From: Streptomyces sp. TG1A-60
GTDB taxonomy: Bacteria > Actinomycetota > Actinomycetes > Streptomycetales > Streptomycetaceae
Assembly: GCF_037201975.1 (NCBI RefSeq)
Contig: NZ_CP147520.1
Span: 3,348,001-3,412,000 of the forward strand
Direction: 5' to 3'
Length of the DNA stretch: 64,000 nucleotides
The translations under genes and the position numbers were made by a program. This document shows positions 1 to 64,000 of this stretch, one piece after another. Every line of letters starts with the position of its first letter. The stretch's first letter is position 1. The notes beneath the pieces are model-generated. The model saw only the letters and a program-made list of their open reading frames with translations. It was not told where the DNA came from and ran no database searches.

Positions 1-612
1 GAGCACGAAGGGCAGGCCCAGCCCCAGACAGTACGCCACCATCAGCAGGGCCCCGCGCCCGGCGCTGGCCTGGTCGAGAGCGAGGAAGTTGACCGTGGCG
101 AGGGTCGGGCCGATGCAGGGCACCCAGCCGATGCCGAAGAGCGCGCCGAGTATCGGGGCACCCACGAGACCGGTGGCCGGCCTGGTGTGGAAGCGGTACT
201 CCCGCTGGGTCAGCCAGGGCATCAGCCCCATGAAGAAGAGGCCCATGACGATCATGAGCACGCCGAGCACCTTGGTGAGTACGTCCTGGTGCTCCAGCAG
301 GGTCCGGCCGAAGTACCCGAAGAGCGCGCCGCTGGAGACGAACACCACGGTGAACCCGAGCACGAACAGTCCGGCCCCGGCCGCCATCCGCCCCTTGCGG
401 GCGTCGGCCAGGTCGGTGCCGCCGACTCCGGTGACGTACGACAGGTAGCCGGGCACGAGCGGCAGTACGCAGGGCGAGAAGAAGGAGACGAGTCCGCCGA
501 GGACGGCGATCGGCAGGGCGAGCAGCAAAGCCCCGCCGGTGAGGGTCGACGTGACGTCGGCGGCGGTCGTGGTCAGCACGGTGGTCGTGGTCGGCGCGGA
601 CGTCCCGGGCAC
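1..612 (-). CDS. ccdA: CcdA/DsbD-type thiol-disulfide transmembrane protein (partial)
   Basis: Carries reducing equivalents across the membrane for cytochrome c maturation. Only the first 204 codons are inside the window; the 3' end is cut off. I read a GTG start at 610-612, one base after the tlpA stop, which implies coupled translation. After a hydrophilic N-terminus of about 25 residues come hydrophobic segments with the two signature cysteine motifs of the family, SPCVLPLVPGY and GWVPCIGPT. The neighbouring tlpA supports a cytochrome c biogenesis locus; in related genomes the System II genes resB/ccsB follow, and they would lie beyond the edge here. Confidence 0.88.
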   Translation of the reverse strand, partial: MPGTSAPTTTTVLTTTAADVTSTLTGGALLLALPIAVLGGLVSFFSPCVLPLVPGYLSYVTGVGGTDLADARKGRMAAGAGLFVLGFTVVFVSSGALFGYFGRTLLEHQDVLTKVLGVLMIVMGLFFMGLMPWLTQREYRFHTRPATGLVGAPILGALFGIGWVPCIGPTLATVNFLALDQASAGRGALLMVAYCLGLGLPFVL

Positions 613-613
613 G

Positions 614-1216
614 TCACTTCTCCGCGAGGATCGGCTTGAGCATCTTGCGCAGCTTCTCCTCGCTGAGCGCCTGCTGGGTGCGCGCCGCGAGCTTCCCGTC
701 CCGGTCGATGACGAGCGTGGAGGGGATCAGCTGCGGGTTGAGCGAGCCCTTCTCGAAGCGCAGCAGCAGCTTGCCGGTGGGGTCGTACAGGCTCGGGTAG
801 TCGACCTTGAACTGCTTCTCGAAGGCGACCGCCGGCCGGGTGCTGGTGTCCCGCGTGTTGATGCCGACGAACTGCACGCCCTGGTCGGCGAGATCCGCGG
901 ACACCTTCACCAGGTTGGGCGCCTCGGCGCGGCACGGCGCGCACCAGGAGCCCCACACGTTCAGCACGATGATCTTGCCTCTGTAGGCGGACGACACATC
1001 GAGCCGGTCGCCGTCGATGGTCTTCCCGGAGAGGTCGGGAGCGTCGTCCCGCTCGCCCTTCTCCACCGTCGCGATCCCGTCGGTGCCGGTGATGAACCCG
1101 GTCCCACCGCCGCCGCCCTCGATGCCCCCGCCCGAGCAGGCGGAGAGCGCCAGCACCAGGGCCGTGGCCCCGGCGGAGAGCAAAGCGGCACGACTGCGGC
1201 TCGTACGGACACTCAT
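614..1216 (-). CDS. TlpA-like lipoprotein thiol-disulfide oxidoreductase
   Basis: A 200-residue membrane-anchored thioredoxin-like protein, probably the extracytoplasmic reductant partner of CcdA in cytochrome c maturation. The start at 1216 puts a typical lipoprotein signal at the N-terminus, with lipobox LALSAC and the lipidated Cys at residue 27. A Gly-rich spacer follows, then an AhpC/TSA-Redoxin fold with the active site WCAPC (Cys92 and Cys95) in the context NVWGSWCAPCRAEAPNL. A longer upstream reading (to 1279) would bury the signal peptide, so I rejected it. It runs into ccdA with a one-base gap, so the two form an operon. Confidence 0.9.
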   Translation of the reverse strand: MSVRTSRSRAALLSAGATALVLALSACSGGGIEGGGGGTGFITGTDGIATVEKGERDDAPDLSGKTIDGDRLDVSSAYRGKIIVLNVWGSWCAPCRAEAPNLVKVSADLADQGVQFVGINTRDTSTRPAVAFEKQFKVDYPSLYDPTGKLLLRFEKGSLNPQLIPSTLVIDRDGKLAARTQQALSEEKLRKMLKPILAEK

Positions 1217-1304
1217 GTGAAAAGTTTCGCATGCCCGTTTCGTGGTCTTGCGGCGGGGTCCGGAGCGGTCGCGCGGCACCCCGGAGAGCGGGCATACGGC
1301 GAGG

Positions 1305-2582
1305 TCAGACAGCCGAACCGACCTTCAGGAACTCCTTCCAGCCGGCCGGCGGACGCTGCCCGACCCCGAGGGCCTGGAGCTGGGCGAGGACCTCCGGCGG
1401 CTGGACGTCCATCCAGTCCACGAACTGGCGGAAGGAGACGATCCGTATGTCCCCGTCCGTGGCCTTCTCCCTGGCCCGTGCGATGTGCTTCAGGGACTCC
1501 TCGACGGCGTCCATGTAGACCCCGCCGTTCCACTCCTCGAAGTGGTTGCCTATGAACAGCGGTGCCCGGTTCGTCTCGTACGCGCGCTGGAACCCGGCCA
1601 CGTACGCGCCGGTCGCCTGGGTGCGGTAGGCCGGGTGGTTGGCGGGCGGGGCCTGGGTGGAGTTCTGGGACTGGTTGTACATGATGTTGTAGTCCATCGA
1701 GAGCACCTCGAAACCGCGCCCCGGGAAGGGTATGGACTGCAACGGCAGATCCCACACGCCCTGCTTCCTGCGGGGCCAGACCTGGAGGCCGCCGGGCGAG
1801 GAGGAGTCGTAGCGCCAGCCGAGCTCGCGCGCGGTGGGCAGCAGGTTCTCCTGCCCCAGCAGACACGGTGTCCGGCCGCCGATCAGCTCCATCTCGTAGT
1901 CGAAGGGCAGCGGTTCGACGTCGGTCCAGCCGCTGTTGGTCCTCCACTCCTTGACGAACGCCTTCGCCTGGTCGATCTCGCTGCGCCACTGCTTCGGTGT
2001 CCACCTGCCGACCGAGCCGAAGCCGTCGCCGCAGAAGTGGCCGTTGAAGTGGGTGCCTATCTCGTGGCCGTCGAGCCAGGCCGTCCGCAGGTGGCCCAGC
2101 GTCGACTTGATGTGCTCGTCGGTCAGATAGCCGATGTCGGAGGCGCCGGGCGCGTTGTTCGGCGGGAGGTACTTGCGCTTCTTCGACTCGGGGAGGACAT
2201 AGATCCCGGAGAGGAAGAACGTCATGTGGGCGCCGTGGTCCCGCCCCGCCTTCAGGAACCGCTCGAAGAGGCCGTTCCCGACGTCCCCGGCACCGTCCCA
2301 GGAGAAGACCACGAACTGCGGGGGCTTCTCCCCCGCCGCCAGCGGCCTCGGCTTGTCCGGCTGGTTCGGCTGCCTGCCCGTGTCGGCGGTCGACCCGTCC
2401 CCGAGCGGCTTCACCGGGTTCTCCGGCTTCCCCTTCCCCTTCCCGGGGTTCTTGCCGCCGTCCCCGGATGCGCCGCCCTCGCCGGGCCCGCTCCCGAGCC
2501 CCGTACCGCACCCGGCCAGCCCCAGCGTGGTGGCGGCGCCGACACCGAGCCCGAGCATCCCTCTCCGCGATATTTCACCCAT
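1305..2582 (-). CDS. polysaccharide deacetylase-like secreted lipoprotein
   Basis: A 425-residue exported protein. The N-terminus MGEISRRGMLGLGVGAA has twin arginines and leads to a lipobox GLAGC, so Tat export and lipidation are likely. A Pro/Gly/Lys-rich linker follows. The C-terminal part resembles the NodB/polysaccharide deacetylase fold: VVFSWDGAGD where the family has its metal-binding Asp motif, then GHEIGTHFNGH with spaced histidines. Related Streptomyces proteins are usually annotated simply as lipoproteins or deacetylase-family proteins. Substrate is unknown; cell-wall glycan is a guess. The start at 2582 is chosen because it opens the signal peptide. Confidence 0.75.
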   Translation of the reverse strand: MGEISRRGMLGLGVGAATTLGLAGCGTGLGSGPGEGGASGDGGKNPGKGKGKPENPVKPLGDGSTADTGRQPNQPDKPRPLAAGEKPPQFVVFSWDGAGDVGNGLFERFLKAGRDHGAHMTFFLSGIYVLPESKKRKYLPPNNAPGASDIGYLTDEHIKSTLGHLRTAWLDGHEIGTHFNGHFCGDGFGSVGRWTPKQWRSEIDQAKAFVKEWRTNSGWTDVEPLPFDYEMELIGGRTPCLLGQENLLPTARELGWRYDSSSPGGLQVWPRRKQGVWDLPLQSIPFPGRGFEVLSMDYNIMYNQSQNSTQAPPANHPAYRTQATGAYVAGFQRAYETNRAPLFIGNHFEEWNGGVYMDAVEESLKHIARAREKATDGDIRIVSFRQFVDWMDVQPPEVLAQLQALGVGQRPPAGWKEFLKVGSAV

Positions 2583-2722
2583 TGCGTCCCCTTTGCTTGT
2601 TTCACGTCCCTGTTCAGCGCGAAGCACACCCTTTAAGAGGGTCTGGGGAGCTCAGGGGTTCCGCTCATCTAGCACATGTTCAAGCCACTTTGGCTTAATA
2701 CGCTCGGCGCGTCACACAAGAT

Positions 2723-2762
2723 ACGGGGCCGCACGCCTGTGAAGACAGACCTACGGCCCCGT
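2723..2762 (-). terminator. hairpin downstream of the histidine phosphatase gene
   Basis: Inverted repeat ACGGGGCCG at 2723-2731 and CGGCCCCGT at 2754-2762 (9 bp, 22-nt loop). It lies 43 bases past the phosphatase stop at 2805 and before the next gene. There is no clear T run, so this is a likely but not certain terminator. Confidence 0.45.
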
Positions 2763-2804
2763 GGGTTCCGGTTGATCTCTGACCAGGCGCGGGTCCGCCT
2801 GGGC

Positions 2805-3479
2805 CTACGCTCCGAACGCCTTGCTCCGGCCCTTGACCGGCTTGGCCCCGGCCAGGAGATGCGCCGGCACCAGGTCCCGCGCCGGCTCGCTGTAGCCCAC
2901 CGACACGATCCTGTCGCCCTGGTACGTGAACGTGGTCAGGGAGGCCAGCGTGCACTGCCTCCGGCGCGGATCGTGCCACAGCCGCCGCCGCTCGACGTAC
3001 GACCGCGCGATCCAGATCGGCAGCTGATGGCTGACCAGCACGGCCTCATGCCCCCGCGCCGCGTCCTTCGCGGCGTCCAGCGCGCCCATCATCCGCACGA
3101 CCTGGTCGACGTACGGCTCCCCCCACGACGGCCTGAAGGGGTTCACCAGGTGCTTCCAGTTCTCGGGCCGCTTCAGCGCGCCGTCACCGACACCGAAGGT
3201 CTTGCCCTGGAAGACGTTGCCCGCCTCGATGAGCCGCGCGTCGGTCGCGAGGTCGAGACCGTGCGTCTTGGCGATCGGCGTGGCCGTCTCCTGCGCCCGC
3301 TCCAGCGGCGAGGCGACGACATGCGTGATGTCCCGGGGCGCCAGATGCTCGGCGACCCGGTCGGCCATGCGCCGCCCGAGGTCGGAGAGGTGGTAGCCGG
3401 TGAGGCGCCCGTACAGGATCCCGTCCGGGTTGGCGACCTCGCCGTGCCGCATCAGGTGGACGACGGTGATGTCACTCAT
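2805..3479 (-). CDS. histidine phosphatase family protein (phosphoglycerate mutase-like)
   Basis: A 224-residue cytosolic phosphatase/mutase-fold protein. The catalytic RHG signature is at the N-terminus ([10 protein letters not shown], residues about 5-14), and a second family histidine appears in [11 protein letters not shown]. The substrate cannot be read from the sequence. The start ATG at 3477-3479 overlaps the hemL stop in an ATGA arrangement, so it is translationally coupled to hemL. An in-frame extension to 3575 would overlap hemL heavily and lacks support. In Streptomyces this gene regularly lies between hemL and the cytochrome c maturation genes, which suggests co-expression rather than a shared reaction. 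Confidence 0.85.
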
Positions 3480-4794
3480 GACTCTCTGGCCTCCGCTGCT
3501 GCCCGTGCCGCCGCCGGGAGAGCGTCGGCGATCCGCTGAACCGCCCGCTCGTCGTGCGCGGTCGACACGAACCACGACTCGAACGACGACGGCGGCAGAT
3601 AAACACCCTGCGACAGCATCGAGTGGAAGAAGGCGTTGAAGCGGTACGACTCCTGCGCCTTGGCCTCCTCGTAGTTCCGCACGGGCGTGTCCGTGAAGAA
3701 CACGGAGAACATGTTGGAGGCGCTCTGCAGCGTGTGCGCGACGCCTTCCTTGGTGAGCGCGTCCGTGACGAGCCCCTGGATCCGGAGGGACACGGCGGCG
3801 ACGACGTCGTACGCCGCGTGGTCCAGCAGCCGCAGCTGCGCCAGCCCGGCGGCGGTCGCGACCGGGTTCCCCGACAGCGTGCCGGCCTGGTACACGGGCC
3901 CGGCGGGCGCGAGGTACGCCATCACGTCGGCGCGCCCCCGAAGGCGGCGGCGGGGAAGCCGCCGCCCATGACCTTGCCGAAGGTCATGAGATCCGGGACG
4001 ACCCCGTCGATCCCGAACCAACCGGCCCTGCTGGTCCGGAACCCCGTCATCACCTCGTCGGAGACGAACAGCGCGCCGTTCTCGGCGCAGACGTCCTTGA
4101 GGCCCTGGTTGAAGCCCGGCAGCGGCGGTACGACGCCCATGTTGCCCGGGGATGCCTCGGTGATGACGCAGGCGATCTCGCCGGGGTGGGCGGCGAAGGC
4201 GGCGCGTACGGCGTCGAGGTCGTTGTAGGGCAGCACGATGGTGTCGCCGGCCTGGGCGCCGGTGACGCCGGGGGTGTCGGGCAGGGCGAAGGTGGCGACT
4301 CCCGACCCGGCGGCGGCGAGCAGCGAGTCGACGTGCCCGTGGTAACACCCGGCGAACTTCACCACCTTGGTGCGGCCGGTGAAGCCGCGGGCGAGCCGGA
4401 TCGCGGACATGGTGGCCTCGGTCCCGCTGGACACGAGCCGCACCTGCTCCAGGGGCCCGACCCGGTCCACCATCTCCTCGGCGAGCGCGACCTCGCCCTC
4501 ACCGGGGGTACCGAACGAGGTACCTCGCGACACGGCCTCCTGGACGGCGGCGATGACCTCGGGCCGGGAGTGCCCGAGGATCATGGGCCCCCAGGAGCAC
4601 ACAAGATCGACATACTCGCGACCGTCGGCGTCGGTCAGATAAGGACCGGTACCGGACACCATGAACCGGGGCGTACCACCCACGGCGCGGAAGGCGCGCA
4701 CGGGAGAGTTCACGCCGCCGGGCGTGACGGCCGCCGCGCGCTCGAAAAGAGTCTGCGAAACTGGGGCTTCGTACTGATAGCTCACACAGGCCAT
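3476..4794 (-). CDS. hemL: glutamate-1-semialdehyde 2,1-aminomutase, apparent one-base frameshift
   Basis: Converts glutamate-1-semialdehyde to 5-aminolevulinate in the C5 tetrapyrrole pathway, using PLP. The protein reads normally from ATG 4794 (GGAG 11 bases upstream) through the PLP-lysine region [14 protein letters not shown], then leaves frame at the C run 3935-3939. It continues correctly in another frame from [19 protein letters not shown] to the stop at 3476. Adding one G:C pair to the five-base run (six expected) restores a 439-residue protein of normal length. The other heme genes in this window look intact, and loss of hemL should cause a tetrapyrrole requirement, so a homopolymer error is the simplest reading. 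A real lesion cannot be excluded. Confidence 0.9.
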
Positions 4795-4915
4795 GGTGTC
4801 AGAGGCTCCGAAGATCCTGCCGACTGGTGTTTCGACGCACGTTTCGGCGGGCGGTCGCGGGGGAGGTCACTGACACGATCATCGGGTTGCGCGGCGGGGG
4901 CCACGCGTCCCAGAA

Positions 4916-6130
4916 ATGCGTTCGGGTGGAGATATGCATCGCGGTGGCGGACTGGGCGACGGGACCGGTGACCTCGGTCCTCGTCGTGCCCGGCGGGGCA
5001 GGCACCGGCGCGAAGCGGAGGAGACGGCGGAGACACGACAGGACCGGAGCGCACCGGGCGAGCTGAGCGGACCGGCGGGACCGGGACCGCAGGGTGCCGT
5101 ACCGCCGCCGCCGGGTCCACCGGCACCACCCGTGCCACCGGTTCCGCCGGTTCCGCCGGTCCCCCCGCCACCGTTGGGGTCGCCGGGGTCACAGCCCCCG
5201 TACGTCCCGGAGGGCCGGCCGGGCGTGTACGGTCCGCACAGTGCACACAGCACGCACGGGCCGCAGGAGGACGAGCAGCAGGAGGGCTCGTCCCGCTCGC
5301 GCCGCCGGCGCCGCGCGCAGGCCGATACCGACCGGACGCAGGCCGGTTCCGACCGGGCCGAGGGCGGTTCCGACCGGGTCCAGCCCAACAGTCCGGACCG
5401 GATCCAGAGCGGCGGACCTGAGCGGATCGGGCGGCGCAGCCGTATGGACGGTATGGACCGTATGGATCGCGCCGATCATGTGGATCGTGTCAATCGTGTG
5501 GACGGAATGGATCAGACGGACCGGATGGACCGGCCTGACCCGGTGGATCGCAGGACTCGCGCGGAACGCAGGAGCCGCGCGGACCGCAAGGACCGTACGG
5601 ACCGCGTCGAGAGTGCGGACCGCGCGGACCAGGTGGACGGCCTGGGCCACATGGTCAACCGGCTCCGGGCGGGGAGCAGGAGTGGTGGTCGGGTGGGGGT
5701 GACGTACAAGTACTTCGGCGCGCCCGACGGCGCGACCGCGGCCCGCGTCCCGATCTCCATGCGCCCCGAGGAACTCGGCGGCGACGAGCTCGGCATGAAC
5801 GGCATGTTCACCAAGATCAAGCCGGAGACGATGGCCGCGATGGTGCTGACCGGCATCGAAGGTGTCCCCCTCCACAAGGTTCCCCCGCTCGAACTGGTCG
5901 TCCTCCACCCCGACTACGCGGTCGTCAAGCTCCCCATGACCGTCGTCGACCCCCTGCGCGGCATCGGCGAGGAGGCGGTCGGCGCCGCGGCCTTCATCTG
6001 GTCGACGGTCCCCGACCGCGGCGGCCCCCGCGACGCCTTCAACGTCTACCAACTGCTGCACGAGTGGCAGGACTTCAGCCATCGGCTGCACGAGGCGGGG
6101 CATCAGCCTTACTGCCTTGTTTGGCCGTGA
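4916..6130 (+). CDS. Pro-rich, Asp-Arg-repeat protein with conserved C-terminal domain; target gene of the integrated element
   Basis: A 404-residue protein of unknown function. Residues about 60-90 are proline-rich (runs of PPVPPVP). Residues about 175-245 are a highly charged low-complexity block of DR/DRM/DRV units. The last 150 residues, from about VGVTYKYFGAPDG, form an ordered, probably conserved domain ending in HQPYCLVWP. ATG 4916 and ATG 4934 are both possible; neither has a good Shine-Dalgarno. The last codons, from 6109, belong to the integrated element, which restores the same amino acids with different codons. The original 3' end is at 28918-28993. It is divergent from hemL. Confidence 0.7.
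   Translation: MRSGGDMHRGGGLGDGTGDLGPRRARRGRHRREAEETAETRQDRSAPGELSGPAGPGPQGAVPPPPGPPAPPVPPVPPVPPVPPPPLGSPGSQPPYVPEGRPGVYGPHSAHSTHGPQEDEQQEGSSRSRRRRRAQADTDRTQAGSDRAEGGSDRVQPNSPDRIQSGGPERIGRRSRMDGMDRMDRADHVDRVNRVDGMDQTDRMDRPDPVDRRTRAERRSRADRKDRTDRVESADRADQVDGLGHMVNRLRAGSRSGGRVGVTYKYFGAPDGATAARVPISMRPEELGGDELGMNGMFTKIKPETMAAMVLTGIEGVPLHKVPPLELVVLHPDYAVVKLPMTVVDPLRGIGEEAVGAAAFIWSTVPDRGGPRDAFNVYQLLHEWQDFSHRLHEAGHQPYCLVWP
6055..6108. other. attL core (54-bp direct repeat, left copy)
   Basis: Identical to 28918-28971. It begins GCTGCACGAGTGG and ends GGGGCATCAGCC, and codes for the segment LHEWQDFSHRLHEAGHQ of the target protein. To the right of the core the sequence is element-derived and only approximately similar to the chromosomal tail. 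Confidence 0.85.
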
Positions 6131-6151
6131 CCTGGGGCTTCTTGCGGATCG

Positions 6152-6179
6152 GGCGGGGTCTTCGGGCCTCGCCCTTTTT
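6152..6179 (+). terminator. UUCG-loop terminator supplied by the element
   Basis: GGCGGGGTC-TTCG-GGCCTCGCC with a T5 run just after: a 9-bp stem with two G-U pairs and a UUCG tetraloop. It ends the restored target gene and resembles the original terminator now at 29026-29047, so the element has copied the terminator as well as the coding tail. Confidence 0.75.
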
Positions 6180-6197
6180 GGTGCCGGAGGGGGGCCG

Positions 6198-7538
6198 TCA
6201 GGCGGCCAGGGCACATTGAGGGCACATTGGTTTCGCTGGGGGCGCTGGTGTGCCCTGGGCAGCGGGCGGCTCGCCGTCGTCCTCCGCCTCGTCTTCCGTG
6301 AAGGCGTCGTCGATGGCCTTGCGGGTACGGGTCTCACTGGACGGCAGCAGGTGCGTGTACGTCCGCAGCGTGAAGCCCGGGTCCGAGTGGCCGAGGTATT
6401 CGGAGAGCGCCTTGATGCTCTCCCCTGCATCCAGGAGCACGGAGGCGTAGGCGTGACGTAGAGCGTGCATGCCGTCTTCCGGGGCCGCTTGGAGGTAGCG
6501 CGCGCCGCGCTCGCGGGGAGGGATCACGCCGGCGGCGGCCAGGGCGCGCTTCCAGTCGCCCATGTTGAAGACGCTCCGGTTGTACGCCCGCTTCTTCGCG
6601 TCGACGAAGAGGAGGCGGAAGGTCTTCGGCTCGCCGTCCGGTTTGGCCCAGGGCAGGGTGACGGCGGTCGGCGGGAACTCCTTCATGTGAGCCTTGATGG
6701 CTGCGGCGAGCTGGGCCGACAGGGGCACTGACCGGATCTTGTTGCCCTTGGGCAGGGCGAAGACGGGCTTCGTACCGACGAGCCGTACCTGACGGTTGAC
6801 GTGTATCCAGCCGCCCTTGAAGTCGATGTCCTCGACGGCGAAGCCGAACACCTCGCCCTGGCGAAGGCCGCAGCCGAAGGCGAGCTTGCCGCCAGCCTGG
6901 AAGCGCTTCGGGAGTCCGGCTATCACGGCGGGTACGCGCTCCAGCGGCCAAGGGATGATCCTCTTCTTGGTCGCGGTCGGCAGCTTGACCGACTTCGCCT
7001 TGCAGGGGTTCTTCGGCAGCAGCCCGTCCTCCACGGCCATGCCGAGGATGCTGGAGAGGATGTCGAAGATGCCCTCGATCGTCGACACTTCCAGTTCGGC
7101 GTCCTGCAGCGTGCGAATCCAACCCTGAATGATCGAGGGCTGGTTGAGGGACCGCAGCTCGCGTCGGCCGAGGTGCTCGACGATGTGGTTGCGGACCGTC
7201 GCCTCGTAGCGGAGCGCGGTAGTCGGGCCGACGGAGTTCGCGTCGAGCCACTTCTGCGCGTAGGCGCCGAGCGTCTGCTTCGTCTCGGCCGGGACGACGT
7301 AGGAGCCGCGCCGGATCTCGACGTCGACCTCGGCGGCGCGGTTGTCCGCCTCGGCCTTCGTGTTGAAGTTCTCCTTGCGCTGATGGCCATCAAGGTCGCG
7401 GTAACGGACCTGCCAGCGCTTGCCGATGCCGTGGTCGGCGGTGGGGACCATCCGCTTCGTACGGCTCTTGTGTTCGCCGCACTCGGCCTCGGCGGGCTTG
7501 GGGTGGGACTTGTGCCAGCGGTCGTACACGTCAGCCAA
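6198..7538 (-). CDS. int: tyrosine recombinase/integrase
   Basis: A 446-residue site-specific recombinase that integrates and excises the element. An N-terminal arm-binding region and a core-binding SAM-like domain (about residues 85-170) precede the catalytic domain. Family residues visible are Arg in FGCGLRQGEVFG (about 222), H-x-x-R in MHALRHAYAS (about 356), the third His in YLGHSDPG and the nucleophile Tyr in RTYTHLL (about 393). TTG 7538 is the best start because it has AGGAGG about seven bases upstream. The gene points toward attL, and its last codons span the AGGGCACAT repeats at 6208-6227, which are likely arm sites. Confidence 0.93.
   Translation of the reverse strand: MADVYDRWHKSHPKPAEAECGEHKSRTKRMVPTADHGIGKRWQVRYRDLDGHQRKENFNTKAEADNRAAEVDVEIRRGSYVVPAETKQTLGAYAQKWLDANSVGPTTALRYEATVRNHIVEHLGRRELRSLNQPSIIQGWIRTLQDAELEVSTIEGIFDILSSILGMAVEDGLLPKNPCKAKSVKLPTATKKRIIPWPLERVPAVIAGLPKRFQAGGKLAFGCGLRQGEVFGFAVEDIDFKGGWIHVNRQVRLVGTKPVFALPKGNKIRSVPLSAQLAAAIKAHMKEFPPTAVTLPWAKPDGEPKTFRLLFVDAKKRAYNRSVFNMGDWKRALAAAGVIPPRERGARYLQAAPEDGMHALRHAYASVLLDAGESIKALSEYLGHSDPGFTLRTYTHLLPSSETRTRKAIDDAFTEDEAEDDGEPPAAQGTPAPPAKPMCPQCALAA
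6208..6227. repeat. paired AGGGCACAT direct repeats, left end
   Basis: AGGGCACAT at 6208-6216 and again at 6219-6227, spaced 11 bp start to start. An identical pair with the same spacing lies at 28791-28810 inside the right end. The symmetry about the element fits arm-type integrase or excisionase binding sites. Confidence 0.6.
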
Positions 7539-7693
7539 GAAGGGCCTCCTGGAAGGGGGTGAGGGGCTGGGCGGGGGCGTGGGACACGGGGGCGTGCGTC
7601 GGCCACGGGAGCAGCAGGGCTGCGGGAGGGGTCGCGAGCTGGGGCAGGCTGCGCACGAGGCGTAGGTGCTCGATGGTGCGGGCGGTGTGGAGG

Positions 7694-9060
7694 CAGGGCG
7701 GCTTCAAGTTCCCGGTAGGAGCGGGCTGTCGGTGATGCCCCAGATCCAGATGGCGTGTTCGGGTGCGTCCCGGATCGCTCGGGTGGTCTTGGCGATGTTG
7801 TCCGCTCCCAGCAGCCGCAGCCTGCCGATGGCCAGGTTCCGCAGAGCGGCCATCGCCCGCGGCGCGCTGCCGGTGTGGACGGTGGAGGCGTCCTCGGCGA
7901 ACACCACATCTCTGACATGGTGGCTGGAATTTTCGATTCCCCAGTGGCCGCGCACGTATCCGCCCAGGTCAGCAGGGCTGGCCTGGTGGGTATCGAGGCT
8001 GGTGACGGCGTAGACCGTCTCCCGGGTCTGCCGCTTGCCGCTCTCCTGGCGGCGCCGGTGGATGCGCAGAGCCAGCCGTGCTTCCGGGAAGGCGATCCCG
8101 CCCAGGTTCGCCGCGATGGCCATGGTCTTGACCGAGCGGGACTCCCGCCGCCCGTGCCCGGTCCCCGAGACGGTGTGAGCTACGGGCACCTGCTCCCATG
8201 GCAGGGCCTTGAGCTGGGCAGACGCGGTCGGCTGGTTTCCCTTGATCACCGCGATGTAGTGGGCTTTCTTCTCCCGCACCAGCCAGCGCACCTGGTCCTT
8301 GACGCTGTGCAGGGCGTCGAAGGTGACCACGGTGCCGGTCAGGTCGAGTGGTTCCAGCAGCGGACGGAAGGCGGCCGTCTCGTTGGTCTTGGCACCCACT
8401 TCCCGCTGGGCCAGGGTGACGGTGGGGGCGTGAGTGACGGCGGACAGCAGGTGCCGGTGGCGCTGCTGCCGGTGCGCGGAGCCGGACAGTGCCTTGCCGT
8501 CCACCGCGATCGCCGGCCGTGGCGCAGAGCCGGTGCCGCGGCCGGCGTTCGCGGTGTGGTCGCGTTCGGCCAGGTAGGCGCCGATCGCGCTGTCCAGGGC
8601 ATCGCCGTCGAGGGCGGCAAGGAGCCGGGTGAGGGTGGCATGGGACGGGGCACGGCGACGTCCGGGCAAGTGCCTGCGGATTCCGAGTCGTTCCAGCACC
8701 GTGGTGGTGGCACGCTGTCCCCACTCGGTGATCTCGGTGACGGTCCGGGCGCCGGAGACGACTGCGCAGGCGCAGATCAGCAGCAAGCCGACCAGGGGAT
8801 ACCACCGCCCGCGACGCGAACGCGGGTCGGGTACGCGCTGGAGGTGGGCACGCAGGCAGCCGGTGCCGTGCTGGTGCAGGGGGCCCAGTTTCGCCAGGGC
8901 GGCAGGGATCGGGGAGGATGGAGCGGCAGGCACGGGACCTCGATGTGATCAGCTGGCGTAGACACCCTGATGATCACCGGTCTCGTGCCTGTGCTGTTGC
9001 CACGTCAACTCCCACTGGCCGCGCACGATCTACGCGATCCCGGAACTTGCAACCGCCCTG
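7694..9060. mobile_element. ISAs1-family insertion sequence (1367 bp)
   Basis: Ends are imperfect 22-bp inverted repeats beginning CAGGGCGG (left 7694-7715, right 9039-9060 on the complement). They are flanked by a 9-bp target duplication GTGTGGAGG at 7685-7693 and 9061-9069; identity across the junctions can be stretched to 11 bp. One transposase gene fills it, and its stop codon lies inside the left repeat. Perfect flanking repeats and an intact ORF point to a recent insertion. Confidence 0.88.
7704..8933 (-). CDS. ISAs1-family transposase
   Basis: A 409-residue DDE transposase. The N-terminal region (DPRSRRGRWYPLVGLLL, about 35-51) and the catalytic part IAVDGKALSGS (first Asp, about 140-150) are typical of ISAs1. 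Further blocks are VVTFDALHSVKDQ, HYIAVIKGNQPT (second Asp in the first of these), and YVRGHWGIENSSHHVRDVVF containing the C-terminal acidic residue. Full length and uninterrupted, so probably active. It uses normal high-GC codons like the host. Confidence 0.92.
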   Translation of the reverse strand: MPAAPSSPIPAALAKLGPLHQHGTGCLRAHLQRVPDPRSRRGRWYPLVGLLLICACAVVSGARTVTEITEWGQRATTTVLERLGIRRHLPGRRRAPSHATLTRLLAALDGDALDSAIGAYLAERDHTANAGRGTGSAPRPAIAVDGKALSGSAHRQQRHRHLLSAVTHAPTVTLAQREVGAKTNETAAFRPLLEPLDLTGTVVTFDALHSVKDQVRWLVREKKAHYIAVIKGNQPTASAQLKALPWEQVPVAHTVSGTGHGRRESRSVKTMAIAANLGGIAFPEARLALRIHRRRQESGKRQTRETVYAVTSLDTHQASPADLGGYVRGHWGIENSSHHVRDVVFAEDASTVHTGSAPRAMAALRNLAIGRLRLLGADNIAKTTRAIRDAPEHAIWIWGITDSPLLPGT

Positions 9061-9104
9061 GTGTGGAGGCCGGCGGGGCCTATTTCGACAGGTCGGGTGG
9101 GCAT

Positions 9105-9568
9105 GACAGATAGCTGTAACTTGCAGCCGACCGTTATGGCAAGAGTTAGCTCTTAAACTCTCCAAAAGTCGTTCGGGGGCGAAGTGGTGTTCGTCTCGTC
9201 GAATTCCAGTACATCACGAGCCGTTTCAGCGGGGAGGTTGTGCTACCTTCCCTCCGCGTCAAAGAGGTGGGCGATTTGAGCACCTATCGGATGCGGTGTC
9301 CGGCGGGCTGGCCGCATCGCTCCTGACTACTGAACGCCGCCCCTGAGCTGCTGAGGTACCGGATTTCGACACCTCAGCCAGTTGCTTCGCCGCAGAAAAT
9401 TTCGGCGTCCGTGGGAGCGATTTCGGCAACCGGCGATCCACCCTTACTGTTTTGGTCTTCCCCGGCGACGCCTAGGGAAGTAGCCGGGAGTTCCAGAATT
9501 CACTCTGGACGCTTCCCAGGTGGTGTGGCTGTGTCGCCATGCCTGTCATCCAAAACCCTGATCCCGAT
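9105..9568. other. non-coding stretch between int/IS and the HTH gene
   Basis: About 460 bases with no convincing gene. G+C is lower than in the neighbours (for example 9140-9170). It lies between int, transcribed leftward, and the HTH gene, transcribed rightward, so it should hold the divergent promoters. I see no clear operator repeats. Confidence 0.4.
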
Positions 9569-9802
9569 ATGGAGACCTCATTGCCGAACCACTCCCCGCG
9601 CCTTGCCGGAGCCGAGCGTGACCAGCTCGCCACTCCCGCCGACGTGGCCGCGCACCTCGGGGTACCGGTGAAGACCCTCTACCAGTGGAAGTACCGGGGC
9701 ATCGGTCCGAGCGTTCACAAGGTCGGCCGTCACCTGCGCTACCGCTGGCGGGAGGTGGACGCGTGGCTGGATGCGCAGACGTCGTACGACCTCACGGCCT
9801 GA
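9569..9802 (+). CDS. MerR/HTH_17-type excisionase-like DNA-binding protein
   Basis: A small protein (77 residues from ATG 9569) with a winged-helix HTH_17 domain: TPADVAAHLGVPVKTLYQWK followed by the wing GRHLRYRWREVDAWL. In actinobacterial integrative elements such a protein commonly serves as excisionase or regulator of excision. TTG 9581 has a better-placed GGAG and could be the true start; ATG 9539 is a longer option without a ribosome site. It lies between int and the ATPase gene, as expected for a recombination directionality factor. Confidence 0.75.
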   Translation: METSLPNHSPRLAGAERDQLATPADVAAHLGVPVKTLYQWKYRGIGPSVHKVGRHLRYRWREVDAWLDAQTSYDLTA

Positions 9803-9950
9803 CCTCGCGTCTGGCGCGGACAACGAAGCGGCCCCCGGCGCGCCAACGCCGAGGGCCGAAGACTTCCCAACTGATCGCCCATCCCTGAACGCATGAGCTG
9901 GTGAGGGGCGGGACCTTGCCCGTCCTGCCTCTCACCGGAGAGGAACGCCT

Positions 9951-11663
9951 ATGGAGGACTCTACGTCCCCCAGCTCCACGAACACCTCCCCGACCGGCTG
10001 GCCCACTCCCGCGGTCCCCGGCGAGGGCGTCCCCTGGCGCCGCAGGGATCAGGCGGAAACACGGTCCCCGGCGTCGGGGACCGTCGAGCACTCGGCGGAT
10101 GTGGAAGCACGCGGGGACCGTCCCCAGCCGTCTGATGATGCCGCTGTTGGGGACCGTCCCCGCGAAGTGTCCGCTGTTCGGTCCCCGCACGTCCCGGTCC
10201 CCGTATCGACATCCGGCGTATCGACATCCGGCGCAAACCTACAGGTCAGCGGCGCCAAAATGGGGACCGGTCCCCAAGATGCTGCAGATGCACCGGTGGA
10301 CGGTATGGGGGACCGTGATCACGGTCCCCGCCAGTCGCAGGGGACCGACAACCCCGTGGCGGTTACCGCCCAGCAGAAGGGGACCGGTCCCGTCGACGCA
10401 CGGGGACCGGATCACGGGACCGGCTCCCGGCCTCCTCGGGGACCGGCAGACCCCGGGGAACAGGGTTCCGGTAGGGGCGCGGAACTGCTGGATGATCTGC
10501 GGGCGGCGATCGGCAAGTACGTCGTACTGCCCAGTGACGAGGCGCTGACAGCGGTCACGCTGTGGGTGGCGGCCACGCACATCCAGACCGTTCTGCAGCA
10601 CGCGCCGCGTCTGGCGGTCGTCGGCCCGACGAAGGGCTGCGGCAAGTCCCGGGTTCTTGACGTGCTCCACGAGACCGTCCACCAGCCGATCATGACGGTG
10701 AACATGTCCACGGCGGTGCTCTTCCGCGTCATCGGCAAGAACCCGCGCACGATCCTCGTGGACGAGGCCGACACCATCTTCAGCAAGGCCGGCGAGAACG
10801 AGGAACTGCGCGGCCTGCTGAACGCCGGACACCAGCGAAACCGGCCCGCCTGGCGCATCTCCGGTCCGGAGCACAAGCCAACCCCGTATCCGACTTTCGC
10901 CATGGCCGCACTGGCCTCGATCGGCGACCTCCCCGACACGATCACGGACCGGGCGGTCGTGCTCCGCATGCAAAAGCGCAAGCCGAGCGAGAAGGTGACC
11001 CCGTTCCGCTCCCGCTACGCCACACCGGAGCTGAACGCACTGCGGGACAAGCTGGCCGCCTGGCTGGGCCCGCTACGCGGCACGGCCGCCCCTATGGCGC
11101 CGACCATGCCGGTGGAGGACCGGGCGGCGGACACCTGGGAACCGCTGGTCATCATCGCCGACCTGGCCGGCGGCCACTGGCCCGCCAGTGCCCGTGCAGC
11201 CTGTGTGGCGATGACCCGGTTCGAGGCCGTCCAGGACGAGCAGACCAACCTGAAGACGAGGCTGCTGCGCGACATCCACCGCGTCTTCGAGGCACATGGC
11301 AACCCCGAGGCCCTGTCCTCCCTGGATCTGGTCACCGCCCTGCTCCAGGACCCCGACGCCCCCTGGGCAGAGCACGGCACCAACGGGCTCAACGCCTACC
11401 ACCTGGGCAGAATGCTGCGGGACTTCGACATCCGCCCGGCCAACTACCGCTTCGACAAGGGCAGGCAGGCTAAGGGGTACACCCGTAACCGGTTCCTCGA
11501 CAGCTGGGCCCGGCACTGCCCCGAGCTCACCGAGACGGCGCCCGCCCCCACGCACGACGCCACAACCGCGCGCCAGGTTCAGGGCAAGCCGCCCGCCGCC
11601 CCGGCGGGTCAGCTGCCCATCGGCCCACCCGGCGGACCCGCCGGCCCCAAACGCGCCCGCTAA
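9951..11663 (+). CDS. DUF3631-type P-loop ATPase
   Basis: A 570-residue protein. The first 175 residues are low-complexity and coded by DNA packed with GGGGACC/GGTCCCC palindromes, so that part may be constrained as DNA rather than protein. The ordered part has a Walker A GPTKGCGKSR (about 224-233) and Walker B TILVDEADTIF (about 267), then ITDRAVVLRMQKR, typical of the DUF3631 family often found in actinobacterial mobile elements. A role in element replication or transfer is inferred. ATG 9951 has GGAGAGGAA upstream. The C-terminus is Pro/Ala-rich. Its stop is followed by the inverted repeats I propose as part of oriT. Confidence 0.78.
   Translation: MEDSTSPSSTNTSPTGWPTPAVPGEGVPWRRRDQAETRSPASGTVEHSADVEARGDRPQPSDDAAVGDRPREVSAVRSPHVPVPVSTSGVSTSGANLQVSGAKMGTGPQDAADAPVDGMGDRDHGPRQSQGTDNPVAVTAQQKGTGPVDARGPDHGTGSRPPRGPADPGEQGSGRGAELLDDLRAAIGKYVVLPSDEALTAVTLWVAATHIQTVLQHAPRLAVVGPTKGCGKSRVLDVLHETVHQPIMTVNMSTAVLFRVIGKNPRTILVDEADTIFSKAGENEELRGLLNAGHQRNRPAWRISGPEHKPTPYPTFAMAALASIGDLPDTITDRAVVLRMQKRKPSEKVTPFRSRYATPELNALRDKLAAWLGPLRGTAAPMAPTMPVEDRAADTWEPLVIIADLAGGHWPASARAACVAMTRFEAVQDEQTNLKTRLLRDIHRVFEAHGNPEALSSLDLVTALLQDPDAPWAEHGTNGLNAYHLGRMLRDFDIRPANYRFDKGRQAKGYTRNRFLDSWARHCPELTETAPAPTHDATTARQVQGKPPAAPAGQLPIGPPGGPAGPKRAR
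10014..10460. repeat. cluster of GGGGACCG/CGGTCCCC palindromes inside the ATPase gene
   Basis: At least seven dyads built on GGGGACC/GGTCCCC lie in about 450 bp: 10063-10082, 10113-10125 (GGGGACCGTCCCC), 10149-10161 (same), 10262-10275 (GGGGACCGGTCCCC), 10308-10329 (perfect 22-bp palindrome), 10379-10391 and 10402-10420. Single half sites lie in between. A 15-bp tandem repeat, GTATCGACATCCGGC, sits at 10203-10217 and 10218-10232. It is all within the low-complexity coding region. This looks like a protein-binding or origin array; function is inferred. Confidence 0.65.
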
Positions 11664-11690
11664 CCCGCCTCCCGCTGGGTCCGTATCACT

Positions 11691-11810
11691 GCGTCGCATC
11701 CGTCCCCGCGCAGGTCAGCGCGGGGACGGATGTCCTCACCGGGACGGACTTCTCCGTACCTGCCCGAGTGTCCGTACCTACCCTGACCAGGCATGGGACG
11801 GATGCGACGC
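11691..11810. other. nested inverted repeats, candidate oriT part 1
   Basis: CATCCGTCCCCGCGC at 11697-11711 pairs perfectly with 11718-11732 (15-bp stem, 6-nt loop). In addition the 16-mer GCGTCGCATCCGTCCC at 11691-11706 has a perfect inverted copy at 11795-11810. It lies just upstream of the mobC-like and relaxase genes, where oriT is often found. The inner hairpin could also simply terminate the ATPase gene. Confidence 0.45.
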
Positions 11811-11851
11811 CCGTGACACACCTTCCGCCCCCTCACTACCGGAGCACTCCG

Positions 11852-12454
11852 ATGCACGAACAGCACCACGAACACCCCATGCCCCAGGAACAGATGGCCA
11901 CCACCCCCGTCACACGCACAGCAAGTTGTCGGGTAAGGAGTCCTTACCCGACCCCCGCCCCAGAGGAGGCGGAGGCATCCGGCGCAGGGGCACAGGGGTC
12001 GACCGGCCCGGGGGAGCCGACCGGGACTGGGGGCAGCGAGCCGTCGTCAAGCGTGCCGCAGCAGCCGGCGCCGCGTCGCCGTCTGCGTGACAAGCAGCTG
12101 CGCGAGCACCGCGTCCACCCCCGCTACAACGACGACGAATTCGCCCTCGTCCAGAACGCCGCCGCCCTGAGCCGCATGAAGCCCGGCGGCTACGTCGCCG
12201 AGTGCGCGCTCGCCGCCGCCCGCGCCGACGACCCCACCGCAGCCGTCGCCGACTACCGCGCCATGGTCAAGGCGCTGTTGGCCGCCAACCGGCAGCTCGG
12301 CGGTATCGGCAACAACCTCAACCAGCTCACATGGCACCTCAACAGGGACGGCTCCTGGCCCCACCCCGACACCGTCCAACGGCTCCTGGAGCGCGTCGAG
12401 GCATCCATCGCCGAGGTGGACACCGCCGTTGCCCAGATCACCGAGGGGCGGTGA
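11852..12454 (+). CDS. MobC-like relaxosome accessory protein
   Basis: A 200-residue protein from ATG 11852 (GGAG seven bases upstream). The first 80 residues are low-complexity. The ordered part starts near LRDKQLREHRVHPRYNDDEF and carries the MobC-type C-terminal pattern ANRQLGGIGNNLNQLTWHLN. MobC proteins bind oriT and assist the relaxase, which here begins a few bases after the mobC stop. Because a 25-bp palindrome (11928-11952) lies in the low-complexity part, translation may start further downstream, for example near GTG 12052, leaving the palindrome outside the gene. Confidence 0.78.
   Translation: MHEQHHEHPMPQEQMATTPVTRTASCRVRSPYPTPAPEEAEASGAGAQGSTGPGEPTGTGGSEPSSSVPQQPAPRRRLRDKQLREHRVHPRYNDDEFALVQNAAALSRMKPGGYVAECALAAARADDPTAAVADYRAMVKALLAANRQLGGIGNNLNQLTWHLNRDGSWPHPDTVQRLLERVEASIAEVDTAVAQITEGR
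11928..11952. other. 25-bp palindrome, candidate oriT part 2
   Basis: Perfect arms of 12 bases, GTCGGGTAAGGA and TCCTTACCCGAC, around a single central G. It is the strongest dyad near the relaxase and less GC-rich than its surroundings. It falls in the poorly conserved beginning of the mobC ORF. A role as relaxase recognition/nic hairpin is inferred from position only. Confidence 0.45.
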
Positions 12455-12458
12455 GCCA

Positions 12459-14012
12459 TTGATACCGAAGATCATCCTCGGCAAGGGGCCCCACGCCACA
12501 CGCCGCACGATCGGCTACCTCTTCGGCAAAGGCCGGGCCAGCGAACACATCGACCCGCACCTGGTGGCCTCCTGGAACGACTTCGCCCCCGACCCTGGCC
12601 GCAGCCCCCACCGCGACCCCAAGGACGTGGAGGCCCAGCTCGCCGCACAACTCGACCAGCCCGTGAAGATGCTCGGCGACAAAGCACCCAAGCACACCGT
12701 GTGGCACTGCCCCGTCCGTGCCGCCCCCGAAGACCCGATCCTCACCGACACCCAGTGGGGGGATATCGCCCGCCGGATCGTGGCCGCCGCCGGCATCGCC
12801 CCCGAAGGCGACGAGGAAGCCTGCCGCTGGGTGGCCGTCCGCCACGCCGACGACCACATCCACATCGCCGCCACCCTCGTACGCCAGGATGGTCGCCGCC
12901 CCCAGCGCGACTTTGACCAGCGGGCCGTCCAGCGCGAAGCCCGCCAGATCGAAGTCGACTACGGACTGAGGCGACTGAGGCCGGGCGACGGCACCGCCGC
13001 CAAACGCCCCACCAGCAAGGAGCACTTCAAGGCCAAACGCCTGGGCCAGGAAGCGGCCACCCGCGAGATCCTGCGCCTGCGCGTCCGCCGCGCCGTCGCC
13101 GCCGCGGCCGACGAGGCCCAGCTCTTCGCCCTGTTGGAGGCCACCGGCGTGACCGTGCGCCTCAAGCACGGCCCGTCCGGCGACGCCCTCGGCTGCAACT
13201 TCGCCCTGTCCGGCGACACCAACGACAAGGGCGAGCCGGTCTTCTACTCCGGCTCCACCCTCGCCCCCGACCTCTCCCTCCCCAACATCCGCCAACGCCT
13301 CGTTACCACCAGCCCCGAACCTGTCACCGTCCGCCCGGGCAACCTGTGGCACCAGGCCACCGCCGCCACCGAACGCATCCCCTACCACCTCACCCACAGC
13401 GACGACCCCACGGCTCAAGGACAGCTGGTCGCGCTCGGCGCCGCACTGGACCTCCTGCCGGCCACCGGACCGGCGGTGCTCAAGGCCGAACTCGAACAGG
13501 CCGCGGCCGCCTTCGAGCGCGCCACCCGCTCCCGCATCGCCGCCGACCTCGACAGCACACGCGTCCTGCGGCGCAGCGTCCAGGCGATCTGGCGCGACCG
13601 CCCCCAGGACAGGGACGGGGCCGGATTCGCGATGCTTCTGGATGCCGCACTCACCGCGGTGGCGTTCGCGATTCACTGGCACCGCATCCGTCAGCACGCA
13701 CAGCAGGAGGCGGCAGCCGAGCAGGCCCTCCTCCACTTGCAGGTGGCGTACGCGCAGGTCGCCGAGCCGGTCCTGGTCGGCCTCGCCAGCCGGACGCCCA
13801 GCCCGCAGACCAAACGCCGCTTCGCCCACCACCTCCAGCAGGCGGTACCGGAACACTCCGAGCGCATCCTGGCCGACTCCGCCTGGGAAGCACTCGCCAC
13901 CGTGCTCGCCGAGGCCGAAGCAGCAGGACACAACTCAGCCACCGTCCTCGACCAGGCGCTCGGACAGCGCACCCTGGATGACGCCCACAGCCCCGCCCGC
14001 GCACTGACCTGA
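12459..14012 (+). CDS. relaxase/mobilization nuclease
   Basis: A 517-residue HUH relaxase that would nick oriT and lead the strand to a recipient cell. TTG 12459 gives the expected N-terminus IPKIILGKGPHATRRTIGYL, with a candidate catalytic Tyr in GYLFGKG (about residue 25). The metal-binding HUH motif is HADDHIHIAA (about 129-138), preceded by KHTVWHCPVRA. This order matches the VirD2/MobA-like Relaxase family. The C-terminal 300 residues are helical, Ala/Arg-rich and not recognised. It follows mobC by four bases, so the two are coupled. No transfer ATPase is nearby, so mobilization would need a helper system. Confidence 0.87.
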   Translation: MIPKIILGKGPHATRRTIGYLFGKGRASEHIDPHLVASWNDFAPDPGRSPHRDPKDVEAQLAAQLDQPVKMLGDKAPKHTVWHCPVRAAPEDPILTDTQWGDIARRIVAAAGIAPEGDEEACRWVAVRHADDHIHIAATLVRQDGRRPQRDFDQRAVQREARQIEVDYGLRRLRPGDGTAAKRPTSKEHFKAKRLGQEAATREILRLRVRRAVAAAADEAQLFALLEATGVTVRLKHGPSGDALGCNFALSGDTNDKGEPVFYSGSTLAPDLSLPNIRQRLVTTSPEPVTVRPGNLWHQATAATERIPYHLTHSDDPTAQGQLVALGAALDLLPATGPAVLKAELEQAAAAFERATRSRIAADLDSTRVLRRSVQAIWRDRPQDRDGAGFAMLLDAALTAVAFAIHWHRIRQHAQQEAAAEQALLHLQVAYAQVAEPVLVGLASRTPSPQTKRRFAHHLQQAVPEHSERILADSAWEALATVLAEAEAAGHNSATVLDQALGQRTLDDAHSPARALT

Positions 14013-14135
14013 CGCATCCGCCGCCTCGGCGAACGCCATCCGCCCAGTCCACGAGCCGAGGCAGCCCGTACTCCGCCCGTCCAGCCTGCGGCAGCGGCTC
14101 CTCCCTCACAGCCTCAGTCGGCACGGCGGCGCTGA

Positions 14136-14690
14136 TCACGGCCGCGCGGACGCCTTGGGAGTGAGCAGCTCCAGCGCTTCCTCCCAGCGGTAGCGGTCTG
14201 CCCCGCCGCCGGCCTTTGGCCTGTGCGGCTCGTACGAACCGATCAGGACGCCCATCTCGCGCAACCGCTCCAGACTCTGCCGGTACGCGGGATGGGCGGC
14301 CTGGGCTGAGTTCACGTACGGCAGGACGGCAGTGGGGATGCCCATGCCGTACGCCTCGCACAGGATGCCCAGGGCCAGAGTGTCGGATATCCCTGCCGCC
14401 CACTTATTGACGGTATTGAAGGTGGCCGGGGCCACCGCGATGGCGTCGGCGGGTGGCAGCGGGCGAGGATCGTCGGGTGAGCGCCAGGCCGATCGGATCG
14501 GGTAGCCGGTCTGGGCCTCGACCGCCTCCGTGTCGATGAAACCCAGCCCCTGCGGGGTGGCCACCACGCCGACGTCCCAGTTCGCCTCTTGAGCAGCCGT
14601 GATCAGCTTGCCGACGTCGCCGGCGACACCGGCCGCGCAGACGACGACGTACAGGAACGGCTTTTTGCCCGGCGCCTGCGGTTCGGTCAC
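14136..14690 (-). CDS. flavoprotein (PPC decarboxylase/EpiD-like family)
   Basis: A 184-residue protein of the FMN-binding flavoprotein family that includes phosphopantothenoylcysteine decarboxylase and the lantibiotic decarboxylase EpiD. It shows the Rossmann-like start VVVCAAGVAGDVGKLI (about 11-26) and the FMN motif APATFNTVNKWAAGISDTLA, corresponding to the family PASANT segment. Substrate is unknown. GTG 14690 overlaps the downstream stop of the WbqC-like gene (GTGA), so it ends a four-gene leftward operon. EpiD-type chemistry needs a C-terminal Cys on its peptide, which the nearby candidate peptide lacks, so a direct role there is doubtful. Confidence 0.8.
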   Translation of the reverse strand: MTEPQAPGKKPFLYVVVCAAGVAGDVGKLITAAQEANWDVGVVATPQGLGFIDTEAVEAQTGYPIRSAWRSPDDPRPLPPADAIAVAPATFNTVNKWAAGISDTLALGILCEAYGMGIPTAVLPYVNSAQAAHPAYRQSLERLREMGVLIGSYEPHRPKAGGGADRYRWEEALELLTPKASARP

Positions 14691-15412
14691 GTGAAGCCCC
14701 CAGAAGCAGTTGGTCTCGTTGGGCCGCCAGCTTGGCGGCCAGGACTTCCGGTCCGATCTGGCTCAGCGCCCACAGACTGCTGATCCCTCGGGACCACCGC
14801 CAGAGTGGGTCTTCCGTCTCCACAGGAGTGTGGAAAGCCAGCACCGGGATGCCGTGGGCATCGAACGGAGCCGGGTCGAGGTAGCGCCAGCCACCCGTGC
14901 CGCAGAGATAGTGGGTACTGCTCGTGGCCACGGCCAGTTCTGCGAGCCGTTCTGATCGGCCTTCCCGAGTCGGGATCGTGCTGCTGTCCAGTACTTCGCC
15001 GCTCCAGCCAAGTGCGGTGAGCAGCGTGATCGTCGACGCCCTGGCGATGCCGGAGACGCGGTCGGTGGTCTCGAACTGATCGAGAACCGCGTCCAGGACC
15101 CCACGCACCGCTGGCCAGTGGCGGCTGCGGCCGTAGTACTGGCGAATCAGCAGGCTGACGGTGCGGCGGGAGCGGCTGGGGTCGGCGAGCCGCGCCCGGC
15201 TGATCAGTGTCGTGCGCCCATCGGGCAGGTGCGTGGGGAGCGTGAGCCACTGCTGCCTGGCGGGGCTGTCCAGGGCCGCGAGCCGAGCCCGGTGCTGATA
15301 GTCGCGCCGGGCGAACTGGACGTCGTCGAGGACGATCCACCGGGCCGGCGGCGTACAGCTTCGCCAGAGTGGACAGCCGCGGGAACAGGTTCGGTTGGTG
15401 GATCGCGCACAC
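14687..15412 (-). CDS. WbqC-like family protein, two apparent frameshifts
   Basis: The N-terminus from GTG 15412, CAIHQPNLFPRLSTLAKL, is characteristic of the WbqC family, associated with polysaccharide and natural-product loci and of unclear biochemistry. At about 15342-15346 the frame changes; the continuation WIVLDDVQFARRDYQHRARL and the rest of the family (to QRDQLLLG) are in another frame. Near the C run 14697-14701 a return to the first frame would give a stop at 14687 overlapping the flavoprotein GTG, exactly as expected for an operon. One surplus base and one missing base explain everything. Either both are sequence errors or this is a pseudogene. Confidence 0.7.
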   Translation of the reverse strand: MCAIHQPNLFPRLSTLAKLYAAGPVDRPRRRPVRPARLSAPGSARGPGQPRQAAVAHAPHAPARWAHDTDQPGAARRPQPLPPHRQPADSPVLRPQPPLASGAWGPGRGSRSVRDHRPRLRHRQGVDDHAAHRTWLERRSTGQQHDPDSGRPIRTARRTGRGHEQYPLSLRHGWLALPRPGSVRCPRHPGAGFPHSCGDGRPTLAVVPRDQQSVGAEPDRTGSPGRQAGGPTRPTASGGFT

Positions 15413-15440
15413 CCCGCCCGGCGAACCAGCGTGGGACAGG

Positions 15441-16130
15441 TCAGGTGCCGATGAGGCGGCTGTCGAATCCGTCGCGCAGAAGGCGCTCGTAAGCGTCATA
15501 CACATCCCCCGGTACGTCCTGCTCGACGGCGAAGCCGAGCTTCGGGTACTCGATCACCCGTTGCAGGTCGCCGACGAGCATGTCGACGACCAGCTTCTCG
15601 TCGCCGATGGACTTGATGTAGTCGTCCAACTCCAGCGGCTCGGAAGCGCACACGACCTCAGCCTCGGGCCACAGCTTGCGGGAGGTCGCATACGAGCGGC
15701 GTTCCATGTACGGCTTGGAGATGAGCAGCAGCGACTCGACCGCGATGCCGGCCTCGGCCAGCATCTCGCGGGAGAAGGTGACGTTCTGGCCAGTGTTGGC
15801 CGCCTTGGGCTCGACCAGGATCGCCTCGTCCGGCACCCCGAGGCTCAGGGCGTGCTCGCGGTAATGGACGGCCTCACCGCGTGGGAAGCGGGCCCGGGTG
15901 GTGGGGCTGTTGCCCCCGCTGAACACCACGACCGGGAAGAGGCCGGCGCGGTAGAGGCCTGCGGCCGTGGTGGCCACCCCAAGGTCGTGGCTGCCCAGGC
16001 CGATCGCCGCCGAGCAGGGACGCTGCTCGTGGCCCATCTGGTGGTAGTTCCAGATCAGCGTCGCGTCGTGGAACTGCTCGTCGGTGATCTGGCGTTGCTC
16101 GTGCTCCGGCACTGGCACTCCCTGGCTCAT
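15441..16130 (-). CDS. YdcF family protein (DUF218)
   Basis: A 229-residue protein of the YdcF/DUF218 family, whose members bind nucleotides and lack a well-defined reaction. Family motifs visible are CSAAIGLGSHDLGVATTAAG, the GGN element in VVVFSGGNSPTTR and a downstream EPKAANTGQN block. No signal peptide or membrane segment, so the protein is cytosolic. ATG 16130 overlaps the stop of the XRE/TPR regulator gene as ATGA, so the two are coupled. In this setting it may modify a small molecule made by the divergent operon; that is inference. Confidence 0.8.
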   Translation of the reverse strand: MSQGVPVPEHEQRQITDEQFHDATLIWNYHQMGHEQRPCSAAIGLGSHDLGVATTAAGLYRAGLFPVVVFSGGNSPTTRARFPRGEAVHYREHALSLGVPDEAILVEPKAANTGQNVTFSREMLAEAGIAVESLLLISKPYMERRSYATSRKLWPEAEVVCASEPLELDDYIKSIGDEKLVVDMLVGDLQRVIEYPKLGFAVEQDVPGDVYDAYERLLRDGFDSRLIGT

Positions 16131-17170
16131 CCCTGCTGGCCCTTTCGGATGCCCTCGATACTGTGCAGCTGGTGGCTCAACCCGTACTGGCGGGCCACCT
16201 GTGCCGCCTGATCGAGGACGGACAGCCCATCATTCCGGGTCGCCGCATCCGACAGAAGGATGTGCCCGTATGCGGTGTCCAACCGCACCCGCTGCATCGG
16301 GGAGTCGACCGTGCCGGTGGTGCGCGCGATGTCGATGTAGTGCAGGGCCTGCTTCAGGTCGCCGACGCCTCGGTGGGCCAGGGCCAGCTTCTGGTGGGCA
16401 ACAGACCAGTCCTCCGGCTCGCCCAGGTCCTCGAAGGAGCGAGTGGCCTCCACCATGACGCCGGTGGCGTACCCGTTGTTGCCCTCCTTGCTCAGTGCCG
16501 TACCGACCCAGAGCCGGGCCCTGGCACGGTCGCGAGGGCTCAAGCGCTCGTCCGCTGCAAGGAGTTCGTACTGCCGGGCAGAGGATTCGAGCTGGCCGGA
16601 CATTTCCTGAACGACGGCGAGGGAGAGCTCGATCTGAGCCACTCGACGCGGGATATCGAGTTCGGTGAACATGCCGCGGGCGGTCATGTAGGAGTGCCGG
16701 GCGGAGAGCGGGCCGAGGATCGCGCCCTGGTCACGTTGGAGATCGCCGAGCAGCACGAGGGAACGGCCGTAGAGGTAAAGGCCCTTGTCATCCAGGTGAT
16801 GGGGGTCGTGCCGGGTCAGCCAGCGGTTCAACAGTGAGGTGGCGAAGGGGAAGTTCTGGCGGCTGACGCAGATCACAGCACGCTCGATGTCCTCGGTCCA
16901 GGTCTCGTAGTCCGCCGGCCGCGCGCTCTTCCTGCCAGGGAAGATCAGCACCTCGAACCTGGCCTGAGCAGCGGAGCCCGCGCGGGCCAGTGCCGTGTCG
17001 AGGATGGCCTGGGTATCCGGGCGGGGCTGGGTGGCGGTACCGAGGCTCTCCCACTTGGCGACCGTGCGCAGTGCGACACCGAGGTGCTCTGCGAATGCGC
17101 GCGTGCTCATACGCAGCGCGGCGCGCAGGGCGCTCGCCTCCCGGCCTGTCCATTGCTGCACACTGACCAC
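16127..17170 (-). CDS. XRE-family transcriptional regulator with TPR-like repeats
   Basis: A 347-residue regulator. The HTH is near the N-terminus (STRAFAEHLGVALRTVAKWE, about 20-39), followed by a helical region with TPR-like units (ALARAGSAAQARFEVL, LALAHRGVGDLKQALHYIDI). Such HTH-TPR proteins often respond to small peptides or autoinducers in Streptomyces and control neighbouring biosynthetic genes. GTG 17170 is chosen because GGAGG lies six bases upstream; the longer reading to 17233 has no ribosome site. It heads the leftward operon and is divergent from the radical SAM operon, so it probably controls both through the 17171-17289 spacer. Confidence 0.85.
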   Translation of the reverse strand: MVSVQQWTGREASALRAALRMSTRAFAEHLGVALRTVAKWESLGTATQPRPDTQAILDTALARAGSAAQARFEVLIFPGRKSARPADYETWTEDIERAVICVSRQNFPFATSLLNRWLTRHDPHHLDDKGLYLYGRSLVLLGDLQRDQGAILGPLSARHSYMTARGMFTELDIPRRVAQIELSLAVVQEMSGQLESSARQYELLAADERLSPRDRARARLWVGTALSKEGNNGYATGVMVEATRSFEDLGEPEDWSVAHQKLALAHRGVGDLKQALHYIDIARTTGTVDSPMQRVRLDTAYGHILLSDAATRNDGLSVLDQAAQVARQYGLSHQLHSIEGIRKGQQG

Positions 17171-17224
17171 GGATGACCTCCCTCCGTCATGTATGGAAGC
17201 ACTCTCGGTGACGACGTAGGGCGG

Positions 17225-17245
17225 GAAGTGCAACGGAAGTACAAC
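17225..17245. promoter_or_regulatory. GAAGTRCAAC direct repeats in the divergent promoter region
   Basis: GAAGTGCAAC at 17225-17234 and GAAGTACAAC at 17236-17245, one helical turn apart, in the 119-bp spacer between the XRE/TPR gene and the rightward operon. The position and spacing fit an operator for the regulator; binding itself is inferred. Confidence 0.4.
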
Positions 17246-17289
17246 AGCAGGTCATTTCGAGGCCGTTCACGACGGCCGACGCTGTGGGC

Positions 17290-17706
17290 ATGGACGACGA
17301 CCTCATCACCGAACGCCGCTCCGTCGCCTGCCCCCAGGTCTTCGGCTACCTGCGCCATGTCACAGGCGGCCCGGCCCGCCACGCGGCGCTCGTCGGCTGC
17401 CTCACCGAGTACTGCCGGCAGCACGAGCTGACCTTGTGCGGCGTGTTCACCGACCGCGAGGCGACGGTTGCCGTCCGCTCGCCCGCCTTCGTCGGCCTCC
17501 TGGACGCACTCGAATTGCCCGACACGTATGGCGCCGTGGTCCCTTCCCTCAGCCACCTCGGCCCAAGGCGCGTCGTATCCGAGCGGCAGCGGCAGATAAC
17601 AGCAACAGACACCCGTCTGATCGTGGTTCGCCCCATCAGGCCGCCGACGGAACGTGCGCCTCTGTTCGGCGTGAGCTCGGGCCTCCAGCACCAAGGGGAT
17701 ACGTGA
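17290..17706 (+). CDS. resolvase N-terminal-like protein lacking the catalytic serine
   Basis: A 138-residue protein whose layout follows the catalytic domain of serine recombinases. GYLRHVTGG stands where the family has YLRVST, EYCRQHELTLCGVFTDRE matches the next helix and strand, LLDALELPD follows, and VVPSLSHLGPR replaces the usual VVxxLDRLGR. The nucleophilic Ser appears to be absent and no DNA-binding domain follows. It is therefore unlikely to recombine DNA and may be a regulatory or structural relative. ATG 17290 is preferred over GTG 17284. It is first in the rightward operon; its stop overlaps the next start (TGATG). Confidence 0.6.
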   Translation: MDDDLITERRSVACPQVFGYLRHVTGGPARHAALVGCLTEYCRQHELTLCGVFTDREATVAVRSPAFVGLLDALELPDTYGAVVPSLSHLGPRRVVSERQRQITATDTRLIVVRPIRPPTERAPLFGVSSGLQHQGDT

Positions 17707-18119
17707 TGTCCGTCCGTGAAGCGCTGCGCAGCGCACCCATGGTCAACGACGTGCCCGGACTCCGCCTCCTCCGAGTCGGCGAAGGCTGGGACCTCGTACG
17801 CACCCCCGCAGCGGTCGGTTTCCTGGCCCTGGCCCACCTGCGGGCCACAGGCACGGCAATCGGCCCGGTGCTCTACGACGGGCCCAACGAACGCCTCTAC
17901 TACGCCATCGACACCGGCACCGCAGGGAGTTGGGGCGACCTGCCGGTCCGGCATCTCACCACCAACTCGTGGCTCGTCGCGCCCAGCCTGCCGTTGATCG
18001 ACGACTGGTTCGGCGGCTGGTGCGAACTGCCCGACGACGAGACCCTCACCAACGCGCACGCCCTGCGTACCGCACTCCAGCACCCGTACGTCGCCACGGC
18101 TCTGGAGACGGTTCGATGA
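17706..18119 (+). CDS. hypothetical protein
   Basis: A 137-residue protein, not assigned to a family with confidence. It contains PGLRLLRVGEGWDLVRTPAA, then LYDGPNERLYYAIDTGTAGSW and ends in an acidic segment rich in Trp and Asp (DDWFGGWCELPDDE). This composition resembles small Streptomyces proteins that share operons with resolvase-like and DUF7848-like genes. No signal peptide or membrane helix. The start overlaps the previous stop and its own stop overlaps the next start (ATGA), so translation is coupled throughout. Confidence 0.65.
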   Translation: MSVREALRSAPMVNDVPGLRLLRVGEGWDLVRTPAAVGFLALAHLRATGTAIGPVLYDGPNERLYYAIDTGTAGSWGDLPVRHLTTNSWLVAPSLPLIDDWFGGWCELPDDETLTNAHALRTALQHPYVATALETVR

Positions 18120-18352
18120 CCAGCCGCGCGATTATCTGCCACAAGAAGTGGACACTCCAGCCCGACCGGGAACCCGACGCCGAGCCCACCACGTACGCGA
18201 TGCAGTGCGCGGTCTGCGGCGAAACCTCACCGCCGGGCACCGACTTCGCCGAACCGCAGAGCTGGGTGTTCACGCATGGTGGCCGCAATCCCTCACACCA
18301 TACGTACCGGGAGATCATCACCCGGCCATGGAGGGCCTGGTGGAAGCCGTGA
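18116..18352 (+). CDS. small Cys-pair protein (DUF7848-like)
   Basis: A 78-residue protein with a central motif YAMQCAVCGETSPP, a CxxC knuckle that could bind zinc, followed by a basic, aromatic C-terminus (RPWRAWWKP). Small proteins of this look are common in Streptomyces next to XRE regulators; I associate it with DUF7848 from memory and cannot confirm it. ATG 18116 overlaps the previous stop (ATGA), and the stop overlaps the next start (GTGA). Confidence 0.65.
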   Translation: MTSRAIICHKKWTLQPDREPDAEPTTYAMQCAVCGETSPPGTDFAEPQSWVFTHGGRNPSHHTYREIITRPWRAWWKP

Positions 18353-18480
18353 ACCACCGTGTCACCGCCCAGGTCACCCGGGCCGCCCGCTACGCCGGAC
18401 CACTGCTGATCGTGCTCGTGTCCGCCTCGTGCGGCTTCGTGATCGGCGTGGCCGCCTTGACCGCACGGATCACGCCCTGA
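18349..18480 (+). CDS. 43-residue single-pass membrane protein
   Basis: GTG 18349 overlaps the preceding stop as GTGA. The product has a short basic N-terminus (NHRVTAQVTRAARYAG) and one hydrophobic segment PLLIVLVSASCGFVIGVAAL long enough to span the membrane. An in-frame ATG at 18328 is an alternative. Function unknown; as part of a tightly coupled operon it may anchor or export a product. Confidence 0.5.
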   Translation: MNHRVTAQVTRAARYAGPLLIVLVSASCGFVIGVAALTARITP

Positions 18481-18583
18481 CCCGCGCTTGGAGAAGGGAT
18501 CCACCGGCCGAGCGGGCAGCCAACCTGATCGCCGCCCACCACCAGGCCGGACCAACCCCTCGCACCCACCTCGTGGAGGTCCC

Positions 18584-19743
18584 ATGATCGAGACGAACAC
18601 CAGCGCCAAGAGGCCGAGGCGGAAAGCAGCTCCGCAGCTCGTGGCCAGCCCGTTTCTCGCCCAGTACCTCCTCGTCCAGCCCGGCCGGGCGGCCGGCGTG
18701 CGCATCCCGGAGGTCCGCTACGAGGAGCTGTGGGCCGCGGGCGCGGAAGGCCGATCCGTCCCGGACTGGCTGGCCGACGCGGCGCGGGAAGCGTGGGGGA
18801 CCGAGTTGCCCGCGTCGCCGGTCGGCGATGTCGTCCTCGTCCGCGAGCGGTCCCGGTACGGGTACGGCAAGGCATCATGGGAGATCAACCTCGGCTGTGA
18901 CTACGACTGCGAGTTCTGCTATCTCGGGGAGAAGCGGTTCGAGGGCCTGGACTGGGCCGGTAAGCAGGCGCTGCTGCAGACGCTGAGGGACGCCGGTGTC
19001 TTGTGGTTGCAGATCACCGGCGGTGAGGCGCTGATCGACCGCGAGTTCGGCGCGGCGTACGAGTACGCCCACCAGCTCGGGATGATGGTCCAGGTCTCGT
19101 CCAACGGCTCCTCGCTGCGGAAGCAGCCGATCCGGGACCTGTTCGCCCGCCACCGGCCGTACCGACTGACCCTGAGCGTCTACGGAGCCACCGCCGAGAC
19201 GTACGACAAGGTGACGCGGAACCGCGGGGCGTTCGGCCGGTTCCTGATGGGCCTGGACGCCGCCCGCGAGGACAGGTTGCCGGTCCGCCTGAACGTGATC
19301 GTCTCGGACGGCAACGCGCACGAGACAGACGCGATGGTGTGCCTCGCGAAGTCGTACGGCTTCCCGCATCAGGTCTTCACGAACATGTCGCCCACGATCG
19401 ACGGCGAGGCGAACCCCCTGGCGACGCAGGCACTGGGGCATCTCAAGGCCCGGAGCATCTTCACCGGCTGCAACGCCGGCCACACGTTCTTCCACGTCAA
19501 CCCGCACGGCATCGCGTCGATCTGCAAGGTCGGCCGCGACCCAAGTGTGAACCTCATCACTGAGGGCGTCGAAGCCCTCCCCGACTCGGCGCGGTCGCCG
19601 AGTCCCTACAGCTCCGCACCGGTGGATGCTCCAGCTGCACGAAGGTCGGCACGTGCCGCACGTGCCGACCGCTGGCCAGGCTCTACCAGGAGGCGGGGGA
19701 CCGACGAGAGCTCTACTGCCAACATGGAGGTTACGGATCATGA
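18584..19743 (+). CDS. radical SAM/SPASM protein, apparent frameshift near the 3' end
   Basis: A 386-residue radical SAM enzyme once the frame is repaired. The N-terminal 95 residues may recognise the substrate. The [4Fe-4S]/SAM motif is CDYDCEFC (Cys105, 109, 112), followed by LQITGGEAL and QVSSNGSSL. At the C run 19579-19582 the frame is lost; one extra C restores GGCSSCTKVGTCRTCRPL and LYCQHGG, a Cys-rich SPASM-like auxiliary cluster domain, ending at 19743. GTGGAGG lies just upstream of ATG 18584. The restored stop overlaps the start of a 70-codon peptide gene (ATGA), the classic layout for a peptide-modifying enzyme and its substrate. Confidence 0.82.
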
Positions 19744-19952
19744 CTCCGCCCACCGCACTCCTGACCCCGCCTCGCGAACCGGTCATGCTCACCATCGGCC
19801 GACGTCCGGCGGACAACCCGACCAGCGCCCTGCCGGTGCCGCTGATCGCCGCGTCGATCAAGGACGACGAGTTCCAGATCATCGCCGACCTGGACGAGGC
19901 TGCCGAGGGCGCCGAGTGCAGCTGCTCTGCTGGGGATGACCAGCCGTACTAG
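19740..19952 (+). CDS. candidate RiPP precursor peptide (70 residues)
   Basis: A small ORF overlapping the repaired stop of the radical SAM gene by ATGA. It begins MTPPTALLTPPREP, has an acidic leader-like middle DDEFQIIADLDEAAEG and ends AECSCSAGDDQPY, so its only two cysteines lie close to the C-terminus in a CSC motif. Size, acidic leader, Cys-bearing tail and coupling to a SPASM-type enzyme all fit a ribosomally made, modified peptide. The leader loosely recalls FxLD-type leaders, but no known family was matched. A perfect hairpin terminator follows at 20001-20033. Confidence 0.6.
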   Translation: MTPPTALLTPPREPVMLTIGRRPADNPTSALPVPLIAASIKDDEFQIIADLDEAAEGAECSCSAGDDQPY

Positions 19953-20000
19953 ATCCATCACGGGCGGCGCCCGTGCCGCCCGCTCGTTCCACCCCCTCAG

Positions 20001-20033
20001 TGCCGCCCCGGCCTTACCCTGGCCGGGGCGGCA
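20001..20033 (+). terminator. perfect 13-bp hairpin after the peptide gene
   Basis: TGCCGCCCCGGCC (20001-20013), a 7-nt loop, then the exact complement at 20021-20033, followed by TTCCCC. It separates the peptide gene from the phosphotransferase and should stop or attenuate transcription there, which could keep peptide mRNA in excess over downstream message. Confidence 0.65.
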
Positions 20034-20067
20034 TTCCCCGTACCCGAGCACCCTTGAGGAACCGCGC

Positions 20068-20874
20068 GTGTCCATGTCCCGCATCCCCTTCGAACAGCTA
20101 CCCGCCGACGTCCGCCGAGCCATCGCCGACAAGAGCGGCGCCGTCCATCAGGCAGCCACCGCGCCGGCCGGCATGAACTCCGGCGTCGCCTCCGTCCTAG
20201 AGACCGAAAGCGGCAGGGTCTTCGTGAAGGGCATCCCGACCGACCACCCCCAGGTCGGTGCGCAGCGCCGCGAGGCGGCGATTTCCCCGCATCTTCCGGC
20301 GTCCTGCCCACGCCTGTACTGGCATCTGGAGCTCGATGGCTGGAGCCTTCTTGGCTACGAGGTGGTCGACGGCCGCCACGCCGACTACGCGCCCGGCTCA
20401 CCCGACCTGCCGCTCGTGGAAGCCGCCCTCACCGAACTACAAGCCGTCACGGCCCCGGCCGACATCGAAATCAAGGACGCTGTCGACCGGTGGGCGGACT
20501 ACGCCCCGCCGGGGACGTTGCAGTACTTCAGCGGTGACATCCTCCTGCACACCGACTTCGCCAGGGATAACGTACTGATCGTCGGCAAACAGGCCCGGCT
20601 CGTCGATTGGGCGTGGCCGACGCGAGGTGCAGCATGGATCGACCCAGGCGCCCTGACACTGAGACTCATGGACTCCGGCCACCCGGTGGCGGAGGCGGTC
20701 GCCTTCGCGGGCCGCTTCCCGTCATGGCGGGACGCCGAACCGGAAGCCCTCGCGGCGTTCGGCGCGGCCACCGCGGCACTGTGGCAAGAGATCGCCGAGG
20801 AAGACGAGATCCCGTGGAAGCGGCGGATGGCAGAGCGGGCGGCGACACTCGCGTATGTCCTTGCCAAGGGGTAG
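20068..20874 (+). CDS. aminoglycoside phosphotransferase-family kinase
   Basis: A 268-residue small-molecule kinase fold. The catalytic loop is HTDFARDNVLIV (about 160-171), with the HxDxxxxN pattern, and VDWAWPTRG stands for the metal-binding D. An N-lobe Lys is in GRVFVKGIP. GTG 20068 is chosen because GAGGA lies seven bases upstream; ATG 20074 is the alternative. Substrate unknown. Its place at the end of the radical SAM operon suggests product modification or self-resistance, but members of this family often have unrelated roles. Confidence 0.78.
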   Translation: MSMSRIPFEQLPADVRRAIADKSGAVHQAATAPAGMNSGVASVLETESGRVFVKGIPTDHPQVGAQRREAAISPHLPASCPRLYWHLELDGWSLLGYEVVDGRHADYAPGSPDLPLVEAALTELQAVTAPADIEIKDAVDRWADYAPPGTLQYFSGDILLHTDFARDNVLIVGKQARLVDWAWPTRGAAWIDPGALTLRLMDSGHPVAEAVAFAGRFPSWRDAEPEALAAFGAATAALWQEIAEEDEIPWKRRMAERAATLAYVLAKG

Positions 20875-21501
20875 GTAGCACAGCACCGCCCGGAAGGTGT
20901 CCAGCTGTCGCCCGAGGCCGGGTAGGACTACGCCTCCACGACTACCGGCTCCAGCCTGTGGTGGCCAATCAGCCCAAGCCGCCTTGTCGTCCTCAGTTCG
21001 GACCTTCAAGGCGTCAAGGTCGTTGGGTGCGGCTCCTTTGGCGGGACACCATGACCTGGGAGTTCGTCAGTTTGATCACTCGCGCCGTCATCGGCTGCCG
21101 AGGCGTCCTCGCAGGTGACCGGGATCATGGGCGCGGAGATCACGACTGGGAGAGCCGCAGGTCGGATCGTGCGGCTCCCAGAAGCCCGGAACGATCAGCT
21201 AGCAATTGTGAAGCAGCAGGTACGGAAGGGTGTGTTGGTCCCTCCAGAGGAGCCGCACCCGAGCCAGTTTGATACCTCCTGGTGGCGGAACTGGTACGCC
21301 GTGCCGGAGATCCGCAGCAGGTCGGCCCCGTAGGCCCAGTGGAGAAAGGTGCCGAGCCGCCAGGGCAGTCGGCCAAGGGAACAGCAGAGGAAGACCGACC
21401 TGGCGACGGATCTGGTCCGGAACAGCGGGAGAAGCACGGCGAACGAGCGAACGAGACTGTAATGCGCGGGCGCTACCGGACACAGACGAGGTGGAGGACG
21501 C
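20875..21501. other. intergenic stretch with an imperfect long-range inverted repeat
   Basis: About 630 bases without a convincing gene. GGGTGCGGCTCCT at 21025-21037 has an exact inverted copy at 21248-21260 with partial matching beyond, enclosing about 210 bp. This could be a decayed insertion or a large hairpin. The end of the stretch should hold the sigma-factor gene promoter. Confidence 0.35.
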
Positions 21502-22077
21502 TTGTGGCCGGTAGAGGGTGGGGTGGGTGGGAGCGTGGACGAAGGCGAATGGGACACCTTCGAAGTGGTCTACCGGGCCGCCTACAGACCCGTGCTGCGG
21601 TTCCTCAGACGGAGGCTGCCCTCAGGCGACGCCGAGGATGCTGCTGCCGAGGTGTTCACCGTGGCCTGGCGCCGCTGGGGAGACAGGCATGGGCCACCGT
21701 TGCCATGGCTCTACGGAATCGCCCGAAAGGTCGCTGCGAACCACCGACGTGCCATCGGTCGGTTCGAGGCGCTGGGGAAACGTCTGGAGATTTCGACGAC
21801 CGAAGGTACGGAGGCATCGGCCGAGGACGCCGCCCTCGATCGCCTCGGCGCGGCGAGCGCTCTGGCCAGGTTGTCGGCGACCGACCGTGAGGTTCTGCTG
21901 TTGGTGTCGTGGGACGGTCTTGATGTGGGTGACGCCGCCAAGGTCATGGGGCGCAGCCGTGCGACGTTCGCCGTCCAACTGCACCGTGCCCGAGTGCGTT
22001 TGGAGCGTGTGCTGGCCCACGCGGGCCCGGCGTCGGTGCGGAAGCAGCCTTTGACATCGGAGGGGAGAAGCAGATGA
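21502..22077 (+). CDS. ECF/SigE-like RNA polymerase sigma factor
   Basis: A 191-residue sigma factor with region 2 (FEVVYRAAYRPVLRFLRRRL, DAAAEVFTVAWRRW, PWLYGIARKVAANHRR) and region 4 (LSATDREVLLLVSWDGLDVG then an HTH RSRATFAVQLHRARVRL). TTG 21502 follows GGAGG closely; GTG 21535 is a plausible later start just before DEGEWDTFEVV. Its stop overlaps the start of the next gene (ATGA), whose product is a membrane protein of the kind that accompanies ECF factors, so the pair is probably a signal-responsive switch. Confidence 0.88.
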   Translation: MWPVEGGVGGSVDEGEWDTFEVVYRAAYRPVLRFLRRRLPSGDAEDAAAEVFTVAWRRWGDRHGPPLPWLYGIARKVAANHRRAIGRFEALGKRLEISTTEGTEASAEDAALDRLGAASALARLSATDREVLLLVSWDGLDVGDAAKVMGRSRATFAVQLHRARVRLERVLAHAGPASVRKQPLTSEGRSR

Positions 22078-23150
22078 GCCGAGACGTGGAGGCAGTGAGG
22101 GCGCTGCTGCCTCGAGACGACGACCCCGCCAGCGACCAAGCGGACGGTGCGGGCCTGACCGAGAGGGCGGAGCGGGAACTCGCCCTGCTCCGAAGCTCAG
22201 CCGCCCGGCAGCGCTCCGTACGGGCACGGCGCGGCCCGGGACGCAGGAGTGTGCTGGGCGCCGCGGCGGTCCTGGCAGGCGCATCGGTTGTCGTACTGAA
22301 CGGTGGGCTGCCGTGGCCGGGGGAAGGGGGCGGAGCGTCGGCGGTGGCGGTCACACCTCCGGTGCTCTTCTTGTCGCCCGTGCCGGAGACTCCCGAGAAG
22401 TATCTCCGGGACATGGCCAAGCGGGTGGAGGTTCTGCCCGAAGAGCACTCCGGCGGAAGCTATCAGTACTCCAAGACATGGGGCTGGTGGCTGAATACGG
22501 CAGGTGATGTACCAGGTGGGGTCGCCAATGCGGCGGTGCCGACCGTGACCGAGTCCTGGGTCGACAGGCAAGGCGGCGGACGGAAGCTCAGCACATACGG
22601 GGATCCGATCTTCCCCAACCCGGACCAGGAGAGAGAGGCGCGGGAAGCCGGGCTCGTATCGGGGAAGAAGATCGACGACGCCGAATACGGGCCTGGCCAG
22701 TTCCCTGGTGGATCCCCCTGGCAGGAGATCGAGCCCTTCGCGCAGAACCCTGATGGGTTGTCGCGGCAGCTTGAGACGGTGAACTGGGAAGGAGGGCTGA
22801 TCATTTCCGGAGTATCGGACATGCTCACCTACGCGTCGCGATCCGGCCCCATAGCTCCGGGGCTTCGGGCAGCGGCCCTGAGAGTACTGGCGGACGCTCC
22901 GGGCCTGCGGGTCTCGACCACCACCACCTGGAAAGGAAGCAAGGTGGTGGCGGTGACTCAGGAAGAGGTCTGGAAGGGCAGCACCATGCGGACTTCCGTT
23001 TTCTTCGATCCCACAACCGGTTACCCGATGGGAAGCGAGGAGGCCCTTTTCGGTAGTCCGCTCAGCCTGAACGTCCGGGTGCCGGCCACACTGGCAGTGA
23101 CCGAGACATTGAAGCGCCGGACAGTATCCACCACGGACGAAAGGTCCTGA
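22074..23150 (+). CDS. CU044_5270-like membrane protein, sigma-factor partner
   Basis: A 358-residue protein with a short cytoplasmic N-terminus (about 60 residues), one membrane helix (SVLGAAAVLAGASVVVLNGG, about 60-79) and a large extracytoplasmic domain. The layout matches CU044_5270-family proteins, which are nearly always coupled to ECF sigma genes in actinomycetes and may act as anti-sigma factors or sensors. ATG 22074 overlaps the sigma stop. I see no zinc-binding anti-sigma HxxxCxxC motif, so how it would hold the sigma factor is unclear. Confidence 0.75.
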   Translation: MSRDVEAVRALLPRDDDPASDQADGAGLTERAERELALLRSSAARQRSVRARRGPGRRSVLGAAAVLAGASVVVLNGGLPWPGEGGGASAVAVTPPVLFLSPVPETPEKYLRDMAKRVEVLPEEHSGGSYQYSKTWGWWLNTAGDVPGGVANAAVPTVTESWVDRQGGGRKLSTYGDPIFPNPDQEREAREAGLVSGKKIDDAEYGPGQFPGGSPWQEIEPFAQNPDGLSRQLETVNWEGGLIISGVSDMLTYASRSGPIAPGLRAAALRVLADAPGLRVSTTTTWKGSKVVAVTQEEVWKGSTMRTSVFFDPTTGYPMGSEEALFGSPLSLNVRVPATLAVTETLKRRTVSTTDERS

Positions 23151-23152
23151 GA

Positions 23153-23575
23153 ATGCCCGAGAGGAAACGCGCTCGTCCATCCGTCTTGGACACCCTCTCC
23201 CTTCCGGGACCTCATCCGGCCGATCAAGAGCACCCTGCGGAACGGCTGATGGGAGACGTCAGGCGCGGCGTCGAACAGCGCCGGTATCTGCGCGGGATGA
23301 TCTTTCCGGAAATCGCCGTCGTGGAGAGGTTGTACGGTCTGTCGGAGAACGAGGTTCGGGCGGCAATCAGGCGACTCAGAGACGAGGAATTGCTGCAACT
23401 GCACGACGACTACCAGGAGACCTACTTCATCGATGTCGGTCATGGAACCCCGAGTCGGGAATCGACGGACGCCGGACTCGCCGCCCAGGTGGCCGATTTG
23501 ACCGCGAGACTGCAGGAGCTCAGCAGCCGTGTTCAAACTCTGGAGTCCATGGTTCTGGGCCGTGACGACGGGTGA
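23153..23575 (+). CDS. small winged-helix-like protein with C-terminal coiled coil
   Basis: A 140-residue protein. The middle (RGMIFPEIAVVERLYGLSEN then EVRAAIRRLRDEELLQLHD) resembles a GntR-type winged helix; the last 45 residues (AAQVADLTARLQELSSRVQTL) form leucine heptads typical of a dimerising coiled coil. It starts two bases after the previous stop, so it belongs to the sigma operon. It may be an additional regulator. No close family recognised. Confidence 0.65.
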   Translation: MPERKRARPSVLDTLSLPGPHPADQEHPAERLMGDVRRGVEQRRYLRGMIFPEIAVVERLYGLSENEVRAAIRRLRDEELLQLHDDYQETYFIDVGHGTPSRESTDAGLAAQVADLTARLQELSSRVQTLESMVLGRDDG

Positions 23576-23678
23576 TCACCGGCGTGTGCGAGCCGACTGG
23601 CACCGCACACGCCGGGGAGGAGCTTCAGCAAGCGACGTGGAGCGCTTGCCCCCCATGGCTCGGCTGTCAGGCCGCGCC

Positions 23679-24386
23679 CTACCTGCGGCAGGCCGTGAAG
23701 CTGCTGAACTTGTTGTCGTGGAATGAGTCCAGCTGTGAGATCTTGGTGTACGGAGGCACTCGGAGTGCATTGCCTGTGAACCAGTCGTGGTACAAGGTTA
23801 GATTCATTCCCCAGAAGTCGATGTTTTTCGTCGTGTTGACGACTCCTGTGGTCTTGTTGTTGAACCCGTAATCCGCGAAGTTGATGCCGGAAGAGCAATG
23901 GGCGTGGTTCCACTGAACTCGACGGCCTTCGAATCCCGCGTACTGGTAGAAGCAATACCAGCGGTTGTCGTTCGCGCCGGCTGGGCACCCGTTCCAGTTT
24001 GCCGCCTCTGCCTGCACATCTTCCACTTCGGCCTCGGATACGCCGTCGAGTGCGAGAGCAGCCTCGGTGGGCGCCGGGGCGGCTGCTTCTCCAGGGAGAG
24101 GCAGCGCCATGATCACTTCGCCGTCGTTCCAGGAGATTTCATTCGCACTGACCTGCGCCGCCCCATTGTTGGTCTCGGCGATGGTTGCGTCGATTTCTGC
24201 TTGGAGAGTCAGGCGCTCGTCGGTCGTCAGGCTCTGGACTTCGCCGCGGCTGTCTTCTGCTGCGACGGCCGGCAGTGACGGTATGCCTTCGGCGGCGGCT
24301 GTCGGAGCGCCCATGGCCAGTGACGAGGCGACCAAAGCTGCCCCACCAGCGAAAGATGCCGCCGAAAAGCGGATGGATCTACCCAC
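23679..24386 (-). CDS. secreted peptidase inhibitor family I36-like protein
   Basis: A 235-residue exported protein. GTG 24386 opens a Sec signal peptide (RFSAASFAGGAALVASSLAM, cleavage near APTAAAEG), followed by a propeptide-like acidic region. The C-terminal 90 residues have the beta-gamma-crystallin-like I36 pattern: CPAGANDNRWYCFYQYAGFE, CSSGINFADYGFNN and a closing FSSFTACRR with paired cysteines. Family members inhibit metalloproteases such as SmpI targets. It is convergent with the sigma-factor operon and may act on proteases outside the cell; this is inference. Confidence 0.82.
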   Translation of the reverse strand: MGRSIRFSAASFAGGAALVASSLAMGAPTAAAEGIPSLPAVAAEDSRGEVQSLTTDERLTLQAEIDATIAETNNGAAQVSANEISWNDGEVIMALPLPGEAAAPAPTEAALALDGVSEAEVEDVQAEAANWNGCPAGANDNRWYCFYQYAGFEGRRVQWNHAHCSSGINFADYGFNNKTTGVVNTTKNIDFWGMNLTLYHDWFTGNALRVPPYTKISQLDSFHDNKFSSFTACRR

Positions 24387-24642
24387 CGTTCCGTTCCCTT
24401 CCGGTCGTTGACAGACGCACCGTACGGGTACGTGAGTGACTTCTGGGAGATTCTGTGCAGAATCCTTGAAAAGTGAGAAAGGGGACTCCGCCGGTAGGTG
24501 TTATTCCACTTCGGCAGCGGCCCCTTCGGCTGCCGGTCGACGAAGAGCGCCACTCGGGGTCGTCGAGATCGGCGTGGAGCACCGGGACCCAGTTCATGAA
24601 CCCGAGGGTGGCATCAAGGCGTTGCAGGATGCCGACCGTCCG

Positions 24643-25031
24643 TTACTCCAGCGGGCCGGGGTGGGCGAGGGTCTCCGTTCGGACGGGAAGCCGTAGCGAG
24701 ACGGGGAGTTCCTGCTGCATGGCTGGGCGCGCGCCGGACGGGAAGACCGTGCGGAGCATGGGGTGCCGGGCCATGAGGACGTCGACGGCCCGTTGGAACA
24801 GGCCCGGGTCCAGGCCGCCGTGGATACGGAAGCGGGCCAGCGTCGAAGAACCGCCCCCGCGGCCCCACCTCGGGACACGGGCACGTCCAGCACCCGCGCC
24901 CACACCGCCCGCACGGCCTCGCGGGCCTCCCGCAGTGAACGGGGAACGCGCCACCGTCTCCCGCCCTCGGCCTTGCCCCCGTCCTCCGCAGCGGGGTCGA
25001 CCGCAGCCGACGTGCCGACCACCCCCGACAT
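24643..25031 (-). pseudogene. NRPS remnant: carrier start and condensation-domain fragment
   Basis: A degraded stretch reading in more than one frame. One frame shows AREAVRAVWARVLDVP, like the start of a carrier domain; another gives ARFRIHGGLDPGLFQRAVDV and MARHPMLRTVFPSGARP, the opening of a condensation domain, then stops at 24643. No HHxxxDG motif survives. It directly follows the truncated acyl-AMP ligase, the FAAL-carrier-C order that starts lipopeptide assembly lines. It is a dead remnant. Confidence 0.55.
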
Positions 25032-25061
25032 GCCGGCCGCCTCCCCCGTGCCGGTGGTGGA

Positions 25062-25634
25062 TCAACGCCCCTCCACCGCCGCGCACTTCCCGGCCTCGAA
25101 CCTCTCCCGCAGCACCCCCCGCCGCAGCTTCCCGCTGGTCGTCCGCGTGAACGTCCCCGGCGGCAACGGCAGCACCCGTACGTCGTCGTGCCCGAGGACC
25201 TCCCGCCGCCGGCCGGCGGCGGCGCGGAGCACCGGCGCCGCGGCGGACCGTTCGGGCCGGGCCCACCGCACGAACGCGACGACCCGCTCGCCCTCGCCGT
25301 CCGGATCGGTGGACCCCACGACGGCCACGGCGCCCGGCGGCAGCCCCGGCGTCACGGCGACCGTCTCCTCCAGGTCGGACGCGTGGAACGTACGGCCGTT
25401 GACGAACACGACGTCCTTGTGGCGCCCGGTGACGCACAACCGCCCGCCCCGCAGGAACCCCAGGTCGCCCGTGCGCAGCCAGCCGTCGGCCCCGAACGCC
25501 GCCGCGCTCGCCTCGGGCGCCCGGTGGTACCCGCGCCCCAGCTGCGGCCCCCGCACCTCCACATGCTGGTCGGGGGTCTCCCGCGCCGCGACGAGCAACA
25601 CGTCCAGCAGAGTCGAGTCCGCCCCGCCGTCCAC
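25062..25634 (-). pseudogene. fatty acyl-AMP ligase with large internal deletion
   Basis: From GTG 25634 the first residues, ADSTLLDVLLVAARETPDQH, match the start of a fatty acyl-AMP ligase. The reading then jumps without a frame change to the C-terminal third: VEVRGPQLGRGYH, DGWLRTGDLGFL, GRHKDVVFVNGRTFHASDLE and TRTTSGKLRRGVLRERF. About 350-400 internal residues, including the ATP-binding P-loop, are missing, so it cannot be active. It is the front of the NRPS remnant that follows. Confidence 0.65.
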
Positions 25635-25739
25635 ACCTTCATTCGATCTCTCCACCGTGCGGACCCTGCAAGCCGCTTCCGTCCGGTGGCAGGCGGAGGA
25701 AGTGGTGGCGGAGCCGGTGGTGGCAGACCACGAATCGCC

Positions 25740-25769
25740 GGCCTCCCGCACCCGGAGGTGCGGGAGGCC
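25740..25769 (-). terminator. hairpin downstream of the AMIN-like gene
   Basis: GGCCTCCCGCAC (25740-25751), a 6-nt loop and the exact complement at 25758-25769. It lies 38 bases past the stop of the leftward AMIN-like gene and should end its transcript. Confidence 0.6.
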
Positions 25770-25806
25770 GTGGCGGCCGTACGGGAGGGGGTGGTGCCCC
25801 CGCCGC

Positions 25807-26379
25807 CTACGTCCAGCTGTGGGCCACGTCCACCACGAGCCGGTCGGAGAGCTGAAGCACCCGGAACGGCAGCCGGGCGCGGACGCCGACGCCGATCTGG
25901 GTCTCGCCCTCGAAGCTGCCGGCGAAGCGGGTGTCACGGAAGGTGCGGTAGCCGGTGAGGTTCACACCGGGCAGCGGTCCGGCCACGTCGCCCGGGTAGA
26001 CAACCCCGCCCGTCTCGGGGTCGTAGCTCGGCGCGGCGACCCGTATCTCCAGGACGGCCCCGCCCTTCACGGGTATGGGGTCGCCGGAGCCGACCTGGTG
26101 GAGCCGGTCGACGTACTGGACGTAGTAGCCGACGTGGGCGCCGCCGTCTGGCACGTCGAACACGATGCGGTCGAAGCAGTCGTGCCGTCCCGTCCTGATG
26201 TCCGACAGGGGCGCGGCTCCGCTGTCGGGGCTTCCCTTGACGAGGCTGCCCCAGCCCGTCGGGCAGGCCGCCGCGGTACGCGCGGCACCGCCGGGCGCGG
26301 CACTCGCGGTGGCCGCCGCCGTCCCGATCGCGGTGCCCGCGAGCGCGAGCGTCAGAACCACTGCTCCGATTCGTCGCAT
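25807..26379 (-). CDS. secreted AMIN-like domain protein
   Basis: A 190-residue exported protein. The N-terminus MRRIGAVVLTLALAGTAIG is a Sec signal with cleavage likely after ASA. The mature part shows RHDCFDRIVFDVPDGG and VGYYVQYVDRL, then a terminal FRVLQLSDRLVVDVAH, the pattern of AMIN-like proteins thought to bind cell-wall or surface polymers. Two cysteines (ACPTGWG, HDCFDR) may form a disulfide. It starts about 400 bases from the next gene. Function in the element is unknown. Confidence 0.72.
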   Translation of the reverse strand: MRRIGAVVLTLALAGTAIGTAAATASAAPGGAARTAAACPTGWGSLVKGSPDSGAAPLSDIRTGRHDCFDRIVFDVPDGGAHVGYYVQYVDRLHQVGSGDPIPVKGGAVLEIRVAAPSYDPETGGVVYPGDVAGPLPGVNLTGYRTFRDTRFAGSFEGETQIGVGVRARLPFRVLQLSDRLVVDVAHSWT

Positions 26380-26406
26380 GCCGTCCCCCTTGTTCCCACA
26401 ACGCTG

Positions 26407-26798
26407 CGGTAGCGCTGATATCGGGTGAGACGACCGGCTATGGCGGAAGGTTGTACTCCCCCCCCCACGGAAGCGTCCCGGTATCGGAACAGCAGGGAAA
26501 GGGAGCAGGGAAGGGGGAAGATGGGCACCGTCGACGAGCGCCTGAGCCAGCTACACCTACGAGGCGTGCAGTCGCTACCGAGGCTTCCGATCCGGGTAGC
26601 GAGCACAATCGCAGGCCGACGTTGGAACGGCACCCATCGGCTTGCGATCCCAACACCCCCTTCACAGAACACCTGTTCGACGTGAAGGATGGGGGCGATC
26701 GCGTGTCAGTTCGGCACGTCGCTCGTTAGGCAGCGCAGTCGAAGCGCCGGGTGGGAAAGCGCTGATGACCAGTGTCCACCCACTACGGGAGGGGACCC
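26407..26798. other. non-coding stretch with a nine-C run
   Basis: About 390 bases without a convincing gene, between the AMIN-like gene (leftward) and the Gp37/Gp68 gene (rightward). It holds a run of nine C at about 26458-26466 and should contain promoters for both neighbours. No dyad stood out. Confidence 0.35.
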
Positions 26799-27554
26799 AT
26801 GGGCGATCGCAGCACAATCGAGTGGACCGAGGCGACCTGGAATCCCACCACAGGATGCGACCGGATCTCCCCCGGGTGTGACAACTGCTACGCCTTGACG
26901 TTATCCAGGCGTCTCAAGGCCATGGGCGTTGCCAAGTACCAGGCTGACGGGGATCCCAGGACATCCGGCCCGGGCTTCGGCCTCACCCCTCACCCTGACG
27001 CACTGGCCATTCCCCGCCAGTGGAGGGCCCCACGGATGGTCTTCGTCAACTCCATGAGCGACCTCTTCCACGCCAAGGTCCCCCTGGACTTCGTCCGGCA
27101 GGTCTTCCAGGTGATCGCCGAGACTCCCCAGCACACCTACCAGCTACTGACCAAGAGAGCCCGCAGGCTGCGACGTGTGGCCGGCGAACTCGACTGGCCC
27201 TCCAACCTGTGGATGGGCGTCTCCGTCGAAGATGCAGAGCACCTGGATCGTGTCGACGACCTTCGACAAGTTCCCGCAGCCGTGCGCTTCCTGTCCTGCG
27301 AGCCGCTGCTCGGTCCACTTACCGGTCTGCACCTGGGCGGCATCGGCTGGGTTATTGCCGGCGGGGAGTCCGGGCCCCACCATCGGCCCGTGGAGGAGGA
27401 GTGGCTGGTGGACATCCGCGACGCCTGCAACGACGCCGGAGTGCCCTTCTTCTTCAAGCAATGGGGTGGCCGCAGCCCGAAGTCAGGGGGCCGCGAACTC
27501 GATGGAGCGACCTGGGATGAGATGCCACCCAGACTGCCTGTCGCAGCCCATTAA
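26799..27554 (+). CDS. phage Gp37/Gp68 family three-Cys-motif protein (DUF5131)
   Basis: A 251-residue protein. ATG 26799 follows GGGAGGGG. The N-terminus TIEWTEATWNPTTGCDRISP then GCDNCYA is the three-cysteine signature of the Gp37/Gp68 (DUF5131) family, which has a radical-SAM-like arrangement; later FVNSMSDLFH, QLLTKRARRL, GVSVEDAEH and GGESGPHHRP match family blocks. Members occur in phages and mobile elements with unknown activity. One rare TTA codon (26901-26903) implies dependence on the bldA leucyl-tRNA. The next gene encodes its usual partner TcmP. Confidence 0.85.
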   Translation: MGDRSTIEWTEATWNPTTGCDRISPGCDNCYALTLSRRLKAMGVAKYQADGDPRTSGPGFGLTPHPDALAIPRQWRAPRMVFVNSMSDLFHAKVPLDFVRQVFQVIAETPQHTYQLLTKRARRLRRVAGELDWPSNLWMGVSVEDAEHLDRVDDLRQVPAAVRFLSCEPLLGPLTGLHLGGIGWVIAGGESGPHHRPVEEEWLVDIRDACNDAGVPFFFKQWGGRSPKSGGRELDGATWDEMPPRLPVAAH

Positions 27555-27653
27555 CGGCCAAAGCCCAACAGACGCCGTACGCACTCTGGTGACATATGGC
27601 AACGGTGTGTGACCCTCTCCCCAGCGGGACCGACGGGAGCAGGGGGACCGATC

Positions 27654-28781
27654 GTGGCCGTACCGAAGGATGCCGTGTGGGAACGCGATCCGCATACGGC
27701 GGCCAAACATGACTTATTGAAGCGGTATTTGGAAGCCTGGGCGCCGATTCTGCTGTCACGGCTCGACGTGATCAGTTACGCCGAAGGCTTCGCGGGTGCC
27801 GGCGTCTACAAGCAGGGCGAGCCCGGCTCCCCGGTCATCGCTTACGAAGTCTTCGCCGAGGCTCTGAACAGGTTCCCGAAACGTATGCGCGTGATCCTCA
27901 TGGAGGAGGACGCCCGGCGCGTCAAAGAGTTACAGCACCAGATAGAGCTCGCCCGCTCCCGGCAAACGGACGACATCACCAGACGAATAGCGGTCGACAT
28001 ACGTCACGGAGATTTCCACCCGGCTCTCCTGCAGAGGCTGCGGAGCATCGGCGCATTGGGGAAGCCTCTCTTCGTCCTGTTGGACAGCTTCGGCGGACCC
28101 GACATCCCCTTCTCGCTCCTCCAGGAGCTGGGGCGCCATCCCAGCACCGAAGTGATGGTGACCTTCGAACCCAGCTTCCTCACCCGGTTTGCCGAGAAGC
28201 ACGACGGCCACCGCCAGCTCGGCGACGAAGCCTTCGGCAGCCAGGAGTGGCAAGGCGTCTTCCAGCAGTCTCCCTCACGCAAGTTCACCTTCCTGCGCGA
28301 GCAGTACCGGAACACGCTGCGCCAGGCAGGCTTCACGCACACGCTGTACTTCGAGATGGTCGACGAGGGCGGCAGGATGCTCTACCTGATTTTCGGCACC
28401 CAGCACGAACTGGGGCTGGAGAAGATGAAGGACGCCATGTGGAAGGTGGACCCTTCGTATGGCGTCCGCTACCGCGACCCCAGGGACACCCAACAGCAGA
28501 TGCTTGATCTCGTATTCGAACCGGATACGGCTCCGCTGCGACGGATCCTGCACGACTTCATCTCCGAAACGCCCGGCGGGCGAACCATCCCCGAGCTCAA
28601 GCGATACGCCCTCTTGGAAACCGTCTACCGGCCCGCCCAAGTGATCGAGGCCATCCGGCAGCTGCGTGAGGCGGGCGCCGTGACGACGGAACCTCGTGCC
28701 ATCAACGCCAAGACGCGAGTGAGCCTGGCGACGACACCGCCCACTACCCGTCCGTCAGCCGAGCAAGGCGCCCTCTGGTGA
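27654..28781 (+). CDS. tcmP: three-Cys-motif partner protein TcmP
   Basis: A 375-residue protein matching the TcmP family, named for regularly accompanying Gp37/Gp68-type three-Cys proteins. It starts HTAAKHDLLKRYLEAWAPIL, then YAEGFAGAGVYKQGEPGSP resembling a methyltransferase glycine loop, and FVLLDSFGGPDIP in place of an acidic motif IV. A C-terminal winged-helix-like region follows (RTIPELKRYALLETV). GTG 27654 has AGGGGG upstream; GTG 27609 is possible. Two TTA codons (27714-27716, 27930-27932) and AT-richer codons than its neighbours suggest foreign origin and bldA control. Function is unestablished; nucleic-acid modification or defence is inference. Confidence 0.83.
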   Translation: MAVPKDAVWERDPHTAAKHDLLKRYLEAWAPILLSRLDVISYAEGFAGAGVYKQGEPGSPVIAYEVFAEALNRFPKRMRVILMEEDARRVKELQHQIELARSRQTDDITRRIAVDIRHGDFHPALLQRLRSIGALGKPLFVLLDSFGGPDIPFSLLQELGRHPSTEVMVTFEPSFLTRFAEKHDGHRQLGDEAFGSQEWQGVFQQSPSRKFTFLREQYRNTLRQAGFTHTLYFEMVDEGGRMLYLIFGTQHELGLEKMKDAMWKVDPSYGVRYRDPRDTQQQMLDLVFEPDTAPLRRILHDFISETPGGRTIPELKRYALLETVYRPAQVIEAIRQLREAGAVTTEPRAINAKTRVSLATTPPTTRPSAEQGALW

Positions 28782-28790
28782 GAGGCCGCG

Positions 28791-28810
28791 AGGGCACATC
28801 CAGGGCACAT
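28791..28810. repeat. paired AGGGCACAT direct repeats, right end
   Basis: AGGGCACAT at 28791-28799 and 28802-28810, the same sequence and 11-bp spacing as the pair at 6208-6227. Located just inside the right attachment site, as expected for recombinase arm sites. Confidence 0.6.
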
Positions 28811-28917
28811 GAGCCTGGGAAACGGCGTTGACCCGTGAGAACTACCGAGAGGAGTTTTCCCAGGTCAACGCACATCTCCCTGCGAAACCGCAGGTCAGCC
28901 CCCTCCCGTCACCAATC

Positions 28918-28971
28918 GCTGCACGAGTGGCAGGACTTCAGCCATCGGCTGCACGAGGCGGGGCATCAGCC
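28918..28971. other. attR core (54-bp direct repeat, right copy)
   Basis: Identical to 6055-6108. Everything to its right is the original chromosome. Confidence 0.85.
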
Positions 28972-28993
28972 GTACTGCTTGGTGTGGCCGTGA
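28918..28993 (+). pseudogene. displaced original 3' end of the target gene
   Basis: These 25 codons, from LHEWQ through HQPYCLVWP to the TGA at 28991-28993, are the pre-insertion tail of the gene now at 4916-6130. The amino acids match those the element supplies at 6055-6130, but the codons after the core differ (CCG TAC TGC TTG GTG here, CCT TAC TGC CTT GTT there). It has no start and is cut off from its promoter. Confidence 0.75.
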
Positions 28994-29025
28994 CCCGGGG
29001 CGTGGTCTGAGTCTCACACGGATCG

Positions 29026-29047
29026 GGCGGGGTCTTCGGGCCCCGCC
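29026..29047 (+). terminator. original UUCG-loop terminator of the target gene
   Basis: GGCGGGGTC-TTCG-GGCCCCGCC, 9-bp stem with a UUCG loop. It is the chromosomal counterpart of the element-borne hairpin at 6152-6173 and now also faces the convergent crcB genes. Confidence 0.65.
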
Positions 29048-29085
29048 TTCGTCGTGTGAACGCGGGGTCAGGGGTAGCGGTTCGT

Positions 29086-29460
29086 TCAGGTGAGCGTCGC
29101 GTGGGCCAGGGCGGTGCCGAGGAAGGCGGCGGTCAGGCCGGCGACGACGCTCGCGATCGCGTTGGTGGCGGCGAGGAGTCCGGCGCCGGTCTCGGTCAGG
29201 CGCATTGTCTCGAAGGAGAAGGTCGAGTAGGTACTGAGCGTCGCGCACAGACCGAGGCCGATGAGGTGCTGGACGGCCGCGGGCACGGTCGTCGCGGTGG
29301 TGGCGCCCGTGAGGAAGCCGAGCAGGACGCAGGCGGCGACGTTCACGGTGAAGGTGCCCCAGGGGAAGACGGTGTAGTGGCGGGCCTGGACGGCCCGGTC
29401 GGTCAGGTAGCGCAGCGGGGCGCCGACGAGGGCGCCGGCGATGACCATCAGCCAGTTCAC
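29086..29460 (-). CDS. crcB: CrcB/FluC fluoride channel subunit
   Basis: A 124-residue membrane protein with four hydrophobic segments that exports fluoride as a double-barrelled dimer. Family motifs are [14 protein letters not shown] (about 8-21), [20 protein letters not shown] (about 33-52) and [15 protein letters not shown] with the pore Phe/Thr/Ser track. GTG 29460 overlaps the stop of the upstream crcB gene (GTGA). Two tandem, dissimilar crcB genes usually make a heterodimeric channel with opposite subunit orientation, which fits here. Confidence 0.93.
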
Positions 29461-30014
29461 GCGCGGCCTCCGTCGCGGGCGGGGCGGGGCGGGGCCACCA
29501 GCCGGGTGAGCGCGGCCGTGGCCCAGACCGCGAGGAGGGCGGCGGCCAGGGTGGCGGCTAGGTACAGCAGCGCGGTGCCGGCCTGTCCGTCGTCGATCAG
29601 GTGCTGGGCGTCGACGGCGTACGTGGAGAAGGTGGTGTAGCCGCCGAGGAGGCCGGTGCTGAGGAAGGGCCGCACGAGGGGGTGGGCGGTGGTCCGTTCG
29701 GTGATCAGCACCATGAGGAGGCCCATGGCGGCGCAGCCGGTGACATTGATCCAGAACGTGGTCCACGGGAACGTGCCGGGCGCGGTGGGCCACAGGAGGG
29801 TGGCGCCGTAGCGGGCGCAGGCGCCGATCACCCCGCCCGCCGCGATGGCCCCGAGGATCTCGGCCTGGCGGCGGCGTGGGCCGGGATCTCGCTGTGGGGG
29901 CCACGGGTCGACGGCGGTGTCCGGGTCGACCGGTTCGGCCTGGCGGCCGGTGGGCGGGTCGGCGGGCTCCGAGCGGTGTGCCGGGTGGTGGTCGGGCTGG
30001 TCATCGAAGTGCAC
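29457..30014 (-). CDS. crcB: CrcB/FluC fluoride channel subunit with N-terminal extension
   Basis: A 185-residue partner of the downstream crcB product. A hydrophilic Pro/Asp-rich N-terminal tail of about 50 residues precedes the channel: [37 protein letters not shown] and [17 protein letters not shown]. The tail is longer than usual for the family (about 125 residues) and could be mis-started; a later start near residue 50 would give a standard length, but only GTG 30014 and internal GTG codons are available. I looked upstream for a fluoride riboswitch and did not find one. Confidence 0.88.
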
Positions 30015-30131
30015 GGCGTTCAGGCTCCTACCTGAGCGGTTCGGACCGCGTGCGGGCGCGCGCGGGGAAGGTCAGGTAGGGACCGTTGGCGACCGTCGGA
30101 CGGTCACGGTTGGGTACGGGCAGGCCCCACT

Positions 30132-30163
30132 GCCGTACAGCCGTGCGAAGACGGCTGTACGGC
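30132..30163. terminator. perfect 13-bp hairpin upstream of crcB
   Basis: GCCGTACAGCCGT (30132-30144), loop GCGAAG, exact complement 30151-30163. It stands between the crcB pair and the flavoprotein remnant, where it could terminate the remnant's old transcript. No T run. Confidence 0.45.
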
Positions 30164-30189
30164 CAAGGTTACTCGCAGCGGCGGCGGGC

Positions 30190-30459
30190 TCAGCAGCCGC
30201 CGGGGGCGGTCGGGGCGGCGGTCTCCTCGCCGAGGGCGGGCAGGCCGTCGGCGCCCATGGGGCTCGGGGCGGACCAGGTGCCGGAGGCGTCGATGACCGC
30301 GCGGGCGGTGAGCCGCTCCTCGCGGCCGTCGGCGGACCGGACGTGCACGGTGAAGGGCTGCCCGTCGCGGCCGGAGTCGACGATGCGGTCGCGCCCGGCG
30401 CGGGCGACACCGGTGACGGTGGCGCCGACCACCAGCCCGACCTGGGCCTCGCCCTTACC
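30190..30459 (-). pseudogene. FAD-dependent oxidoreductase/monooxygenase remnant
   Basis: About 80 codons with clear similarity to the middle of flavin monooxygenase-like enzymes: VVGATVTGVARAGRD, TVHVRSADGREERLTARAV and IDASGTWSAPSPMGADGLP, where the last includes the conserved D-x-S/T-G segment. Neither end of the gene is present; it stops at 30190 after GGC. The deletion borders the aminotransferase gene, so a rearrangement probably brought the two together. Confidence 0.55.
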
Positions 30460-30514
30460 CTCCGCACGTCAGAACGCCGGCCCCACTGGCCCCGGCCCCC
30501 CTCAGGGCCGCAGC

Positions 30515-31726
30515 ATGAGCGGCATGAGCAATGTGAGCAAGGCGAGCGCCGCACGGATCTCGCGGCGTGCCCAGGATGTCGCCCCCTTCTACGCCATGGA
30601 GTTCGCCAAGCAGGCCGCCGCGCTGGCCGCCCAGGGGCATGACGTCGTCAAACTCAGCCTCGGCGAACCGGATTTCGGCGCACCTCCGGCCGTGCGGGAC
30701 GCGATGCGGGAGGCCATGGACGGGCGGCCGATGACGTACACGGCGGCGCTCGGGCTGCCGGCCCTGCGGGAGGAGATCGCCCGGTTCTACGGCGAACGGC
30801 ACGGCGTCGAGGTCGACCCGGCCCGGGTCGTCGTCACGGCCGGCGCCTCGGCCGCGCTGGTGCTGGCCACCGCCGCCCTCGTGGACCCCGGCGACGAAGT
30901 CCTCATCGCCGACCCCTCCTACCCCTGCAACCGGCAGATCGTCGAGAGCTTCGGCGCCGACGTCACCCTCGTCCCCACCACCGCCGCGAGCCGCTTCCAA
31001 CTGGACGCGGCGTCGGTGCGCTCGCACTGGACGGACCGGACGCGCGGTGTCATGGTCGCCACCCCCTCCAACCCGACCGGCACCTCGGTACCGGCCGACG
31101 AACTCGCCGCCCTCTGCGACCTCGCCCGTGAACGCGGCGCATGGCGCCTCGTCGACGAGATCTACCTCGACCTCGGCGACCACGACGAGCGGGGCCGGCC
31201 GCCGGCGAGCGCGCTGTCGTACGACCCGGACGCCGTCGTCATCAACAGCTTCTCGAAGTACTTCGGCATGACCGGCTGGCGACTCGGCTGGTGCGTCGTC
31301 CCCGAACCCCTCGTGCCGGCCGTCGAACGCCTCGCCCAGAACTACTTCCTCTGCGCCTCCACCCCAGCCCAGCACGCCGCCCTGGCCTGCTTCACTCCCG
31401 AGTCCCTGGCGGTCTGCGAGGCCCGCCGCGTCGAGTTCGGCGAGCGGCGGGCGCTGGTGCTCGACGGGCTGGCCCGGATCGGGCTGCCGGTCCCCGTGCC
31501 GCCCGACGGGGCCTTCTACGTCTACTTCGACGTCCGCGGGACCGGCCTCACCTCGTGGCAGTTCTGCGAACGGGCCCTGCGGGAGGCACACGTCGCCCTC
31601 ACCCCCGGCCGGGACTTCGGCACACACACCGCCGAGACCCACGTCCGGCTCTCCTACGCGGCCTCGGCGGACGATCTGCGCGAGGGGATCGCCCGGCTGG
31701 GGAAGTTCATGGCCACGCTGCGGTGA
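30515..31726 (+). CDS. pyridoxal phosphate-dependent aminotransferase, class I/II
   Basis: A 403-residue fold-type I aminotransferase of the aspartate/aromatic group. Visible are KLSLGEPDFGAPP, TYTAALGLPALREEI, ATPSNPTGTSVP, VDEIYLDLG and the PLP lysine in NSFSKYFGMTGWRLGW (about residue 247), with the C-terminal carboxylate-binding Arg in HVRLSYAAS. Amino donor and product cannot be told. ATG 30515 (AGGG upstream) or ATG 30524 may be used. It is alone on this strand, between two remnants. Confidence 0.9.
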   Translation: MSGMSNVSKASAARISRRAQDVAPFYAMEFAKQAAALAAQGHDVVKLSLGEPDFGAPPAVRDAMREAMDGRPMTYTAALGLPALREEIARFYGERHGVEVDPARVVVTAGASAALVLATAALVDPGDEVLIADPSYPCNRQIVESFGADVTLVPTTAASRFQLDAASVRSHWTDRTRGVMVATPSNPTGTSVPADELAALCDLARERGAWRLVDEIYLDLGDHDERGRPPASALSYDPDAVVINSFSKYFGMTGWRLGWCVVPEPLVPAVERLAQNYFLCASTPAQHAALACFTPESLAVCEARRVEFGERRALVLDGLARIGLPVPVPPDGAFYVYFDVRGTGLTSWQFCERALREAHVALTPGRDFGTHTAETHVRLSYAASADDLREGIARLGKFMATLR

Positions 31727-31796
31727 GACGGTTGGGCCGGTGCGGCGAGGGCGGAGGGCTGGAAGACATACCCGCCGCCCGCAGACGCCGGGCGGC

Positions 31797-31945
31797 GGCT
31801 GGTACGCGGTGCTGCCCGACTGCGACGCGGCGCGGGCGGCGGCCGTGCCGGGCGCGACGGCGACGCGGATCGTGGGGCAGCGCTTCCGGGCGGCCGTGGC
31901 TCGTCGGGCGGCGGGCCGACGACGAGGTGGCCGTGACGACGACCG
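31797..31945 (+). pseudogene. remnant resembling the N-terminus of a lasso-peptide cyclase (asparagine synthase-like)
   Basis: One frame reads GWYAVLPDCDAARAAAVPGA; a second, after a frame change near 31880, reads SGRPWLVGRRADDEVAV. The two together look like the opening of actinobacterial lasso cyclases, where a short D-A-rich segment precedes a conserved SGRPWL-G motif. Nothing of the synthase domain follows; the DNA dissolves into GGCCGGTGAC-like repeats (31975-32005). Assignment is from memory of the motif and is uncertain. Confidence 0.4.
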
Positions 31946-32148
31946 GCTGCGACCGATGGCGACCGGCGGTGACCGGTAGCGGCCGGTGACGGCCGGTGAC
32001 GACCGTGGGGTTCTCCCCGCTGACCGCGTCCCCGCCTCACCGCGCTCGTCCGGGAGGGCGACGCCCTCGGGCTCGCTCGACCGGGCCTGCCGCCCACCCG
32101 GGCACTCCGTGACCGCCGTCTCACCCGGCGGCGCCTATCTTGGCGTTC

Positions 32149-32544
32149 ATGCAGTCCTACACGATCGGTCAGGCCGCGCGGCTGCTCGGGGTCAGCCCCG
32201 ACACCGCGCGACGATGGGCGGACGCGGGCCGGGTGGCGACCCGGCGCGACGAGAGCGGGCGCCGGCTCGTGGACGGGAGGGACCTCGCGGCCTTCTCCGT
32301 GGAGCTGGCCACGGACGTCGGCGGCGAGGACGACGTGCCGTACACGTCGGCCCGCAACGCCTTCCCCGGCATCGTCACCGCCGTGAAACTCGGTGACGTG
32401 GCCGCCCAGGTCGAGATCCAGGCGGGCCCGCACCGCCTGGTCTCGCTGCTCACCCGGGAGGCCGTGGAGGAACTGGGACTGGAGGTCGGCATGGAGGCCA
32501 CGGCCCGCGTGAAGTCCACGAACGTGCACATCGACCGGACGTGA
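32149..32544 (+). CDS. MerR-type HTH plus TOBE (molybdate-binding) regulator
   Basis: A 131-residue protein. The N-terminal HTH (SYTIGQAARLLGVSPDTARR, about 3-22) is MerR/excisionase-like; the C-terminal 67 residues are a TOBE/Mop domain (NAFPGIVTAVKLGDVAAQVE to RVKSTNVHI) that binds molybdate. It lies 164 bases upstream of modABC on the same strand, so it probably senses molybdate and controls transporter expression. ATG 32149 is the start that begins just before the HTH. Confidence 0.85.
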   Translation: MQSYTIGQAARLLGVSPDTARRWADAGRVATRRDESGRRLVDGRDLAAFSVELATDVGGEDDVPYTSARNAFPGIVTAVKLGDVAAQVEIQAGPHRLVSLLTREAVEELGLEVGMEATARVKSTNVHIDRT

Positions 32545-32708
32545 CGGGCAGGGCAGGCGTGTCGGGCCCCACGGGCACGTTCACGAGACGCACATGCGGC
32601 CTCTGCTGAGTTTTTTCATGGCTCATGCAATGTGCCAGGAGACTTTTCGCTTGCACATGCGTCAAGATGATGGGTATCCGTGTCGCCCCCGCGGAGGAGG
32701 AGTAGGCC

Positions 32709-33497
32709 GTGCTGAACCGTCCCGCGCTACGGACCGCAGCCACCAGTGCCACCGCGCTGCTGACCCTCAGCGCCTGCTCCTCCTCCGACGACACCTCCGC
32801 CCGCTCCGGCTCGCCGAAGCTCTCCGGCACGGTCACCGTGTTCGCCGCCGCCTCACTCCAGGAGAGCTTCACGGCGCTGGGGAAGCGGTTCGAGAAGGAC
32901 CATCCCGGCACGAAGGTGACGTTCAGCTTCGGCGGCAGCGACTCCCTCGCCGCCGGCATCACCGGCGGCGCCCCGGCGGACGTGTTCGCCTCCGCCAGCC
33001 CCAGGACGATGGAGATCGTGACGGACGCGGGCGACGCCTCCGGAGCGCCCGCCACCTTCGTACGCAACCGGCTGGAGATCGCGATCCTGCCGGGCAACCC
33101 CGACAGGATCGGCTCCCTGAAGGACCTCGCCCGGTCGGGGCTGAAGGTCGTGCTGTGCGACGAGGACGTGCCGTGCGGTGCCGCGGCGCGGAAGGCCCTG
33201 GACGCCGGTGGCCTCCGGCTCACCCCCGTCTCGTACGAGCAGGACGTCAAAGCGGCCCTGACGAAGGTCGGGCTGAAGGAGGCGGACGCCGCGGTCGTCT
33301 ACCGGACCGATGTGCGGGCCGCCGGTGACAAGGTGGAGGGCGTGGAGTTCCCCGAGTCGGCCGGCGCCCTCAACGACTACCCGATCGCCCTCCTCAAGAA
33401 CGCGCCCAACGCGTCCGCCGCCGAGGCGTTCGTCGAGCTGGTGCGTTCCGCCGAAGGTCAGCGGGTCCTGACCGGTGCCGGGTTCCTGAAGCCGTGA
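32709..33497 (+). CDS. modA: molybdate ABC transporter substrate-binding lipoprotein
   Basis: A 262-residue periplasmic-type binding protein for molybdate or tungstate. GTG 32709 follows GGAGGAG and opens a lipoprotein signal (LLTLSACSSS, lipobox Cys about 22). The mature part begins LSGTVTVFAAASLQESFTAL and contains TFSFGGSDSLAAGITGGAPA and ADVFASASPR, the oxyanion site motifs of ModA. Its stop overlaps the modB start. Confidence 0.93.
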   Translation: MLNRPALRTAATSATALLTLSACSSSDDTSARSGSPKLSGTVTVFAAASLQESFTALGKRFEKDHPGTKVTFSFGGSDSLAAGITGGAPADVFASASPRTMEIVTDAGDASGAPATFVRNRLEIAILPGNPDRIGSLKDLARSGLKVVLCDEDVPCGAAARKALDAGGLRLTPVSYEQDVKAALTKVGLKEADAAVVYRTDVRAAGDKVEGVEFPESAGALNDYPIALLKNAPNASAAEAFVELVRSAEGQRVLTGAGFLKP

Positions 33498-34383
33498 GCG
33501 AGGACCCCGGCGGCCAGGGCGACACCGTGACGGACGGGGCCACGAGGCCACGGCAGGAGCGGAAGCGGCGACAGGCACGGGAAGGGCGACAGGCACGGCG
33601 ACGACTGCGCGGTCCCGTGCCCGTCCCCCTGCTGCTGCCCGCGCTGCTCGGGCTGGCCTTCCTCGTCCTGCCGCTGATCGCGCTGCTCCTGCGGACGCCG
33701 TGGTCGAGCCTGCCGGAGCAGCTGACCAGCCCCGAGGTGTGGGAGGCGCTGCGGCTGTCGCTGCTGTGCGCGACACTGGCCACGGCCGTGAGCCTGGTGC
33801 TCGGGGTGCCGTTGGCGTGGCTGCTGGCCCGGGTCGAGTTTCCGGGCCGTGGTCTCGTACGGGCCCTCGTCACCCTCCCCCTCGTCCTGCCCCCGGTGGT
33901 CGGGGGCGTCGCGCTGCTGATGGCGCTCGGCCGCAACGGCGTGGTGGGGCGCCTGCTGGACGACTGGTTCGGGGTCACGCTTCCCTTCACCACCACCGGG
34001 GTCGTGATCGCCGAGGCGTTCGTGGCGATGCCGTTCCTCGTCATCAGCGTCGAGGGCACGCTCCGGGCCGCCGACCCGCGCTACGAGGAGGCCGCGACCA
34101 CGCTGGGGGCGTCCCGGTTCACCGCGTTCCGCCGGGTGACCCTGCCGCTGATCGCCCCCGGGGTCGCCGCCGGCGCGGTGCTCGCCTGGGCACGGGCGTT
34201 GGGCGAGTTCGGCGCGACGATCACCTTCGCCGGCAACTTCCCCGGCCGCACCCAGACCATGCCCCTGGCCGTCTACCTCGCCCTCCAGACGGACCCGGCC
34301 GCCGCGATCTCCCTCAGCCTGGTGCTGCTCGCGGTGTCGGTGGCGGTGCTGGCGGGGTTGCGGGACCGTTGGATGAGCGCGTC

Positions 34384-34387
<4 letters not shown>
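33494..34387 (+). CDS. modB: molybdate ABC transporter permease
   Basis: A 297-residue inner-membrane permease with an Arg-rich cytoplasmic N-terminus (about 40 residues) and five to six hydrophobic segments. The EAA loop contacting ModC is EEAATTLGASRFTAFRRVTL (about 196-215). GTG 33494 overlaps the modA stop, and its own stop overlaps the ATG of modC, so all three are made together. It transports MoO4 inward using ATP hydrolysed by ModC. Confidence 0.92.
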
Positions 34388-35559
<1,172 letters not shown>

Positions 35560-35713
35560 GAGGCCGAAGGCGACCGCCGCCCGCTCACCACTCGGCGGCC
35601 GGTGCCTCCGTCAACCGGAACACGGCCGCCGGATCCGGCAGCCTCCGCAACGCGCCGACGACCTGCTCGCCCGCGAACTCCCTCTGCTCGGCGGTCACGA
35701 AGGTGCCGGACCG

Positions 35714-36220
35714 TCATCTCGCCATCGACGCGCTCGGCGCCGCCAGATCGAACCACACCGCCTTGCCGTCGGGGTGGACCAGGCCGCCGCCGTCGGGGAG
35801 GGCGGCGGCGGTTCCCCAGTGTCCCTCGGTGAGGGCGTCCACGAGGTAGAGGCCACGGCCGCCCTCCTCCCAGCCGTCGGAGGTCAACTCCCTTATGACG
35901 GGCGGGTTCTCGTCACCGTCGTAGACGATCACCCTGACCCGCCAGGCCTCCACCGCCAGCCACAGAACCGATCCTCCCCCCTTGGCGTGCACACAGGCGT
36001 TCGTGACCAGCTCGGAGGTGCACAGGGCCGCCGCGTCGACGAGGGCGTCGTGGCCGAGGGCGCGCAGGACGGTGGCGACGAAGTCGCGGGCGATGCACGG
36101 GGAGGTGTCGAGCGGCGGGCAGAAGAGGGTGTACGTCGTCGCCGCGGGCGAGAGCCAGGGGGTGGGGTTCGGCACCGGGGCGGAGGTTGGGACGGCGAAG
36201 TCATGGGCAGTTTCGGTCAT
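35714..36220 (-). CDS. RsbW-like ATP-binding regulatory protein
   Basis: A 168-residue serine kinase/anti-sigma-like ATPase of the GHKL fold. N-box LCTSELVTNACVHA (about 67-80), G1 VYDGDENPP and G2 EEGGRGLYLVDAL are visible. Streptomyces encode dozens of these; many regulate anti-anti-sigma factors or partner XRE/DUF397 proteins. No such partner is seen next to it. Start ATG 36220 is the only clear one; the first 30 residues are Pro-rich. Confidence 0.82.
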   Translation of the reverse strand: MTETAHDFAVPTSAPVPNPTPWLSPAATTYTLFCPPLDTSPCIARDFVATVLRALGHDALVDAAALCTSELVTNACVHAKGGGSVLWLAVEAWRVRVIVYDGDENPPVIRELTSDGWEEGGRGLYLVDALTEGHWGTAAALPDGGGLVHPDGKAVWFDLAAPSASMAR

Positions 36221-36691
36221 GGATGATCAACTCCATTGCGACGAGAAGGGATTGCTCATTCCCTACCGCGTCGGTGGCTCCTCCTCGGGTGTCGACGGCC
36301 CGGGGTGTGCTTTCAACTGGCGGTACGCAGGGGTGGATGACGAACGACTGCGAACGACTACGGAGGACTGCGGACGGCGTACGGAACGGACTGCGGACGA
36401 ACTGCCGGGCGAAGTACAGGCGAGATGCGCATGAGTAATCAGTTGAGCACTCTCCGTGAGCGCAGGAATGACCGTAGTCGGCGTGTTCGCGCCGCCGCAA
36501 TGGGGTCGGTGGAAGTACTACGAAAGCGCGTCGTCGGACGCCCGACACCCTCGGCCCCGCCCTCACGCTGCGTGGCCCCTGGCCCGTCCACCACACCGTG
36601 TGATGATGGGCTGCGAACGCCCCCGGGGATGAGCTGGGCTCGCACGGGGATCGGGAACCAGCAGGGGTACGGGTACGGGACGGGGACTGTC
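36221..36691. other. intergenic stretch with degenerate CGAACGACTG repeats
   Basis: About 470 bases between divergent genes. At 36340-36405 there is a row of imperfect CGAACGACTR/CGGAACGGACTG units. ORFs on either strand here look like chance readings. Promoters of both flanking genes must lie here. Confidence 0.35.
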
Positions 36692-37498
36692 ATGACCAGT
36701 CGGTTGCTCATGTCGTACGGCGCGCGGCCCGGACGGGCCGCCGCACCGGTCCGGGAACCGGCCCACGTGGCCGGGTCCACGCGGGCCACGGCGATCCTGG
36801 ACCATGACGACCCGCTGGTCCGGGCGCTCGCGTCCCGGGTGCTGGGCGAGGCGACGCCGCGTGAGGCACTGCGAAGCGCGCACCGGATCATCGCGCGGGA
36901 CGTACGGCCGGTGTACTCGGTCGAGGACCGCCGGCGCGTGTCGCGGACCCTGTGGCTCGGGCGCGGCTCGTGCAGCCAGCGGATGGCGGCGCTGGAGGCG
37001 GTCGCCCGAGCCGTACGCGTACGGACGCGAGTGCGCGGGCTGCTCGTGGACGGGACCTTCTGGTATCCGCGCTTCCCCCGGCTGAAGCCGCTCGTGCCGG
37101 AGCAGGTGCTGCTGGCGTGGCCGGAGTTCAGGCTCAGCGGCGCGTGGGTGCCGATCGGCGAACTCTTCGGCACCCCCGCCACCCCAACGACCACCGCTTC
37201 CGCCACCACCGGCTTCGCCAACCAGGGCGGCGAGACCCTCTTCGAGGCGGTCGCCCGCACCGGTGTCCGTTGGGACACGTGCGGCGCGGCACGCGGCACG
37301 GCCTGCGACCTCTCCGCCCGGATCGTCGCCGACCTCGGTCACTTCGACGACCGCGACGCCCTCTTCGCACGCCACGGCCAGACCCTGTGCTGGACGGCCC
37401 GCACCCTGGCCGAGCCGGTACTCGGCCGCTGGAGCGCGGGGGCGACCACGAGCGCCGCCACCGCTGTGCCTGGGTCATCCGACGGTACGGCGGACTGA
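36692..37498 (+). CDS. transglutaminase-like cysteine protease-fold protein
   Basis: A 268-residue protein. The candidate catalytic Cys is in LGRGSCSQRMAALEAVARAV (about residue 92), as in transglutaminase-core proteins, and VLLAWPEFRL provides later family context. The last 30 residues are Ala/Thr-rich. ATG 36692 follows GGGGAC; an in-frame reading to 36425 has no support. Substrate unknown. A possible coding trace (GPVFHDEAWHWVMLAIDP) runs past its end on the same strand at about 37556-37620 without a start. Confidence 0.65.
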   Translation: MTSRLLMSYGARPGRAAAPVREPAHVAGSTRATAILDHDDPLVRALASRVLGEATPREALRSAHRIIARDVRPVYSVEDRRRVSRTLWLGRGSCSQRMAALEAVARAVRVRTRVRGLLVDGTFWYPRFPRLKPLVPEQVLLAWPEFRLSGAWVPIGELFGTPATPTTTASATTGFANQGGETLFEAVARTGVRWDTCGAARGTACDLSARIVADLGHFDDRDALFARHGQTLCWTARTLAEPVLGRWSAGATTSAATAVPGSSDGTAD

Positions 37499-37720
37499 CA
37501 CGGTCCGAGTCCTGGCGGCGACGCCGGACTCCCACCCCCTGCGAACCCCGCGACGAGCCGTATCGCGGCCCGGTCTTCCACGACGAGGCATGGCACTGGG
37601 TGATGCTCGCGATCGATCCAGTCACGTCCTACGCGGCGGAGCACCCGGAACCGGCGGGCCCCCGGACGCGTGGACGGCCCTCGGCCGACCCCCCCGCCGC
37701 CCACGGCGAGGCCCTCTCCC

Positions 37721-39262
37721 TCACCCCTCGGTCCCCCGCACCGTGAACCCGGTGACCAGACCTCCGCCTTCGCGCCGGAACGCGAACGGCGCCCCGCCGT
37801 GGGCCGCCGCCACCGCCCGTACGATCGACAGCCCCAGCCCGGAGCCGGGCAGACTGCGGGCGTCCGGGGCCCGGTAGAAGCGGTCGAAGATGCGTTCCAG
37901 GTCGCAGTCGGGGACGCCGGGGCCCCGGTCGAGCACCTCCACGCGGACGATGTCCGGGGTGTCGTCGCCCGGTTCGTCGAGGCCGCGGGGTTCGCCGATG
38001 TCACCGGGACCGCCCGGCTCCCCCAGGTCGCCCAGATCGCCGGTGCGGCCCGCCGAGCCCCGTGCGACCACGACCTCGATCGGCTCGGTGCCGTCGCGGT
38101 CGAACTTCGCCGCGTTCTCGACGAGGTTGGAGATCGCCCGCTGGAGGGCCCCGGGCCGCCCCCGCACGGTCGTGTCACCGGCGACCCGTACGACGACCTC
38201 GCGCCCGGTGCGCCGGCGGACGGTCGCCGTGACGTCCTCCGCGAGGTCGGCGAGCTCCACGCGCCGGACAGGCTCGGTGCTCGACTGACCGGCGGCGAGG
38301 TCGACCAACTCGTTGACGAGGTCGGTCAGTTCGAGGGCCTCCTGGGCGAGGTCGTCGACGAGTTCCTCGCGCATACGGGGCGGGAGTTCGTCGATGCGCC
38401 GGAGCAGCGAGATGTTCGTACGCAGGGATGTGAGAGGCGTGCGCAGTTCGTGCCCGGCGTCCTGGACGAGCCGCCGCTGGTCCTCCTCCGACTGGGCCAG
38501 GCGGACCAGCATGCGGTCGAAGGAGCGCCCGAGCCGCCCCACCTCGTCCCGGCCCGCGACGGGCACCTGGATGCCCAGATGCCCGGTCCGGGCCACGTCC
38601 TCCGCCGCCCCCGCCAACTGCACGAGCCGCCGGGTGTGCCGCCACGCCAGCCACCACCCGACCAGCCCGGCCGAGATGACGACGCCCGACACGAACAGCA
38701 GGGTCCTCTGCTGTAGTTCCCGCAGCAGATCCTCGGTGTCGCTGAACTCCTGCGCGACCTGCACGGCACCCCGGCCGCCGCCGAGCGCGACCGTCACCAC
38801 CCGGTAGCGGTCGTCGCCGACCTCGACCTCACCGTGCTCGACCAGCACACCGGCCGGGGCCGCGTCGGCCGTACGCCGGTCCGCGTCGCGTACGGGCAGG
38901 CCGGGGGCGCCCTCGTCGAGGATCTCCCCGTGCGGGCCGAGCACCTGGACGTCCGTACGGCCGGAGCGGATCAGGTCGTCGCGCGGGCCGCCGCTGTCGC
39001 TCGGGGCGAAGTCCTCCGGGGTCAGCGGGTCCTGCTCGACCAGTTCCCGCAGGTCACGCACGACCTCCGCGAACACCGTCTGCTCGTCGACCCGCACCAG
39101 CCGTGCCGCCGCGCTGTAGCTGAGGATCCCGACGAGGACGGTGACGACGCACGCCACCGCCACGAACGACACGGTGAAGGTCGCCCGCAGCGAGGGCATC
39201 GGCCGCAGCCGGGCGAGCAGTCGGGGCAGCGTCCGGACGGACCTGACGGAACGGGACGGCAC
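37721..39262 (-). CDS. sensor histidine kinase
   Basis: A 513-residue OmpR-family sensor kinase. Two membrane helices (FTVSFVAVACVVTVLVGILS, about 29-48; LFVSGVVISAGLVGWWLAW, about 187-205) flank an extracellular domain, then HAMP, the phospho-acceptor H-box DAGHELRTPLTSLRTN, N-box ISNLVENAAKF and G-box SLPGSGLGLSIV. An odd collagen-like insert, RTGDLGDLGEPGGPGDIGEP, sits in the ATPase domain after the N-box. GTG 39262 starts ten bases after the regulator stop. Signal unknown. Confidence 0.92.
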   Translation of the reverse strand: MPSRSVRSVRTLPRLLARLRPMPSLRATFTVSFVAVACVVTVLVGILSYSAAARLVRVDEQTVFAEVVRDLRELVEQDPLTPEDFAPSDSGGPRDDLIRSGRTDVQVLGPHGEILDEGAPGLPVRDADRRTADAAPAGVLVEHGEVEVGDDRYRVVTVALGGGRGAVQVAQEFSDTEDLLRELQQRTLLFVSGVVISAGLVGWWLAWRHTRRLVQLAGAAEDVARTGHLGIQVPVAGRDEVGRLGRSFDRMLVRLAQSEEDQRRLVQDAGHELRTPLTSLRTNISLLRRIDELPPRMREELVDDLAQEALELTDLVNELVDLAAGQSSTEPVRRVELADLAEDVTATVRRRTGREVVVRVAGDTTVRGRPGALQRAISNLVENAAKFDRDGTEPIEVVVARGSAGRTGDLGDLGEPGGPGDIGEPRGLDEPGDDTPDIVRVEVLDRGPGVPDCDLERIFDRFYRAPDARSLPGSGLGLSIVRAVAAAHGGAPFAFRREGGGLVTGFTVRGTEG

Positions 39263-39274
39263 CGCGCGCCGCCC

Positions 39275-40027
39275 TCAGTCTTCCCGCAACGCGTACCCCA
39301 CACCCCGCACGGTGTGGATCAGCGCCGCCGCTCCGGGCTCGTCGAGCTTGCGGCGCAGGTAACCGACGTAGACGGCGAGGTTCTTGGAGCCGGGGCCGAA
39401 GTCGTAGCCCCAGATCCGGTCGTAGATGGTGGCGTGGTCGAGGACGATGCCGACGTTGCGGACGAGCAGTTCGAGGAGGTCGAACTCGGTCCGGGTCAGC
39501 TCCAGTTCCCGCGCCCCGCGCCAGGCCCGACGCGCCTGTACGTCCATCCGCAGTCCGGCGGCCGTGAGCAGGCCACCGGCGTCCGGCGACGAGGCGGAGG
39601 CGGGAGAGGACGCCGTCGACGGCCGGGCCGGCGCCCCGAGCCCCCCGAACGCGTCCGGGTTGCCCGTCCGCCGCAGCAGCGCGCGCAGCCGCGCGAACAC
39701 CTCCTCCACGTCGAACGGCTTGACGACGTAGTCGTCCGCGCCGGCGTCGAGGCCGGCGATCCGGTCGGCGGTCTCCACGAGCGCGGTGAGCATCAGGATC
39801 GGCGTCCGGTCGCCCTCCGCGCGCAGCACCCGGCAGACCTGGAGGCCGTCTATGCCGGGCATCATCACGTCGAGCACGAGCACGTCGGGCCGGTTGCGGT
39901 GGGCCTGGGCGAGCGCCTCGACGCCGTCGGCGACCGCCGTGACCTCGTACCCCTCCAGGGTCAGCGCGCGTTCCAGGGCATGGCGGATGGCGCGGTCGTC
40001 CTCGGCGAGCAGCACGTTCTGGGGCAC
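39275..40027 (-). CDS. OmpR-family response regulator
   Basis: A 250-residue two-domain regulator. The receiver has the acidic pair LLAEDDRAI, phosphorylated Asp in VLVLDVMMPGIDG (about 53) and Lys in DYVVKPFDVEEV. A Pro/Ser linker (about 120-150) leads to the winged-helix effector with ELTRTEFDLLELLVRN and YVGYLRRKLDEPG. GTG 40027 is the start. It is cotranscribed with the downstream sensor kinase, its evident partner. Confidence 0.94.
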   Translation of the reverse strand: MPQNVLLAEDDRAIRHALERALTLEGYEVTAVADGVEALAQAHRNRPDVLVLDVMMPGIDGLQVCRVLRAEGDRTPILMLTALVETADRIAGLDAGADDYVVKPFDVEEVFARLRALLRRTGNPDAFGGLGAPARPSTASSPASASSPDAGGLLTAAGLRMDVQARRAWRGARELELTRTEFDLLELLVRNVGIVLDHATIYDRIWGYDFGPGSKNLAVYVGYLRRKLDEPGAAALIHTVRGVGYALRED

Positions 40028-40319
40028 CCCACCAGTCTGCCAAGGCCGGGGGCGCTCACCACCTCGTCAGAAGCTCCGGGGCGCCCTTCTTACCGGCCTC
40101 TCACCACGACCCGGCGGTCGGCTTACCCCTCACGCGCACCGTGTCCGTGTGACACCCGCCCGCAAGGGAACCCGGGCGGAGCGAGCCGATGGAGTACAAA
40201 GAGTCCGAACTGGTCACATACACACCATTAAAGGCATAACACCACAAGCACATCACCACGCATCACATCGGCACATCACCACACAACTGCATCGCTCACG
40301 CCGTCGGGAAGGTAATGCA

Positions 40320-41612
40320 TTGAGCCGCCGCATGAAGATCGTGTTCCTGTTGCACAACGCGTACGCCATCGGCGGCACCGTCCGTACGACACTGAACCTG
40401 GCGTCGGCGCTGGCGGACCATCACGACGTGGAGATCGCCTCCATGTCCCGCCACCTGGACGAACCACGCTTCGCCGTCGACCCGAGAGTCACGCTCGTCC
40501 CCTTGGTGGACATCCGCCCGTACAGCCCCGACCTGCGCGATCCGGCCCAGGCGCAGCCCGCCGCGGACTTCCCGGCCGAGGACAAGCGCCACCACCAGTA
40601 CAGCGGCCTCACCGACCGGCGGGTCCGCGCCTATCTGGCCGGCTGTGACGCGGACGTCGTCATCGGCACCCGCCCCGGCATCAACGTCTACGTCTCCCTC
40701 TTCGCACCCCGCCGCGCCCTGCGCGTCGGCCAGGAGCACCTGCGCCACGACGCCCACACCAAGCAGCTCCGCAAGGTCCTCGCCCGCCACTACCGCACCC
40801 TGGACGCTGTCGTCACGACCACGGCGGCGGACGCGGCGGTGTACCGCGCGCGGATGAGGCTGCCGGGCGTACGGGTGATGCCGGTGCCCAACATCGTCCC
40901 GGCGGCCGGGGTCACCCCGTCGGACGGGACGGCCCCCGTCATCGCCGCCGCCGGCCGCCTCGCCCGCGGCAAACGCTTCGACCTCCTGCTGGAGGCGTTC
41001 TCGAAGGTCGCCGCGAAGGAACCCGACTGGGAGCTGCGCATCTACGGCGGCGGCAGGCAGAAGGACCGTCTGGAAACCCTCATCGAGGACCTCGGCCTCA
41101 CCGGCCGGGCCCGTCTGATGGGCCCGCACACCCCCATCGAGGCGGAGTTCGCGCGCGCCTCGATCGTCGTCAGCGCCTCCGAGGCCGAGTCCTTCGGCAT
41201 GACCCTCGTGGAGGCCATGCGCTGCGGTGTCCCCGTCGTCAGCACCGACTGCCCGCTCGGCCCCGCCGAGATCATCACCGACGGCACCGACGGCCGCCTC
41301 GTCCCCGTCGACGATCCCCACGCCCTCGCCGACGCCCTCCTCGACCTCACCGCCGACGCCGGCCTCCGCCGCGCCATGGGCGAGGCCGCCCTCCGCAGCG
41401 CCCACCGCTACGACCCGGCCCCGATCGTCACCAGGTACGAGACCCTGTTCGCCGACCTGCGCGCGACCAGGCTCCAGCGCACCTGGCAACGAGAGTCGAC
41501 GCGGGCGCAGGGCTGGCTGCGCCGCCGACTCCATGCGTGGAAAAGGGCGACCCCGACTTACCTGCGAACCCCGGCGAACTACCCGACCAACCGCAAACAA
41601 CACACAGCCTGA
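40320..41612 (+). CDS. glycosyltransferase family 4 protein
   Basis: A 430-residue GT-B enzyme. The N-domain starts KIVFLLHNAYAIGGTVRTTL with the usual glycine loop; the C-domain has VIAAAGRLARGKRFDLLLEA and ASIVVSASEAESFGMTLVEA, the E-x7-E donor-binding motif. Acceptor and sugar are unknown. TTG 40320 follows GGAAGG; ATG 40332 is the alternative. The C-terminal 40 residues are basic and may touch the membrane. The upstream 290 bases are unusually AT/CA-rich near 40220-40280, with no recognised gene. Confidence 0.88.
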   Translation: MSRRMKIVFLLHNAYAIGGTVRTTLNLASALADHHDVEIASMSRHLDEPRFAVDPRVTLVPLVDIRPYSPDLRDPAQAQPAADFPAEDKRHHQYSGLTDRRVRAYLAGCDADVVIGTRPGINVYVSLFAPRRALRVGQEHLRHDAHTKQLRKVLARHYRTLDAVVTTTAADAAVYRARMRLPGVRVMPVPNIVPAAGVTPSDGTAPVIAAAGRLARGKRFDLLLEAFSKVAAKEPDWELRIYGGGRQKDRLETLIEDLGLTGRARLMGPHTPIEAEFARASIVVSASEAESFGMTLVEAMRCGVPVVSTDCPLGPAEIITDGTDGRLVPVDDPHALADALLDLTADAGLRRAMGEAALRSAHRYDPAPIVTRYETLFADLRATRLQRTWQRESTRAQGWLRRRLHAWKRATPTYLRTPANYPTNRKQHTA

Positions 41613-41639
41613 CACAGCCCCCCACTTGCGCCGGAGCTC

Positions 41640-41860
41640 GGGAAACGGGGTCGCCGGGCAGGCACGGGCAGGAGAAAAGCACGGGCGCGGCCCCCGTTTC
41701 TCAGAGCCACGGGGAACCGCGCGACCGGCCCCCGCCCACCCGCAGCCGGACACCCCACCCCTCGGGGCCAAGGGGGCAGCGCCCCTGGGGGTGGGACGGG
41801 CAGGGGTGGCGGGGGCGAGAAAAACGACCCGCACACCCCGACGCCGCGGCCGACCACCGC
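41640..41860. repeat. Streptomyces-type intergenic repeat with GC-rich hairpins
   Basis: A segment with the look of the dispersed repeats found between many Streptomyces genes: CCACGGGGAACCGCGCGAC followed by GGGGCAAGG- and GGGGCAGCGCCCC-like hairpins. It lies between convergent genes and may act in termination. Identification is by resemblance only. Confidence 0.4.
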
Positions 41861-41863
41861 CAG

Positions 41864-42964
41864 CTACCGCGTGGACGACGGCCCACCGAGTTCCGCCGCG
41901 GCCACCAGCGCCCCGTGCGTGGGCGCGTCCGGCACATCGGCCGGCCGTCCCTTCGCGAACTCCTCACGCAACACCGGCACGACCTCCTCGCCCAGCATGT
42001 CGATCTGCTCCAGGACGGTCTTCAGGGGCAGCCCCGCGTGGTCGACGAGGAACAACTGCCGCTGGTAGTCACCGGCGTAGTCGCGGAACGCCAGCGTCTT
42101 CTCGATCACCTGCTGCGGCGAACCCACCGTCAGCGGCGTCTGCTCGGCGAAGTCCTCGAGCGACGGCCCGTTGCCGTACACCGGCGCGACATCGAAGTAC
42201 GGCCGGAACTCCCGCACCGCGTCCTGCGCGTTCTTCCGCATGAACACATGCCCGCCGAGCCCCACGATCGCCTGCCCGGGGGTGCCGTGCCCGTAGTGCG
42301 CGTACCGTTGCCGGTACAGCTCGACCATCCGCTTGGTGTGGTCGGCCGGCCAGAAGATGTTGTTGTGGAAGAAGCCGTCGCCGTAGTACGCGGCCTGCTC
42401 GGCGATCTCGGGCGAGCGGATGGACCCGTGCCAGACGAACGGCGGTACGCCGTCCAGCGGGCGGGGCGTGGAGGTGAAGCCCTGGAGGGGCGTACGGAAC
42501 TCGCCCTCCCAGTTGACGACGTCCTCGCGCCACAGCCGGTGCAGCAGGGCGTAGTTCTCGATGGCGAGGTTGATGCCCTGCCGGATGTCCTGCCCGAACC
42601 ACGGGTACACCGGCCCGGTGTTGCCACGCCCCAACATCAGATCCACCCGCCCGTCGGCCAGGTGCTGGAGCATCGCGAAGTCCTCGGCGATCTTCACCGG
42701 GTCGTTGGTGGTGATGAGGGTGGTGGCGGTGGAGAGGATCAGCTTCTCCGTGCGCGCGGCGACATGGCCGAGCATCGTCGTGGGCGACGACGGCACGAAC
42801 GGCGGGTTGTGGTGCTCGCCCGTGGCGAAGACGTCGAGCCCGACCTCCTCGGCCTTCAGCGCGATCGCGACCATCGCCTTGATGCGCTCGCGCTCGGTCG
42901 GCGTCCGGCCCGTCGTGGGGTCCGGCGTCACATCGCCGACGCTGAAGATCCCGAACTGCATCAT
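41864..42964 (-). CDS. LLM class flavin-dependent oxidoreductase
   Basis: A 366-residue luciferase-like monooxygenase. The TIM-barrel pattern is seen in MMQFGIFSVGDV, DVFATGEHHNPPFVPSSP, LILSTATTLITTNDPVKIAE and RVDLMLGRGNTGPVYPWF. These enzymes use FMNH2 or F420; the substrate is unknown. ATG 42964 follows GGGAGG; the ATG at 42961 is equally close. It is divergent from an AraC remnant. Confidence 0.9.
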   Translation of the reverse strand: MMQFGIFSVGDVTPDPTTGRTPTERERIKAMVAIALKAEEVGLDVFATGEHHNPPFVPSSPTTMLGHVAARTEKLILSTATTLITTNDPVKIAEDFAMLQHLADGRVDLMLGRGNTGPVYPWFGQDIRQGINLAIENYALLHRLWREDVVNWEGEFRTPLQGFTSTPRPLDGVPPFVWHGSIRSPEIAEQAAYYGDGFFHNNIFWPADHTKRMVELYRQRYAHYGHGTPGQAIVGLGGHVFMRKNAQDAVREFRPYFDVAPVYGNGPSLEDFAEQTPLTVGSPQQVIEKTLAFRDYAGDYQRQLFLVDHAGLPLKTVLEQIDMLGEEVVPVLREEFAKGRPADVPDAPTHGALVAAAELGGPSSTR

Positions 42965-43115
42965 CGTTGCCACCCTCCCAAATTGTTTACGGTTCAACCA
43001 TACCCGTGGACGAGGGCACCGTTCCCCCTGTTCCTCCAGTGTCGGCGCCGGCGCCGGCCGAGTCGTGCGGGCGGTACGAGAGGGCGATGTCAGTGGCGGT
43101 CCCTACGATCGCCCC

Positions 43116-43480
43116 ATGGCCGCCCCACGCCGTGACACCCGAGGCATCGTGGACGCCCCGGAGCTCTTCGCCCGCGTCCGCTTCCGCCGCCGCACACACC
43201 CGCCGAGCCCCTGCGCCCGTACCTGGAGCACTACTGGCTGATCGACTGGGACCTGCCGGAGCCGTACGTCACCCGGGTCGTCCCGCACCCGTCGGTGAAC
43301 ATCGTCTTCCAGTGCTACGAGGGCCGGGAGCCCTTCGCCGAGCTCTCCGGCATCGGCCTCGGCCTCTTCACCCGGAAACTGGAGGGCAGGGGCCGGGTCT
43401 GCGACTTCACGACCACGGTGGGGGTGCCGCCGACGGCGTACGCGGAAGCCGTGGCGCCTCCCACTACTTCGCGTGCGTGA
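43116..43480 (+). pseudogene. truncated AraC-family regulator
   Basis: ATG 43116 opens a typical AraC-regulator N-terminus (GIVDAPELFARVRFRRRT). The frame then changes near 43192-43200, where an extra AC may have been added; the expected continuation PYLEHYWLIDWDLPEPYVTR and NIVFQCYEGREPF is in the other frame. It ends after GRGRVC with unrelated residues. The DNA-binding domain is missing altogether, so it is dead in any frame. Its 3' end overlaps the convergent 49-residue gene. Confidence 0.65.
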
Positions 43481-43613
43481 CCGCGTAGATCATCACGAAG
43501 GCCACGAGGTGGATGCCGAAGAGGAAGTACGCGAGGTACCACCACACGTACCGCTCGTCCTTCTTCTCCTGCGCGAGGCGACGCCCCTCGGGCGTCAGCT
43601 CCTCCTCCGCCAT
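43464..43613 (-). CDS. 49-residue single-pass membrane protein
   Basis: MAEEELTPEGRRLAQEKKDE forms a charged cytosolic head; YVWWYLAYFLFGIHLVAFVM is one membrane helix. ATG 43613 shares one base with the SDR stop (TGATG), so it is coupled. Small proteins of this type are conserved in Streptomyces downstream of SDR genes, as far as I recall. Function unknown. Confidence 0.65.
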   Translation of the reverse strand: MAEEELTPEGRRLAQEKKDERYVWWYLAYFLFGIHLVAFVMIYAVTHAK

Positions 43614-44389
43614 CACAGCTCCCGGTGCACCTTGGTGTTGGAGGCCTGGGCGCGGGGGCGCAGCACGAGGAGGTCGACGTTGACATGGCTGGGCCGGGTG
43701 ACCGCCCAGGTGATCGTGTCGGCGACGTCGTCGGCGGTCAGGGGCTCCGCCACGCCCTCGTAGACGCCCGCCGCCTTCTCCGCGTCGCCGCCGAAGCGGG
43801 TCAGGGCGAACCCGTCCGTCTTCACCATGCCGGGTGCGATCTCGATGACCCGCACCGGCGTGCCGACGATCTCCAGCCGCAGCGTCTCGGCGAGGACGTG
43901 TGCGCCGTGCTTGGCGGCGACATAGCCCGCGCCGCCCTCGTACGTCCCGTGGCCCGCCGTCGACGACACCACGACCACCGTGCCGTCTCCGCTCGCGGTC
44001 AGCGCGGGCAGCAGGGCCTGGGTGACGTGGAGCGTGCCGATGACGTTCGTCTCGTACATCGAGCGCCAGTCGGCCGGGTCGCCGGTGGCCACCGGGTCGG
44101 CGCCGAGCGCACCGCCCGCGTTGTTCACCAGCACACCGATCGTCCGGAACGCGGTCGCGAACTCGTTCACCGCCGCGCGGTCCGTGACGTCCAGGGCATA
44201 CGCCGTGGCCTGCCCGCCGCCGGCGTCGATCTCCTCGGCCAGCGCCTCGATGCGGTCCTTGCGGCGCGCGGTCAGCACCACGCGGTACCCCGCCGCGGCG
44301 AGCTGCCGGGCCGTGGCGGCGCCGATCCCGCTGCTCGCACCGGTGACGACGGCGATGCGGGCGGCGGCGGACGGTGCGGCGGTGGCCAT
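43613..44389 (-). CDS. short-chain dehydrogenase/reductase
   Basis: A 258-residue classical SDR. Cofactor motif VVTGASSGIGAATARQLA (about 14-31), NNAGG, active-site Ser in VVVVSSTAGHG and YVAAKHG for the YxxxK pair. The Arg after the glycine loop (TARRKDR) points to NADPH. Substrate unknown. It is cotranscribed with the small membrane-protein gene. Confidence 0.92.
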   Translation of the reverse strand: MATAAPSAAARIAVVTGASSGIGAATARQLAAAGYRVVLTARRKDRIEALAEEIDAGGGQATAYALDVTDRAAVNEFATAFRTIGVLVNNAGGALGADPVATGDPADWRSMYETNVIGTLHVTQALLPALTASGDGTVVVVSSTAGHGTYEGGAGYVAAKHGAHVLAETLRLEIVGTPVRVIEIAPGMVKTDGFALTRFGGDAEKAAGVYEGVAEPLTADDVADTITWAVTRPSHVNVDLLVLRPRAQASNTKVHREL

Positions 44390-44490
44390 GAGCTGCTCCT
44401 GAACGGTACGGAATCGGACAGTCCTTGCCCGGCCAGGATAGGCGTGCGGTGGGACAATGAGACGGGTGGTCCCTGTACAGGAGGTGGATC

Positions 44491-44934
44491 ATGGGACAGG
44501 CCCGCGAGACAATGGACCAGTTCACCGAAGCGCTCACCACACATCAGGACGTCAAGACCATCGCGAACCTCTTCGCGGAGGACGCGGTCGCCTACACCCC
44601 CGACGGCGGAGAGATCCACGGGCGGGAGAACATCGCCGAGTACTGGCGGCAGATGACGAACGCCGTGCCCGAGGCCACGTTCGAATCGCTCGCCGCGTTC
44701 GAGGTCGGCGACACCGCCGTCGACGAGGGCATCTTCAGCGGCAGGAACACCGGCCCACTGGCCTTCCCCGACGGGACGTCCATCCCGGCGACCCAGAAGG
44801 ACATCAGGCTGCGCGGCGTGGACTTCGCCACCGTCCAGGACGGTCAGATCACCAGCTACCGGCTCTACTTCGACCAGCTGGAGTTTCTGGGCCAGCTGGG
44901 ACTGCTGCCGGAGGAACTGGCGCAGCCTTCGTAG
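44491..44934 (+). CDS. SnoaL-like/NTF2-fold protein
   Basis: A 147-residue protein of the SnoaL-like cone-shaped fold: a helical start, then LFAEDAVAYTPDGGEIHGRE and ENIAEYWRQM, ending in strands YRLYFDQLEFLGQLG. Members are isomerases, cyclases or ligand-binding proteins; no catalytic set can be named here. An excellent AGGAGG precedes ATG 44491. It is divergent from the SDR gene. Confidence 0.85.
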   Translation: MGQARETMDQFTEALTTHQDVKTIANLFAEDAVAYTPDGGEIHGRENIAEYWRQMTNAVPEATFESLAAFEVGDTAVDEGIFSGRNTGPLAFPDGTSIPATQKDIRLRGVDFATVQDGQITSYRLYFDQLEFLGQLGLLPEELAQPS

Positions 44935-44952
44935 CGGTCGACCGGCCCGCCG

Positions 44953-45288
44953 TCACCCGCCTCGCGGCGCATACATGATCACCGCCATGCCCGCGAGGCA
45001 GATCAGCGCGCCCGTCACGTCCCAGCGGTCGGGCCGATAGCCGTCCGCGACCATCCCCCAGGCGATCGACCCGGCCACGAAGATCCCGCCGTACGCGGCG
45101 AGGATCCGCCCGAAGTGCGCGTCCGGCTGGAAAGTCACCACGAACCCGTACGCCCCCAGCGCGAGCACCCCCGCACCGATCCACACCCACCCCCGGTGCT
45201 CCCGCACGCCCTGCCACACCAGCCAGGCCCCGCCGATCTCGAACAGCGCGGCGAGCACGAACAGGGCGGCGGAGCGGGCGATCACCAT
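44953..45288 (-). CDS. YnfA family membrane protein
   Basis: A 111-residue protein with four hydrophobic helices, matching the YnfA family (SMR-like small transporters): [60 protein letters not shown] and [18 protein letters not shown]. Substrates are not defined. It is 34 bases upstream of rtcB in the same orientation, though rtcB is transcribed toward it, so rtcB and ynfA may share a transcript. Confidence 0.92.
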
Positions 45289-45322
45289 GAACGACAGCTT
45301 CGCACGGGGCTCCGGGCGGGTC

Positions 45323-46516
45323 TCAGCCCTTCACGCACACGACCTGCCTGAGCTTCGCCACCACCTGCACCAGGTCCCGCTGCTGGTCGATGACCTGCTC
45401 GATCGGCTTGTAGGCGCCCGGGATCTCGTCCACGACACCGGAGTCCTTGCGGCATTCCACGCCCCGCGTCTGCTCCTCCAGGTCCTTCGTCGAGAAACGC
45501 CGCTTCGCCGCGGTGCGGCTCATGCGCCGACCGGCGCCGTGGGACGCCGAGTTGAAGGCCTTCTCGTTGCCGAGGCCCTTCACGATGTACGAGCCCGTGC
45601 CCATCGAGCCCGGGATGATCCCGTACTCGCCGGAGCCCGCGCGGATCGCGCCCTTACGGGTCACCAGGAGGTCCATGCCGTCGTAGCGCTCCTCGGCCAC
45701 GTAGTTGTGGTGCGCGCTGATCTCGGGCTCGAAGGTCGGCTTCGCCTTCTTGAACTCCTTGCGGACGACGTCCTTGAGGAGGGCCATCATGATCGTGCGG
45801 TTGTACTTCGCGTACTCCTGCGCCCAGAACAGGTCGTTGCGGTACGCCGCCATCTGCGGGGTGTCCGCGACGAAGACGGCGAGATCACGGTCGACCAGGC
45901 CCAGGTTGTGCGGGAGCTTCCGGGCGATGCCGATGTGATGCTCCGCCAGTTCCTTGCCGATGTTCCGGGAACCGGAGTGCAACATGAGCCAGACATAACC
46001 GGTCGAGTCCGTGCAAACCTCGATAAAGTGGTTTCCTCCGCCGAGCGTTCCCATCTGCTTCTCCGCCCGGTCATGACGGAACTTGACCGCTTCCGCCACC
46101 CCGTCGAACCGCCCCCAGAACCCGTCCCACCCCGCGGTGACGAGTCCGTGCAGTCGCCCCGGATCGACGGGGTCGTCATGCATCCCCCGCCCCACCGGAA
46201 TCGCCTGCTCGATCTTCGACCGCAGCCGGGACAGATCCCCGGGAAGGTCATGGGCCGTCAGGGACGTCTTCACCGCCGACATTCCGCAGCCGATGTCGAC
46301 GCCCACGGCCGCGGGACAGACGGCCCCCCGCATCGCGATGACGGAACCGACCGTCGCGCCCTTGCCGTAATGCACGTCCGGCATCACGGCAAGACCCTTG
46401 ATCCACGGCAGGGTCGCCACGTTGCGGAGCTGTCGCAGCGCACCCTCCTCGACCGACGCGGGGTCGGTCCACATGCGGATGGGTACCTGCGCGCCCGGTA
46501 TCTCGACGTACGACAT
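45323..46516 (-). CDS. rtcB: RNA-splicing/repair ligase RtcB
   Basis: A 397-residue RNA ligase that joins 2',3'-cyclic phosphate and 5'-OH ends using GTP and Mn. Metal-site motifs are [14 protein letters not shown] (Asp and Cys), [18 protein letters not shown] and SAHHNY; the guanylated His lies in [10 protein letters not shown]. Typical length and complete. It probably repairs broken tRNA or mRNA under stress. The upstream 200 bases have a short CCGGGGGT palindrome at 46634-46650, of unknown role. Confidence 0.95.
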
Positions 46517-46721
46517 ATCAGCCTTATTCCCCCGAAAAGAAAATGAAATTCCCAGAACGCAAAACCGGCGCCAAGGTCAACGAAAGGGATGCCGGACCGG
46601 CGTCCACGGCAGTGCGTGCGATACACATGGTGCCCGGGGGTCACCCCCGGACGGCAAGTGAATAACCACAGGACAGGACAGCGCAGGCGTCCCGAGGGAC
46701 CCCGTCGAGAGGAGCCCCACC

Positions 46722-47591
46722 GTGCAGCGGAAGGCGTACGTACCCGGCGTCGCCGTGCTCCTCGCGGCCCTGCTGGCCGCGTGCACGGGGTCGCAGGACA
46801 GCGCTTCGACCGACGATCCCCGTCCGGGCGACGCCGCCGCGACGGCCTCCGCGGCCCAGCCCGGCCGCTACGACACCCTCCCGGAACCCTGCGGCGTGGT
46901 CGGGCACAGCACCCTCGACTCTCTCCTCCCCGGCATCAAGCAGCTCACCGACGCGGAGCAGCGCGAGCAGGCGTACGAGGGCGAGGCGACGCAGACCTAC
47001 GACACGGACCGGAAGGTCGGCTGCCGTTGGAAGGTGCCGTCCACGGCCGCCACCGACTATCTCCTCGTCGATTTCGAGCGCGTGGTGTCGTACGACAACG
47101 CGGTCAGCGACGACAACAAGGCGCAGGAGGTCTACGGCGGCAAGGTGGAGGCGGCGGACCTCCCGGAGCCGTCGCCCAGCGGGACCACCTCCGAGGAGAG
47201 CGAGGACACGGAGGAGACGGCGGAGACGGCCGAGGCCAAAGACGCCGACCAGGCGGGCGAGACCGCCTCCGGCCCGTCGGCGAGCGCCTCCGCCTCACCC
47301 ACCGGCTCATCCGGATCCCCCGGCTCCTCCCCGACCGCGACCGCCTCCGAGACCCCCGCCTCCCTGCAGCCCCGCACGCTCGACGGTCTCGGGGACGAGG
47401 CGTTCCTGAACGACCGGCTCGGGACGAGCCGGCAGCGCACGGTGACTGTGGTGTTCCGCACGTCGAACGTGATCGTGACGGTGGAGTACGAGGAGCAGCC
47501 GGCGACCACGACGGTGGTGCCGGACAGTGCGGAAATGCAGGACAGGGCTGGGATTCTGGCGCAGCGACTGGCCGAGGCGTTCGACGACTGA
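46722..47591 (+). CDS. DUF3558-like secreted lipoprotein
   Basis: A 289-residue lipoprotein. GTG 46722 opens VPGVAVLLAALLAACTGSQ with lipobox Cys at about 21. The mature part has LPEPCGVVGHSTLDSLLPG and GCRWKVPS, the Cys-spaced pattern of DUF3558. Residues about 150-220 are a disordered Ser/Thr/Glu-rich spacer. Function unknown; it resembles the next gene, suggesting an old duplication. Confidence 0.82.
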   Translation: MQRKAYVPGVAVLLAALLAACTGSQDSASTDDPRPGDAAATASAAQPGRYDTLPEPCGVVGHSTLDSLLPGIKQLTDAEQREQAYEGEATQTYDTDRKVGCRWKVPSTAATDYLLVDFERVVSYDNAVSDDNKAQEVYGGKVEAADLPEPSPSGTTSEESEDTEETAETAEAKDADQAGETASGPSASASASPTGSSGSPGSSPTATASETPASLQPRTLDGLGDEAFLNDRLGTSRQRTVTVVFRTSNVIVTVEYEEQPATTTVVPDSAEMQDRAGILAQRLAEAFDD

Positions 47592-47787
47592 GCAGAGTTC
47601 GGGGGCGGTTCGGGTGTCCGCGCGAACCCCCTGATTCAGGACCGCACTTCCTCGTCACCGCGTACCGTGGCCCCTCGGACCCGATCCGATCGCGGGAACA
47701 CCACAGGAAGCACGCAGGAAGCCCGCAGGAACACCGCAAGCAGACCGCAGGAACCGCGAGCGTGATGAAGTCATGAGTGAAGGAACC

Positions 47788-48729
47788 ATGCAACGAGCCG
47801 CAGAGTCAGATCAGCACCCGTCGCCACGCCTCGTGCCCTCGGCACGTGTCGCGCGTCGCGGGCGTCCGGGCCGGGCGCGGGTTCTCGTGGGCGCGGCCGT
47901 CGTCCCGGCGCTGCTGTTGGCGGTCGGCTGCTCGTCGGGCTCCGACTCCGACGGTGCCTCCGGTGACGAGACGCCGGCGGGGGTGAACGAGACGTTGACG
48001 GAGAGCGCCACGCCGGAGGTGGTCGAGGCGGCGTACGCGTCGCTGCCGGACGCGTGTGAGGTGTTCTCGCAGAAGACGCTGAAGTCGGTGGTGCCGGAGG
48101 GCGCGAAGTCCGGCAAGGCCATCAACACCGCCGAGGAGAACGTGACCGGGGACTGCCGATGGATCAGTCTCGACAACAACGGTGTGGACGGCTCCCAGTA
48201 CCGCTGGCTGAGCGTGTCCCTGCACCTGCTGGCGTCGGACGCGGCGAACGGCCCAGGGGAGGACCGGGCACACAAGGCGTTCCGGTCGAAGGTGACCGCG
48301 GCGAAGGCGGTGGACGGGGCGAAGAACGTCAAGACGGAGCCGGTGACGGGCACCGGCGACGAGGCGACGGTGGTCCGGTACGACCTGAAGAAGGACGGGG
48401 ACTCCTTCGAGCAGCAGACGATCGTGGTGCGCACGGAGAACGTGGTCATCACGCTCGACTACAACGGGGCCGGTCTGGCCGGTGACAGGACGCCGGACGC
48501 GGACGACCTGCTGAAGTCGGCGAAGTCGGCGGCCAAGGAGGTCGTGGAGGCGGTCGAGGACGCGAACGACGGTACGGACGCGTCGGCGTCCCCGTCGAAG
48601 AGTGCCACCAAGGCGCCGTCGGGGGACGCGACGAAGGAGTCGTCGGGTGGTTCGGGCGCGGATGTGAGTTCCGACTCGGATTCCGACTCGGACTCCTCCA
48701 CGTCCGGCGGCAAGAAGAGCAGTTCCTAG
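47788..48729 (+). CDS. DUF3558-like secreted lipoprotein
   Basis: A 313-residue paralogue of the preceding product. The start at 47788 has GAAGGAACC just upstream; ATG 47773 is a possible earlier start. The signal is VLVGAAVVPALLLAVGCSSG; the core shows LPDACEVFSQKTLKSVVP and GDCRWISLDN. The C-terminal 60 residues are a Ser/Asp-rich tail (SSDSDSDSDSSTSGG), which may reach into the cell wall. A strong hairpin follows. Confidence 0.83.
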   Translation: MQRAAESDQHPSPRLVPSARVARRGRPGRARVLVGAAVVPALLLAVGCSSGSDSDGASGDETPAGVNETLTESATPEVVEAAYASLPDACEVFSQKTLKSVVPEGAKSGKAINTAEENVTGDCRWISLDNNGVDGSQYRWLSVSLHLLASDAANGPGEDRAHKAFRSKVTAAKAVDGAKNVKTEPVTGTGDEATVVRYDLKKDGDSFEQQTIVVRTENVVITLDYNGAGLAGDRTPDADDLLKSAKSAAKEVVEAVEDANDGTDASASPSKSATKAPSGDATKESSGGSGADVSSDSDSDSDSSTSGGKKSSS

Positions 48730-48750
48730 CCTTCACCTGGTGTTTTTCCG

Positions 48751-48778
48751 GAGCCCGGTCCCGCGCGGGACCGGGCTC
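48751..48778 (+). terminator. hairpin after the lipoprotein pair
   Basis: GAGCCCGGTCCC (48751-48762), loop GCGC, exact complement to 48778. A 12-bp GC-rich stem 22 bases past the stop, with TTTTT just before it (48743-48747). Confidence 0.7.
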
Positions 48779-48858
48779 GGCACCTTCCGGCAACCCGTTC
48801 GCCGTACACATGTGCCACCCTGTTGCGCGCAACAACACGCAAGGGGAGGGGAGTACGG

Positions 48859-50240
48859 GTGGCCGCGCCAATGCAGCTGACTCGAATGCACCGCGTTCTC
48901 ATCGGCGTGGTCGTGTTCGGCGCCGTCATCATCGCCGGGATCGGCTTCGCGGGTTCGTACGCGGCCGTACGGGAACTGGCCGTCCAGAAGGGCTTCGGGA
49001 ACTTCTCGTACGTCTTCCCCATCGGCATCGACGCCGGCATCTGCGTCCTGCTGTCCCTGGACCTGCTCCTGACGTGGATCCGCATCCCGTTCCCCCTGCT
49101 CCGCCAGACGGCGTGGCTGCTGACGGCGGCGACGATCGCGTTCAACGGGGCCGCGGCCTGGCCGGACCCGCTGGGTGTCGGCATGCACGCGGTGATCCCG
49201 GTCCTGTTCGTCGTCTCGGTCGAAGCGGCCCGGCACGCCATCGGACGCATGGCCGACATCACGGCCGACAAGCACATGGAGGGCGTCCGCCTCACCCGCT
49301 GGCTTCTCTCCCCCTGCCCACGTTCCTCCTCTGGCGCCGCATGAAGCTCTGGGAGCTCCGCTCCTACGACCAGGTCATCAAGCTGGAGCAGGAACGTCTC
49401 GTCTACCAGGCCCGTCTCCGCTCCCGCTTCGGCCGGGCGTGGCGCCGCAAGGCCCCGGTCGAGTCCCTGATGCCCCTCCGCCTGGCCCGCTACGGCGTCC
49501 CCCTGGCGGACACGGCCCCGGCGGGCCTGGCGGCGGCGGGCATCGAGCCGGCCCTGCTGCCCCCGACGCCGCAGACCGACGTCGACATGGCCGCGGGCAA
49601 TCGTGCCGCCGGGGTGTCACGGGTGGGCGCGGCGGCATCTCCCGGCGAGCAGCGCCCCCAGTTGGAGAGCACCCCCACCCGGCAGCAGCCGGAGCACGCC
49701 GAGCACCAGGAGCAGGCCCCTCCCGCCGCCGTGCCGGACGAAAGCCCCTGGCTGCACGCCCGCCACCCCCAGGAGGTGCCCTACCAGGGCGGCTACAACC
49801 CCTCGTACGAACCCGAGGAACAGTACGAGGACTGGTACGAGGAGCAGGACCCGGAGCAGTACCAGGCCGAGCAGTACCGGCAGTACCGGCAGCAGGCGGA
49901 GCAGTACCGGGGGCAACAGTTCGAGGAGCCCGAGCCCCAGGACCGCGACCCCTCTCCGGAGGAGACCGGCAGCTTCCCCATCCCGGCCGGCCCCGGCCGC
50001 ACCCGGGAACTGGGCGGGGGCGGCGGCACCCCCGAACCCGCCGCGCCGGACGAGGAGTCGTACTACCAGGTCTTCAAGCAGTCGATAAGTTCCGACAGCG
50101 GCTACCCGACCCCCCGCGAGTTCAGCGACAACATCGAGACGACCTACGGCGTCTCCGTCCTGGACGCCGATGCCAAGCGCATGGTTCTGCGCTTCCAGAA
50201 CCGCCACACCGCGGAGTTGGAGGACGATCACATCGCGTGA
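48859..50240 (+). CDS. DUF2637 (SpdB-like) membrane protein, apparent one-base frameshift
   Basis: A 460-residue protein once repaired. Four membrane helices in the first 150 residues (IGVVVFGAVIIAGIGFAGSY, VFPIGIDAGICVLLSLDLLL, AWLLTAATIAFNGAAAWP, HAVIPVLFVVSVEAARHAIG) define DUF2637, which includes spread proteins of actinomycete plasmids. At the C run 49310-49314 the frame breaks; one more C joins TRWLLSP to LPTFLLWRRMKLWELRSYD. The C-terminal half is Gln/Glu/Tyr-rich (EQYRQYRQQAEQYRGQQF) and ends in an ordered segment YGVSVLDADAKRMV. Probably a homopolymer error. GTG 48859 follows GGGGAG. Confidence 0.8.
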
Positions 50241-50247
50241 CCCGCGC

Positions 50248-50303
50248 GCGTTACGACGATGGGGGCGCCCGGCAGACACAGGGCGCCCCCATCGTCGTAA
50301 CGC
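50248..50303. terminator. 23-bp perfect bidirectional terminator
   Basis: Arms 50248-50270 and 50281-50303 are exact complements around a 10-nt loop; the inner arm starts GGGCGCC. It lies between the convergent DUF2637 gene and lysS, 8 and 9 bases from their stops, and can terminate both. Confidence 0.85.
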
Positions 50304-50312
50304 TGGGTCGGT

Positions 50313-52049
50313 CTACTCCCCGAGCAGGGCCCGCACCCGCTCCTGCCCCACCGCCAGCAGCAGCGTGGGCAGTCGCGGACCGGTGTCGCGCCCCACGAGC
50401 AGGTGGTACAGCAGGGCGAAGAACGACCGCTGGGCGGTCTTGATCTCCGCCGGCAGCTCCTTCGGCGTCGCGTCGGCCGGGAACCCGGCCTGCACCTTGG
50501 GCACGCCGTAGACGAGGTGCGTGAGTCCGTCCAGGGACCAGTGCTCGGCGAGGCCGTCGAGCAGCAGCCGCAGCGACTGCTGGGACTGCTCGTCGAGGGA
50601 CTTCAGCAGTTCGGCGTCGGCCTCGTCGCGCACGATGGTCCGCTGGTCGGCGGGGACGTGCGTGTTGATCCAGGCCTCGGCCCTGTCCAGCCGGGGCCGG
50701 ACCTCGTCGAGGGAGGACAGCGGGTCGGCGGGGTCGAGTTCGCTGAGGATGCGCAGGGTCTGGGCCTCGGCGCCCGCGGTGATGTCGGCGACGGACGCGA
50801 GGGTGCGGTACGGCATCGGGCGGGGCGTGCGGGGCAGTTCGCCGGCCGCCGTGCGCACCGCGCGGGAGTGCGCGGCGATGTCGGCCGGGAGGGCGGACCC
50901 GTCGGCCACCTTGGCGTCGAGCTTGTCCCACTCGTCGTACAGCCGCTGGATCTCCTGGTCGAAGGCGATCTTGAACGACTGGTTGGGCCGGCGACGGGCG
51001 TAGAGCCAGCGCAGAAGCTGCGGCTCCATGATCTTCAGGGCGTCGCCCGGGGTGGGCACACCGCCCTTGGACGACGACATCTTGGCCATGCCGGAGATGC
51101 CGACGAAGGCGTACATCGGCCCGATGGGCTGCTCGCCGCCGAAGATCCCGACGATCTGCCCGCCGACCTGGAAGGACGAGCCGGGCGAGGAGTGGTCGAC
51201 ACCGGAGGGCTCGAAGACGACACCCTCGTACGCCCACCGCATCGGCCAGTCGACCTTCCAGACGAGCTTGCCGCGGTCGAACTCGTTCAGCGCGACGGTC
51301 TCGGCGAAGCCGCAGGCGGTGCAGGTGTACGTCAGCTCGGTGGTGTCGTCGTCGTAGGCGGTGACGGTGGTGAGGTCCTTCCCGCACCGCCCGCAGTAGG
51401 GCTTGTACGGGAAGTACCCGGCGGTGCCGCTGCTGCCGTCGTCCTCGGCGGCGGCGCCGGAGCCTTCCGCCGCCTCCAGCTCGGCCTCGTCGACGGGCTT
51501 CTGGGACTGCTGCTTCCTGGCCGGGGCCTTCCTGGTGCGGTACTGGTCGAGGATCGCGTCGATGTCGCCGCGGTGCCTCATGGCGTGCAGGATCTGCTCG
51601 CGGTACACGCCGGAGGTGTACTGCGCGGTCTGGCTGATCCCGTCGAACTCGACGCCCATCTCGGCGAGCGCGTCGGCCATCGCCACCTTGAAGTGCTCGG
51701 CCCAGTTGGGGTGGGCGGAGCCCTTGGGGGCCGGCACGGAGGTGAGCGGCTTGCCGATGTGCTCGGCCCAGGAGGCGTCGACGCCGTCGACGCCGTTCGG
51801 GACCTTGCGGTAGCGGTCGTAGTCGTCCCAGGAGATGAGGTGCCGGACCTGGTGCCCGCGGCGGCGGATCTCGTCGGCGACGAGGTGCGGGGTCATGACC
51901 TCCCGGAGGTTGCCGAGGTGGATCGGGCCGGAGGGGGAGAGCCCGGACGCGACGACGACCGGTTTGCCCGGGGCCCGACGCTCCGACTCCTCGATGACCT
52001 CGTCCGCGAAACGGGAGACCCAGTCGGTGGTCTCGGTGCTCTGAGCCAC
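50313..52049 (-). CDS. lysS: lysyl-tRNA synthetase, class I
   Basis: A 578-residue class I LysRS, the archaeal-type enzyme shared by Streptomyces. HIGH-like [11 protein letters not shown] (about 46) and [10 protein letters not shown] are present, and two CxxC pairs (CGRCG, CTACG) form a zinc knuckle. An acidic insert [19 protein letters not shown] precedes the knuckle. GTG 52049 ([18 protein letters not shown]) is chosen; GAGGA is ten bases upstream, whereas GTG 52058 is too close to it. Complete C-terminal anticodon-binding region. Confidence 0.95.
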
Positions 52050-52367
52050 GATCGGCACGTCCTCTTTTTCTGGTTGCTCCACCGCAGCCGGTACGGTCGC
52101 ACGGCTGTCCGGCCCCATTCTCCCAGCTCTCCCCGCAACCACGAAAACGCATTGCCGTCGGCCGGCGCCGCCGGCACGGAGCCGCCCGCCGGCCGGGCCC
52201 GCGACGCCGGGTCACTCCCCTACCCGGATGTCGAGGGTGACGCCGGCACCGCCGTCGATCACGTCGGTGAGGGCGACACCACCGGACACCGCCCGAGAAA
52301 ATCGCTTTGCCCCCCATGGGATACTGGCGTGTCTATCCATCCCCACGAGGAGAACGGCACCCACCCC

Positions 52368-54146
52368 ATGGCCTCGGTCACGTCCCTCACCGCCTCCGTC
52401 CACCAGCGTCTCGCGCACGCCCTCACGGCAGCCCTGCCGGAGGCCGGCACGGACCCGCTGCTGCGACGCAGTGACCGGGCGGACTTCCAGGCCAACGGCA
52501 TCCTCGCCCTCGCGAAGAAGGCGAAGGCGAACCCGAGGGAGCTGGCGACCCAGGTCGTGGCCCGGGTCGAGTCGGGCGAGCTGATCAAGGAGATCGAGGT
52601 CTCGGGCCCCGGCTTCCTGAACATCACGCTCACCGACCGGGCGATCACCGAGAACCTCGCGGCGCGGTACGCGGACGCGGACGCCCGTCTCGGCGTGCCC
52701 CTCGCGGAGCACCCCGGTACGACGGTCATCGACTACGCGCAGCCGAACGTGGCGAAGGAGATGCACGTCGGCCACCTCCGCTCCGCCGTGATCGGTGACG
52801 CGATGGTCCAGATCCTGGAGTTCACCGGCGAGAACGTGGTGCGCAGGCATCACATCGGCGACTGGGGCACCCAGTTCGGCATGCTGATCCAGTATCTGGA
52901 CGAGCACCCGCACGAGCTGGACCACAAGGAGACCGACGGCGACCTCCAGGCGTCCGGCGAGGCCGCGATGTCGAACCTGGACCGGCTGTACAAGACGGCC
53001 CGCAAGCTCTTCGACTCCGACGAGGAGTTCAAGACGCGGGCCCGCCGCAGGGTCGTGGACCTCCAGGCGGGCGCCCCTGCGACCCTCGCCGCGTGGCAGA
53101 AGTTCGTGGACGAGTCGAAGATCTACTTCTTCTCGGTCTTCGACAAGCTGGACATGGAGGTCCGGGACGCGGACATCGTCGGCGAGTCGGGTTACAACGA
53201 CATGCTCGCGGAGACCTGCCGCCTCCTGGAGGAGTCGGGTGTCGCGGTCCGCAGCGAGGGCGCGCTGTGCGTGTTCTTCGACGACGTGAAGGGCCCGGAC
53301 GGCAACCCGGTCCCGCTGATCGTGCAGAAGTCGGACGGCGGCTACGGCTATGCCGCGACGGACCTCTCCGCGATCCGGGACCGTGTCTTCCACCTGAAGT
53401 CGGACACCCTCCTGTACGTGGTCGACGCCCGGCAGTCGCTGCACTTCAAGATGGTCTTCGAGACCGCCCGCCGCGCCGGCTGGCTGAACGACGGCGTCAC
53501 GGCGCGTCAGCTCGCGTTCGGCACGGTCCTGGGCAAGGACGGCAAGCCGTTCAAGACCCGTGAGGGCGAGACCATCCGGCTGGTGGACCTGCTGGACGAG
53601 GCGATCGACCGGGCGACGGCCGTCGTCCGGGAGAAGGCCGAGAAGATCGGCCTGTCGGAGCGGGAGATCGTCGAGAACGGCCGGTACGTGGGCATCGGCG
53701 CGGTGAAGTACGCCGACCTGTCGACGTCCGCCGTGCGGGACTACAAGTTCGACCTGGACCAGATGGTCTCACTGAACGGCGACACGTCCGTCTACCTCCA
53801 GTACGCGTACGCCCGTATCCAGTCGATCCTCCGCAAGGCGGGCGGGGCCGGCCCGGCCGCCCGTCCGGAGGTCGGACTGGCCCCGGCGGAGCGCGCGTTG
53901 GGGCTGCACCTGGACCAGTTCGGCGAGACCCTGGCCGAGGTGGCCGAGTCGTACGAGCCGCACAAGCTGGCCGCGTACCTCTTCAGGCTGGCGACGCTGC
54001 TGACGACGTTCTACGACCAGTGCCCGGTCCTCAAGGCCGAGACGTCGGCCCAGATGGAGAACCGCCTGTTCCTGGTGGACCTGACGGCCCGCACCCTGCA
54101 CCAGGGAATGGCGCTGCTGGGCATCAGGACGCCCGAGAAGCTCTGA
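52368..54146 (+). CDS. argS: arginyl-tRNA synthetase
   Basis: A 592-residue class I synthetase that charges tRNA-Arg. The N-terminal Add1 domain leads to [20 protein letters not shown], with the HIGH-like HVGHLRS (about 130), then [12 protein letters not shown] classical KMSKS is replaced by [17 protein letters not shown], as in many ArgRS. The anticodon-binding DALR domain closes the protein ([19 protein letters not shown]). ATG 52368 has a rather distant GAGGAG. Divergent from lysS, a common Streptomyces arrangement. Confidence 0.96.
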
Positions 54147-54182
54147 ACCGCTCTCAGCAGGCTCAGTCGGCGAGTTGCCCGA

Positions 54183-54477
54183 CGCCGGGAGCGGCGCGCG
54201 CGTCAGCCGCGCCGCCTCCGCGGCCCGCGCGCCCCGTACCGCGCGGCGAGCGCCGCCCGGAGCGCGGGCTCGCCCTCGGTTGTCGCGTACCGCAGGGCCG
54301 TCCCGCCGACTCGGCGAGCACATCGCGGTAGGCCGCCGCGATCCCCTCGGTGGCGAGCAGCTCCGGCGCGGGCAGACCACCCGCGAAGTTGACGACTTCG
54401 GGACGCGAGGTGACGGCGAGGATGCCCCGTACGGGGGAACCTCCGACGGCCGCGACCCGCTCGGCGAAGCGTGGCAC
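54183..54477 (-). pseudogene. N-terminal remnant of a PLP aminotransferase
   Basis: Opens ERVAAVGGSPVRGILAVTSR then NFAGGLPAPELLATEGIAA, the start of a MocR/2-aminoadipate-type aminotransferase. The frame changes near 54298, with ALRYATTEGEPALRAALAAR in the second frame, and the protein ends about 100 residues in. No PLP site remains. The small C-run change could be another sequence error, but the missing 300 residues mean the gene is dead. Confidence 0.6.
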
Positions 54478-54712
54478 AGCCGCCCCGGCACCCGCCGCGT
54501 CTTTGTCGCCCGAACCGCCCGTGCCCCCTCCCCTCCGGCAAACCCCACGTCACGCGCGGCACGCACGGCATCCACGGCACTCGTCCCATGTCTCCCTCGT
54601 CGCTCCCGGACGGCACGACCCCGCCCCTGCCCGCCCCACCCCGGACAGGTTCATGCCCCCACATCCACCGCTTCCGCGATGCGGCCCCCTCGGCACCCCC
54701 TAGGCTGCGTCC

Positions 54713-55645
54713 ATGCTGCCCAGCGTGGACACGAACGACGAGTTGCAAGAAGTCGTCGGTGACGAGGCGCTGCTGCGACCGGCTGCCCAGGATCTCTGCG
54801 GTCAACTCGGTCTCACAGGCGCGCGAATCGTGCGTTTCCCCGAGGGCTCGCTGCCGGTGTACGCCGTCGGCGACGCCCTCGTCCTCAAGCTCTATCCGAG
54901 CTTCGAGGCGGCCGAAGCCGTCAGAGAAGCCCGCCTGTTGGACCTGCTGCGGGGAAAACTGCCCATCACCACACCCCGGTTGCACTCAGCCGGCCAGTAC
55001 AAGAGCGGCTGGCGCTATGTGCTGATGTCGCGTCTGCCCGGCGAGGACCTCAACGAGGCCTGGCCCCGGATCCCCCGGCCCGACCAGGAACGTGTCGTCG
55101 CCAAGGCCGCCGAAGTCCTGGCCGCGCTGCACGCCCTGGACGCCGGGCCGGTGACCGCCCTCACCGGACCGCCGGACTGGGCCGGCTTCGTCGCCGCGCA
55201 ACGCTCGGCCGCCGTCCAGCACCAGCGGATCGCCGGACTGTCGGCCCCCTGGCTGGAACAGATCCCGGATTTCCTCGACTCCGTCCCGCTCCCGGCACCG
55301 CGCCGCACCGTCCTCCTGCACACCGAGTTCATGCGCGAGCACCTCACCGTCGACCCCGGCGACGGCTGGCGCCTCACCGGCCTCTTCGACTTCGAACCAG
55401 CCATGGTCGGCGACCCCGCCTACGACTTCGTCAGCGTCGCCCTGTTCCTGACCCGAGCCGACCCCGCCCTCCTGAAACTCTTCTACGAGGCCTACGGCCA
55501 CCCCCCGTTCGACCCCCGCGTACTGATGGCCTACACGCTGCTCCACGTCTACAGCGACCTGCACTGGTACCTGCGCAGCCTCCCGGCCCCACCACGCCAG
55601 GACCTGGAGGCACTGGCGGAGACGTGGTTCGGGGCCGGGGGGTGA
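54713..55645 (+). CDS. aminoglycoside phosphotransferase-like protein
   Basis: A 310-residue kinase-fold protein. The N-lobe Lys is in DALVLKLYPSFEAAE, the catalytic loop reads LLHTEFMREHLTV with Glu in place of the usual Asp and His in place of Asn, and GLFDFEPAMVGDPAYDFVSV carries the metal-binding Asp. The altered loop makes ordinary kinase activity doubtful. Substrate unknown. Good open reading and normal codon use; no operon partner. Confidence 0.8.
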   Translation: MLPSVDTNDELQEVVGDEALLRPAAQDLCGQLGLTGARIVRFPEGSLPVYAVGDALVLKLYPSFEAAEAVREARLLDLLRGKLPITTPRLHSAGQYKSGWRYVLMSRLPGEDLNEAWPRIPRPDQERVVAKAAEVLAALHALDAGPVTALTGPPDWAGFVAAQRSAAVQHQRIAGLSAPWLEQIPDFLDSVPLPAPRRTVLLHTEFMREHLTVDPGDGWRLTGLFDFEPAMVGDPAYDFVSVALFLTRADPALLKLFYEAYGHPPFDPRVLMAYTLLHVYSDLHWYLRSLPAPPRQDLEALAETWFGAGG

Positions 55646-55681
55646 AGGGGGCGCGGCCCTCACCGGTCCGCGCCCGGCCGG

Positions 55682-56584
55682 CTACGCCCTACGGCCCACC
55701 GCCGCGTACACATTGATGTCCGCGTCCGTCACATCGTTGATGTCCCGATACCGAACCTTCTCGATGTCGTCCAGCGCGGCCAGCCTCAAGGGATCGATCG
55801 CCTCCGGCAACGGTGCCCCACCCTCGAAGCGCCAGTGGTGGGCCGGCACCACACCCGGCTCGTCCAGCACGAGGCCGCTCTGCTCGAAGAAGCGGGCGAC
55901 CTCGTCCCTGGACCGCAGCACGAAGGTGAACCCCCGCTTGGTGTAGGCCTCCTGCACGGCACGGACGTTCTCCGGATTGAGGTCCTCGGTGAGATGGCTG
56001 AGGACCAGCCGGCTCCCGGCGGGCAGCGCGTCGACCAGCTCACGCACGACGGAGTATGCCTCGTCGTCCTCGACGAAGTGCAGGACCGCCACCAGGCACA
56101 GCGCGATCGGCTGGTCGAAGTCGAGGGTCCTGGCTGCCTCTTCGACGATGCGCGCCGGTGCCTTGAGGTCGGCGTCGATGTAGTCCGTGGCGCCCTCGGG
56201 CCCGCTCGTGAGCAACGCGCGCGCGTGGGCGAGCACCACCGGGTCGTTGTCGACGTACACGACCCGCGAGTCGGGGGCGAGCGACTGGGCGATCTGGTGG
56301 ACGTTCTCGGCGGTCGGCAGCCCGGTGCCGATGTCGAGGAACTGCCGGATGCCCTCGTCCTCGGCGAGCGTGGTCACCGCGCGGCGCATGAAGTCACGGT
56401 TGTGCCGGACGTCGAGGTAACCGCGCGGGTTGGCCGCCAGCGCCGCGCCCGCCGCCTCCCTGTCCACGGGGTAGTTGTCCTTGCCGCCGAGGAACACGTC
56501 GTAGACCCGCGCCGGGTGAGCCTTGGTGGTGTCGATCCTCTTCCGCAGTTCGGCGGGGTCCTGGCTGAGCGCCTCACCGGCCAT
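55682..56584 (-). CDS. SAM-dependent methyltransferase, DUF574 family
   Basis: A 300-residue Streptomyces-type methyltransferase (DUF574/Methyltransf_19). Starts HPARVYDVFLGGKDNYPVDR, then the SAM loop FLDIGTGLPTAENVHQIAQ, VVYVDNDPVVLAHARALL and LVAVLHFVEDDE. Streptomyces carry many copies and targets are largely unknown; some accompany sigma/anti-sigma or XRE genes. ATG 56584 has GGAGAG-like sequence upstream. Confidence 0.92.
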   Translation of the reverse strand: MAGEALSQDPAELRKRIDTTKAHPARVYDVFLGGKDNYPVDREAAGAALAANPRGYLDVRHNRDFMRRAVTTLAEDEGIRQFLDIGTGLPTAENVHQIAQSLAPDSRVVYVDNDPVVLAHARALLTSGPEGATDYIDADLKAPARIVEEAARTLDFDQPIALCLVAVLHFVEDDEAYSVVRELVDALPAGSRLVLSHLTEDLNPENVRAVQEAYTKRGFTFVLRSRDEVARFFEQSGLVLDEPGVVPAHHWRFEGGAPLPEAIDPLRLAALDDIEKVRYRDINDVTDADINVYAAVGRRA

Positions 56585-56821
56585 AAAAGCTCTCCCTGGA
56601 GGGTCACATCATTGGGTGTCCAACAACCTAACTCGCAGGGGGAGTTGTAGGTGCCCGGCCATCGGTGACCCCGCGCTCCGGTACCGGTCGGCCGCACCCG
56701 GCTCTGTCCAATACCGGACGCACTTCGGCCCGTCGAGCGGACACTCGTACGCCGGTCGCCCGTTGACGTCAGCCGGGTCGCGGCCCCGGGCGGCGGACAC
56801 CCGCCGCCCGGGGCCGCGCGC

Positions 56822-57814
56822 TCAGCGCAGCATCCGGGCGGCCTCGACGGCCCAGTACGTCAGGACGTTCCGCGCGCCCGCCCGCCTGATCCCGGTCAGC
56901 GTCTCCAGGATCGCCCGGTCCCGGTCGATCCACCCCTTCTCCGCGGCGGCCTCGACCATCGAGTACTCCCCGGAGATCTGGTACGCGACGACCGGCACGT
57001 CCACGCCGTCGGCGACCCGCGCGAGGATGTCGAGGTAGGGCCCGGCCGGCTTGACCATCACCATGTCGGCGCCCTCCTCCAGGTCGAGGGCGAGTTCCCG
57101 CAGGGACTCCCGGACGTTCGCCGGGTCCTGCTGGTACGTCTTCCGGTCGCCCTTCAGCGACGAGCCGACGGCCTCCCGGAAGGGCCCGTAGAACGCGGAC
57201 GCGTACTTGGCCGTGTAGGCCAGGATGACGACGTCCTCGCGCCCGATCCGGTCGAGGGCGTCGCGGATGACCCCGATCTGGCCGTCCATCATCCCGCTGG
57301 GCCCGACCACGTGCGCGCCGGCGTCGGCCTGCACCCGGGCCATCTCCGCGTAGCGTTCGAGGGTGGCGTCGTTGTCGACCCGCCCCCGCTCGTCGAGGAC
57401 CCCGCAGTGCCCGTGATCGGTGGTCTCGTCGAGACACAGATCGGACATCACCAGCAGCTCGTCGCCGACCTCGGCCCGCACATCTCGGATCGCGACCTGC
57501 AGGATCCCGTCCGGATCGGTTCCCGGCGTCCCGAGCGCGTCCTTCTTCTCCTCCTCCGGCACCCCGAACAGCATGATCCCGGAGACCCCGGCCTCGACGG
57601 CCTCCGCCGCGGCCTTCTTCAGGCTGTCCCGCGTGTGCTGCACGACCCCCGGCATCGCCGCGATGGGCACCGGCTCGCTGACGCCCTCCCGCACGAACGC
57701 GGGCAGGATGAGGTCGGCCGGATGCAGCCGCGTCTCCGCGACCATCCGCCTCATCACAGGCGTCGTACGAAGCCGACGGGGCCGCGTACCGGGGAAGGAT
57801 CCGTACTTCGACAT
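56822..57814 (-). CDS. hemB: porphobilinogen synthase (5-aminolevulinate dehydratase)
   Basis: A 330-residue enzyme that condenses two 5-aminolevulinates to porphobilinogen. Schiff-base lysines are in [20 protein letters not shown] and [14 protein letters not shown]. The metal region reads [17 protein letters not shown], keeping two cysteines of the zinc-type triad. ATG 57814 begins [16 protein letters not shown]. Separated from hemD by one small conserved-looking gene and a short gap, in the same orientation. Confidence 0.97.
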
Positions 57815-57880
57815 ACCTCTACGCTACGCCCGCCCCGACAGCCCCTTTGCCGACGGCCCGTCGGCGGCCCCGAGCCCTTC

Positions 57881-58231
57881 CTACGCCCCCTGAACGCCAT
57901 CCCCTGGGGCACGGGCGGCCCCTTCCTCGTCCCTGACGACCCGCAACACGGGCTCCGGCGCGAACTCACCGATCTCGAACGTGGCGTCCCGCCAGTGCGC
58001 GGCCAGGTCCAGCAACCGCTGGGGGTCGTCGTCGACGGGCGGCCCCGGCTGGCAGGGCAGCAGGGGGTACAGGACGGCCACGGCGAACCGGACGGCGTGC
58101 ATGGCGGCCCCGGCATGGGGTTCCACGCCCTCCTCCACGCCTTCCCGCTTCAGGAACTCCAGGGTGGCCGCCGTATCGCGCAGGGTGTGGTAGGCCTGCA
58201 CGTAGACGGAGTGGATCGTGTGGTCGGCCAT
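57881..58231 (-). CDS. hypothetical protein of the hem cluster
   Basis: A 116-residue protein: ADHTIHSVYVQAYHTLRDTA, then KREGVEEGVEPHAGAAMHAV and HWRDATFEIGEFAPEPVLRV. It looks like a helical cytosolic protein. ATG 58231 follows GGGAG. It sits between hemD and hemB in the same direction, but function is unknown and it is not a recognised heme enzyme. Confidence 0.7.
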   Translation of the reverse strand: MADHTIHSVYVQAYHTLRDTAATLEFLKREGVEEGVEPHAGAAMHAVRFAVAVLYPLLPCQPGPPVDDDPQRLLDLAAHWRDATFEIGEFAPEPVLRVVRDEEGAARAPGDGVQGA

Positions 58232-58268
58232 GCGGTACTCCCTGGGCAGCTGTGTGGATCGGTCCGGC

Positions 58269-58400
58269 TCAGGCCGCACGGACGGATGCGGGTCCCGCCG
58301 CCCCGGCGGTACGGCGGTCGCGTTCGGCGCGGCAGTCTCGACACCACGTTCCCCTGGGTGCGCGGAAGGCACGATCACAGCCGCCCGCGCAGTCCACCAT
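58269..58400 (-). CDS. possible 43-residue zinc-knuckle protein
   Basis: From ATG 58400 the ORF reads VDCAGGCDRAFRAPRGTWCR then DCRAERDRR, with four cysteines spaced C-x3-C and C-x2-C as in a zinc knuckle. It would end at 58269. No clear ribosome site; an upstream ORF (from about 58502) in another frame could be its beginning if a base is missing. The tight Cys pattern argues for coding, but the length is small. Confidence 0.35.
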   Translation of the reverse strand: MVDCAGGCDRAFRAPRGTWCRDCRAERDRRTAGAAGPASVRAA

Positions 58401-58584
58401 GGTGTACGACAGGGGCGGCTCGACCTCTCTCCTCGAAGCCGGGCTCCTGTGCGAGCGCGCAGTCCGCGGAGAACGGAACCGGATCGTCCGTGCTGCCCTC
58501 GCTCATGCCGTTCACGCCATGCACGCCGACCCGAGGCCCTTACGCCAAATAACCCGGCACACTCCGGCGTAACTCGACCGCACA

Positions 58585-58629
58585 AGGAGAAACGGCGTGA
58601 GGTCCCCGCGGACCTCACGCCGTTCTCCT
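58585..58629 (-). terminator. long hairpin downstream of hemD
   Basis: An inverted repeat of about 20 bp with one bulged A: AGGAG...ACGGCGTGAGGTCC, loop CCGC, and its complement up to 58629. It begins 15 bases after the hemD stop and ends the rex-hemACD transcript. Confidence 0.8.
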
Positions 58630-58643
58630 GCCAACCCGTCCCC

Positions 58644-60395
58644 TCAGGTCGTAGACCGCCGTCTGCGCGCGCCCGGCCGCCGCTCACTCGGCCGAGTGAC
58701 GGGGTCCCCCGCCTCGACCGCCGCGGCCCGCCGCCGCAGCCCGAAGTCCGCGAGCGCCTCGGCCAGCCTGTGCACGGACGGCTCGGGAGCCATCACGTCC
58801 ACCCGCAGCCCGTGCTCCTCGGCTGTCTTGGCCGTGGCCGGACCGATACAGGCGATCACCGTCACGTTGTGCGGCTTCCCGGCGATCCCCACCAGGTTCC
58901 GCACGGTGGAGGACGACGTGAACAGCACCGCGTCGAACCCGCCTCCCTTGATCGCCTCCCGGGTCTCGGCCGGCGGCGGCGAAGCGCGCACGGTCCGATA
59001 GGCGGTGACGTCGTCGACCTCCCACCCGAGCTCGATGAGGCCCGCCACCAACGTCTCCGTGGCGATGTCGGCCCGGGGCAGGAACACCCGGTCGATCGGG
59101 TCGAAGACCGGGTCGTAGGGCGGCCAGTCCTCCAGCAGCCCCGCGGCCGACTGCTCCCCGCTCGGCACCAGATCCGGCTTCACACCGAAGGCGATCAGCG
59201 CCTTGGCGGTCTGCTCCCCCACCGCGGCGACCTTGATCCCAGCGAAGGCACGGGCGTCGAGCCCGTACTCCTCGAACTTCTCCCGCACGGCCTTGACCGC
59301 GTTCACCGAGGTGAAGGCGATCCACTCGTACCGCCCGGTCACCAGCCCCTTGACCGCCCGCTCCATCTGCTGCGGCGTCCGCGGCGGTTCGACCGCGATC
59401 GTCGGCACCTCGTGGGGCACGGCCCCGTACGAGCGCAGTTGGTCGGAGAGCGAGGCGGCCTGCTCCTTGGTCCGTGGCACGAGGACCCGCCACCCGAACA
59501 GGGGCTTGCTCTCGAACCACGACAGCTGGTCGCGCTGGGCCGCGGCGGAACGCTCACCGACCACGGCTATCACCGGCCGGCCGCCCTCCGGCGAGGGCAG
59601 CACCTTGGCCTGCTTCAGGGTCTGGGCGAGGGTGCCGAGGGTCGCGGTCCAGGTACGCTGCCGGGTCGTCGTACCGGCGACCGTCACGGTCATCGGCGTA
59701 TCGGGCTTGCGGCCCGCCGCGACCAGCTCACCGGCGGCGGCGGCCACGGTCTCCAGCGTCGCCGAGACGACGACCGTCCCGTCGGACACGCCGACCTCCG
59801 CCCAGCAGCGGTCCGAGGCCGTGCGCGCGTCGACGAACCGCACATCCGCGCCCTGCTCGTCCCGCAGCGGCACACCGGCGTACGCGGGCACGCCGACGGC
59901 GGTCGCCACACCGGGCACCACCTCGAACGGCACGCCCGCGGCGGCGCACGCCAGCATCTCCTCGGTGGCGTACGTGTCGAGCCCGGGGTCCCCGGACACC
60001 GCACGCACGACCCGCTTGCCGCCCCGCGCGGCCTCCATGACAAGATGTGCGGCATCCCGCACAGCGGGTGCACCAACGGTTGTTGACGCGCCGTCAACGA
60101 CCGTCAGCTGAGGCGTGCCTGGGCCCGGATACCTGTCCGCTGAAGTAGCCGCGGAAGAGGCAGAGGACGCCGAGGTCGGTGCCGACGGCGGGCCCGGGTC
60201 GGTGTCCAGTAGGGCGACGCCCGCGCGGGCATGCGTACGCACCACGTCGAGCACGTCGTGCTCGGCGATGAGAACGTCCGCGTTCGCCAGCGCCTCGACG
60301 GCGCGCAGTGTCAGTAGTCCCGGATCTCCGGGTCCGGCACCGAGGAAGGTGACGTGACCGTGGTCCGGACCGGCGGAAAGGGTGGTGGGGCTCAA
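58644..60395 (-). CDS. hemD: bifunctional uroporphyrinogen-III C-methyltransferase/synthase
   Basis: A 583-residue fusion. The N-terminal half is a SUMT/CysG-A-type methyltransferase (VTFLGAGPGDPGLLTLRAVE; AVSGDPGLDTYATEEML; VVPGVATAVGVPAYAGVPL), interrupted by a Ser/Ala-rich stretch near residues 70-90. The C-terminal half is HemD (VLVPRTKEQAASLSDQLRSY; WIAFTSVNAVKAVREKFEEY; DAVLFTSSSTVRNLVG). The fusion is standard in Streptomyces. TTG 60395 overlaps the hemC stop. The basic tail RRRAAAVEAGDPVTRP is poorly conserved. Confidence 0.95.
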   Translation of the reverse strand: MSPTTLSAGPDHGHVTFLGAGPGDPGLLTLRAVEALANADVLIAEHDVLDVVRTHARAGVALLDTDPGPPSAPTSASSASSAATSADRYPGPGTPQLTVVDGASTTVGAPAVRDAAHLVMEAARGGKRVVRAVSGDPGLDTYATEEMLACAAAGVPFEVVPGVATAVGVPAYAGVPLRDEQGADVRFVDARTASDRCWAEVGVSDGTVVVSATLETVAAAAGELVAAGRKPDTPMTVTVAGTTTRQRTWTATLGTLAQTLKQAKVLPSPEGGRPVIAVVGERSAAAQRDQLSWFESKPLFGWRVLVPRTKEQAASLSDQLRSYGAVPHEVPTIAVEPPRTPQQMERAVKGLVTGRYEWIAFTSVNAVKAVREKFEEYGLDARAFAGIKVAAVGEQTAKALIAFGVKPDLVPSGEQSAAGLLEDWPPYDPVFDPIDRVFLPRADIATETLVAGLIELGWEVDDVTAYRTVRASPPPAETREAIKGGGFDAVLFTSSSTVRNLVGIAGKPHNVTVIACIGPATAKTAEEHGLRVDVMAPEPSVHRLAEALADFGLRRRAAAVEAGDPVTRPSERRPGARRRRSTT

Positions 60396-61411
60396 TGTGC
60401 TCGCTCCCCCATCAGACCGGCCGCGCCCTTGGCAAGCATCTCGGCGGCGAGTTCACGGCCGAGCGCCATTGCTTGGTCGTACGTCTCGGGCACGGGACCG
60501 GTGGTGGACAGCTGCACCAGCGTCGAGCCGTCGGTCGTGCCGACGACGCCGCGCAGGCGCATCTCCTTGACAGTCTGCCCGTCGGCCAGCAGGTCGGCGA
60601 GCGCACCCACAGGTGCGCTGCAACCGGCCTCCAGGGCGGCGAGCAGGGACCGCTCGGCGGTCACGACGGCCCGGGTGTACGGGTCGTCGAGCCCTGCGAG
60701 CGCGGCGATCAGTGCTGCGTCTTGGGCGGTGTTCCCCGCCCTGCATTCGATCGCGAGTGCCCCCTGGCCGGGGGCGGGCAAAACGGTGTCGACCGAAAGG
60801 AAGTCGGTCACTTCGTCGATACGTCCGATCCGGTTCAGTCCGGCGGCGGCCAGGACGACCGCGTCCAGCTCACCCTTCCGGACGTATCCGATCCGCGTGT
60901 CGACGTTCCCGCGGATCGGGACGGTCTCGATCGTCAGCCCGTGGCCGCGCGCGTACGCGTTCAGCTGGGCCATCCGCCGCGGCGAACCGGTGCCGACGCG
61001 GGCGCCCTCGGGAAGAGCCTCGAAGGTCAGTCCGTCCCGGGCGACCAGCACGTCCCGCGCGTCCTCGCGCACCGGTACGGCGGCCAGCGCCAGGCCGTCC
61101 GGGTGCGCGGTGGGCAGGTCCTTCAGGGAGTGCACGGCAAAGTCGACCTCACCGCGCAGCAGCGCCTCACGCAGCGCGGTGACGAACACGCCCGTGCCGC
61201 CGATCTGCGCCAGCTGCTCGCGGGAGACGTCGCCGTACGTCGTGATCTCCACGAGTTCGACAGGCCGTCCGGTCAGCCGACGGACCTCGTCCGCCACCTG
61301 CCCGGACTGGGCCATGGCGAGTTCGCTTCGCCTCGTCCCGAGCCTCAGTGGCCCGTTTTCACCCGCCCGCCGCGGGGCGGCTTCAGCCGGTGTCTCGTGC
61401 GGCTCACTCAT
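60392..61411 (-). CDS. hemC: hydroxymethylbilane synthase
   Basis: A 339-residue porphobilinogen deaminase that builds the linear tetrapyrrole. LRLGTRRSELAMAQSGQVAD opens the enzyme after a 20-residue tail; FAVHSLKDLPTAHPDGLALA carries active-site residues; the dipyrromethane cofactor Cys is in LEAGCSAPVGALAD (about 250). ATG 61411 overlaps the hemA stop (ATGA), and its stop overlaps the hemD start. Confidence 0.97.
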   Translation of the reverse strand: MSEPHETPAEAAPRRAGENGPLRLGTRRSELAMAQSGQVADEVRRLTGRPVELVEITTYGDVSREQLAQIGGTGVFVTALREALLRGEVDFAVHSLKDLPTAHPDGLALAAVPVREDARDVLVARDGLTFEALPEGARVGTGSPRRMAQLNAYARGHGLTIETVPIRGNVDTRIGYVRKGELDAVVLAAAGLNRIGRIDEVTDFLSVDTVLPAPGQGALAIECRAGNTAQDAALIAALAGLDDPYTRAVVTAERSLLAALEAGCSAPVGALADLLADGQTVKEMRLRGVVGTTDGSTLVQLSTTGPVPETYDQAMALGRELAAEMLAKGAAGLMGERAH

Positions 61412-63174
61412 GATCGCCCTCGGTTCTCGGCGTTCTGCTGGACGTTCTTGTCGCTGGCTTCGGCCCGGGACACGGCGGCGACCGTCTCCTGGTCCAGGTC
61501 GAACAGGGTCCGCAGCGCGTCCGCGTACCCGGCGCCGCCGGGCTCGGCCGCGAGCTGCTTGACCCGTACGGTCGGCGCGTGCAGCAGCTTGTCGACGACG
61601 CGCCGTACGGTCTGGGTGATCTCGCCGCGGTACTTGTCGTCGAGGGCGGGCAGCCGGCCCTCCAGGCGGGCGATCTCGGTCGCGACGACATCGGCGGCCA
61701 TGGCGCGCAGCGCCACGACGGTGGGTGTGATGTGCGCGGCCCGCTGAGCGGCGCCGAAGGCGGCCACCTCGTCCGAAACGATCCTCCGCACCATGTCGAC
61801 GTCGGATGCCATCGGAGCGTTGGCGGAGACCTCGGCCAGCGACTCGATGTCGACCAGCCGGACACCGGCCAGCCGGTGCGCGGCGGCGTCGATGTCCCGG
61901 GGCATCGCCAGGTCCAGCAGCGCCAGCACGGGCGCGGGCCGGGGCACTGCGGCGACCGGCTCGGGCCCGCGCAGCTCGGTGATCCGCCCGGTGACGGCCA
62001 CGGCCGCGGCGAGCGCGGCGATCAGTTCGGCGTCGGCGGCCGGTGTGCGCGTGGATTCCCGCTCCGGCGTACGGCGGCTCGCGCGCCGGTCCACGGTCGC
62101 GTTGTCCACCCAGGCCGCGTGCTGCTCCAGCGTGGCCGCGTCCATCCCGGCCACCGCTGCCTCCCCGAGCACGGAGAAGCCTCCGCCCTGCGCGGCGGGC
62201 AGGTCGAGGGGGCAGTCGTCGTCGCCGGGGGAGACGGACGGCAAGACGGGCCGTATGTCGCTACGGATGTCCGTGCGGCCCTCCGGGCCGGCGGGGGCTC
62301 CCTCGGGCACCCGGCCCTCGACCGCCGCGGCGACCGTGTCGACGCTCAGGACCAGGCCCGTGGCGCCCGTGCAGGAGACGGCGACATCAGCACGTGTCAG
62401 TTCGGCCGGCACCGATTCCATCGGTATCGCGCGGGCCAGCACGCCCGTTCCGCCCTCTTCGGTCAGGCGTTGTCCATACTGCTCTTCGAGCAGGTGGGCC
62501 AGCCGCTCGGCCCGGTCGTACGTCCGGTTGGCGATCACGATCTCGCCGACGCCCGCCCGCGCGAGCGTCGCGGCGGCCAGCGAGGACATGGAACCCGCGC
62601 CGATCACCACGGCCCGCTTGCCCCGGGCCCAGCTCCCGACGTCCGCGCCGGCGGTGAACTGCTCCAGCCCGAAGGTGACCAGCGACTGCCCGGCCCGGTC
62701 GATCCCCGTCTCCGAGTGCGCCCGCTTGCCGACCCTCAGGCCCTGCTGGAACAGGTCGTTCAGCAGCCGCCCGGCGGTGTGCAGCTCCTGCGCACGGGCC
62801 AGGGCGTCCTTGATCTGCCCGAGGATCTGGCCCTCGCCGACGACCATGGAGTCGAGCCCGCAGGCCACCGAGAACAGGTGGTGGACGGCCCGGTCCTCGT
62901 AGTGCACGTACAGGTAGGGGGTCAGCTCGTCGAGTCCCACCCCGCTGTGCTGGGCGAGCAGCGTGGACAGCTCGGCGACGCCCGCGTGGAACTTGTCCAC
63001 GTCCGCGTAGAGCTCGATGCGGTTGCAGGTGGCGAGGACGGCGGCCTCGGTGGCCGGCTCGGCGGCGACCGTGTCCTGAACCAACTTGACCTGCGCGTCC
63101 AGGGACAGCGCGGCCCGCTCCAGGACACTCACCGGAGCGCTGCGGTGACTCAGCCCGACGACCAGAAGACTCAT
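61408..63174 (-). CDS. hemA: glutamyl-tRNA reductase
   Basis: A 588-residue enzyme that reduces glutamyl-tRNA to glutamate-1-semialdehyde, the committed C5 step. Starts LLVVGLSHRSAPVSVLERAA; the catalytic Cys is in AVLATCNRIELYADVD (about 50); DSMVVGEGQILGQIKDAL and the NADPH motif AVVIGAGSMSSLAAATLARA follow. An insert of about 120 residues (near 280-400) makes it longer than enterobacterial enzymes, as is usual in Streptomyces. ATG 63174 overlaps the rex stop. Confidence 0.97.
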   Translation of the reverse strand: MSLLVVGLSHRSAPVSVLERAALSLDAQVKLVQDTVAAEPATEAAVLATCNRIELYADVDKFHAGVAELSTLLAQHSGVGLDELTPYLYVHYEDRAVHHLFSVACGLDSMVVGEGQILGQIKDALARAQELHTAGRLLNDLFQQGLRVGKRAHSETGIDRAGQSLVTFGLEQFTAGADVGSWARGKRAVVIGAGSMSSLAAATLARAGVGEIVIANRTYDRAERLAHLLEEQYGQRLTEEGGTGVLARAIPMESVPAELTRADVAVSCTGATGLVLSVDTVAAAVEGRVPEGAPAGPEGRTDIRSDIRPVLPSVSPGDDDCPLDLPAAQGGGFSVLGEAAVAGMDAATLEQHAAWVDNATVDRRASRRTPERESTRTPAADAELIAALAAAVAVTGRITELRGPEPVAAVPRPAPVLALLDLAMPRDIDAAAHRLAGVRLVDIESLAEVSANAPMASDVDMVRRIVSDEVAAFGAAQRAAHITPTVVALRAMAADVVATEIARLEGRLPALDDKYRGEITQTVRRVVDKLLHAPTVRVKQLAAEPGGAGYADALRTLFDLDQETVAAVSRAEASDKNVQQNAENRGRS

Positions 63175-63926
63175 GCCGGCATCACGGCGGGGACATCCCC
63201 GTCCGGCCCTTTCCCGGAGCCCTCAGGAGCCGGCAGCACGGCACCGGCCTCGGCCGCGGCCTCCTCGCCGGCCTTGCGCTGCTCGTGGAAGGCGAGGATC
63301 TGCAGCTCGATCGAGAGATCCACCTTGCGTACGTCGACCCCGTCCGGCACGGACAGGACGGTGGGCGCGAAGTTCAGGATCGACGTGATCCCGGCGGCGA
63401 CCAGCCGGTCGCACACCTGCTGGGCGGCGCCGGCCGGGGTGGCGATCACCCCGATGGACACCCCGTTGCCATCGATGATCTTCTCCAGCTCGTCCGTGTG
63501 CTGGACCGGAATGCCCGCGACCGGCTTGCCCGCCATCGCCGGATCGGCGTCGATCAGCGCGGCGACCCGGAACCCGCGGGAGGCGAACCCGCCGTAGTTG
63601 GCGAGCGCGGCGCCGAGGTTACCGATACCGACGATCACGACCGGCCAGTCCTGGGTCAGCCCCAGCTCACGCGAGATCTGGTAGACGAGATACTCGACGT
63701 CGTACCCCACACCCCGGGTCCCGTAGGAGCCCAGGTACGAGAAGTCCTTGCGCAGCTTGGCGGAGTTGACTCCCGCCGCAGCCGCCAGTTCCTCGGATGA
63801 CACCGTGGGTACCGAGCGCTCCGACAGCGTGGTCAGGGCACGGAGGTACAGCGGAAGCCTGGCGACGGTGGCCTCGGGAATCCCTCGGCTACGGGTCGCC
63901 GGTCGGTGAGTTCGGCCAGTTGCCAC
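63171..63926 (-). CDS. rex: redox-sensing transcriptional repressor Rex
   Basis: A 251-residue repressor that senses NADH/NAD+. The N-terminal winged helix reads LPLYLRALTTLSERSVPTVS then AAAAGVNSAKLRKDFSYLG; the Rossmann part has VVIVGIGNLGAALANYGGFA. A C-terminal tail of 25 residues is Pro/Gly-rich. GTG 63926 is the start. Heads the operon rex-hemA-hemC-hemD, as in Streptomyces, and should repress it when NADH is low. Confidence 0.96.
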   Translation of the reverse strand: MATGRTHRPATRSRGIPEATVARLPLYLRALTTLSERSVPTVSSEELAAAAGVNSAKLRKDFSYLGSYGTRGVGYDVEYLVYQISRELGLTQDWPVVIVGIGNLGAALANYGGFASRGFRVAALIDADPAMAGKPVAGIPVQHTDELEKIIDGNGVSIGVIATPAGAAQQVCDRLVAAGITSILNFAPTVLSVPDGVDVRKVDLSIELQILAFHEQRKAGEEAAAEAGAVLPAPEGSGKGPDGDVPAVMPA

Positions 63927-64000
63927 GGTGCTCCTGCGGGTAGAGCGGGGCTGCGGGCGGTCATGCGTCCCCAGACCGCCCCGTCGACAGCAGGCTATGT
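63927..64000. promoter_or_regulatory. start of the rex upstream region
   Basis: Only 74 bases are visible. No TGTGAAC...GTTCACA-type Rex operator is seen here; it may lie beyond the window. A short GC-rich dyad (GGGCGGTC near 63956 and GACCGCCC near 63975) is present. Confidence 0.35.

Follow-up and report, generated by a model that had tools for sequence, protein, structure and literature searches.

The 64,000-nucleotide stretch of DNA analysed here (the window) carries a gene for a radical SAM/SPASM enzyme that overlaps the gene for a 70-residue peptide and is followed by the gene for an APH-fold kinase. This arrangement, nearly always with the kinase or a GNAT acetyltransferase in third place, recurs widely in actinobacteria, and also in some phages and plasmids of these bacteria. 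It is best explained as a RiPP cassette (we put the probability at about 0.6), in which the leader of the peptide would be bound by an N-terminal RRE of the enzyme, the tail cross-linked by the same enzyme, and the tail tyrosine modified by the kinase. That the enzyme and the peptide form a RiPP pair is highly probable. The relevant features of the window are located as follows.

12429-14690, upstream of the cassette: relaxase-like gene (recognised by eye) and flavoprotein gene (PF02441)
about 14690-15505, minus strand: WbqC-like gene, broken
16127-17233, minus strand: divergent gene for an HTH/TPR-type regulator, a neighbour in part of the family
18584-19743, plus strand: radical SAM/SPASM maturase gene, ATG at 18584, frame broken near 19.58 kb
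18638-18841, plus strand: RRE-like domain predicted at the N-terminus (AlphaFold model of P0003, a homologue with 95% identity; residues 19-86)
18896-18919, plus strand: CX3CX2C radical SAM cluster motif (CDYDCEFC), invariant across the homologue alignment
19469-19525, plus strand: SPASM cysteines 1 and 2 (C-x12-G-x4-C), invariant alignment columns C296 and C314
19627-19740, plus strand: last five SPASM cysteines (CX2CX5CX2C ... C), invariant alignment columns C349, C352, C358, C361 and C379
19726-19730, plus strand: GGAGG, likely ribosome-binding site of the peptide gene, within the 3' end of the enzyme gene
19740-19952, plus strand: gene for the 70-aa precursor, start codon at 19740, stop codon at 19950-19952
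19917-19949, plus strand: conserved tail CSCSAGDDQPY, proposed core
19999-20035, plus strand: 15-bp hairpin between the peptide and kinase genes, proposed attenuator
20074-20874, plus strand: APH-fold kinase gene, third gene of the cassette

An earlier note on this DNA had described a repaired radical SAM gene that ends on an ATGA overlap with a 70-codon ORF, the product of which has its only two cysteines in a short tail. Both the overlap and the ORF are present, ATGA at 19740-19743 being at once the end of the enzyme gene and the start of the peptide gene, with the GGAGG 9 bases 5' of the peptide ATG; the translation, MTPPTALLTPPREPVMLTIGRRPADNPTSALPVPLIAASIKDDEFQIIADLDEAAEGAECSCSAGDDQPY (70 residues), has its sole two cysteines in the tail ECSCSAGDDQPY. 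The word repaired was apt as well: the printed frame from 18584 never reaches the SPASM end and continues as a wrong-frame run, with its first stop after 451 codons, and the conserved C-terminal piece of the enzyme stands in another frame, ending at 19743. Compared with all four nearest relatives, the window has a single-base length difference close to 19.58 kb and a second one at about 15342 (about 15.34 kb), which breaks the WbqC-like gene. Two frame breaks so close together (about 4 kb) may reflect sequencing error, or else decay, and since the enzyme gene of the window is either broken or mis-sequenced, it may encode no active enzyme. Intact copies occur in other loci. In Streptomyces spinoverrucosus (L052) the enzyme gene has its own, different break and the peptide is intact. 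The earlier note did not mention the third gene, the strong conservation of the tail past the cysteines, or the presence of the cassette on phages and plasmids.

The pair was followed through three sets of loci. Among 80 named loci, the best 80 of 226 relatives from a single collection of genomes, the peptide gene lies directly 3' of the enzyme gene in all 80; 74 of these were matched by script and the six unmatched ones were read by eye, and in L034 and L055 the script had taken an internal start. The peptide is also present in 30 of 30 loci from a separate whole-genome search, which include the window and share some genomes with the named set, and in all 21 phage, plasmid and viral-contig loci examined, four of which (L127, L128, L129 and L133) have one identical peptide. 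Left out of the 21 were L134, a weak viral match with 34% identity, and two redundant records, a near-duplicate from a plasmid (H8) and a duplicate from a phage. A phylum-wide profile search found matches at E ≤ 1e-60 in at least 6 of 396 genomes, all in the genus of the window, a lower bound because just five candidates were scored per genome. Within that genus, the best match reached this threshold in 39 of 199 genomes, and 30 of the matches were taken as loci.

The 70-codon gene is under purifying selection. For 17 gap-free relatives, the pN/pS ratio of the peptide ORF was 0.40 over all codons, as against 1.10 and 2.27 in the two wrong frames, a clear synonymous excess. It was 0.50 for codons 1-40, 0.27 for codons 41-70 and 0.10 for the last 14 codons (57-70), where variable columns at codon positions 1, 2 and 3 numbered 1, 1 and 9 of 14. 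An earlier median of 0.545 had mixed two subfamilies and indels, and the gap-free sequences were used in its place. With the window peptide as query, 97 database proteins were listed at E ≤ 1, and the tail motif occurs in 94. A profile of 30 family peptides matched 556 database clusters at E ≤ 0.01; the motif is found in 117 of the 120 profile matches listed, and three are without it. Taken together, the database matches with the tail motif, the codon selection and the recurrence in every locus examined place the pair beyond chance. The conserved co-occurrence of the enzyme with a Cys-tailed peptide, which the earlier note had named as a sign in favour of its reading, was found, and no homologue without the small ORF was seen among those examined (80/80 and 30/30).

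Many of the listed relatives of the peptide are unnamed, and those with a name are almost always called 'hypothetical' or 'uncharacterized protein'; of the other names, P0127 carries the UniRef name 'ATP-grasp-modified RiPP' and P0202 'DUF6087 family protein'. The earlier statement that the peptide belongs to no known precursor family holds for NCBIfam, Pfam and PHROGs, in none of which the window peptide had a match. Four family peptides had no match in NCBIfam even at E 10, and a scan of 30 members against the same library gave weak matches to five models, one member each, the best being an antiporter subunit (E 0.0047). A phazolicin family TOMM bacteriocin model matched by a single member (E 0.0062) was taken as chance, like the other four.

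Family peptides range from 38 to 76 aa, with leaders that vary in length and sequence. Close to the start of most leaders lies a V-x-V-x-I-like stretch, and ahead of the tail one that is hydrophobic and acidic. The typical tail reads CxCxxxDD[N/Q]P[Y/H/F], and a one-Cys branch has GCxDDNPY; of the 80 tails in the named set, 70 contain two cysteines and 10 contain one, so that every tail has at least one. The two-Cys consensus (n = 70) is C, S (64), C, a variable residue, A (64), G (55), D (67, with E in 3), D (66), Q (40) or N (29), P (69) and a last aromatic position occupied by Y (51), H (16) or F (3). The ten tails of the one-Cys branch all have one further residue after GC[GSN]DDNPY and end in NPYN, NPYR or NPYQ, and the aromatic residue is the exact C-terminus in 69 of the 80 tails. 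The most conserved portion, DD[N/Q]P[Y/H/F], lies past the cysteines. That the core hardly varies while the leaders differ greatly suggests a single conserved product; more variable cores are believed to be usual among RiPPs.

Most of the listed enzyme homologues are about 366-388 aa long. Across 60 of them, C105, C109 and C112 of the CX3CX2C motif, which is also present in the window, and all seven SPASM cysteines are invariant; in the window, the last five SPASM cysteines are out of frame with the first part of the gene. Pfam PF04055 is above its cut-off for homologues P0003 and P0087. The mycofactocin maturase is the second-best NCBIfam match of P0003, and membership in that family was rejected, TIGR03962 scoring 60.7 bits against a cut-off of 265. 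In the predicted structure, three strands and three helices with a pLDDT of at least 90 from residue 21 on form an RRE-like fold at the N-terminus, and SkfB and SuiB align with the model end to end, starting at residue 17-18, with an identity of 11-16%. The SPASM end of the model is partly poor, with block means of 35-51 (residues 341-386) and 39-48 (residues 271-300).

The third gene encodes an APH-fold kinase in 58 of the 80 named loci and a GNAT acetyltransferase in 23, the two replacing each other at the same position. The kinase was assigned to the APH fold by its model and a fold match; in 25 members K53, H160, N167 and D179 are invariant and D162 nearly so. The kinase of L093 has Glu at the position of the catalytic Asp. 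The nature of the third gene co-varies with the last aromatic residue of the tail, which is Tyr in all 58 named kinase loci; in the 21 loci with GNAT only, it is His in 16, Phe in 3 and Tyr in 2, both from Glycomyces, and a locus with neither gene (L096) has Tyr. The mobile loci, which were examined later, agree: Tyr is found in 12 of 12 kinase loci, and His or Phe in 8 of 8 GNAT loci, four of which have the identical peptide, while the L138 plasmid, with neither partner gene, has Phe. Combined, Tyr stands in 70 of 70 kinase loci, and His or Phe in 28 of 31 loci without the kinase. L096 is from Rhizohabitans and has GNAT-like and kinase-like ORFs, recognised by eye, nearby on the opposite strand. 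In L138 (plasmid CP108533.1), a 170-residue protein without a Pfam match is encoded at the kinase/GNAT position (3837-4349) and may represent a third type of partner.

From this distribution we infer that the kinase phosphorylates the last tyrosine. Eight of the 58 kinase-linked cores have neither Ser nor Thr, which leaves Tyr as the sole hydroxyl common to all of them, and we give the tail Tyr about an even chance of being the kinase target. The co-variation can be traced to few events among related sequences, and it is therefore suggestive and no proof. On a quick tree of 97 rows, from which L052 and three duplicate viral rows were left out, both kinase presence and Tyr change four times. 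Loci without the kinase fall on this tree into a His/Phe clade of 21 rows, a Phe/Tyr clade of four rows and the single rows L138 (Phe), L062 (Phe) and L096 (Tyr), of which L138 is sister to L120, a locus with kinase and Tyr (support 0.99). A slower tree of 79 rows gives three changes for the kinase-only label and two for the GNAT-only label.

A plausible course of events can be proposed. The N-terminal RRE would bind the leader, most likely through the hydrophobic-acidic strand ...DEFQIIADLDE..., after which the radical SAM/SPASM enzyme would cross-link the short tail CSCSAGDDQPY. The likeliest product would be a thioether from the last Cys to a following Asp, in the Cys-x3-Asp spacing of ranthipeptides; Cys-x3-Asp/Glu is present in all 70 two-Cys tails of the named set. 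Against it stand the ten one-Cys tails, which have C-x-D, and several departing tails from outside this set: CSCTASSDQVYNN in L132 with C-x4-D, GCGEDNPYN in L119 and GCGEDNPF in L138 with C-G-E, and GCGNDNPY in L120 and L021 with C-G-N-D. SPASM enzymes also form bonds other than thioethers, and we hold the thioether to be the bond formed with somewhat less than even confidence. The APH-fold kinase would then act on the hydroxyl of the tail Tyr; in several branches a GNAT enzyme takes its place and the requirement for Tyr is gone. Either enzyme may finish the product or neutralise it.

The latter role leads to the alternative that survives best, although we regard it as rather unlikely: the kinase or GNAT would confer immunity by inactivating a toxic peptide, in the manner of an antibiotic self-resistance gene or antitoxin, and the trio would serve phages and plasmids as an addiction, superinfection or competition module. 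The swap of kinase and GNAT at one position would suit it, phosphorylation and acetylation being classical detoxifying changes, and so would the top fold match of the kinase, ComG, with the amicoumacin kinase AmiN close. The compact trio is also carried by mobile elements. In Streptomyces phage Success (L118, NC_073472.1) enzyme, peptide and kinase are gp03, gp02 and gp01, in that order, annotated as oxidoreductase, hypothetical protein and kinase; the peptide there has 38 residues and ends in PGCGDDNPYN, and a gene for an HTH-DUF5753 protein lies near the trio. The same trio is found on plasmid phiDSM40276, the name of which suggests a phage-plasmid, and on other plasmids, and the enzyme and peptide with a kinase or GNAT occur in 13 IMG/VR contigs, in at least one of which (L121) the cassette adjoins phage-tail-like genes, as judged by eye. 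The 'plasmid' record of a Nonomuraea locus (L137) is 11.9 Mb long and is thus probably a chromosome. Against an immunity function, a PADLOC search matched neither peptide nor kinase nor GNAT, the enzyme alone matching prokaryotic viperins (pVip, 51.5 bits) at the level of the superfamily. Moreover, an APH fold alone is no proof of resistance, as APH-like kinases such as CaoK are also biosynthetic according to the available part of PMC9486802.

Between the peptide and the third gene, 51 of the 74 loci matched by script have a stem of at least 12 bp, compared with a mean of 0.3 in dinucleotide shuffles; the hairpin sequences differ between lineages, and 18 of the 74 loci have no stem of at least 8 bp. 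By attenuation, such a hairpin might keep kinase output below that of the peptide. Genes for the flavoprotein, the WbqC-like protein, DUF218 and the relaxase-like protein (by eye) have partial or full matches in 6, 14, 15 and 14 of the 80 loci, respectively, and were on these counts ruled out as core parts; the relaxase-like and flavoprotein genes beside the cassette suggest a shared mobile or conserved island. The HTH/TPR-type regulator is found in 16 of 80 loci, including one partial match, with HTH matches under cut-off. The sole transporter recognised by eye in the 32 recurrent neighbour clusters is MFS-like and present in 4 of 80 loci, and no peptidase was recognised there. This lack of a widely shared exporter or peptidase makes possible either an intracellular role or the use of general proteases and exporters. 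Single loci with a transporter or peptidase nearby are L119 and L136, and phage Success has a metalloprotease. The cassette is preceded on plasmids L136 and L138 by genes annotated 'DUF6415 family natural product biosynthesis protein'.

A cofactor-like or signal-like product, made by the same cassette through a C-C bond or mycofactocin-like processing of the C-terminal aromatic residue, is unlikely in our estimation. The near-invariant product end over very different leaders is what a conserved cofactor would show, and the exact aromatic C-terminus of most tails, the second-best match to the mycofactocin maturase and the scarcity of exporter and peptidase clusters (none recognised by eye in more than 4 of 80 loci) point the same way; the low score of the mycofactocin model, the residues after Tyr in the one-Cys branch and the cysteine in 80 of 80 tails speak against it. 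Phosphorylation of core Ser/Thr for later elimination, as in class V lanthipeptides, is very improbable and was set aside, given the eight kinase-linked cores without Ser or Thr and a Tyr co-variation that it leaves unexplained. In addition, cacaoidin dehydration uses a HopA1-like lyase (PMC9486802, available part), and no lyase was recognised by eye among the 32 recurrent neighbour clusters. Least probable of all is that the small protein stays with the enzyme as a stable accessory subunit or as a metal-binding partner, a role in keeping with its very constant Cys and Asp tail and with the adjoining enzyme in all loci examined, since the RRE-like domain, the build of the peptides (38-76 aa), with a leader that varies and a tail that does not, and the hairpin that follows their gene all fit a precursor.

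Returning to the RiPP cassette, its widest form, in which a mobile three-gene family of actinobacteria and phages ties Cys to the DD[N/Q]P[Y/H/F] tail and an exchangeable kinase or GNAT switches or neutralises the product, is in our view doubtful as a whole. The product may act inside the producing cell, e.g. as a phage-borne addiction, superinfection or competition module, and with a radical SAM RiPP cassette encoded by a phage, one may ask how the product serves the phage or its lysogen. The link between the kinase/GNAT swap and the last aromatic residue provides a direct, testable prediction, and the 556 database clusters are without a curated family in the libraries searched.

RiPPs made by RRE-containing radical SAM/SPASM enzymes are already a known kind. 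What appears to be new here is the precursor family, the gene trio with an exchangeable tailoring enzyme and its carriage by a phage; a fitting named family was not found in NCBIfam, Pfam or PHROGs. In open-licence papers the tail 'GDDQPY' was not found and 'DDNPY' appeared only in an unrelated context, a search by which a description in a subscription journal could be missed, and the available part of the decRiPPter survey (PMC7794033) gives no sign of the peptide family.

Among the systems described so far, ranthipeptides (PapA/PapB, freyrasin) are alike in having a radical SAM maturase; their Cys-x3-Asp/Glu core spacing recurs in the two-Cys tails of the named set, the one-Cys tails having C-x-D, and PapB accepts Cys-Xn-Asp and tolerates other spacings, as reported in the accessible part of PMC9413430. 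By description they are set apart by their six motifs, whereas the present family has one or two cysteines at the C-terminus, the DD[N/Q]P[Y/H/F] end and a kinase or GNAT. The maturases SkfB and SuiB resemble the enzyme in their predicted end-to-end alignment and N-terminal RRE-like domain, but with low sequence identity. To our knowledge, their precursors have no tail of the present type. Mycofactocin has a small precursor with a conserved C-terminal aromatic residue, and its maturation takes place at a C-terminal Val-Tyr. The MftC model is the second-best NCBIfam match, and the score far below cut-off, the other tail and the residues that may follow Tyr here distinguish the two. Concerning the third gene, the top fold match of the kinase, ComG, is the self-resistance kinase that inactivates corramycin (PMC10996006, available part). 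The class V lanthipeptide kinases CaoK and LxmK are likewise APH-like kinases in RiPP clusters, CaoK with a biosynthetic role (PMC9486802, available part), but in the present cassettes no lyase was recognised by eye among the recurrent neighbours, Ser and Thr are not universal in the kinase-linked cores, and Tyr is.
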